Origin: Bacteroidales bacterium
GTDB lineage: Bacteria; Bacteroidota; Bacteroidia; Bacteroidales; F082
DNA length: 38,816 nt
NCBI GenBank assembly: GCA_029933565.1
Contig: JAOZNY010000001.1
Location: 4,356-43,171, forward strand
Reading direction: 5' to 3'
A program made the translations under genes and the position numbers. Within the stretch, counting starts at the first letter, position 1, and each line of letters starts with the position of its first letter. The notes under the pieces were generated by a model. The model was not told where the DNA came from. It searched no databases and worked only from the letters and a program-made list of their open reading frames with translations. Positions 1 through 38,816 of the stretch are shown here, piece by piece.

Positions 1-522
1 GCAACATTTGGAACAGGGTGCTTTTGGTGTACCGAAGCAATATTTGACAGACTGGAAGGGGTTACAGAAGTTCTGCCGGGTTATTCTGGTGGTGAAGAAA
101 GTAATCCAAATTATAAATTGATTTGTAGTGGAACAACAAAATATGCCGAGATTGTTCAGATTAAGTTTAACCCTGAAGTTATTACTTTCGATGAATTGCT
201 TGAAATATTTTGGAGCATCCACAATCCAACAACTTTAAACAGACAAGGTGCAGATGTAGGGCCTCAGTACCGTTCAGTAATATTTTATCATAATCAAATA
301 CAAAAGGAAAAGGCTGAACTTTACAAGCAGAAATTAATGGATGCCAAAGTCTGGGAAAACCCTGTGGTGACTGAGATAAGTCCCTTTGTTTCATTTTATA
401 AGGCAGAAAAAGAGCATCTGGATTTTTATAAAAATAATCCGGCAAATGGCTATTGTAGTTTCGTGATTACTCCAAAAGTTGAGAAGTTTGAAAAAGTATT
501 TTCTGATAAACTTAAGAAATAA
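1..522 (+). CDS. msrA: Peptide-methionine (S)-S-oxide reductase MsrA, 5'-truncated by the window edge
   Basis: Frame 1 is open from base 1: ATFGTGCFWCTEAIFDRLEGV..., with the MsrA GCFWC active-site motif, then ...PGYSGG...YAEIVQIKFNP...FWSIHNPTTLNRQGADVGPQYRSVIFYH, typical of MsrA. The supplied ORF starts only at the TTG at 118. Confidence 0.95.
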   Translation, partial: ATFGTGCFWCTEAIFDRLEGVTEVLPGYSGGEESNPNYKLICSGTTKYAEIVQIKFNPEVITFDELLEIFWSIHNPTTLNRQGADVGPQYRSVIFYHNQIQKEKAELYKQKLMDAKVWENPVVTEISPFVSFYKAEKEHLDFYKNNPANGYCSFVITPKVEKFEKVFSDKLKK

Positions 523-533
523 ACTTAGAGAAT

Positions 534-1145
534 ATGGCAAGTATTTACAATAAACTCTTTGCAAAATTCTACGATCTATTCATGAATGGGTTTGAGAAAG
601 GTCTTGTCAAAAATCGTCAAGAACTGGTTTCTGGCCTTAAGGGAAGGGTACTTGAAGTAGGCTCAGGAACCGGAGTGAATTTTGAGTTTTATAATGAAGA
701 TGCTCAGGTAGTTGCCATCGAACCTTCGACCCCAATGATTAGGGTTAGCAAAGCAAAACAATGCCATTGCCAAAGCATCGACTTCCTAAATATTAGCATA
801 ACAGATGAAGTATTGTTTGAGCACATTGAGGAACAATCCTTCGATTTTATTATTAGTACCCTTGTGCTTTGTACAGTGAATAATCCTAAGCAGGCAATTT
901 TAAACTACAAAAAACTACTAAAACCAAATGGTAAGTTGGTGGTTTTGGAGCATATTCATTCTTCCAAAAAAACACACAAAAGACTACAAAATTTTGCAAA
1001 CCCCTTTTGGAATGTCTTTAGTGAAGGTTGTAACTTAAACAGAAACACCGATAAACTACTTTTAGAAGGAGGGTTTAAACCGCTGGAACACAAATATTTT
1101 GTTAGGTCATTGAAGTGGGTTCAGGGTGTTTATGAAAAAGATTAA
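534..1145 (+). CDS. Class I SAM-dependent methyltransferase
   Basis: Motif I VLEVGSGTGVNFEFY, then ...VVAIEPSTPMI... and FDFIISTLVLCTV. Confidence 0.88.
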   Translation: MASIYNKLFAKFYDLFMNGFEKGLVKNRQELVSGLKGRVLEVGSGTGVNFEFYNEDAQVVAIEPSTPMIRVSKAKQCHCQSIDFLNISITDEVLFEHIEEQSFDFIISTLVLCTVNNPKQAILNYKKLLKPNGKLVVLEHIHSSKKTHKRLQNFANPFWNVFSEGCNLNRNTDKLLLEGGFKPLEHKYFVRSLKWVQGVYEKD

Positions 1146-1168
1146 TACCATTTTACAGTTGTTTTGTT

Positions 1169-1208
1169 AGCCACTAATACACTAATAATTATTCGCGCAT
1201 TAGCGGCT
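1169..1208. repeat. Inverted pair of octamer units (AGCCACTAATACACTAAT-aatt-ATTCGCGCATTAGCGGCT)
   Basis: Two 18-nt arms around a 4-nt centre. The minus strand reads ATTAGTGT ATTAGTGG and the plus strand reads ATTCGCGC ATTAGCGG. Several mismatches would be G-U pairs in a minus-strand transcript. Confidence 0.7.
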
Positions 1209-1219
1209 CTCTTTAATTA

Positions 1220-2578
1220 TTGATTTGTGTCATTTTCCTACTTTTGCAAATCATAAAATCTGTCGAAACATTGTTTCCCATTAAACTAAATTTACTAACC
1301 AAAGAGAAGAAAACATTTCGTTTGCATTTAATTTATATGCTTATTGAAGGTATTGTGCTTGGTGTTTTAGCTCTTAACGAGTTTGTTTTTATAAAGAGTA
1401 TAAACGGTTCAAATTACCAGTTGGGTCTGCTTTTCCAGTTTTCAATGATTGTATTTCTTTTCCTGATTTTAATAAATGAGTTTTTAAAAAGGGTAAAGAA
1501 TCGTGCATCATTGCTAAGGTGGGTTGCCATAGGCAGCAGGTTGCCATTGCTTTTAATATGGTTTTTCCCCCATGAGGCATCTGCTTATAATAATCAGGTT
1601 TACCATTTGTTTTTTCTTGGCTTATTTTTAATATACTTTGCAGGAAATGTGGTTATTTATCCAAACATTAACTATTTGCTCAAGCAAAATTATCAGCACT
1701 CAAACTTTGGAAAACTATACAGTTACGCAACATCCTCCAATAAAATAATTATGCTGGTAATTACCTTCGCTTATGGCTATTTATTGGATGCTGACAACTT
1801 TGCATTTACTTATATCTTACCCATAATAGGTGTTCTGGCTATTTTAAGCGTATTTGTTCTTTCATTTATTCCATACCCCAAAAATGATAAAGTATTAGAG
1901 AGAAAAGGAATACTGGAATCTGTTACCACTTCTCTAAAAGAGATGAAGAATATTTTATCGAAAAATATTCCTTATAGGCATTTTGAGTTGGGATTTATGT
2001 TGTATGGCTTTTCATTTATGATTTCGGTTACTGTAATAACAATATATTTTTACGATAGTCTTAACCTAAATTATAGCAGTGTTGCTTTTTATCGAAATGC
2101 ATACAACATACTTGCAATAGTGCTTTTGCCATATTTTGGTAAACTTCTTGGGAATATTGATCCAAGGAAATTTGCTGCAATGGCTTATGCCTCAATTGCC
2201 TTGTACATATTCTTTGTTTTGGTGACAACATATCTGCCGTATAACTTTAAATTATATGATATAACTATCTATTATACACTAATATTGTATATTATTTTTC
2301 ATGGCATTTTTGCCGCTACTATGGTGTTGTTATGGAATATTGGATCGGCATATTTTTGCAAACCCAACGAAGCAGGAACTTACCAATCGTTACATCTTTC
2401 ACTTACTGGTTTAAGAGCTATTGCCGCTCCCTTACTTGGTGTTTTATTTTATGAGATACTTGGTTTTACCATTACTTTTTCAATTGCAATAGTATCCCTA
2501 TTTTTTGCCATGTGGCTAATGAGGTGGTCGTATTTAAAGGATGCTGTTATGAATGGAAATAAGGAAATAGGGGAATAA
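1220..2578 (+). CDS. Multi-pass membrane protein, MFS-like transporter
   Basis: About 12 hydrophobic segments with MFS-like spacing. The TTG start at 1220 is doubtful; TTG 1271 or ATG 1337 are in-frame alternatives. Confidence 0.75.
   Translation: MICVIFLLLQIIKSVETLFPIKLNLLTKEKKTFRLHLIYMLIEGIVLGVLALNEFVFIKSINGSNYQLGLLFQFSMIVFLFLILINEFLKRVKNRASLLRWVAIGSRLPLLLIWFFPHEASAYNNQVYHLFFLGLFLIYFAGNVVIYPNINYLLKQNYQHSNFGKLYSYATSSNKIIMLVITFAYGYLLDADNFAFTYILPIIGVLAILSVFVLSFIPYPKNDKVLERKGILESVTTSLKEMKNILSKNIPYRHFELGFMLYGFSFMISVTVITIYFYDSLNLNYSSVAFYRNAYNILAIVLLPYFGKLLGNIDPRKFAAMAYASIALYIFFVLVTTYLPYNFKLYDITIYYTLILYIIFHGIFAATMVLLWNIGSAYFCKPNEAGTYQSLHLSLTGLRAIAAPLLGVLFYEILGFTITFSIAIVSLFFAMWLMRWSYLKDAVMNGNKEIGE
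1239..1246 (+). promoter_or_regulatory. Candidate Bacteroidetes -7 element (TACTTTTG)
   Basis: Matches TAnnTTTG, with a TTG at 1220-1222 about 16 nt upstream. It lies inside the ORF-track version of the next gene. Confidence 0.45.
2555..2578 (+). repeat. Octamer array GGAAATAA-GGAAATAG-GGGAATAA containing the stop codon
   Basis: Three consecutive 8-nt units at the 3' end of the preceding CDS. Confidence 0.6.
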
Positions 2579-2583
2579 GTGTA

Positions 2584-2680
2584 CCGATGAGTTACTCCGG
2601 GTTTTAACCCGGGGAATGGGGGAAATTGATAAATATGCTGATAAGAATTCCGATGAGTTACTCTGGGTTTTAACCCAGAG
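2584..2680. repeat. Two copies of a REP-like hairpin unit (CCGATGAGTTACTC + palindrome)
   Basis: CTCCGGGTT-tt-AACCCGGGG (2595-2614) and CTCTGGGTT-tt-AACCCAGAG (2661-2680), each preceded by CCGATGAGTTACTC. The stem bases co-vary. Confidence 0.8.
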
Positions 2681-2703
2681 AATAAAAGTCAAAAAATAAC
2701 CAC

Positions 2704-2789
2704 TAAATAAATCAAAATCTAAAACTTTCTATCCACTAGCTGAAGATTGTATCTTCAGCCTTTAAATAAATCAAAGTCTGCGACTTTCT
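2704..2789. repeat. REP-like cluster: 27-nt direct repeats flanking a perfect hairpin
   Basis: taaataaatcaaaatctaaaactttct (2704-2730) and taaataaatcaaagtctgcgactttct (2763-2789) flank GCTGAAGAT-tgt-ATCTTCAGC (2739-2759). Confidence 0.75.
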
Positions 2790-2798
2790 AAAAAAGCA

Positions 2799-2830
2799 AA
2801 AACCCTGTAACCTATTGATTACAGGGTTTT
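2799..2830. terminator. Bidirectional intrinsic terminator between the MFS-like gene and htpG
   Basis: AAAACCCTGTAA-cctattga-TTACAGGGTTTT, a perfect 12-bp stem. Confidence 0.85.
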
Positions 2831-2854
2831 CTAATCTATTATCTTAAAGAATTA

Positions 2855-4771
2855 TTATTCAATAATATCTATACTTCTTTTAACAAAGTCAGTTAACTCT
2901 TTTCCTTTGAGAAGGTTTTTTGAAAGTCGCGCTAAATCGTAAACTTGTTTAATAATTTGATTTTGAGTATTTTCATCTTTCTCCTCTAAAACCTTTGTAA
3001 TAAGAGGGTTGTTAGTATTTACAATCATTTCATAGGTTTCAGGCATTGCACCTAATCCCATCATTCCACTACCACCTCCAATGGCTTCCATATCTTTCAT
3101 CCTACGCATAAATTCATTTTGCATAATTACCACCGGAAGGTCGGTTTCGCTCATACTCTCAAAAACAACATTAAAGGTCTGCTTATTGATATTACGCTCA
3201 AATACAGTTTTCACTTCCTCTTTTTGTTTGTCATCAAGTTTTGAAGGGGCTTCTTCGTCTTTGTTTATTAGTTTATCTATGGTATTTGAGTCAACTCTGG
3301 CAAAGCTTGAGTTCTCAAATTTCTGTTCAAGGTTATTAATGAAATGACTGTCCAGAGCACCATCCATTACTAAAACATCATAGCCACGCTCTTTTGCTGT
3401 TTCAACGTAAGAATATTGTTCATCCTGATTTGTAGTATAAAGAAAAACTGTCTTTTTGTCTTTATCCTGCTGTGTTTTTTCGATATGCTTTTTATACTCA
3501 TCAAAAGTAAAATACTTACCATCAGTGTTTTTTAGTAATGCAAACTTCTCAGCCTTATCGTAGAATTTTGGTTCAGAAATCATTCCATATTCAATGAAAA
3601 TCTTAATGTCATCCCATTTCTTCTCAAAACCTTCGCGGTCTTTTTTAAATAGGTCTGCCAATTTATCAGCTACTTTTTTATTTATGTAACTCGAAATCTT
3701 TTTTACATTTCCATCACTTTGCAAATATGAACGGCTTACATTTAATGGAATGTCAGGTGAGTCGATTACACCATGCAGCAGAGTTAAAAAGTCAGGTACA
3801 ATACCTTCTACAGAGTCAGTTACAAATACCTGATTGCTATAAAGTTGAATTTTATTTCTTTGTAATTCGTAGTCTTTTTTCACCTTAGGGAAATAAAGAA
3901 TTCCTGTTAAGTTGAAGGGATAATCAACATTAAGGTGGATATGGAATAAAGGCTCATCGAAACTGTAAGGATAAAGTTTACGATAAAACTCTTTATAGTC
4001 CTCTTCCTTAGCATCTGACGGTTTAGACTTCCAAAGTGGATTAGTGTCATTAATAATTTTTGGAACCTCAACCTCCTTGGTTTCCTGGTTTCCGTCTTTA
4101 TCCTTTTTACCTTCAATTGGTTCCTGAATTTTCTCAGTACCAAACTGAATTGGAACGGGCAAGAATTTACAGTATTTATTTAGAAGCTCATTAATCTTAG
4201 CGTCTTCAAGAAACTCCTTATTCTCATCGTCGATGTGAAGAATAATCTCAGTTCCTCTGTCTTCTTTTTCTATTTCCTCGATAGTGTATTCCGGACTACC
4301 ATCACATTCCCAGTGCATTGCCTTTGTTGAACCACCTTTTTTATAGGTCTTTGTTTTTATTTCAACATTTTCAGAAACCATAAAAGAAGAATAGAAACCT
4401 AAACCAAAATGACCGATAATTGCATTACTCTCAGCTTCTGATTTATTCTTGAATTTCTTAACAAACTCTTCGGCAGAAGAAAATGCAATTTGGTTGATAT
4501 ATTTTTCTACCTCTTCAGCAGTCATACCAATTCCACGGTCGCGAACAGTAAGAGTTTTATTCTTTTTGTCAACTTCAACATGAATGGTAAGGTCACCAAG
4601 TTCATCCTTTACTTTACCCATCGAACTTAGTGTCTTCAATTTCTGAGTTGCATCAACTGCGTTTGATACTATTTCCCTTAAAAAGATCTCATGATCTGAA
4701 TAAAGAAATTTCTTTATAATCGGAAAGATATTTTCCGTTTTTATGTCAATATTTCCTTTTTGCTTAGTCAT
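2855..4771 (-). CDS. htpG: Molecular chaperone HtpG (Hsp90 family)
   Basis: Starts MTKQKGNIDIKTENIFPIIKKFLYSDHEIFLREIVSNAVDATQKLK; IGHFGLGFYSSFMV; full length at 638 aa. Confidence 0.97.
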   Translation of the reverse strand: MTKQKGNIDIKTENIFPIIKKFLYSDHEIFLREIVSNAVDATQKLKTLSSMGKVKDELGDLTIHVEVDKKNKTLTVRDRGIGMTAEEVEKYINQIAFSSAEEFVKKFKNKSEAESNAIIGHFGLGFYSSFMVSENVEIKTKTYKKGGSTKAMHWECDGSPEYTIEEIEKEDRGTEIILHIDDENKEFLEDAKINELLNKYCKFLPVPIQFGTEKIQEPIEGKKDKDGNQETKEVEVPKIINDTNPLWKSKPSDAKEEDYKEFYRKLYPYSFDEPLFHIHLNVDYPFNLTGILYFPKVKKDYELQRNKIQLYSNQVFVTDSVEGIVPDFLTLLHGVIDSPDIPLNVSRSYLQSDGNVKKISSYINKKVADKLADLFKKDREGFEKKWDDIKIFIEYGMISEPKFYDKAEKFALLKNTDGKYFTFDEYKKHIEKTQQDKDKKTVFLYTTNQDEQYSYVETAKERGYDVLVMDGALDSHFINNLEQKFENSSFARVDSNTIDKLINKDEEAPSKLDDKQKEEVKTVFERNINKQTFNVVFESMSETDLPVVIMQNEFMRRMKDMEAIGGGSGMMGLGAMPETYEMIVNTNNPLITKVLEEKDENTQNQIIKQVYDLARLSKNLLKGKELTDFVKRSIDIIE

Positions 4772-4801
4772 TGTTAATTATTTTAGTGTTTGGCTAGGAT
4801 T

Positions 4802-4819
4802 TATCAAAGCTTATGCCAA
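4802..4819 (-). promoter_or_regulatory. Candidate sigma-54-like -24/-12 promoter of htpG
   Basis: The minus strand reads TTGGCATAAGCTTTGATA: TGGCAT-N5-TTGAT against consensus TGGCAC-N5-TTGCW, about 30 nt upstream of the htpG ATG. Confidence 0.35.
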
Positions 4820-4868
4820 TGGAGTAGGAGGTGACAAAATGTCTTTTTGATTTACGGTTTATGATTTT

Positions 4869-4908
4869 GAAATAGAGGAAATAGGGAAAATATGGGAATA
4901 AGGGTAGG
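4869..4908 (+). repeat. Degenerate octamer array (GAAATAGA-GGAAATAG-GGAAAATA-TGGGAATA-AGGGTAGG)
   Basis: Approximate 8-nt period; shares the GGAAATAG unit with 2555-2578. Confidence 0.45.
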
Positions 4909-4995
4909 GTAAAGCCCAAAAACCTTGCTGTCGGTCACAATGACAACATTTAACCAATCACCCAATTAACTGATAACAAATAAGCAAACCTTTAT

Positions 4996-5034
4996 ATTCT
5001 CCCTTTTGGGCAGATGCCCAGAGGGCAGAGGGGT
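4996..5034 (-). repeat. GC-rich dispersed hairpin repeat, copy 1
   Basis: The reverse complement ACCCCTCTGCCCTCTGGGCATCTGCCCAAAAGGGAGAAT is nearly identical to 35216-35254. Confidence 0.8.
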
Positions 5035-5936
5035 CACCTATTCCTCGGATGAAACTCAAGTATTGATTTTCTTAAGTCATCAGTATTCAAGTGAGTATAA
5101 ATTTCGGTGGTAGTAATGGAGGCATGACCTAGAAGTTGCTGAACAACCCTAAGATTAGCACCTCCCTGAACCAGGTGGGTGGCAAACGAATGGCGAAAAG
5201 TATGCGGACTAATTTTCTTTGCTATTCCAAGTTTCTCTACCTGATTCTTTATGACAATAAAAACCATCTGCCGGCTTAATTTGCTACCTCGTCGGCTGAG
5301 AAACAAATAATCTTCAAAACCTTTCTTAATATTTATGTGTGGTCTGATATGTTCTAAATAAATAATAGTTTGTTTTTTCGATAATTCGCCCAATGGAACA
5401 AGCCTTTGCTTATTTCCCTTACCTGTAACAAGAATAATATTCTCATTAAAACTAATATCTGAGATCTTTAAATTTATCAATTCGCTAACCCTTAGTCCAC
5501 TACCATATAAAACTTCGAGCATAGCCCTGTTTCTCTGCCCTTCGGGTTTTGAAAGGTCAATATGCTCAATGATATTAGCAATTTCTTCAACGCTTAAAAT
5601 GTCGGGTAATTTCCTGCCAAGTTTTGGCGATTCAAGTAATTCAGAAGGATTTATGGTTATCTCTTTTTCAATTAGTAGATAATTAAAAAAAGCCTTAATT
5701 CCTGATATTATCCTTGCTTGTGAATAAGCACCAATTTCAAATCTATTGATATAATTAATGAAATCCTTCAAGTCGGCTAATTCAATTTTATTCAAAGCCA
5801 GACTTTCTTTTTCTTCTTTTAAAAAATCAAGAAGTAATTCAAGATCATGGAGGTACGCATACACAGTATTAACCGACATATTTCTTTCCAGTTGGAGATA
5901 TGTTTTAAAACCGTTTTTAAATGTTTTGTAATTCAC
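5034..5936 (-). CDS. xerD: Tyrosine recombinase XerD/XerC family
   Basis: Catalytic motifs LYGSGLRVSELINLK, SPHTFRHSFATHLVQGGANLRVVQQLLGHASITTTEIYTHL. Confidence 0.93.
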   Translation of the reverse strand: MNYKTFKNGFKTYLQLERNMSVNTVYAYLHDLELLLDFLKEEKESLALNKIELADLKDFINYINRFEIGAYSQARIISGIKAFFNYLLIEKEITINPSELLESPKLGRKLPDILSVEEIANIIEHIDLSKPEGQRNRAMLEVLYGSGLRVSELINLKISDISFNENIILVTGKGNKQRLVPLGELSKKQTIIYLEHIRPHINIKKGFEDYLFLSRRGSKLSRQMVFIVIKNQVEKLGIAKKISPHTFRHSFATHLVQGGANLRVVQQLLGHASITTTEIYTHLNTDDLRKSILEFHPRNR

Positions 5937-6016
5937 AATTATCCTGTTTTACTCTCATTGCAAATATAATTGAATTATTATCTTTTACATTCAATATTAA
6001 AATGTACTTTTGCTTA

Positions 6017-6061
6017 CTGCAATTGAATTGCAGGGTTTTTAACCCAAAATTGGGTAAAAAC
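6017..6061 (+). promoter_or_regulatory. Two adjacent palindromes in the acyl-CoA dehydrogenase leader
   Basis: CTGCAATT-g-AATTGCAG (6017-6033), then GTTTTTAACCCA-aaat-TGGGTAAAAAC (6035-6061). A TACTTTTG -7-like element sits just upstream at 6005-6012. Confidence 0.5.
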
Positions 6062-6105
6062 AATATTTGAAAATAATAAATATTCAATAATAAATTTCAT
6101 AAAAC

Positions 6106-7248
6106 ATGGTAGATTTTTCATTAGAGCCGCATCAAATTGAGATTCGGGAAAAGGTAAGAGATTTTGCAAATAGGGTAATGAAACCCAATGCACGAAAATA
6201 TGATGGATTAGCAGAATTCCCCTGGGATGTTGTTAAGCAAGCCTATAAAGAAGGTTTAATGAATGGCCCAATGTTGAAGGAATTTGGTGGCAGTGGTCAT
6301 AGTATTTTCGAAAGTGCTCTTGCGTCGGAGGAATTAGGTGCTGGCTGTGTTGGAATAGGTATTTGTATGGATGCTAATACTTTGGCATTAACACCATTAT
6401 ATATTGGTGCTTCAGAAGAGCAGAAGAAGAGATTTTTCGGACAAATTGTAGAGGAACAAAGTGTTGCAGCTTATGCTCTTACTGAGCCTAACGCAGGATC
6501 TGATGTTGCTGGAATTAAAAGTCAGGCAATTTTGCATGGTGATAAATATATTCTTAACGGACACAAAAGGTTTATTACAAATGGTTCTGTTTCTAGTTTT
6601 ATAACAGTATTTGCAATTACCGATCCAGATAGAGGAGCACGTAGTCTTACTGCATTTGTAGTACCTACTGATTCTCCAGGAGTAGAACAAGTTGCTGATA
6701 TGAACAAGATGGGGCAAAAAGCATCGGTTCAAACTGAGTTTAAGTTTCACGATGTGGAAATACCAGTTGAAAACCGAATTGGTGGAGAAGGTCATGGTTT
6801 CCTATTTGCAATGAAAACATTTGAACGTACCCGCACCGGTGTTGCTGCTCTTGCAATTGGTAATGCTCGCGAAGCTTACGAGACCGCACTAAATTGGGGT
6901 AAAAACCGTATTCAGTTTGGCAAACCAGTAACTGTAAATCAGGGAGTAAGTTTTATGCTTGCTGATATGGCTACGGAAATTGAGGCTGCTCGTCTTTTAA
7001 CTTGGAATGCTGCATGGGCATATGACACTAAGCAGAAAAGTGCTAATCTGCTTTCAGCAATGTCTAAACTATATGCTTCGGATGTGGGAATGAAAGTTAC
7101 TACTGATGCAGTACAGGTTATGGCTGGTGATGGCTATTCAGAAGATTTCCTTGTTGAAAAGATGATGCGCGATGCTAAACTTTGCCAGATTTATGAAGGA
7201 ACTAATCAGGTGCAACGTGTTGTAATTGGAAAAGGAATCCTGAAATAA
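6106..7248 (+). CDS. Acyl-CoA dehydrogenase (380 aa, short/medium-chain type)
   Basis: AYALTEPNAGSDVAGIKS, FITNGSVSSFITVFA, QVMAGDGYSEDFLVEKMMRDAKLCQIYEGTNQVQRVVIGK. Confidence 0.95.
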   Translation: MVDFSLEPHQIEIREKVRDFANRVMKPNARKYDGLAEFPWDVVKQAYKEGLMNGPMLKEFGGSGHSIFESALASEELGAGCVGIGICMDANTLALTPLYIGASEEQKKRFFGQIVEEQSVAAYALTEPNAGSDVAGIKSQAILHGDKYILNGHKRFITNGSVSSFITVFAITDPDRGARSLTAFVVPTDSPGVEQVADMNKMGQKASVQTEFKFHDVEIPVENRIGGEGHGFLFAMKTFERTRTGVAALAIGNAREAYETALNWGKNRIQFGKPVTVNQGVSFMLADMATEIEAARLLTWNAAWAYDTKQKSANLLSAMSKLYASDVGMKVTTDAVQVMAGDGYSEDFLVEKMMRDAKLCQIYEGTNQVQRVVIGKGILK

Positions 7249-7270
7249 AAAAGGTAGTTAATAAGAACTT

Positions 7271-7303
7271 AAGCCGGTGGATAGTTTCCATCGGCTTTTT
7301 TTT
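7271..7303 (+). terminator. Intrinsic terminator
   Basis: AAGCCGGTGG-atagttt-CCATCGGCTTTTTTTT. Confidence 0.85.
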
Positions 7304-7341
7304 GTAGTTTCGTAGCAATCAATCAAAACACATTTTATAGA

Positions 7342-9984
7342 ATGAAAAGGATCTTATTTTTATTATTAATTATTAGCACTACTAGCCTATTTGCCCAGAA
7401 AGAAGCCAACTTTTGGTATTTTGGTGAGGAAGCTGGTCTCAATTTTGGATCCGGTTCACCAGTTGCTCTTACAAATGGTGTTTTAAGTACCATGGAGGGC
7501 TGCTCATCCATTTCATCGTCAAACGGTGCATTGAGGTTTTATACCGACGGAATACAGGTTTGGAATCGTAATCACCTACAGATGCCTAATGGTTTTGGGT
7601 TGAAAGGAGATCCCTCAAGTTCGCAATCAGGTATTATTATACCAAAACCTGCAAGTGGTAATCTTTATTACATCTTTACAATTGACGACGTTGCACATGG
7701 AAATGGTGGTACTTATGGAATTAATTATTCATTGGTTGACATGGATCTTTTAGGATGGAAAGGTGATGTTGTGGATACTGTAAAAAATATAAACCTAACA
7801 ACTCCAATGTGTGAAAAGGTTACTGCTGTTGGTCATAATAATGGTTTCGATACCTGGGTAATTACTCAAAAGTGGGAAACAAATCATATTTATTCTTACT
7901 TGATTACCAATAATGGTGTAAATCATACACCAATTATTAGTGAAGTTGGAGTTTTAATTAATGGATCAATACATAATGCCAAAGGTTATATGAAAGTTTC
8001 ACCTAATGGTGAAGTGTTGGCCAAAGCCAATGCAGGTCTTCATTCAGTTGAAATATTTGACTTTAACAATATATCAGGAAAGGTTACTAATGCAAGGTTA
8101 ATTCCCGGTTTTGGTGGCGAACCTTATGGGATAGAATTTTCTCCTGATGGTAAATTGTTGTATGTAAATACATGGAAAACTAATAGTATTAAAGAATTGT
8201 CACAATTTGATTTGGAAGCAGGAACAATAGGTGATATAATTGCTTCAAAATATGTTATTTCATCGGGTACCGAAGGTGCATTACAACTTGGGCCTGATAA
8301 TCGTATTTATGTTGCCATGAATGGTAATGGTTCTTTATCAAGAATTAATCAGCCAAATACCTATGGAGAAGATTGTAATTTTGAATACGGTTCAGTAAGC
8401 CTTGGAGGAAGAAACAGCCGCTGGGGACTTCCACCATTTATACAGTCGTTTTTTAGTTTTAATGCCGGTTTTTATAACGACCAACCTTGTTTCACTGTTC
8501 CAACTCAATTTTATGAAAATTCATCGCAGGAACCTGACTCAGTTTTGTGGAGTTTTGGTGATCCTAATTCTGGAGATGATAACATCTCAGTATTGAACGA
8601 TCCACTTCACACATTTACTGCAACAGGTTTATATGCTGTTTCGTTAACCGTCTGGATTGAAGGAATTGAAATAGGTGTTAATCATCTTGTAATTGTTGGC
8701 GACAAACCAGAAATAGACCTTGGTGCCGATTCAACTCTTTGCGATGGGGAGACCTTATTTTTAGATGCAGGAGAAGGTTTCGATTCGTATTTGTGGAGCA
8801 ATGGTGAAACGTCAAGAACAATAAGTGTTGCAACTACAGGTGAATATTGGGCAGAGATTGGCGTTGATGATAATTGTTATAACCGGGATACAATTAATGT
8901 TACGTTTATGGCAAACCCAATTGCCGATGCAGGTATTAATCAACTTATTGTTATGGGTTCTACCACAGTTTTAGAAGGAGAGGGCTCAAGTGGAACTCCC
9001 CCCTACAATTATGTTTGGGAACCCGCCGGTCAGTTGGTTCAAAATGATATTGCTAATCCAACAACAGTTCCACTTAATGCACCTCAAGAATATTCACTTA
9101 ATATTAGTGATGCACATAATTGTACATCTAACCAATCAGAGGTTTTAATAAATGTTTATGAGCCCGGCGACGCATTAAGCGCATTGCCTTTTGCAAACCC
9201 TGACACTATTTGTAGAGGTTCGGTAGTATTTATTTCGGCTAATGCCAGTGGTGGTAGTGGAAACTATGAATATTCATGGTCAAATACAACTGGTGATACA
9301 TGGACTGAAGATAGTTTCTCCGATTTCCCTGACTATACTCTTTCGTATATGCTTACATTAACGGATGATGATGGAGGTGTTTTTACTACATCACTTCCTG
9401 TTTATGTCAATCAATTGCCGGTTATTAATTTAAAACCTGAAAATATGGATTGGTACAGACCAGATACAATTAAAGCCTGTGTTAGAGATTCTGTTTTTCT
9501 TGATGCCTGGTCAGGGTCTGAATACCCACCTTTGGAAACAGAGTATTTTTGGACGCCTTCAGGACAAACTGACAGAGAATATATGTCGATAACTAATGGT
9601 AGTTGGATCGATTTCCAAACCCACAATGTACACGTTCTTGATGGCGAAACAGGCTGTTCAAATGATGGAGGTATTACAATTTTCTTCGACTTTAATGAAT
9701 GTGCAATTGGTGTTGACGAAACTCCTGAAGAGAATATTGTTATTGGTATTCAGCCAAATCCTAACGATGGTAAGTTTAATATGTATCTTAATGAAGACTT
9801 AAGCAATCTTGAACTCAAGGTTCTGGATATCAGAGGTCAGGTTGTGCATTACCAAAAGTTTAATAGAGATTATTTCAAAGGTGAAGAAATTGAAATGAAC
9901 ATTGAGTTTCCTGAAAAGGGAATCTATTTTATAATGTTTACCTCAAAACAAAAACAGTTTGTTAACAAAGTATTAGTTAGATAA
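7342..9984 (+). CDS. Secreted PKD-type protein with T9SS type A C-terminal sorting domain
   Basis: Signal peptide MKRILFLLLIISTTSLFAQ; PKD-like segments (SGTPPYNYVWEPAGQ, SGGSGNYEYSWSNTTGD); C-terminus VIGIQPNPNDGKFNMYLNE...LKVLDIRGQVVHYQKF...FPEKGIYFIMFTSKQKQFVNKVLVR. Confidence 0.88.
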   Translation: MKRILFLLLIISTTSLFAQKEANFWYFGEEAGLNFGSGSPVALTNGVLSTMEGCSSISSSNGALRFYTDGIQVWNRNHLQMPNGFGLKGDPSSSQSGIIIPKPASGNLYYIFTIDDVAHGNGGTYGINYSLVDMDLLGWKGDVVDTVKNINLTTPMCEKVTAVGHNNGFDTWVITQKWETNHIYSYLITNNGVNHTPIISEVGVLINGSIHNAKGYMKVSPNGEVLAKANAGLHSVEIFDFNNISGKVTNARLIPGFGGEPYGIEFSPDGKLLYVNTWKTNSIKELSQFDLEAGTIGDIIASKYVISSGTEGALQLGPDNRIYVAMNGNGSLSRINQPNTYGEDCNFEYGSVSLGGRNSRWGLPPFIQSFFSFNAGFYNDQPCFTVPTQFYENSSQEPDSVLWSFGDPNSGDDNISVLNDPLHTFTATGLYAVSLTVWIEGIEIGVNHLVIVGDKPEIDLGADSTLCDGETLFLDAGEGFDSYLWSNGETSRTISVATTGEYWAEIGVDDNCYNRDTINVTFMANPIADAGINQLIVMGSTTVLEGEGSSGTPPYNYVWEPAGQLVQNDIANPTTVPLNAPQEYSLNISDAHNCTSNQSEVLINVYEPGDALSALPFANPDTICRGSVVFISANASGGSGNYEYSWSNTTGDTWTEDSFSDFPDYTLSYMLTLTDDDGGVFTTSLPVYVNQLPVINLKPENMDWYRPDTIKACVRDSVFLDAWSGSEYPPLETEYFWTPSGQTDREYMSITNGSWIDFQTHNVHVLDGETGCSNDGGITIFFDFNECAIGVDETPEENIVIGIQPNPNDGKFNMYLNEDLSNLELKVLDIRGQVVHYQKFNRDYFKGEEIEMNIEFPEKGIYFIMFTSKQKQFVNKVLVR

Positions 9985-10052
9985 ACAAATATTTAAGTAA
10001 CAATGGTTGTCTGCTTTTTTTCTGATAAAAGTAGTTTAATAAGGTTCTTAAA

Positions 10053-10305
10053 ATGAATAGGCAGTTATTCATTTTAATTATTATAGTATTTAGTGTTAAA
10101 TCTATCTATAGTTAGTACCGATGAAATAACTGATATTTTGGCAAAAGTATTGGTGACAAGTAAAAAAATAGGGTAGGAGTTTGCTAAAAATTAATAAAGA
10201 GTAGAGAAACTGGAACCAAGTATTGATTTCCCGAAAAAAGGTATTTATTTTATTAAGATTAAATCTGAAGAAAGAGATTACTTTTGCAAACTTTTAATTC
10301 AGTAA
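10053..10305 (+). pseudogene. Relic of an internally deleted T9SS-secreted protein gene
   Basis: 5' remnant MNRQLFILIIIVFSVKSIYS* (10053-10115), a signal-peptide-like sequence. 3' remnant VEKLEPSIDFPKKGIYFIKIKSEERDYFCKLLIQ* (10201-10305) is homologous to the C-terminus of the upstream T9SS protein. Confidence 0.65.
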
Positions 10306-11477
10306 TGACAAAGTCTGACAAAACAAATAAATTTCAAACATCCAATGTGCTGCTGGTTTCAGCCTCACACATGCTTCACGATATTTATTCATCGTTTCTT
10401 GCACCTTTACGTCCTCTGCTAATTGAAAAATTTGGGATTACTCTAGCAATGGCTTCCCTATGGGATTTGATAATGAGGATTCCATGGCTGCTAAACCCAT
10501 TTATTGGCATGATTGCCGAAAAAACAGCAGCAAGATATTTCATTATTATTACTCCGGCAATTACAGCTGTAAGTATGAGTCTGTTGGGTGTAGCACCCTC
10601 ATTTACAATAGTTTCTGTTTTACTTTTTGTAATGGGGGTTAGTAGTGCTGTTTTCCATGTTCCTTCTCCTGTAATGATTAAAAGACTTTCAGGAAACTAT
10701 ACAGGCAGGGGCATGAGTTTTTTTATGTTTGGAGGCGAAATGGCGCGTACTCTAGGCCCATTAATTATTACTGCTGCTGTTACTTACTGGGGGCTTGAAG
10801 GAACATGGAAACTTATTCCTTTTGGTCTGATTGCTTCGTTTATCTTGTTTTTAAAACTAAGAAATATCAAAATATCTGATAGTTTTAAGAAAGGCGAAAC
10901 TGAGAAGCCACAATATTTAAAGACAATTAAAAAATATCTCCCGTTTTTTATGATATTGGTGGGAATAACATTGTTCAGGGCTATAATGAAATCGGGTCTT
11001 ACAGCATTTTTACCCACTTATTTCTATACCGAGAAAGGGGAGACCCTATGGTTTGCAAATTCAGCATTGGCTGTTTTTCAGTTGGCTGGTGCGGTGGGCA
11101 CTATCCTTTCAGGAAGTATTTCTGATAAACTAGGAAGGAAAACAACTCTTCTGATTATTAGTGTTTTGTCGCCAATTATGATGTTTTTATTTGTGAGTTC
11201 AACTGGTTGGGTGAGTTTTGTATTTCTGGTACTGTTAGGCTTTTTTGTCTTTTCTCCTGGACCGGTTCTTATGGCCTTGGTTCAGGATACTTCAAAAAGC
11301 CTGCCTGTTTTTATGAATAGTATTTATATGACTCTTAATTTTCTAGCATCGGCCACTGCTGTGCTTTTTGCCGGTTTATTAGGTGATTGGTTAGGGTTGG
11401 AAACTACTTATTTAATATCATCACTTTTAGCTTTGGGGGCAATACCGTTTGTATTAATGCTTAAGAAACAAAATTAA
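10305..11477 (+). CDS. MFS transporter (fosmidomycin-resistance-like)
   Basis: SNVLLVSASHMLHDIYSSFLAPLRPLLIEKFG...; GSISDKLGRKTTLL MFS motif. The ATG at 10305 is preferred over the ORF-track TTG at 10284, which lies in the T9SS relic. Confidence 0.85.
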   Translation: MTKSDKTNKFQTSNVLLVSASHMLHDIYSSFLAPLRPLLIEKFGITLAMASLWDLIMRIPWLLNPFIGMIAEKTAARYFIIITPAITAVSMSLLGVAPSFTIVSVLLFVMGVSSAVFHVPSPVMIKRLSGNYTGRGMSFFMFGGEMARTLGPLIITAAVTYWGLEGTWKLIPFGLIASFILFLKLRNIKISDSFKKGETEKPQYLKTIKKYLPFFMILVGITLFRAIMKSGLTAFLPTYFYTEKGETLWFANSALAVFQLAGAVGTILSGSISDKLGRKTTLLIISVLSPIMMFLFVSSTGWVSFVFLVLLGFFVFSPGPVLMALVQDTSKSLPVFMNSIYMTLNFLASATAVLFAGLLGDWLGLETTYLISSLLALGAIPFVLMLKKQN

Positions 11478-11481
11478 GAGG

Positions 11482-11516
11482 GAATTAGGAGTCAGGATGA
11501 AAGAATCAAGAGAAAA
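11482..11516 (+). repeat. Phase-locked heptamer array GAATTAG-GAGTCAG-GATGAAA-GAATCAA-GAGAAAA
   Basis: Five consecutive 7-nt units all beginning GA, 4 nt after the MFS stop codon. Confidence 0.65.
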
Positions 11517-11538
11517 CTAATTAATCATCAATAACAAT

Positions 11539-11739
11539 ATGCAAGGAACGATTAGGAAAAATATAGAAGTTGGAATGTTGGTTAATATTGTTTTAAAGAA
11601 AGACCAGCGCAACGGAGAGTTAACCGAAGGCATAGTTGATAAAATCCTTACAAAATCGGCAAACCATCCCCATGGCATTAAAGTGCGCCTTGAAGATGGA
11701 CAAATAGGACGTGTTAAAGAAGTAATTGACGAAGAATGA
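11539..11739 (+). CDS. ywbE: YwbE family protein
   Basis: MQGTIRKNIEVGMLVNIVLKKDQRNGELTEGIVDKILTKSANHPHGIKVRLEDGQIGRVKEVI is characteristic of the YwbE family. Confidence 0.88.
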   Translation: MQGTIRKNIEVGMLVNIVLKKDQRNGELTEGIVDKILTKSANHPHGIKVRLEDGQIGRVKEVIDEE

Positions 11740-12014
11740 AAGACTATAAATTATTAAACCCACTCGATTATAATGTGGGCAAACGGGTGAAGATTGTTGA
11801 AATATCCAATAATCATCTGGGAATATTAAAACAGCGGAAATCAAGAATAATAATGAAGGATGGTTTGCAAATAATGGAAGTAGTAAATCAAATCCGTTCA
11901 GTAAACCCTAAAATAGATATCAGCCTTATTATCTCAGGTCCATTGTGTAGTAAAACGCGTAAATACTTAAACGACAACAATGTGGTAATTTTGCAAACCA
12001 ATGATGATTTGTAA
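11736..12014 (+). CDS. Hypothetical protein (92 aa), translationally coupled to ywbE
   Basis: ATGA overlap with the ywbE stop; no family recognised. Confidence 0.7.
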   Translation: MKDYKLLNPLDYNVGKRVKIVEISNNHLGILKQRKSRIIMKDGLQIMEVVNQIRSVNPKIDISLIISGPLCSKTRKYLNDNNVVILQTNDDL

Positions 12015-12018
12015 TCCT

Positions 12019-12026
12019 TATCTTTG
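12019..12026 (+). promoter_or_regulatory. Candidate -7 element TATCTTTG upstream of the DEAD-box helicase
   Basis: Matches TAnnTTTG, 17 nt before the ATG. Confidence 0.5.
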
Positions 12027-12043
12027 CCACCTAATTATTTTGT

Positions 12044-13300
12044 ATGAAATTCCAAGAATACCGCATAGCCGAAGGCATTAAAACCAGCATAGCCAAACTA
12101 GGTTATAAAAAACCTACTGATATTCAATACAAATCCATTCCACCTATATTAAAAGGGGAGGACGTATTGGCAATTGCTCAAACTGGTACAGGTAAAACTG
12201 CCGCATTTGCCATTCCAATTTTGCATCTTTTACAGGAACGAAATAAAACAGGTCGTAATGAAGGAGTAAAATGCCTGGTTATGGCACCAACACACGAGTT
12301 GGCATTACAAACGGAATCTGTTTTTAATACCTTGGGTGAAAATACCAGAGTTACTAGTTTTTGTATTCACGGTGGGGTAGAGCAGGAGCCACAAATTGAG
12401 AAGTTGAACAAAGGTGTTGATATTGTGATAGCCACTCCGGGCAGAATGTTTGATTTGGTAAGTCAGGGCGCATTAAATTTAAAAGGTGTACAAATATTAG
12501 TTTTGGACGAAGCCGACCACATGCTCGACCGTGGGTTTATTACAGATATCCGCGATTTAATGAAGCATATCCCCAAGAGGCGTCAAACATTATTCTTTTC
12601 TGCAACCATTAGTCCTAAAATTAAGAAACTTGCATATTCTTTGGTTAACGATGCCATCCGCATTCAGATTTCGCCAAAGGATCCGGTAGCAAAAAATATT
12701 GAACATGCCATTGCTTTTATTGAAATGGACGATAAGCGTTTCTTTTTAGAAAGTTTGATAAAAGATAATCCTGAAAAGAAGATATTAGTTTTTGTAAGAA
12801 CCAAAGTAAGGGCTGAGCGTGTGAAGAAGGCCATGGAAAGGGTTACGATTGTTACTGATACTATCCACAGCGATAGATTGCAGGAAGAGCGCGAACAAAC
12901 AATGAAGAATTTTAGAAGTGGAGAATTAAAAGTTTTAATTGCTACTGACGTAAGTGCCAGGGGAATTGATATACCAAATGTAGATTTTGTTGTAAACTAC
13001 GATATGCCTGAAACTTCTGATAATTATGTTCACCGTGTTGGACGTACTGGCAGAGGGCGTGAAAAAGGACAAGCAGTTTCTTTTTGCAGTGAAGAAGAAA
13101 AATATTTGTTGACAGAAATTGAAGAGAATCTTGGAAAGTCAATTCAAAAGATTGAAATATCTAAGGGTGATTATAAAACAACGCTTGAAATTACCGGAGA
13201 AAAAGTAGATGACTGGCAATCGTTGATGAAGGAGGCTGATGAGTTTGAAACATCTCGACGTAGTGGCTCAGGAAAAGGTAAAAAAAAGAAACGCAAATAA
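12044..13300 (+). CDS. DEAD-box ATP-dependent RNA helicase
   Basis: AQTGTGKTAAFAIP, PTHELALQ, VLDEADHML (DEAD), SAT, HRVGRTGR; basic C-terminal tail GSGKGKKKKRK. Confidence 0.96.
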   Translation: MKFQEYRIAEGIKTSIAKLGYKKPTDIQYKSIPPILKGEDVLAIAQTGTGKTAAFAIPILHLLQERNKTGRNEGVKCLVMAPTHELALQTESVFNTLGENTRVTSFCIHGGVEQEPQIEKLNKGVDIVIATPGRMFDLVSQGALNLKGVQILVLDEADHMLDRGFITDIRDLMKHIPKRRQTLFFSATISPKIKKLAYSLVNDAIRIQISPKDPVAKNIEHAIAFIEMDDKRFFLESLIKDNPEKKILVFVRTKVRAERVKKAMERVTIVTDTIHSDRLQEEREQTMKNFRSGELKVLIATDVSARGIDIPNVDFVVNYDMPETSDNYVHRVGRTGRGREKGQAVSFCSEEEKYLLTEIEENLGKSIQKIEISKGDYKTTLEITGEKVDDWQSLMKEADEFETSRRSGSGKGKKKKRK

Positions 13301-13354
13301 GAATAGAGAAAATGTCCTATAATTAATATTATGTTAAATAGGAAATAAATAAAG

Positions 13355-13388
13355 AAGGGGAAATGTAATTATCATCTCCCCTTTTTTT
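13355..13388. terminator. Terminator between convergent genes
   Basis: AAGGGGA...TCCCCTT followed by a T run. Confidence 0.65.
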
Positions 13389-13416
13389 ATGTTCTATAAA
13401 AACTTAAATTATTAAA

Positions 13417-14574
13417 CTATTTGTTTAACTCCTCAAGTTTATCGTTCATCTTAAGTCGTGCGTAAGCTTCTTTTAAAGCAGTAAGTGTAAATATATCCTC
13501 AGGGTTAAGTTCAAGTGATTTTTCTAACCAAGGTACAGCATTTTTCAAATTTTCATCTGCCTCGCTAGTAATTTCATCATATTCCTTCATAGCATCCAAA
13601 GGAAGATCATTGGCCTTGCTTTGAAGTTCTGCTGCCTTATTTACATAAATAGCACCTATATTATAATAAGCTTCGAAAAATTCAGGATTTACCTCTGCAG
13701 CTTTCTTATAATATTTTTCAGCACTTACAACATCACTTTGGTCGTCGTAAGTCTTTCCCAATAAGAAAAATAAATTAGCATTTGTAGGATCCTTTTCTAT
13801 TGCTGAAAGTAAAATTTCTTGAAGTTTTTCTGTTTCACCTTTTTCAAGGAAAATCTGGGCAGTTTCTAGTAACAGACTAAGTTCGTTTGGAAACTTCTCT
13901 CTTCCTGTTTTTAAAATTTCTAGTGCTCTAACAGTGTCGCCTAATTGCTTAACCGAACGATTGTAAAACATATAAACCCTTGGGTCAGGAAAATCAACAT
14001 CAACACATTTTTGTAAATATTCAGCGGCTACTTCAGGATTATCAGACATCACTCCTGCCATTCCAATATTGAAAGCGGCAATAGTATCAAACTGACCTGC
14101 ATCTTCTGAAATTTTAAAAGCATATTCAAAATCTGTAATGGCACCCGCATATTTCTCATTCATTTCTTCATCTGACAAACTACTGGCTTCTTTAAATTTT
14201 TGTCCTCCGTTTTGATAAAAAATATTTACAAGATTCTGCAATTGTCCATTAATTTGGCTGGTGCTTTTACCTTTTACGTCTAGTTCCTTTGCTTTTTTAA
14301 GAGCTTCGTAAGCAACTATTGCGGCATTATTGTCTAACTCTTTATACGCTGGCAACGGACTAGATGCAATATTGTAATAAATCTCTCCTTTATAAAGCCA
14401 GGTTTTTGCATCGTTCATTGTTTTTGCATGAACACAGGCTTTGTCAATAGCCTCTTTTGCCTTATCAAGTTTTCCATCTTTGTTGTAATTATAGGCACTT
14501 GTTCTTTCAAAACTTTGAGAAAATCCAATACTCAAAATCATACTTAAGCCTAATAATAACGCAATCTTTTTCAT
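13417..14574 (-). CDS. Secreted/periplasmic tetratricopeptide repeat protein
   Basis: Signal peptide MKKIALLLGLSMILSIGFSQ; TPR-like repeats such as ANLFFLLGKTYDDQSDVVSAEKYYKKAAEVNPEFFEAYYNIGAIY. Confidence 0.87.
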   Translation of the reverse strand: MKKIALLLGLSMILSIGFSQSFERTSAYNYNKDGKLDKAKEAIDKACVHAKTMNDAKTWLYKGEIYYNIASSPLPAYKELDNNAAIVAYEALKKAKELDVKGKSTSQINGQLQNLVNIFYQNGGQKFKEASSLSDEEMNEKYAGAITDFEYAFKISEDAGQFDTIAAFNIGMAGVMSDNPEVAAEYLQKCVDVDFPDPRVYMFYNRSVKQLGDTVRALEILKTGREKFPNELSLLLETAQIFLEKGETEKLQEILLSAIEKDPTNANLFFLLGKTYDDQSDVVSAEKYYKKAAEVNPEFFEAYYNIGAIYVNKAAELQSKANDLPLDAMKEYDEITSEADENLKNAVPWLEKSLELNPEDIFTLTALKEAYARLKMNDKLEELNK

Positions 14575-14661
14575 CTTAACTATTTTTTATTATGAAATGC
14601 AAATATATTTATATTCAACTTACTCCAAATATTATGCCCTTATTTAGAAGTAATAAAAGGT

Positions 14662-17217
14662 CTATTCAATTTCAGTATTTTGATTTGAAGAACTATCTTC
14701 ATTGTCAATTTTCCCCTCTTCAGAATTTTCTATATCTGAAACTTCCTCATCAATTAAGTCTTCATCAGTTATTTCAATTTTTGCCACAGCAGCAATCTCA
14801 TCTTCCTCTCCTAGCCTAATTAGTTTAACTCCTTGTGTGGCTCTGCCCATTATGCGCATATCACTCACCGACATCCTAATTGTAATTCCTGATGTGTTGA
14901 TAATCATAAGGTTGTCTAGTTCGGTAACATCTTTTATTGCAATAAGAGAACCAGTCTTTTCAGTAACGTTTATAGTTTTTACTCCTTTCCCTCCCCTATT
15001 TGTAACTCGATAATCTTCAAGCTTAGAGCGTTTCCCATAACCTTTTTCTGAAACAACAAGTATATTATGCTCTTCGTTTTCAATACAAATCATACCTATT
15101 AATTCATCTTTATCATTTTCCAGTCGTACCCCACGAACACCGGCAGCATTTCTTCCCATTGGTCGCACAGCGGATTCGTTAAACCTAATTGCCTTTCCCG
15201 ATTTTTTTGCAAGAATTACTTCGCTGCTTCCACTAGTCATTTTAGCTTCAAGTAACTCATCCCCTTCTCTAATTGTAATGGCATTTATTCCATTTTTCCT
15301 TGGACGGGAATATGATTCAAGTGAAGTTTTTTTGATAGTTCCCTTTTTTGTGGCCAGAAGTATATAATTACTATTTACATATTCCTCATCCTTAATGCTT
15401 TTAACATTAATATAAGCCTTTACAACGTCATCCTTAGGGATATTTATTAAATTCTGGATTGCTCTTCCTTTTGAAATTTTAGAGCCTTCAGGAATTTCAA
15501 AAACACGCAACCAAAATACTTTACCCTGCTCAGTAAAAAGCAATAGGTAATTATGATTAGTAGCAATGAACAGATGTTCAAGGAAATCTTCGTTACGCGT
15601 TGTACTTCCTCGCGAGCCACGCCCTCCCCTATTCTGAACTCTGTATTCAGTAAGAGGTGTACGCTTAATATAACCCATACGTGAGATAGTTATTACAACC
15701 TTCTCATCAGGTATAACATCTTCAAGACTAATATCTTCAGCGGTATAAACTATTTTACTTTTACGCTCATCGCCAAATCTTTCTTTAATTGAAAGAAGTT
15801 CATTTTTAATAATTTCCATCCTAACTTCCTTGCTTGCAAGAATTTCATTAAGCCTAATGATTAGTTTTTGAAGTTCATCATAGTCAGCTTTAATTTTATC
15901 TCTTTCAAGTCCGGTAAGTTTTTGAAGACGCATATCAAGTATTGCCCTTGCCTGAAGTTCACTTAGTTCAAATCTTTCGATAAGTCCGTTTCTGGCTTCC
16001 TCAGGAGTTTTTGATGCTCTGATTAGTGCAATTACTTCATCCAGATTATCCAATGCAATCAGTAATCCTTCAAGAATATGTGCTTTTTTCTGAGCTTCTT
16101 TAAGGTCATATTCAGTCCTTCTAACAACAACTTCATGCCTGTGCTCAACAAAATAATGAATCATATCCTTAAGATTCAGCATTTTAGGGCGTCCTTTCAC
16201 CAATGCAATATTATTTACACTAAATGAACTTTGAAGAGCTGTCATTTGGTAAAGTTTGTTCATGACAATGCTTGGAATAGCATCTCTTTTTAAATCATAA
16301 ACTATCCTCATACCATTTCTATCCGATTCATCGTTTATATCAGAAATGCCATCAAGTTTTTTCTCATTTACCAAATCAGCAGTCTTTCTGATCATTTCTG
16401 CCTTGTTTACCATATATGGTATAGAGTTGGCAATAAGCCTTTCGCGTCCTGTTGATGTTTCTTCAACTGTAATATCGCCGCGCATCATTACTCTTCCCCT
16501 ACCAGTCTCAAAAGCATTAATAACACCTTCGTAGCCATAAATTATTCCTCCTGTGGGGAAGTCAGGGGCCTGAACAATTTTTGCAAGTTCAGTAACTCCA
16601 ATTTCATTATCCTCAATGTAAACAATTGTAGCATCAATAACCTGTGAGAGATTATGGGGTGGCATATTTGTAGCCATACCAACAGCAATTCCAGAAGCCC
16701 CATTAATCAACAGGTTTGGAATTTGGGTTGGTAAAACAGTTGGTTCTTTTAAAGTATCATCAAAGTTGAGTTGATGGTCAACGGTATCTTTATCAATATC
16801 AACAAGCATTTCTTCAGCAATCTTCCTGAGCCTTGCCTCTGTATAACGCATTGCCGCCGGATTATCTCCATCAATGGAACCAAAGTTACCTTGTCCTTCA
16901 ACCAAAGGATATCGTAGCGACCAATCCTGAGCCATACGTACCATGGAATCATAAACTGATGTGTCGCCATGAGGGTGATACTTTCCTAATACTTCCCCTA
17001 CTATTCTTGCTGATTTTTTATATGGTCGGTTTGAGAAAACTCCTAATTCGTGCATCCCAAATAAAACTCTACGGTGAACAGGTTTTAGTCCATCTCTTAC
17101 ATCAGGAAGAGCCCTTGAAACAATTACCGACATTGAGTAGTCGATATAGGCTGACTTCATCTGATTTTCGATGTTTACCTTTACTATTCTTTCTCCTTCA
17201 AATACATTCTCCATCAA
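14662..17217 (-). CDS. gyrA: DNA gyrase subunit A
   Basis: [81 protein letters not shown]; GyrA-box [10 protein letters not shown]. Confidence 0.96.
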
Positions 17218-17442
17218 AAAAAATTATGATTTATTTTGTTATAATAAAATAGGTGGCAAAGGTAATGAATTTAGCTCAAATAGACCTATTATTTATAAGG
17301 GCTTAGTTGATTTTATTTTAACATGCTTCTGTTAACAAAATTGAGCATCTATAAGTTTCATTATTAGTATGATTTCTACTTTTGATTTGAGAAAGATGGA
17401 TTGAAATTTTGTTAAACCTTCACAAGGTACTTTAGTATTGTG

Positions 17443-17450
17443 TAGTTTTG
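17443..17450 (+). promoter_or_regulatory. Candidate -7 element TAGTTTTG upstream of clpC
   Basis: Matches TAnnTTTG, 17 nt before the ATG. Confidence 0.45.
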
Positions 17451-17467
17451 CAATTAAATAAATAAAT

Positions 17468-20005
17468 ATGGAAGCAAAATTTTCTAAACGTGTAAAAGAT
17501 GTGCTGTCGTACAGCCGGGAAGAAGCGGTAAGATTGGGAAATAATTATATAGGACTTGAACATTTGTTGCTTGGAATAATAAGGGAAGGCAACGGAATGG
17601 CAGTTCAACTCTTAAAGTTTTTTGGTGTAGAAGTTGAAAAATGCAAAAAGAATATAGAGGATAGTATAAAAAATCCTGCAGGAACAAGTATTACCCAAGA
17701 AAATATTCCGCTTGTAAAACAGGCCGAAAAAGCCCTTAAACTAACTTATTTAGAAGCAAGGGTGTTTAATAGTGATCTTATTGGTACTGAGCATCTTTTG
17801 TTGGCTATATTAAAAGATGAAAATAATATTGCCACCTCCAAACTAAACAGTCTTGGGGTTGATTATAAAGGACTTAAGCAGGAATTGACATCAATTAAAA
17901 AAGAAAAAGAGGACTATCCTGATCTTATTGAACCAAGTGCATCAATACCTGATCCTACTGAAGATGAGCCTGCTGAAGGTGGCGGTATGGGAAGTGGATT
18001 TGGTAGTAAAGCAAAAAAACCTGCTAACCCAAAATCAAAAACCCCTGTATTGGATAATTTTGGACGCGATCTTACGAAATATGCTGAGGAAGGTCGGCTA
18101 GACCCTATTGTTGGCAGGGAAAAAGAACTTGAAAGAATATCACAGATATTAAGTCGTAGGAAAAAGAATAATCCAATTTTAATTGGAGAACCGGGTGTTG
18201 GTAAATCGGCCATTGCTGAGGGCTTGGCATTAAGGATTGTTGAACGTAAAGTGTCGAGGGCTCTTTTTAATAAACGAGTTATAACTCTTGATCTGGCTTC
18301 GTTAGTTGCTGGTACAAAATACCGAGGACAGTTTGAAGAAAGAATGAAAGCAGTTCTAAATGAATTGACTAAGAACCCCGATATTATTTTGTTTATAGAT
18401 GAGATTCATACAATTGTAGGAGCAGGTAATGCATCCGGCTCACTCGATGCCAGCAATATGTTTAAACCTGCTTTGGCACGTGGCGAACTGCAATGCATTG
18501 GTGCTACAACCTTAGATGAATACCGTCAGCATATTGAAAAAGATGGGGCACTGGAAAGAAGATTTCAAAAAGTTCTTATTGAGGCCACCACTGCTGAAGA
18601 AACGGTTGAAATACTAAACAATATTAAGGAAAAGTACGAGGATCATCATTTGGTAAAATATTCACCTGAAGCCATACATGCATGCGTACAATTGACTAAC
18701 CGTTATATTAGTGATCGTCATTTGCCGGATAAGGCTATCGATGCCCTCGACGAAGCTGGGGCACGAGTTCACATTAGCAATATTCATGTACCTTCTGAGG
18801 TAATTAATCTGGAAGGTGCAATTGAAGAATTGAAAACGAAAAAAACTCTTGCCATTAAAAGTCAAAAATTTGAAGAAGCAGCGCAGTTTAGAGATTTGGA
18901 GAGAAGGTATAGTGACGAACTGGAAAATGCCAAGAAAAAGTGGGAGGAAGATGCAAAAATCCATAGAGAAATTGTAGACGAAGAAAATGTTGCAGAAGTT
19001 GTTGCAATGATGACGGGTATCCCACTTACTAATATTGCCCAATCTGAAAGCAATAAACTGATAAATATGGAGAAGGAACTCCAAAAGGAAATTATTGGTC
19101 AGGATAACGCAGTTTTAAAGGTTGTAAAAGCAATTAGAAGAAACAGAGCTGGGCTTAAAGATCCCAAAAAACCAATTGGCTCATTTATTTTTCTTGGAGC
19201 AACAGGTGTTGGAAAAACGTACCTGGCAAAAATGTTGGCTAAATTTCTTTTCGATACCGAGGATGCCCTTATAAGGATTGACATGAGTGAGTATATGGAA
19301 AAGTTTGCAGTATCGCGGCTTGTGGGTGCCCCTCCTGGATATGTTGGTTATGAAGAAGGCGGACAACTTACCGAAAAAGTAAGGCGCAAACCTTATTCAA
19401 TAGTTCTTTTGGATGAGATTGAAAAAGCACATCCCGATGTTTTTCACTTGCTCTTGCAAGTGCTTGACGATGGAGTACTAACTGATAGTTTTGGTCGTAA
19501 AGTAGATTTTAAGAATACAATAATTATTATGACATCTAATATTGGTTCAAGGCAGTTAAAGGACTTTGGACAGGGAGTTGGGTTTACTACTGAAGCAAAA
19601 AAAGCAAGTAAGATTAGTCATACCAAAGGAGTTATCGAAAATGCACTGAAGCGTGCATTTGCTCCAGAGTTTCTGAACAGGATAGATGATGTTGTAATTT
19701 TTGAATCTCTTGACAGGGATGCAATCCATAAAATTATTGATATCGAATTAAAGTATCTTGTTAACCGTGTTGCTGAATTGGGCTACAAAATAAAAGTTAG
19801 TACAAAAGCAAAAGATTATCTTATCGACAATGGTTGGGATGAGCAGTTTGGTGCCAGACCATTAAAACGTGCCATACAAAAGCATATAGAAGATTCTCTT
19901 GCAGAGGAAATTATTAAATCCTCTATCAAAGATGGTGATTCCATAAATATTGGACACGACTCAAAGAAAGATAAGATTACGATAAAAATAATTAAGAAGA
20001 AATAA
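17468..20005 (+). CDS. clpC: ATP-dependent Clp protease ATP-binding subunit ClpC
   Basis: Clp_N repeats, Walker [14 protein letters not shown] and [15 protein letters not shown]-like segment, 845 aa. Confidence 0.95.
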
Positions 20006-20014
20006 GTTTAAGTG

Positions 20015-20061
20015 AAATAAAAAAAGGCTGTTCAAAATCTATTGGCAGCCTTTTTTTATTT
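20015..20061 (+). terminator. Intrinsic terminator after clpC
   Basis: AAATAAAAAAAGGCTG-ttcaaaatctattgg-CAGCCTTTTTTTATTT. Confidence 0.9.
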
Positions 20062-20086
20062 GATTTTTTTTGCAAAGCATTAATTT

Positions 20087-20094
20087 TATCTTTG
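20087..20094 (+). promoter_or_regulatory. Candidate -7 element TATCTTTG
   Basis: Matches TAnnTTTG, 26 nt upstream of the acyl-CoA dehydrogenase ATG. Confidence 0.5.
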
Positions 20095-20120
20095 CCAAGA
20101 TTTTTTAAAAGATAATTGTT

Positions 20121-21908
20121 ATGGATATGAAACCGGTAATTAGAGGAGGAGAATTCCTTTTAAAAGAAGTAGATATTAAGGATGTATTTATTCCTGAAGA
20201 GTTTGATGAAGAGCAAAATATGATTGCTGAAACTTGTTCTGATTTTATTGAAACAGAGATAGTACCACACTTTCAGGCTCTCGATAATCATGAAGAAGGG
20301 CTAATGCCATCTCTTCTAAAAAAAGCAGGCGAATTAGGTTTGTTAGGTGTTTCAATACCAGAAGAATATGCTGGATTTGGTCAATCCTTTTTAACTAATA
20401 TGAGGGCAAATGAAGCTATGGGTTCTGCCTATTCATTCTCAGTTGCCTTTATGGCACACACCGGAATTGGTACCTTGCCCCTGGCCTACTATGGCACAGA
20501 TAAGCAAAAAGATAAATATCTGACAGATTTGGCAACAGGCAATAAACTGGCAGCATATTGTTTAACTGAGCCAAACGCAGGATCTGATGCAAATGCAGGT
20601 ACTTCAAAAGCAGTTTTAACTGAAGATGGAAAACATTACATATTAAATGGACAGAAAATGTGGATTACAAATGGTGGGTTTGCCGACCTGCTAACCGTAT
20701 TCGCAAAAATTGATAACGATAGAGTATTGAGTGCCTTTCTTGTTGACGCTGACTCAGAGGGTATTACAATGAATCCTGAAGAACATAAAATGGGTATTAA
20801 AGGGTCGTCAACCCGCCAAATATTCTTTAATGATGTAAAAGTTCCTGTAGAAAACCTACTTGGAAGAAGAGGAACGGGTTTCCGTATTGCATTGAATATT
20901 TTGCATATAGGACGTATTAAATTGGGCGCAACAGTAATTGGTAGCATGCGAAGAGCAATTAATCATTCTGTTACTTATGCAAACGAACGTAAACAATTTG
21001 GTTCTTTCCTTTCTGAGTTTGGTGCAATAAAACACAAAATGGGTGAGCAAATTATTAAAATGTTTGCTACCGAATCGGCAGTTTATCGCGCAAGCAAAGA
21101 CATGGAAGACACCATAAACCAGATGATGACTGATGGGAAAACCTATGGGGAAGCAAATATTGAGGGTGTTGCCGAATTTGAACCTGAATGTGCATTACTC
21201 AAAGTATATGGCTCTGAATCATTAGATTACATTGTTGATGAAATGGTACAAATTTTTGGTGGAATGGGATTTTCTTCTGAAGCACCTGCCGATCGCTCCT
21301 ACCGGGATTCGCGAATAAACAGAATCTTTGAGGGTACAAATGAAATTAACAGACTTATTACTGTAGACTCTACTTTAAAGAAGGGTTTAAAACATAAAAT
21401 AGATTTATTTGAAGCCGCTCAGGAAGTGCTGGATAGTATTGATGACATGGAGATGGTAGATATCAATTCAGGGGACGATTATTACCAAATTAAATATGCT
21501 TACGTAAAGAATCTGAAAAAAGCGGTACTTATGCTTTTACCGGTTGTTCAGAATACTTTTAAACGTAAACTAATGTTTGAGGAGGAGATTTTAATGAATA
21601 TTTCTGATATGATTATGAATATTTATATCCTCGAATCAACATTATTAAGGGTAAATAAACTTGAGAAGAACGCACTTAAAACCAACATAAGTTACTATAA
21701 AGATATACTTGATGTTTTAACTCAGGATACTGCAGGAAGTGTTTATAAATCAGGATTTGATACTATAGGCTCATTTGCTGAAGGCAAACAGAAAGTGATA
21801 CTTTGTAATGCAATGGGAATACTTACTAAAGCACAATCAATAAATGTTAAGGAGGCAAGAAGAAGAATTGCTGATAAACTTATTGATGACGGACTTTATA
21901 AGTTCTAG
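20121..21908 (+). CDS. Acyl-CoA dehydrogenase (595 aa, VLCAD-like)
   Basis: AAYCLTEPNAGSDANAGTSKA, MWITNGGFADLLTVFAK, FGGMGFSSEAPADRSYRDSRINRIFEGTNEINRLI. Confidence 0.94.
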   Translation: MDMKPVIRGGEFLLKEVDIKDVFIPEEFDEEQNMIAETCSDFIETEIVPHFQALDNHEEGLMPSLLKKAGELGLLGVSIPEEYAGFGQSFLTNMRANEAMGSAYSFSVAFMAHTGIGTLPLAYYGTDKQKDKYLTDLATGNKLAAYCLTEPNAGSDANAGTSKAVLTEDGKHYILNGQKMWITNGGFADLLTVFAKIDNDRVLSAFLVDADSEGITMNPEEHKMGIKGSSTRQIFFNDVKVPVENLLGRRGTGFRIALNILHIGRIKLGATVIGSMRRAINHSVTYANERKQFGSFLSEFGAIKHKMGEQIIKMFATESAVYRASKDMEDTINQMMTDGKTYGEANIEGVAEFEPECALLKVYGSESLDYIVDEMVQIFGGMGFSSEAPADRSYRDSRINRIFEGTNEINRLITVDSTLKKGLKHKIDLFEAAQEVLDSIDDMEMVDINSGDDYYQIKYAYVKNLKKAVLMLLPVVQNTFKRKLMFEEEILMNISDMIMNIYILESTLLRVNKLEKNALKTNISYYKDILDVLTQDTAGSVYKSGFDTIGSFAEGKQKVILCNAMGILTKAQSINVKEARRRIADKLIDDGLYKF

Positions 21909-21937
21909 TTGAACTGAAATTTATTGTTTGGAATTGT

Positions 21938-21965
21938 GAAAGGGCTTAATTTATTAGACCCTTTC
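21938..21965. terminator. Bidirectional terminator overlapping the nusB 3' end
   Basis: GAAAGGG-cttaatttattaga-CCCTTTC; the nusB stop lies inside the hairpin. Confidence 0.65.
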
Positions 21966-22905
21966 CTAGTTTCTTGACTCTTCCATTTTCTTTTAACTCC
22001 TGGATTAGTTTATCCAGAATACCGTTAATAAAGGTTCTGCTTTTGGTCACGCTAAAGTATTTTGTTAATTCAATATATTCATTTAGTGTAACCTTTACAG
22101 GCACTTCATCCATATACTCAAACTCGGTAATGGCCATTTTTATTAAAATAAGATCAAGGAGTGGAATGCGATCATATTCCCAGTTTTTTGTTTTGGGTTT
22201 TATTAAATTGTCGTTTTCTTCGTTGTTTAAAATAACCTTACGGAAGAGTTTTTTCACAAACTCCAAATCAGAGTTTATAGGGTCGTTTTCAGTTTTCAGT
22301 AATGGTGGCATTTTAGTGTTCTCATTACTTTTTTTGTTAATAGAATCGACATATTTTATTAATAAAATATTTACTAAATCGTAACCATCAACAAAATAAA
22401 CACTTTTCTCAGAATATATAGATTGAAGCAAATCAAAAGGAGCCAGTAGCCTGTCAATTATTTTAATAATCAACTTCTTGTCTTCGTCAAGATTTGAAAC
22501 CTCATTTTCCATATAATTTTTATAGAAACCTGATTCCTGAAGGTTCATGTAGAATTTCCTTACAATCTCCTGTTCATCAGCCCAATTAACTTTATAGAGT
22601 TCTTCTTTTTTAAGGAAGTCAATATTGGTTTCTAAATGCTTAAAAAACCTATTATTTATAAACTTAAGATTTGGGTTTAAATCTTCTTCGGTTGGATAGA
22701 ATTTTTTTTTGCTTTCTTCTATACGGTTTTCTGCAAATCGCTTGACCTCGTATAAAAAGGAAATTTGGTAAATAAAAAGTTCATATAATTTGTTAATGCT
22801 CGAAAGGAGTTGTTTTTCACCTGAAATTAAATCTTCCTGTCCTCCTGAAAAATAAGCGTAAAGCGATTGAAGAGCCTTAATCCTTAAATGCCTGCGGTAT
22901 AACAT
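21946..22905 (-). CDS. nusB: Transcription antitermination factor NusB (long form)
   Basis: MLYRRHLRIKALQSLYAYF...; C-terminal NusB core IPLLDLILIKMAITEFEYMDEVPVKVTLNEYIELTKYFSVTKSRTFINGILDKL. Confidence 0.93.
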   Translation of the reverse strand: MLYRRHLRIKALQSLYAYFSGGQEDLISGEKQLLSSINKLYELFIYQISFLYEVKRFAENRIEESKKKFYPTEEDLNPNLKFINNRFFKHLETNIDFLKKEELYKVNWADEQEIVRKFYMNLQESGFYKNYMENEVSNLDEDKKLIIKIIDRLLAPFDLLQSIYSEKSVYFVDGYDLVNILLIKYVDSINKKSNENTKMPPLLKTENDPINSDLEFVKKLFRKVILNNEENDNLIKPKTKNWEYDRIPLLDLILIKMAITEFEYMDEVPVKVTLNEYIELTKYFSVTKSRTFINGILDKLIQELKENGRVKKLGKGLIN

Positions 22906-22982
22906 AGGGATAATTATTTTTATGAACTTTATTTTAAATTAGGTTGCAAAAATATGTAAAAAACAGATTTAAAAAACGTGCT

Positions 22983-24944
22983 TTATTTACCTAAATCACG
23001 AAAAGCATAAAATACAATGTTCAGATCCTTTAGAATATTGTAATCACGGGCATAAAGTAGGTTAAGATCGTCAATAATTTTTTGGTTGTTTGTTGTCGAT
23101 TTCATCCCATCAAGTGGGCTTAAAACAGAAGGTTTTACCTTTGGTAATTGAGTTGTGGAATTCTCTGGTAAATAATATCCTACCCATGATTTCTTTCCAA
23201 TTAAAACCTGAAAAATATTTCTTACAAAGCCCAAAGGTTTTTTTTGAAATACCATAAGTAAAGGCATGAGCGGGATAAGCAAAGCACTAAAAAAGAAATC
23301 AAACACCCTTTTGTTGCGCCTGTTTGGCGTGGTTCCTATTGCATTAATTCCAATGGTATAAAGGTCGCCACGTGTATGAATTGAATTTGAACCAATTATT
23401 GAAAGTCCATCTTCAGGGGCTATTTTAAAATCGATATTTTCGTTTTGCCATTCGGCCATTTTATCTATAATAGTATGATGTTTTATATCTGCTGAGCAGA
23501 AAATAATTTCATCAATCTTATAAATATTAATAATGTCTTTTACCTGAGAGATATTGCCAATGTAGTTTTCGTCATTTGCTTTAATATCGTCGGGATACAC
23601 AAGTCCAAGAAACTCTGGTTTCAAAAAAGACTCTTCAAGAAGTTTTGTTACCCTTGCAGCCTCATTCTTTTCACCAATTATTATAAAACGTTTTTTTTCC
23701 TTCTCCCCCATCTGTACCCATGGTACATTCAATTTGTAAAGCAGCAACCTGATTAGAGGCAACGCAGCCGTTCCCCATACGGAGCCTAAAAGTATCAAGG
23801 CACGCGAAAATCTAAGTGATTCGGGAAGAAGGGCATACAAAACAAGTATTACTATGCTTCCGGCCAAAAGCCCTGTAATTGAATTCCTTATCTTAACGGG
23901 TCGGTCGTAGCCGCCAGCAAAATAAACCGAGAGTAGCCAAATAAGCACATAGGTTGGAAGTACTGCAGTAACTAAAAACAAGGGGTAATTCCCACCTTCG
24001 GAATAGATAAAACTCCTTCCCCAAAGTGTTTTAATTAGAAAAACACCACCATAAAGAACTATCCCATCAATAAATGGAAGGCTTAGTCTGTTAAATATTC
24101 TTGATAAAATTGCAATAAAAGCCCTAAAATAAACAGCAACTTTTATAAGACTTGCAAATGCACTGGCATTTTTTTGTGTGAAATGTTTTTTTGCAAAAAT
24201 TACCATGGCATTGTAAAATACCAATACGTAATTCACACTACTCTTTTTGGTGCTTTCTCCTTTGTAGTGGATTATTCTGGTTTTCGGAAAATAATAGTTG
24301 TTGTAGCCTGCCTTTATTACCCTGTAAGATAAATCAATGTCTTCACCATACATAAAAAAGTCTTCGTCGAGTAAGCCAATTTTATCCAAAACACTTTTCC
24401 GCAACAGCATAAAAGCACCTGCCAAAATTTCTACTTTATGGGTTTCATTTTCATCGAGAAAGCCCAAATGGTATTTTGAAAAGCGTTTTGATCTTGGAAA
24501 AAGCGATGAAATGCCCGACATTTTATAAAAAGCAGTTGTGGGTGTTGGAAGTCCCCTTTTTGATTCAGGCAGAAACTTACCTGAGCCATCGACCATTTTT
24601 ACTCCAAGTGCACCCGCATCGGCATGCGCATCCATAAACTCAACTATCTTAATAAAGGTGTCGTCTTCAACCACGGTGTCGGGGTTGAGCAGCAAAACAT
24701 ATTCTCCCTTTGAAATTTTTATACCCTGGTTATTAGCACTCGAAAATCCTTTGTTGTCCTTGTTTTCAATGAGAGTAACTTCAGGGAACTTCTTTTTGAC
24801 CATTGGGCATGAGCCATCCACAGAGTCGTTGTCAACAACAATAACTTCCGCTTCAACACCATTCACGGCTTTACGCACCGATAAAAGGCATTGTTCGAGA
24901 AAATATTCAACATTATAGTTGACAATGATTATGCTTAACTTCAC
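22983..24944 (-). CDS. Glycosyltransferase family 2 fused to a membrane, polyprenyl-glycosylphosphotransferase-like C-terminal half
   Basis: N-terminus MKLSIIIVNYNVEYFLEQCLLSV...VIVVDNDSVDGS...LLLNPDT (GT2). The C-terminal half has several TM segments, a nucleotide-binding-like segment (KKRFIIIGEKNEAARV) and a shortened NKRVFDFFFSALLIPLMPL...FQVLIGKKSWVGY. Confidence 0.85.
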   Translation of the reverse strand: MKLSIIIVNYNVEYFLEQCLLSVRKAVNGVEAEVIVVDNDSVDGSCPMVKKKFPEVTLIENKDNKGFSSANNQGIKISKGEYVLLLNPDTVVEDDTFIKIVEFMDAHADAGALGVKMVDGSGKFLPESKRGLPTPTTAFYKMSGISSLFPRSKRFSKYHLGFLDENETHKVEILAGAFMLLRKSVLDKIGLLDEDFFMYGEDIDLSYRVIKAGYNNYYFPKTRIIHYKGESTKKSSVNYVLVFYNAMVIFAKKHFTQKNASAFASLIKVAVYFRAFIAILSRIFNRLSLPFIDGIVLYGGVFLIKTLWGRSFIYSEGGNYPLFLVTAVLPTYVLIWLLSVYFAGGYDRPVKIRNSITGLLAGSIVILVLYALLPESLRFSRALILLGSVWGTAALPLIRLLLYKLNVPWVQMGEKEKKRFIIIGEKNEAARVTKLLEESFLKPEFLGLVYPDDIKANDENYIGNISQVKDIINIYKIDEIIFCSADIKHHTIIDKMAEWQNENIDFKIAPEDGLSIIGSNSIHTRGDLYTIGINAIGTTPNRRNKRVFDFFFSALLIPLMPLLMVFQKKPLGFVRNIFQVLIGKKSWVGYYLPENSTTQLPKVKPSVLSPLDGMKSTTNNQKIIDDLNLLYARDYNILKDLNIVFYAFRDLGK

Positions 24945-25107
24945 GCTTCAAAAATAAAAAATATCATCCTCTGACTTTCAGATTGGGCAATTATTATTTT
25001 GAAACGTGTATTTTGTCTATTTATTGGGTTTTTAAAATGATTAAAAGAGTGACACATCCTCTCTGATCCATTCCATTGTTCCAACTTAAAGGCAACAACA
25101 ATAATTA

Positions 25108-25115
25108 TATCTTTG
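25108..25115 (+). promoter_or_regulatory. Candidate -7 element TATCTTTG
   Basis: Matches TAnnTTTG, 13 nt before the flippase ATG. Confidence 0.5.
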
Positions 25116-25128
25116 CGTTTTTAGCAAA

Positions 25129-26433
25129 ATGGTAAACAAAATACTAGGCACAACCGGAACCAGAATACTAAATGCAGTATTCAATTTAGTTATTTTGGTA
25201 CTTATTGGCAGGCTTATCGGTAGCGAAGGACTTGGTATTATTGGTCTTGTGCTGGTGGCCATAACAATTATTCAAATTTTTATCGACCTTTTGGGAGGCG
25301 GTGGATTAATCTATTTTGCTTCGCGATTAAACCAAACAGCACTGCTACTTATCTCTTATTCTTGGATTATTATTGTACTTCTCCTGTTTTCATTAGTATT
25401 TCTTCTGCTGGCTAATTTATTCCTTGATTTTTATCTCACTGTAATTCCTAATAATCTGGAAACAACTATTTTACTACTTGCTTTTCTGAACGCATTAATG
25501 CAAACTCATTACAATCTTTTAATTGGGAAAGGAAAAATAAAGCAGTACAATATTGTTTTTACCATTCAGATTAGCGTATTGCTGTTTGCATTTTTATATT
25601 TTCTTTATGGTGAGGGAAAACACGAATTTAGTTCGTATTTAAACTCTTTAATGCTTTCTTATGGCATGGGTGCTTTATTAAGTTTTGCAGTTTTGATAAG
25701 GTATTTGAGAGCAACTCGTATAGAAAATGTAAAAGGAATTATCAGACAAATACTTGAGTTTGGTTTTATCAGTCAATTGGCAAATGGATTTCACATTTTA
25801 AACAAAAGGCTGAGTTTTTATTTTGTAAGTTCATTTTCAGGTTTGTCCTCACTTGGGGTTTACAATGCTGGTATTCAACTAACAGAAGGTTTAAGATTAA
25901 TCGGACAGAGTATTTCGCTGGTTCAGTTCAGTGAAATAGCAAATTCAAACGATAAAGATTTTGCAGTTTCAATAACTATTAAACTAATGAAACTTTCGGT
26001 TTTGTTAACAATACTTGGACTGGCAGTATTGCTGCTTATTCCCCAAAGTATTTACGAAATGCTGTTTACTATTGAGTTTTCGCAGTTGAAACTTATAATT
26101 TTTGCATTAAGCCCAGGTGTAATTGCCTTGTCGGCTAACACTATTTTTAGTCATTATTTTTCAGGCTTGGGAAATCCAAAAGTTAGTTTGTGGGCAAATA
26201 TTGTGGGCTTTGTTGCAACAGTAGTATTGGCAATTATTTTAATCCCTTTAATCGGGATTGTTGGCGCAGCCTTAACAACATCAATAAGTTATACAATAAC
26301 AGTAGTTTATCAATATTTTATTTTCAAAAAACAAACTGCAACAAAGTTTAATCAGTGGATGCTTACAGCAAAGGATTTAAGAGACTTTGTGAAAATTATT
26401 AAAGTATTAACAAAAACCAAAAACATTGACTAA
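25129..26433 (+). CDS. Oligosaccharide flippase / polysaccharide biosynthesis (Wzx-type) protein
   Basis: GTTGTRILNAVFNLVILVLIGRLIGSEGLGIIGLVLVAITI N-terminus and about 12 TM segments. Confidence 0.85.
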   Translation: MVNKILGTTGTRILNAVFNLVILVLIGRLIGSEGLGIIGLVLVAITIIQIFIDLLGGGGLIYFASRLNQTALLLISYSWIIIVLLLFSLVFLLLANLFLDFYLTVIPNNLETTILLLAFLNALMQTHYNLLIGKGKIKQYNIVFTIQISVLLFAFLYFLYGEGKHEFSSYLNSLMLSYGMGALLSFAVLIRYLRATRIENVKGIIRQILEFGFISQLANGFHILNKRLSFYFVSSFSGLSSLGVYNAGIQLTEGLRLIGQSISLVQFSEIANSNDKDFAVSITIKLMKLSVLLTILGLAVLLLIPQSIYEMLFTIEFSQLKLIIFALSPGVIALSANTIFSHYFSGLGNPKVSLWANIVGFVATVVLAIILIPLIGIVGAALTTSISYTITVVYQYFIFKKQTATKFNQWMLTAKDLRDFVKIIKVLTKTKNID

Positions 26434-27364
26434 AAATACCAAAGGCATTATTCTGGCAGTTGCTTCGGCATTGGCTGTAAGCAATGTTTTCATATTTAGT
26501 AAAGCTGCTCTAAAGGAGGTTCATCTTGCGCAATTTGGTGTTTATTGGTTTGGACTTGGCATAATTTGGAATCTGATTTTTATTTTTGCACTGAAAAAGC
26601 ATAAAAAAATTGCTCTCCTCAATAAGAGCTCATTTAAGGCACTGGGCCTAATTGCCGTTTTGGAGATGTTCGCCACTATATTTTTCTTCCTTGCAATTAA
26701 TACTGTTGATAATCCAACCATAGTTTCTTTTCTAGCAAATATTAATCCCTTCATAATTACTGTTTTGGGTTTCTTTTTGCTAAAAGAGCGGTTTAATTTA
26801 ACTGAAGGTTTTGGAATGGCAATAACCCTTATTGGAGCATTTATTATTTCCTTTAAGGGAAGTGTATTGGGAGAACTATTTATTAATGGTACTCAGTATG
26901 TAGTCTTGTCGGGTATTATTTATGCTTTCTCCAATATAGTAGCTAAAAAGAATATTAAAAAACTCGATGCGTCGTTTCTGGCAATGTCACGTTTATTATT
27001 ACTGTTTATTGCTTCTTTTGGAAGCATGCTTTACTTTAACCTAAGTTTCGAACTTCCAAAATCAGCCATGATAAATATATCCATTGGCTCGGTGCTAGGA
27101 CCATTTTTTACTGCAACTCTGGGTTATCTGGCATTAAAATATATTGAAATCTCAAAAGCCTCAATGATTAGCAGTGTTAGAAGTTTGTTTGTTCTTATTG
27201 GTTCCTTTTTGTTTTTCGGAAATATTCCGGGTAGCATACAGTTAATTGGTGGTACGTTTACTATTTTAGGAGTTATATTAATATCAATGGGAAAGATTAG
27301 GCTGAAAAGGAATGCGGCTGTTAAGAGACAGGAAACAGGAGCGAAGAATCAGGATATAAGATAA
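26426..27364 (+). CDS. EamA/DMT family transporter
   Basis: Two EamA-like repeats, about 10 TM; FFFLAINTVDNPTIVSFLANINPFIITVLGFFLLKERFNLTEGFGMAITLIGAFIIS. Overlaps the preceding gene by 8 nt. Confidence 0.88.
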   Translation: MTKNTKGIILAVASALAVSNVFIFSKAALKEVHLAQFGVYWFGLGIIWNLIFIFALKKHKKIALLNKSSFKALGLIAVLEMFATIFFFLAINTVDNPTIVSFLANINPFIITVLGFFLLKERFNLTEGFGMAITLIGAFIISFKGSVLGELFINGTQYVVLSGIIYAFSNIVAKKNIKKLDASFLAMSRLLLLFIASFGSMLYFNLSFELPKSAMINISIGSVLGPFFTATLGYLALKYIEISKASMISSVRSLFVLIGSFLFFGNIPGSIQLIGGTFTILGVILISMGKIRLKRNAAVKRQETGAKNQDIR

Positions 27365-27366
27365 TG
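27325..27366 (+). repeat. Phase-locked heptamer array GAGACAG-GAAACAG-GAGCGAA-GAATCAG-GATATAA-GATAATG, containing the EamA stop
   Basis: Six consecutive 7-nt units starting GA; encodes the hydrophilic C-terminal tail RQETGAKNQDI. Confidence 0.65.
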
Positions 27367-27403
27367 CATACCTCTTATTGAAAAAGAAAAGGATAAATAG
27401 CAA

Positions 27404-28039
27404 ATGAATACTACATCAAAATTTCTCAGAAAATTATTTCCAAGTATTGAACTTGTTGAAAGACTTGAGCAGGAAACTTCCTTAATGGAGATTCCTGAAA
27501 ACGAGAGTATTCTGGAAATTGACGATTACATTAAAATAATTCCTTTGGTTGTTGAAGGCAGAATAAAGGTAATGCGAAATGATGAATCGGGAAAGGAGAT
27601 ACTGCTTTATTATATAAATCCGGGGGAGAGTTGTGCTCTTTCGATTGCTGCCGGACTTAACAATAAAAAAAGTGTGGCATTCGCTGTTACCGACAGTAAA
27701 ACCAAATTACTGGCAATTCCAATCGATAAATTGGAAAGCATGATAAAAACTTTTCCATATCTAAATAAATTTGTTCTTGAACTATTTCACCAAAGGTTCA
27801 ACGAACTAATCGATTTCATCGATGCCATAAGTTTTAAGAATATCGATGCCAGGCTGATCGAGTATCTTCAAAAAAAATCTGATAATACTAATAATATGTT
27901 TGTGAATATTACCCACAGAGAGATTGCCGAAGATTTGGGTACGGCCCGCGAGGTGGTTTCTCGACTTTTAAAACAACTGGAAAAGCAAGGTAAAATTAAA
28001 AACTACCGAGGAAAGATTGAAATTATTAGTCTTATGTAA
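27404..28039 (+). CDS. Crp/Fnr family transcriptional regulator
   Basis: cNMP-binding-like fold with a GESCALSIAAGLNNKKSVAFAVTDS segment; HTH THREIAEDLGTAREVVSRLLKQLEKQGKI. Confidence 0.93.
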   Translation: MNTTSKFLRKLFPSIELVERLEQETSLMEIPENESILEIDDYIKIIPLVVEGRIKVMRNDESGKEILLYYINPGESCALSIAAGLNNKKSVAFAVTDSKTKLLAIPIDKLESMIKTFPYLNKFVLELFHQRFNELIDFIDAISFKNIDARLIEYLQKKSDNTNNMFVNITHREIAEDLGTAREVVSRLLKQLEKQGKIKNYRGKIEIISLM

Positions 28040-28103
28040 CTTTAGTCACCAACTTAATCTTAAACACGAACTAATTTTGCTGCATAATTTAAAAAAATAG
28101 ATC

Positions 28104-28289
28104 ATGAAGAAAAATGTAGGTTCAATCGACAAAATTATTAGAGTTATTCTAGCCATTATTATTGGTGCCCTTGGATATTATTATCAAACATGGTGGGGAT
28201 TAGTAGCAATAGTTCCTTTAGCAACGGCATTTATGAATTTTTGCCCCCTCTACCCTATTTTTGGTATTAGTTCTTGTGGCAAGAAGTAA
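28104..28289 (+). CDS. DUF2892 (YgaP-like TM) inner-membrane protein
   Basis: MKKNVGSIDKIIRVILAIIIGALGYYYQTWWGLVAIVPLATAFMNFCPLYPIFGISSC. Confidence 0.9.
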   Translation: MKKNVGSIDKIIRVILAIIIGALGYYYQTWWGLVAIVPLATAFMNFCPLYPIFGISSCGKK

Positions 28290-28307
28290 TTAAATACTAC
28301 TTAAAGT

Positions 28308-28342
28308 AAAAGGACTTTGTTGATTAACTTAGTCCTTTTATT
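28308..28342 (+). terminator. Intrinsic terminator
   Basis: AAAAGGACT-ttgttgattaactt-AGTCCTTTTATTTTTTT. Confidence 0.8.
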
Positions 28343-28473
28343 TTTTTCATGAAAACTTAATAAGCTGAATCCCTTTGTATAAGCAGTTTTCAACATCTTT
28401 TGTTTGAAAACTATTTAATAAATATGTTTAAGTACAAGCGCAAGTTGATATTTTTGCCAGAAATTACAAATAA

Positions 28474-30336
28474 ATGTCGGCAGAATACACAGAGGATAGC
28501 ATACGGTCGTTGGATTGGAAGGAGCACATCAGGCTTAGGCCGGGTATGTACATTGGTAAGCTTGGAGATGGAAGTTCGCAGGATGACGGAATTTATGTAC
28601 TCTTAAAGGAGATAATAGATAACTCCATCGACGAATTTGTAATGGGACATGGTAATACCATTGAGGTTACTATTAGTGATAGGGAGGTTAGTGTACGCGA
28701 TTTTGGAAGGGGAATGCCTCTTGGAAAAGTTGATGCCTGCGTTAGCAAAATAAATACCGGAGCCAAATACGATTCAAAGGTATTTAAAAAGGCTGTTGGT
28801 TTGAATGGTGTTGGATCAAAGGCAGTTAATGCCTTGTCGCAATATTTTAAGGCTCAATCGATAAGGGAAAATAAAACCAAGTTAATTGAGTACCAAAGGG
28901 GTGCAGTAACCAAAGATGCTAAAATAGTAAGTAGTGATGAAAAAACGGGAACAATTATTTCCTTTATACCCGACACTGAGATTTTTGGAAATTATAAATA
29001 TCTTTTTGAATATGTTGAGGAAATGCTATGGAATTATGTGTTCCTTAACAATGGACTTACCATAGTTTTCAACGGTCAGAAAATGCAGGCTAAAAATGGC
29101 CTGATTGATTTATTGGAACATAATCTCAATGGAAACGGCCCACTGCTCTACCCTATCGTACACATTACAGAAGGCGATTTTGAATGTGCTTTCAGTCACA
29201 GTTCAAGAACTTATAGCGAAGAGTATTACTCTTTTGTAAATGGTCAGCATACTACTTCGGGAGGAACTCACCAAAATGCATTTAAGGAAGCAATTGTTAA
29301 AACAATACGTGAATTCTTTAATAAGGATTTTGAGACCAACGATATACGCACATCAATTTTTGCGGCAATGTCAATAAAAGTTCAGGAACCAATTTTTGAG
29401 TCACAGACTAAAACAAAATTGGGTTCTCAATATATTGAGCCTGACGGACAAACTATTAGAAACTACATTCACGACCTTGTAAAACGTAATCTCGATAATT
29501 ACCTACATATTAATAGCGAAGATGCAGAAATTTTGCATAGAAAAATCCTTCAGAATGAGAAGGAACGGAAAGATATGGCAGGTATTAAAAAACTTGCTCG
29601 TGAAAGTGTGAAGCGAGTTAGCCTTCATAACAAAAAACTTCGCGATTGTCGTATCCACCTTAACAGTCATCACGAAAAAAGGCTGGAAACAACTATATTT
29701 ATTACGGAGGGTGATTCGGCCAGTGGTTCAATAACCAAGTCGCGCGATGTTAAAACACAGGCAGTTTTTAGCCTTAAAGGTAAACCTTTGAATAGTTATG
29801 GTCTCAGTAAGAAAATTGTTTACCAAAACGAAGAATTTAACTTACTTCAATCGGCATTGAATATCGATGAAAGTATGGACGATCTTAGGTATAACAATAT
29901 TGTTGTTGCAACAGATGCCGATGTTGACGGTATGCATATCAGATTGCTTCTGCTAACTTTCTTTTTGCAGTTTTATCCCGATTTGGTAAAAGGAGGTCAT
30001 CTTTACATTTTACAGACTCCGCTATTTAGGGTAAGAAACAAAAAGGAAACATTGTATTGCTATAATGATAATGAAAGGAATAATGCAATCGATAAACTAA
30101 AACCAAATCCTGAAATAACACGATTTAAAGGACTTGGTGAAATCTCACCATCAGAGTTCAAGCATTTTATTGGAAACAATATCAGGCTCGAACCTGTAAT
30201 TCTAAAAGGAGAGTCAACAATAAATGAAACCCTTGAATTTTACATGGGAAAAAATACTCCAAAACGTCAGGAGTTTATAATCAATAATCTTCGTGTTGAA
30301 GAAAGTGTTAATTTGGATGATGTAAAGGTTGCCTAA
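28474..30336 (+). CDS. parE: DNA topoisomerase IV subunit B (ParE / GyrB-type)
   Basis: [77 protein letters not shown]. Confidence 0.92.
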
Positions 30337-30346
30337 AACCTTTATT

Positions 30347-31093
30347 ATGGGCACAAAGGGCGAATATTCAAAATACCAGATAAAACATATTGAGTTTGTG
30401 AAGAACAAACTTGCCAAGGCAGTTATCGATTATAAGATGATTGCAGATGGTGATAAAGTGCTTGTTGCAATTAGTGGGGGAAAAGACTCGCTGGTGCTGC
30501 TTGAAGCATTATCTGCTTTTAAAAAGTTTCAAAAGGTTGAGTTTGACCTTGTAGCTATTCACATAAACGTTATTGATGTTGCCTATGAGGTCAAACGCGA
30601 CTTTTTATTGGAACTTAGTAACTCCCTGGACGTAAAATTGGACTTTGTTGAAATTGAGGCAGGAATTGAAGACCGAGGCAAAAAAGCCCCTTGCTTTGTT
30701 TGCTCTTGGCATAGGCGTAAAACCTTGTTTACCTACGCAAAAGAAAATGGATTCAACAAACTAGCATTAGGCCATCACATGGATGATGCGGTTGAGACCT
30801 TAATATTGAATATGGCCTATCACGCAAATATTTCCTCACTTCCTGGTGTTCTCAGTATGTTTGATGGTGTACTGAGTTTGATAAGGCCGCTTATTTTACT
30901 GACCAACCACGATACCCAAGAATTTGCTAACATCAAGAAATATCCAAAATTAAAAACTGAATGTCCATTTGAAGACCTTACAAAAAGGACAACAGCAAGA
31001 AATTTAATAAAACAATTGGAACAAATCCATCCTAAGGCAAAACAAAATCTTTTTAAATCACTTAGCAATATTGATTTGGAGTATTTGCCATAG
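30347..31093 (+). CDS. TtcA-like PP-loop ATPase (tRNA thiolation family)
   Basis: PP-loop VAISGGKDSLVLLEAL; APCFVCSWHRRKTLF (CxxC); LALGHHMDDAVETLILN. ATG 30347 is preferred to the ORF-track TTG 30329. Confidence 0.87.
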   Translation: MGTKGEYSKYQIKHIEFVKNKLAKAVIDYKMIADGDKVLVAISGGKDSLVLLEALSAFKKFQKVEFDLVAIHINVIDVAYEVKRDFLLELSNSLDVKLDFVEIEAGIEDRGKKAPCFVCSWHRRKTLFTYAKENGFNKLALGHHMDDAVETLILNMAYHANISSLPGVLSMFDGVLSLIRPLILLTNHDTQEFANIKKYPKLKTECPFEDLTKRTTARNLIKQLEQIHPKAKQNLFKSLSNIDLEYLP

Positions 31094-31114
31094 GGGGTTT
31101 ATTTCAACTTAAAA

Positions 31115-31165
31115 GACCAACTGCTTTGTTGGTGGTCATGTTCTGATGGCTTTGCCAATATTTTT
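31115..31165 (+). repeat. Tandem small hairpins (REP-like and/or terminator) after the ttcA-like gene
   Basis: GACCAAC-tgcttt-GTTGGTGGTC, then TGGC-ttt-GCCA followed by a T-rich tract. Confidence 0.5.
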
Positions 31166-31173
31166 TAATTTTT

Positions 31174-31266
31174 GAACGACGAATATCGATTAACGAATAA
31201 TGATTTAAGATGTAAATGAATTTCAAAAATTCTAAAATCGTTAATCAGTGTTCGATATTCAAAAAA
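31174..31266. repeat. Inverted pair of phase-locked heptamer arrays
   Basis: Plus strand 31174-31215: GAACGAC GAATATC GATTAAC GAATAAT GATTTAA GATGTAA. The minus strand of the right side (to 31266) reads TTTTTT GAATATC GAACACT GATTAAC GATTTTA GAATTTT. Confidence 0.75.
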
Positions 31267-31337
31267 CAATAAGAACTTAAAACCCCCATATTGGTGTAAT
31301 CCAAAGCCACCTTCATAGAATGTGTGATTTTTACTAA

Positions 31338-31387
31338 TTTGACAGGATTTCAAGTTTTACTGCTTTTGACAGGATTTACAGGTTTTA
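31338..31387 (+). repeat. Direct repeat TTTGACAGGATTT(C/A)(A/C)AGTTTTA-like, 2 copies
   Basis: tttgacaggatttcaagtttta at 31338 and tttgacaggatttacaggtttta at 31365. Confidence 0.6.
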
Positions 31388-31519
31388 TTGGAAAACCACC
31401 GTTCCTGAAAATACTGGACATGGTTGCTGCCTGAAAAATGTGCATAGACAAATTTGAAATATTTAAACATATAATAAAAACAATTCAAGAAAGCATGCTA
31501 GGCACGAGTCCCCTTTGTC

Positions 31520-31554
31520 AACTCCCAACTTCTAACTTCCAACTCCCAACCCTA
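31520..31554 (-). repeat. Heptamer array AACTCCC-AACTTCT-AACTTCC-AACTCCC-AACCCTA, including the glnN stop codon
   Basis: Five in-phase 7-nt units; the last contains the stop codon (cta = TAG on the minus strand). Confidence 0.7.
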
Positions 31555-33741
31555 CTTCAGAAACAATAATTCCCTATACTTCGGCAAAGGCCATAACTCA
31601 TTATCAACCAAGAGTTCAAGTTTATCAACATCATTTCTTATATCATCAAAATATTTATAAACATTGTTACGGTAAGCATAACCTTTTTCGGTAATATCTT
31701 CAATTCTGTTTGCTACTTTCCTTGCTCCTACCATACTGTCGACCAACTCTTTAATAGAAGAAACATGTTCAGAGATCTGTTTTATTGTATTCAACTGGTT
31801 TCTGGATAGTTTTACATAGGTTTTCGAATCCAGAACATCTTTAAGTCCTTTGGCATTAACTATTAGCCTGTTTTGATATTTGATGGCTGTTGGAAGAATA
31901 TGGTTTATCGCAATATCGCCCATAACTCTGGCTTCAATCTGGATCTTCTTAATATACTTTTCCATTTTTATTTCATACCTAGCCTCCAGTTCCTTACGAT
32001 TCATAACATCGTGACTCTCAAAAACCTTAACCGTTTTATCAGATTTAAAAGCAGCTAGTGCTTCAGGAGTGGAACTGTGGTTTGACAATCCTCGTTTTTT
32101 GGCCTCTTTCTTCCATTCTTCGCTATAAGAATTACCTTCAAAACGAATATCTTTTGATTCGATAATGTATCTCTTTACAATATTAAAAATAGCATCATCC
32201 TTTTTAAGACCCTCTTTTATCAATTTGTCGACATCGGCTTTAAAATATGTTAGTTGGTCAGCCATTATTGTGTTAAGCACAAACATGGGCTTAGCCGTAT
32301 TGGCAGAAGAACCAACTGCCCTAAACTCAAATTTATTTCCTGTAAAAGCAAATGGCGAAGTACGGTTACGATCGGTATTGTCGAGTAAAATCTCAGGAAT
32401 TTTTGGAAAACCCAACGAGCCACTCGAATTATTAGAAGACTGCAGAGCCGCCTTTGAAGGCATACTTTCAATTTCGTTGAGGGTTTGTGTTATTTGCTCT
32501 CCCAGAAAAACCGAAATAATTGCCGGAGGGGCTTCATGGCCACCAAGTCGAAGATCGTTTCCTGCCGAAGCAATACTCGCCCTTATCAATTCTTCATTTT
32601 CATGAACTGCTTTTAAAATATTTGCTAAAATGCTTATAAATCTAAAATTGTCTTTTTTATCCTTACCGGGAGAAAGCAGATTAACGCCAGTATCAGTTGC
32701 CAGCGACCAGTTATTATGCTTACCTGAACCATTTACTCCGGCATAAGGTTTTTCGTGCAACAGCACCTTAAAATCATGCTTCTTGGAAACAGTATCCAAA
32801 AGGTGCATTAGCAATTGATTATGGTCAACTGCAATATTGACTTCCTCGTAAACAGGGGCACACTCAAACTGACTTGGTGCAACTTCGTTATGCCTAGTTT
32901 TTAAGGGAATACCAAGTTTATGCGATTCAATTTCCAACTCCTGCATAAATGCCAATGCCCTACGATTGATTGTTCCGAAATAATGGTCAGACAATTGCTG
33001 GTCCTTTGCAGAGGAATGACCAAAAACAGTTTTCCCCGTGAGGATAAGGTCGGGTCTGGCACTAAAAAGTGCATTGTCAACCAGAAAATATTCCTGTTCC
33101 CATCCTAAGTTAGGATATACTTTTTCAATATTCTTATCAAAATATTTACAAACCTGAGTTCCAATTTCATCCAATGCTTTTATGGATCGCAAAAGAGGTG
33201 TTTTATAATCAAGCGATTCTCCTGTATAGGCAACAAATATTGTAGGTATACAAAGAGTGCTGTCGATAATAAATGCCGGCGATGTAGGATCCCAGGCGGT
33301 ATATCCTCTTGCTTCAAAAGTACTTCTTATTCCACCACTTGGGAAACTCGAAGCATCTGGTTCTTGCTGTATAAGCGATGCTCCCTGAAATTCCTCAATT
33401 GCCAATCCATTACTCATAGGACTAACAAAAGAATCGTGCTTTTCGGCAGTGGAACCTGTTAAAGGGTGAAACCAATGTGTGTAATGTGTAGCTCCTTTAT
33501 TGGTTGCCCAGGCTTTCATTGCCGAAGCTATCTGATCTGTAATTTTCCTGTCAATACGAAAACCCTTATCAATTGCTTTCATAACTACCTTAAAAGCCTC
33601 CTTAGTGAGGTATTCCTTCATTACAGCCTGATTAAAAGTCATTGAACCATAATAGTCGGATATCTTTTTTGATGGGTAAACCACCTCTTTTACTTGTCTG
33701 TCGATTGTCTGCTCAAGGGCAACAAACCTAAAATTAGTCAT
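31552..33741 (-). CDS. glnN: Glutamine synthetase type III
   Basis: 729 aa; HNEVAPSQFECAPVYEEVNIAVDHNQLLMHLLDTVSKKHDFKVLLHEKPYAGVNGSGKHNNWSL; NRTSPFAFTGNKFEFRAVGSS. Confidence 0.96.
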   Translation of the reverse strand: MTNFRFVALEQTIDRQVKEVVYPSKKISDYYGSMTFNQAVMKEYLTKEAFKVVMKAIDKGFRIDRKITDQIASAMKAWATNKGATHYTHWFHPLTGSTAEKHDSFVSPMSNGLAIEEFQGASLIQQEPDASSFPSGGIRSTFEARGYTAWDPTSPAFIIDSTLCIPTIFVAYTGESLDYKTPLLRSIKALDEIGTQVCKYFDKNIEKVYPNLGWEQEYFLVDNALFSARPDLILTGKTVFGHSSAKDQQLSDHYFGTINRRALAFMQELEIESHKLGIPLKTRHNEVAPSQFECAPVYEEVNIAVDHNQLLMHLLDTVSKKHDFKVLLHEKPYAGVNGSGKHNNWSLATDTGVNLLSPGKDKKDNFRFISILANILKAVHENEELIRASIASAGNDLRLGGHEAPPAIISVFLGEQITQTLNEIESMPSKAALQSSNNSSGSLGFPKIPEILLDNTDRNRTSPFAFTGNKFEFRAVGSSANTAKPMFVLNTIMADQLTYFKADVDKLIKEGLKKDDAIFNIVKRYIIESKDIRFEGNSYSEEWKKEAKKRGLSNHSSTPEALAAFKSDKTVKVFESHDVMNRKELEARYEIKMEKYIKKIQIEARVMGDIAINHILPTAIKYQNRLIVNAKGLKDVLDSKTYVKLSRNQLNTIKQISEHVSSIKELVDSMVGARKVANRIEDITEKGYAYRNNVYKYFDDIRNDVDKLELLVDNELWPLPKYRELLFLK

Positions 33742-33747
33742 AATTTA

Positions 33748-35199
33748 TCAGTTTTTAGTTTTTCGTATTAGCATCAAGCCAATAAATGTTAATGCTCCAT
33801 TAATAATTAGTAACTCAAACCCTATTTGGTAGCCATTAAAAATATACTCAGAATAATGACTTATAAAAAATGACATTATTGGAGATAATATTGCAATAAA
33901 TGGCACCAACTTATCATATACCTTAAAGTTTGTAAAAAGACCAAATGCATATAAACCCAAAAGCGGTCCGTAGGTATAGCCCGCAAATGTAAATAATTGG
34001 TCAATAATTGCTCTGTCGTTAATTAACTCAAACAGAATTATGACAAAAATAATTATTACAGCCATTACTAAGTGAACTCGCTTTCTCCATTTTTTCAACA
34101 AGTTTTCATTATTGCTATGTTTTTTATCAAGTTCCAGAATATCAAGGCTTACCGAAGTTGTTAAGGCAGTTAAAGCACTGTCGGCACTGGAGTAGGCAGC
34201 CGAAATAAGTCCAATAATAAATACTATTCCTGCTGTTAGACCCAAATACTCAAATGCAATCGTTGGAAATAAGTGGTCGGTAGTTGCCGGAATGGGAATA
34301 TTAAATTGTTGTGAATAGATATAAAGGACAGCACCCAGAAAAAGAAAAATAAGATTTACCGGTATTAAAATAAGGCTCAAACTTGTCATATTCTTTTGAG
34401 CATCTTTAAGGTTACGGCAACTTAGGTTTTTCTGCATCATATCCTGATCAAGCCCTGTCATAACAATAGTTATAAACATGCCACTTAAAAATAGTTTTAT
34501 AAAATTTTGTTTCGAATCAATGTCAGTTACAATAATATTTGAAAGGTCACTATCCCATACTTCTTTAATCATTAACCCAAAATTGATATCCATTTTTTCA
34601 ATTATCAGGGAAATGCTCAATATCACTGCCAGCAGCATAAACGTTGTTTGAAGGGTATCGGTCCAAACAATGGTTTTAATCCCTCCTTTTAATGTGTAGA
34701 GATGGATTAACGCCATGAATAATATTACCGTTAGCCAAAATGGAATATTGTAATGATCGAAGACAAAAAACTGAAGCACACTTATAACTAAGAACATGCG
34801 GAATGATGCTCCAACAACCCTAGACAGTAAAAAGAATGAAGCCCCTGTTTTATAGGCATACTTACCAAAGCGAGTATTTAGATATGTGTAAATTGAGATG
34901 AGCTTAAGTTTATAATAGAGTGGTAATAAAACAAGTGAGATAACTGCATAGCCAGCCAGATAGCCCAGTACAATAACAAAATAGCTAAAGTGAGTTGTAC
35001 CAACCCAGCCCGGCACCGAAATAAAAGTAACACCCGACAATGATGCTCCAATCATGCCATAAGCAACCACAAACCATGGTGATTTTTTATTACCAATAAA
35101 AAAACTCTGATTATCGGCATTGCGCGATGTAAACCACGAAATACTGAAAATAGCAGCAGTGTAGACTAGGAATACTAATAATATTATTTGTGGGTTCAT
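33748..35199 (-). CDS. Sodium:solute symporter (SSS family)
   Basis: About 13 TM; FIGNKKSPWFVVAYGMIGASLSGVTFISVPGWVGTTHFSY; GLDQDMMQKNLSCRNLKDAQKN; GLISAAYSSADSALTALTTS. Confidence 0.93.
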   Translation of the reverse strand: MNPQIILLVFLVYTAAIFSISWFTSRNADNQSFFIGNKKSPWFVVAYGMIGASLSGVTFISVPGWVGTTHFSYFVIVLGYLAGYAVISLVLLPLYYKLKLISIYTYLNTRFGKYAYKTGASFFLLSRVVGASFRMFLVISVLQFFVFDHYNIPFWLTVILFMALIHLYTLKGGIKTIVWTDTLQTTFMLLAVILSISLIIEKMDINFGLMIKEVWDSDLSNIIVTDIDSKQNFIKLFLSGMFITIVMTGLDQDMMQKNLSCRNLKDAQKNMTSLSLILIPVNLIFLFLGAVLYIYSQQFNIPIPATTDHLFPTIAFEYLGLTAGIVFIIGLISAAYSSADSALTALTTSVSLDILELDKKHSNNENLLKKWRKRVHLVMAVIIIFVIILFELINDRAIIDQLFTFAGYTYGPLLGLYAFGLFTNFKVYDKLVPFIAILSPIMSFFISHYSEYIFNGYQIGFELLIINGALTFIGLMLIRKTKN

Positions 35200-35215
35200 T
35201 TTATGAAAGGTTTGA

Positions 35216-35254
35216 AACCCCTCTGCCCTTCGGGCATCTCCCCAAAGGGGAGAA
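35216..35254 (+). repeat. GC-rich dispersed hairpin repeat, copy 2
   Basis: AACCCCTCTGCCCTTCGGGCATCTCCCCAAAGGGGAGAA, matching the reverse complement of 4996-5034; hairpins GCCC-ttc-GGGC and CTCCCC-aaa-GGGGAG. Confidence 0.8.
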
Positions 35255-35255
35255 A

Positions 35256-35279
35256 TGGAGTATTGGAGAGGTGGAATGT
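35256..35279 (+). repeat. Octamer array TGGAGTAT-TGGAGAGG-TGGAATGT
   Basis: Three in-phase 8-nt units of the TGGAGTNN family found around the four-helix-bundle gene. Confidence 0.55.
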
Positions 35280-35303
35280 TGATGCCGTTACGGTCATGAA
35301 ATC

Positions 35304-35387
35304 CGTCTTTGCGAGGAGGAACGACGAAGCAATCTCATTTCTTTTAGCAACATCGATTGAGATTGCTTCGCTATGCTCGCAATGACG
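35304..35387. mobile_element. MITE/REP-like palindromic element (84 bp, non-coding)
   Basis: Left arm CGTCTTTGCGAGGAGGAACGACGAAGCAATCTCA; the right arm reverse complement is CGTCATTGCGAGCATAGCGAAGCAATCTCA. Confidence 0.75.
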
Positions 35388-35421
35388 ATTAGACTTTATG
35401 GAGGTGGTTTTGGAAATTGTT

Positions 35422-36012
35422 TTACCTATCATAATCCAATCTTCTAAGCATTTCTGCAAACTCGAGTAACGAATCAACTGTCAAGTTCGCATCAACAGTA
35501 ACTTTTTCTTCAGATTTGTGGAGTACGGTTTTCATTCCGGCATTTTTTCCAAACAAAATATCGCTTTCCGAATCTCCTACCATGACTGATATTTTAAAAT
35601 CAATTTCAGGAAAATCCGACTTTGCCTTTTCTGCCATCCATATTCCTGGTTTACGACAATTTACTGCTTTGGTAGCAAGTTCAGGACAAAAATAGATTGC
35701 ATCAACTCGTCCATCATTTTTCAAAAAATAAGTCTGTAATTTGTCATGAATGGAGTTTAAATCACCTTCGCTCATCAACCCCTTCCCTATTCCCTGCTGA
35801 TTTGTAACAATAAAAATATATTTGAAATATTTAGAAAAAACTGAAACGGCTTCAACCACACCGGGTAAAAATTCAAACTCTTCCCAATTAGTAATGTAAC
35901 CGCCAAATATTCGTTTATTTATTACTCCGTCTCTATCGAGGAATAAAGACCAGGATTTATCTATTTCTGAAATGAAATCAGCCATCCTACTTTGGGAACA
36001 TTTGATTTTCAA
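35422..36012 (-). CDS. gmhB: HAD-IIIA family D-glycero-D-manno-heptose 1,7-bisphosphate phosphatase-like
   Basis: LFLDRDGVINKRIFGGYITNWEEFEFLPGVVEA; IVTNQQGIGKGLMSEGDLNSIHDKL; CRKPGIWMAEKA; MVGDSESDILFGKNAGMKTV. Overlaps gmhA. Confidence 0.9.
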   Translation of the reverse strand: MKIKCSQSRMADFISEIDKSWSLFLDRDGVINKRIFGGYITNWEEFEFLPGVVEAVSVFSKYFKYIFIVTNQQGIGKGLMSEGDLNSIHDKLQTYFLKNDGRVDAIYFCPELATKAVNCRKPGIWMAEKAKSDFPEIDFKISVMVGDSESDILFGKNAGMKTVLHKSEEKVTVDANLTVDSLLEFAEMLRRLDYDR

Positions 36013-36559
36013 TTATCTCGCAAATAATATGGCCTATCAGGATATGAGTTTCCTGCACACGCGCAGTATTTTTTGATGGCACCTGAATATTTATATTACA
36101 GTTTTCCTCCAGCAAACCTCCACCCTGCCCTGATAATCCAAATGTGTACATTCCAATTTCATTTGCTTTTTCAACGGCCTTAATAACATTTGCCGAATTT
36201 CCTGAGGTAGAAATACCAATTAAAACATCACCATTTCTACCGGCTGCTTCAACCATGCGACTATAAATTTCTTCATAACCATAGTCGTTGCCAACCGCTG
36301 TTACATAGGAAGTATTTACATGAAGTGCTTCGGCATACAGTGGCGGTCTGTCGTATTGAAAACGCCCCGATAATTCAGCTGCAATATGTTGAGCATCAGA
36401 GGCACTGCCACCATTACCACAAAGTAAAACCTTACCTCCTTTTTTAAATGTTGCAACACACACATCAGCAATTTGATTTATTTTATCAAGATTTGCCTTG
36501 TCTTCAAGAAACTTCTCCTTGGTATTTATTGATTGTCTTATTATTTCTTCTACGTTCAT
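35987..36559 (-). CDS. gmhA: Phosphoheptose isomerase (SIS domain)
   Basis: LLCGNGGSASDAQHIAAELSGRFQYDRPPLYAEALHVNTSYVTAVGNDYGYEEIYSR; GISTSGNSANVIKAVE. Confidence 0.93.
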   Translation of the reverse strand: MNVEEIIRQSINTKEKFLEDKANLDKINQIADVCVATFKKGGKVLLCGNGGSASDAQHIAAELSGRFQYDRPPLYAEALHVNTSYVTAVGNDYGYEEIYSRMVEAAGRNGDVLIGISTSGNSANVIKAVEKANEIGMYTFGLSGQGGGLLEENCNINIQVPSKNTARVQETHILIGHIICEIIENQMFPK

Positions 36560-36612
36560 GCTTTTTTATAAAATTCAAAATTAATATTTTTCACGAAGAG
36601 GCGCAATATTTT

Positions 36613-36652
36613 TTCACGCAGCAACGCAACGAGGCAACAACACAACAACACA
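36613..36652 (+). repeat. Phase-locked octamer array TTCACGCA-GCAACGCA-ACGAGGCA-ACAACACA-ACAACACA
   Basis: Five consecutive 8-nt units all ending in CA, upstream of gmhA. Confidence 0.65.
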
Positions 36653-36675
36653 ACGTTTTTTTATATAATCCTTTT

Positions 36676-36727
36676 ACTCCACTTGTCTGCCGTAGCCCTA
36701 GCGAGGGCGGAATACTCAACACTCCAC
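36676..36727. repeat. GC palindrome (CCGTAGCCCTAGCGAGGGCGG) flanked by ACTCCAC direct repeats
   Basis: ACTCCAC at 36676-36682 and 36721-36727. Minus-strand units TGGAGTAA and TGGAGTGT belong to the same octamer family. Confidence 0.5.
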
Positions 36728-36816
36728 CTATTCCTGTTTCAAACTCGGCAATCTACTTCGGTATTTTCTTAATTGGATTGTTTGTTATTTACCGTTTCAG
36801 AAGAAGGTTGGCTTAA
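36727..36816 (+). pseudogene. Isolated C-terminal TM plus basic tail (sorting-signal-like) relic
   Basis: Reads PIPVSNSAIYFGIFLIGLFVIYRFRRRLA*; no upstream coding body, only repeats and gmhA antisense. Confidence 0.4.
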
Positions 36817-36838
36817 TATAAACATAAAAATATTTATC

Positions 36839-36872
36839 AAAAGGCTGCTTCGAAAGAAGTGGCCTTTTTTGC
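36839..36872. terminator. Intrinsic terminator near the glycosyltransferase 3' end
   Basis: AAAAGGCTGCTTC-gaaa-GAAGTGGCCTTTTTT. Confidence 0.75.
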
Positions 36873-36880
36873 TTGCCTTT

Positions 36881-38152
36881 CTACCTCAAAATCTCATTGG
36901 CATAATTCTCCCAACTCATCTCTTTGGAGGTTTCGGCAACATTTTCCCTGTTAATAGGTTTTTCAATGGATTTAATCATTGCTTTTCCCATGGAAACAAT
37001 ATCCTCAGTTTCTGCGATATAACCATTAAAGCCATCAACTACAGTTTCGGGAAAATGCCCCACATTAGTGGCAAGCATTGGCATATTAAAATTATATCCA
37101 ATCGACTCAACACCCGAAGGCGTGGCATAAGAATAAAACAGCATTATCGAATCGCTGACCTGGAAATATTTACCTACTGCTTCGTTGGGTACGAACTCAT
37201 TGTCGATATAAACATCATTTTGCAGACCTAATTCTTCAACAAGTGCAAGAGGGTTGTAATTACGCTCGTCATCTTGTTTTTTCAAAAAAATTGACTTGGC
37301 CAACCCAAAGGTCGCATTTTTAATTTTTGTAGATAATTTATTGCTATCCAAAGTATTCCAAAACGATTCACCAACAATAAGCAGCGAAACATCATCTCTT
37401 TGTTTTGCAACAAGGTTAAATGCCTTAATTACATTGTGTAAACCTTTGTATTTTCTGATAAAACCAAAGAAAAGGAAAACATGTTTTTTAAGTTTGAGTT
37501 CCTGTTTTACTTTTTCTTTGTCAAACTCAGGGTCGGGCTTAAACATATCATAAACAGGGTGGTAAAGTTTCAGTACTTTTTGACCATTTCCGGTAATTTT
37601 CTTTTCCCTCTCAATTACTTCAAATTTCTTTTTTGGAAATAGAACTTTTAGTTCATCGGCAGTTTTAAAAGCATGTACAATGTATGAGTCGGCATGTTTT
37701 ATACCAATTTTGGTAAACCAATTATCCAGCGCACTCCCCTCCTTTTGAATTACAAAATGAAGATCGAAAAATATTTCTGCTTTGGTTTTCTTTTTCAATT
37801 TTCGTGCAATACTACCCATAGGAAGTCCTTGAATTGCAATTGCCCATTGAAAAATAACCTTATTGGGATTTAAGGATGCTATGAGTTTTGCTGTTTGACG
37901 CCAACTTGCAGGATTGTTGTAATTAGTTAGATAATGCACTTTAATACCTGTACCCTCTAATTGATCAATCTTACTTTTACGGTCGATAAAGTCGCGCGGA
38001 ATAATTGCCGGATACTGCTGAGTCCAGGAAACAATGTGGACTTCAGTGTCTTCCATTTTATCGAAAGCTTTTGCCAAAGAAGTATTGTAGTTAGCAATTC
38101 CCCCTTTAAACATTGGTCCGGGGCCGAAGCAGACTATTGTATTTTTACTCAT
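36881..38152 (-). CDS. Glycosyltransferase (GT4/GT1-like)
   Basis: VCFGPGPMFKGGIANYNTSLAKAFDK; KHVFLFFGFIRKYKGLHNVIKAF; MLFYSYATPSGVESIGYNFNMPMLATNVGHFPETVVDGFNGY. Confidence 0.9.
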   Translation of the reverse strand: MSKNTIVCFGPGPMFKGGIANYNTSLAKAFDKMEDTEVHIVSWTQQYPAIIPRDFIDRKSKIDQLEGTGIKVHYLTNYNNPASWRQTAKLIASLNPNKVIFQWAIAIQGLPMGSIARKLKKKTKAEIFFDLHFVIQKEGSALDNWFTKIGIKHADSYIVHAFKTADELKVLFPKKKFEVIEREKKITGNGQKVLKLYHPVYDMFKPDPEFDKEKVKQELKLKKHVFLFFGFIRKYKGLHNVIKAFNLVAKQRDDVSLLIVGESFWNTLDSNKLSTKIKNATFGLAKSIFLKKQDDERNYNPLALVEELGLQNDVYIDNEFVPNEAVGKYFQVSDSIMLFYSYATPSGVESIGYNFNMPMLATNVGHFPETVVDGFNGYIAETEDIVSMGKAMIKSIEKPINRENVAETSKEMSWENYANEILR

Positions 38153-38196
38153 AAAGATCTTATCTCAGAATTAATAAATTACTTTTTTTAAACTCT

Positions 38197-38228
38197 TGGA
38201 ATAATGGAGTGTTGGAGTAATGGAGAAT
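38197..38228 (+). repeat. Octamer array TGGAATAA-TGGAGTGT-TGGAGTAA-TGGAGAAT (left flank of the four-helix-bundle gene)
   Basis: Four in-phase 8-nt units; a single TGGAGTGA also occurs at 38293-38300. Confidence 0.75.
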
Positions 38229-38322
38229 AGTTGTTTCATTCATTTCTATATTTCAAATAAAATACATATTATTTTCTTAACAATAAATTTATTGGAGTGA
38301 TGAATTTATGGGATAACTCATT

Positions 38323-38727
38323 TTAATAGTTCTCATCCCAGTCCTTATTTTTTATCTTTTTTTGAATTGACTCAGCAAGTTTTAGAAGTTCATTTTCTGT
38401 TTTAAAATGAAAGGAATCAAAACTTTCAAAATCGTTATCAGAAATAAACCCAAGTTTCTGAAAACTAATAATTCCACTATTTAGTTCACCACAAGACCCT
38501 AAAGCAAAATTTAGAAAATTTAAATATTCTTTTGGAGATCGCCTACAATATCCCTCTGCAATATTTCTAGTAATACTGTGTGCAGCATCAAGTATATTTG
38601 TTTTTGGCTTATTATAATCGTAGGGCAATTTCTTTAATAATTTATCAGAAAGAACAAATAACTCAACAGAATCCTGCCAAACCCTTAATTGTTTGAACCC
38701 TCTGTTCTTATTTCTCCTTTCAGTCAT
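38323..38727 (-). CDS. Four-helix-bundle protein, 23S rRNA IVP/S23 family, orphan (no 23S rRNA nearby)
   Basis: FKQLRVWQDSVELFVLSDKLLKKLPYDYNKPKTNILDAAHSITRNIAEGYCRRSPKEYLNFLNFALGSCGELNSGI: the family signature (LxVWQxAxxL...SIxxNIAEGxxR.s..eyl.FL.iAlGSl.EL). Confidence 0.93.
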   Translation of the reverse strand: MTERRNKNRGFKQLRVWQDSVELFVLSDKLLKKLPYDYNKPKTNILDAAHSITRNIAEGYCRRSPKEYLNFLNFALGSCGELNSGIISFQKLGFISDNDFESFDSFHFKTENELLKLAESIQKKIKNKDWDENY

Positions 38728-38753
38728 TTACTATCTTTGTTAGCCAAAATTTT

Positions 38754-38816
38754 TCCATCACTCCATCACTCCATCACTCCATCACTCCATCACTCCATCA
38801 CTCCATCACTCCATCA
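38754..38816 (-). repeat. Tandem octamer array (CTCCATCA)n = (TGGAGTGA)n on the minus strand, truncated by the window end
   Basis: Seven perfect CTCCATCA copies at 38761-38816, preceded by an imperfect TCCATCA. Confidence 0.95.

Follow-up and report, generated by a model that had tools for sequence, protein, structure and literature searches.

In the genome of a Bacteroidales bacterium (GTDB F082; GenBank assembly GCA_029933565.1), a gene of the 23S rRNA intervening-sequence protein (IVP) family and the two inverted octamer arrays on either side of it are best explained as one mobile element of the 23S rRNA intervening sequence (IVS) type, which resides between co-directional genes of an operon rather than in rRNA; we give this reading a probability of roughly two in three. 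The element occurs at the right-hand end of the window, i.e., the whole stretch of 38,816 nucleotides that was analysed (contig JAOZNY010000001.1, positions 4,356 to 43,171, forward strand). The original prediction, made from the letters of the window, was of a small, free-standing, IVS-like element closed by self-complementary arrays, and it is supported by the enrichment of such arrays at IVP genes, by filled and empty insertion sites, and by the arms of an IVS in rRNA.

Read directly in the window letters, the left flank of the gene consists of the octamers TGGAATAA TGGAGTGT TGGAGTAA TGGAGAAT (38197–38228) and the right flank of (TCCATCAC)n (38754–38816). Tandem Repeats Finder returned 3.6 copies at 76% for the former and 7.9 perfect copies (score 126) for the latter, by which the noted presence of inverted octamer arrays on both flanks is confirmed. 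The sole ORF between the arrays is the IVP gene (38323–38727, minus strand; 134 amino acids), whose family assignment was borne out by matches to PF05635 (E 3.5e-19) and TIGR02436 (23S_rRNA_IVP; E 1.2e-18) and for which the nearest solved structure is 2GSC (XCC0516). In the sense of the gene, the 5′ arm is the (TGATGGAG)n octamer array at 38754–38816 (minus strand), and the 3′ arm consists of the degenerate inverted octamers ATTCTCCA TTACTCCA ACACTCCA TTATTCCA at 38197–38228 (minus strand), which are complementary to the 5′ arm; a lone octamer, TGGAGTGA (38293–38300, minus strand), is located between the gene and the 3′ arm. The two arms are 84–86% complementary over 29–31 nt and pair with each other in the RNA fold of the element (z −6.9), in agreement with the earlier claim that the ends are able to pair around the ORF. 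No Rfam match to a known RNA family was found over the elements.

The window ends within the outer array. When followed on the contig beyond position 38816, this array enters a gap of 100 N and then resumes as (TCCATCAC)n (locus L011) as far as the stop codon of an epimerase gene (C252, about 43331); read along the gene, the array sets in a few nt past the TAG codon that terminates this upstream, NAD-epimerase-like gene. From the epimerase stop codon onwards, the order is thus (TGATGGAG)n, the IVP gene, the degenerate 3′ array, a spacer of 44 nt and the start codon of a downstream glycosyltransferase-like ORF (36881–38152, minus strand), the host gene that marks the insertion site. All three genes are co-directional; from reading their sequences, we take the two flanking genes to encode an epimerase and a glycosyltransferase. 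It is between these two genes, and not inside a 23S rRNA gene, that the window copy sits, and no rRNA was found at the nine own-genome IVP loci or at L011.

The IVP gene had been called an orphan, a label that is misleading because the genome harbours ten PF05635 genes. With the flanks read in gene orientation, nearly all ten loci have an array of 7–9-nt units before the start codon that recurs in reverse complement behind the stop codon, and each locus has its own unit: CAGGAGT (L001), TTGGTCA (L002), GTTCAGA (L003), GGTTATT (L004, where the 3′ side is off the contig), TGGAGTGA (window), GTTATCG (L007) and TTAAATGC (L009). C makes up 10.5% of the 5′ arm and G makes up 10.6% of the 3′ arm, so that little self-pairing is possible within either arm. 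The window carries two further period-7/8 arrays, at 31518–31550 (CAACTCC) and at 36615–36654 (ACAACACA), the latter resembling the unit of the IVP locus L007.

For each gene, we scored how well the 5′ flank matches the 3′ flank of that gene in reverse complement, with the 99th percentile of 258 control genes as the threshold. The suspected excess of array flanks over control genes turned out to be strong: 46 out of 89 IVP genes of relatives are above the threshold, against 3 out of 258 controls (Fisher 1e-28). The effect is gone (median 10) when the 5′ flank of one locus is paired with the 3′ flank of another, and the arm match is thus locus-specific. Among the 76 named genomes that made up a second sample (Bacteroidota for the most part, plus a few from other phyla), the median was 17 against 10 (Mann-Whitney p=6e-18), with only 5 of the 76 above the control 99th percentile, which was inflated there. 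A third, phylum-wide sample (n = 20) gave an own-pair median of 15.5 against 9 for cross pairs. Every sample includes some flanks with very weak arrays or none. Arrays are absent from the longer IVP subfamily (176–200 amino acids; L008, L067, L079, L087 and L099), an internal negative control; this conserved, array-less PF05635 subfamily is possibly a domesticated host gene. IVP proteins are present in 91 of the 119 sampled genomes of the host phylum. At L100, L108, L094 and L130, three to four IVP genes, some of them broken, are grouped within 5–16 kb, suggesting repeated or nested insertion at one place.

The site orthologous to that of the window element is empty in one sister species, decayed in two and occupied by a different, ORF-less hairpin in a fourth, a comparison that had been proposed at the outset. 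The empty site (G004) has no array at all. The remnants consist of the 5′ array plus the start of the IVP gene (G003) and of the middle of the IVP gene plus the 3′ array (G002), while the ORF-less hairpin (G001; unit GAGTTTT) directly follows the epimerase stop codon. Filled and empty sites were also found in Nostoc, where one strain has two related conjugative plasmids whose IVP elements occupy different junctions of a shared operon, such that each plasmid supplies the empty site of the other. At those junctions, the empty spacers measure 0–4 nt in most related plasmids and are without any array; in the filled sites, the element is located directly behind the stop codon. The absence of arrays from the empty sites in Nostoc and G004 implies that arrays and gene arrive together. 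As judged from these sites, the element is shown to span from array to array, with arrays, gene and insertion coming and going as one. There is no clear target-site duplication at the Nostoc junctions, which are ambiguous by 1–2 nt.

IVP matches on plasmids come almost exclusively from cyanobacteria (23 of 25 records). Of the IVP genes on cyanobacterial plasmids, 13 were inspected; every one has heptamer-like flanks, and in most of them the inverted pairs are clear (such as GGGAGTA/TACTCCC, GGGAACA/TGTTCCC, GGTGACA/TGTCACC, GGGTGTA/TACACCC). Operons interrupted by plasmid IVP genes include cas6-IVP-cas4 (L151 and L155), cas10-IVP-cmr3 (L163) and, with the IVP gene in antisense, nrdB-IVP-nrdA (L153); the IVP genes in the CRISPR operons, which have inverted arrays too, look like insertions. 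Furthermore, copies of one IVP element, with 78–81% nucleotide identity, were found in unrelated surroundings in Trichormus, Scytonema and Aulosira, and the match stops at the arrays. Between these copies at different sites, the IVP dN/dS is 0.10–0.14, so the protein has been kept functional across sites by purifying selection. The element encodes no transposase or nuclease, and a tblastn search of 50,697 phage records yielded no match.

An ORF-less element of ~190 nt with shared arms (AGTCAGG/AATTCAG) and two conserved inner hairpins is inserted within the IVP gene of one Nostoc plasmid (L164:1074–1262). Elements of this type are present at 107 places in Nostocales plasmids, the arms being conserved in seven aligned copies. 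In the genome of the window, a search with the octamer pattern allowing 3 mismatches gave 35 matches, against 0 for the reversed control. Pattern searches for three units uncovered dispersed families, although the reversed control of TTGGTCA was not clean, perhaps because the reverse resembles another array unit. In 258 kb of this genome chosen regardless of arrays, we found 16 arrays away from IVP genes, the units of which match the IVP units of their own genome at 0.40, against 0.196 for those of relatives (sd 0.038; 0/1000 random sets). Likewise, 45 ORF-less arrays in other genomes match own-genome units at 0.249 against 0.109 (0/300 random sets). Taken at the level of sequence, the comparisons show that unrelated sites carry the same element and that hairpins of the same unit, seemingly derived from it, are dispersed within the genome without the ORF.

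The similarity of IVP proteins does not go with the similarity of their units (Mantel r=0.04), being predictive solely between near-identical proteins. Fixed recognition of the unit by the protein on an evolutionary time scale was rejected for want of this correlation, which makes a fixed recognition sequence unlikely; units are rather replaced quickly, and the two arms change in step.

Among the 89 elements with clear arms, 83 are located in sense between the stop and start codons of co-directional genes; the others are in antisense (1), between convergent genes (3) or between divergent genes (2). Both neighbours are co-directional for 56% of the controls (67% for small genes). The 5′ arm begins at a median of 1 nt from the upstream stop codon, and the 3′ arm ends at a median of 12 nt ahead of the next start. 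Co-directional genes flank ORF-less hairpins as well, but seven of these hairpins are in sense and six in antisense, which differs from the 83:1 of IVP-bearing elements (Fisher 1e-5) on a small sample of 13 oriented cases. Since the ORF-less copies in Nostocales are of mixed orientation too, a sense bias inherent to the insertion mechanism was provisionally rejected. The simplest reading is that insertion has no strand bias and that IVP-bearing copies persist only if transcribed by the host operon. In terms of substitution pattern and orientation, the IVP sequence is shown to behave as one under purifying selection, with IVP-bearing copies kept almost only in sense.

The arrays could instead be ordinary intergenic repeats that grew by replication slippage and palindrome template switching, the IVP gene being a passenger that landed or survived in the loop of a hairpin. 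In favour of this, ORF-less hairpins are common and units drift independently of the IVP protein, but the empty sites in Nostoc and G004 lack any array, arrays cluster at IVP genes (107 within 300 nt, against 36 elsewhere in intergenic DNA; 1.4 Mb), and ORF-less units match those of the resident IVP genes; the passenger explanation is consequently unlikely, even if it leads the alternatives. Distinctly improbable is a regulatory module of benefit to the host, in which an operon-internal hairpin controls the processing or translation of the downstream gene and the IVP acts as autoregulator. Such a module would account for the sense orientation, the stop-to-start position and the purifying selection on the IVP, yet the same operon has an empty or decayed site in sister species, and the flanking genes (cas, nrd, conjugation, cell envelope) have no common function.

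The two other alternatives invoke a partner enzyme. Mobilisation of the hairpins in trans by a Y1 transposase (IS200/IS605 or RAYT), in the manner of REP sequences, would be coherent with the hairpin termini, the lack of a clear target duplication, the dispersed derivatives and the occurrence of Y1 in 25 of 31 relatives; it earns even less credence than the regulatory module, as Y1_Tnp is absent from the IVP-rich genomes G014, G015 and G017 and the window element encodes the IVP alone, with no Y1 transposase. The least credible of the four is a retroelement dependent on reverse transcriptase, in which the IVP acts like Avd of a diversity-generating retroelement and is mobilised by a resident reverse transcriptase. 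The IVP is homologous to Avd (PMC10053308), and the bAvd profile weakly matches two cyanobacterial IVPs, but there is no PF00078 match in the IVP-rich genomes G009, G014, G015, G017 and G018, ORF-less copies have no orientation bias, and the only RVT match of the window genome is on another contig (C111). The two enzymes are each weakened as an obligate resident partner by these absences: both are missing in G014, G015 and G017, and neither is thus required unless the copies there are dormant or the genes were missed in draft assemblies.

If the gene and its arrays are a mobile element of the IVS type, as we prefer, the element would lack its own promoter and depend on the host operon for expression. 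The C-poor 5′ arm and the G-poor 3′ arm would anneal to form a long stem, in RNA or in single-stranded DNA; the upstream gene would stop at one foot of this stem, and the next gene would start near the other. The IVP, a four-helix-bundle protein and relative of Avd, would bind the paired arms and might aid the copying or insertion of its own element and of same-unit ORF-less hairpins, host enzymes being used for cutting and copying. Slippage and template switching between the arms would keep them matched while the unit drifts. In rRNA, the IVS stem is cut out by RNase III, and a similar excision from operon mRNAs may happen.

A direct link to rRNA is provided by an unannotated IVS with an IVP ORF (L360:1439–1907) in the 23S rRNA gene (Rfam LSU) of Azospirillum lipoferum plasmid AZO_p2. 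From our reading of the flanking sequence, it is apparently positioned at helix-45, where the Coxiella IVS is located as well (PMC4990558). Inverted heptamer arrays form the ends of the Azospirillum IVS (CAGAGGACGGATGACAGAGGACGGAGGACAG against CTATCCGTCCTCTGTCTTCTGTCATCCGTCTTCTG) and are 86% complementary across 36 nt, and its fold has a z of −9.3; by its arms, this single rRNA case joins the classical IVS anatomy to that of the operon elements.

IVP proteins are very common and have no known function. The best solved structure for the family is 2GSC, which we take from the locus name XCC0516 to be a Xanthomonas campestris protein, and Xanthomonas, a bearer of heptamer repeats, therefore has an IVP gene as well. 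The window arrays are intergenic tandem units of 7–8 nt, as are the bacterial heptamer and STRR arrays. We tentatively propose, at somewhat less than even odds, that IVP proteins serve as the factor encoded by a large class of mobile elements that has so far gone unrecognised and whose termini are inverted tandem arrays with drifting units. The rRNA IVSs would be those few members that came to lie in rRNA, and the heptamer repeats known from cyanobacteria, Xanthomonas, Beggiatoaceae and Bacteroidota would be the dispersed derivatives; that these derivatives include the reported bacterial heptamer repeats is plausible. In the accessible excerpt of one paper, heptamer repeats in Beggiatoaceae, cyanobacteria and Bacteroidetes are presented with “no mechanism evident” (PMC4679880). 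In that of another, the heptamers of Xanthomonas and Nostoc are described as G-quadruplex repeats that separate aligned ORFs and are close to stop and start codons, with 70–75 inverted heptamer pairs in Xanthomonas (PMC4692102). The repeats are interpreted in these excerpts as regulators or G-quadruplexes, with no link drawn to IVP genes or mobile elements. Searches of open-access papers found no report of the IVP–array association, a scope that leaves priority uncertain.

Heptamer repeats have been reported more than once, with their spread left unexplained. The link between IVP and heptamers offers a candidate origin as well as a testable system, and a widespread mobile hairpin family may account for scattered reports of unexplained 7–8-letter bacterial repeats. 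Moreover, an IVP gene that turns up within a cas, nrd or conjugation operon has probably been inserted there and is not a member of that operon. Insertions of this kind in CRISPR operons may explain why “23S rRNA IVP” is listed in a figure legend on CRISPR adaptation-module associations (PMC10910872).

Several known systems share features with these elements. Avd of diversity-generating retroelements belongs to a homologous four-helix-bundle fold family, but no reverse transcriptase was found near the elements and template or variable repeats were not seen. Like MITEs, they have inverted termini (terminal inverted repeats are present) and derivatives without an ORF, such as the 190-nt family of Nostocales; unlike MITEs, their arms are tandem arrays and there is no clear target duplication. 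With REP sequences and RAYT, they have in common one small gene between hairpin sequences and many gene-less genomic copies, whereas their sole protein is a four-helix bundle and not a Y1 transposase. The STRR of heterocystous cyanobacteria, the TAACTGA repeats (PMC4679880) and the GGGAATC repeats of Xanthomonas (PMC4692102) are similar, in the excerpts of these papers, in being arrays with a period of 7 that lie between ORFs of the same alignment, close to stop and start codons. As in the 23S rRNA IVSs of Coxiella, Leptospira and Azospirillum, a single PF05635 ORF is enclosed by complementary ends that form a long stem, over about 420–600 nt; the operon elements differ from these in being located between protein-coding genes, in arms that are usually clear tandem arrays of 7–9 nt, and in occurring as multiple copies per genome, with differing units and dispersed ORF-less derivatives.
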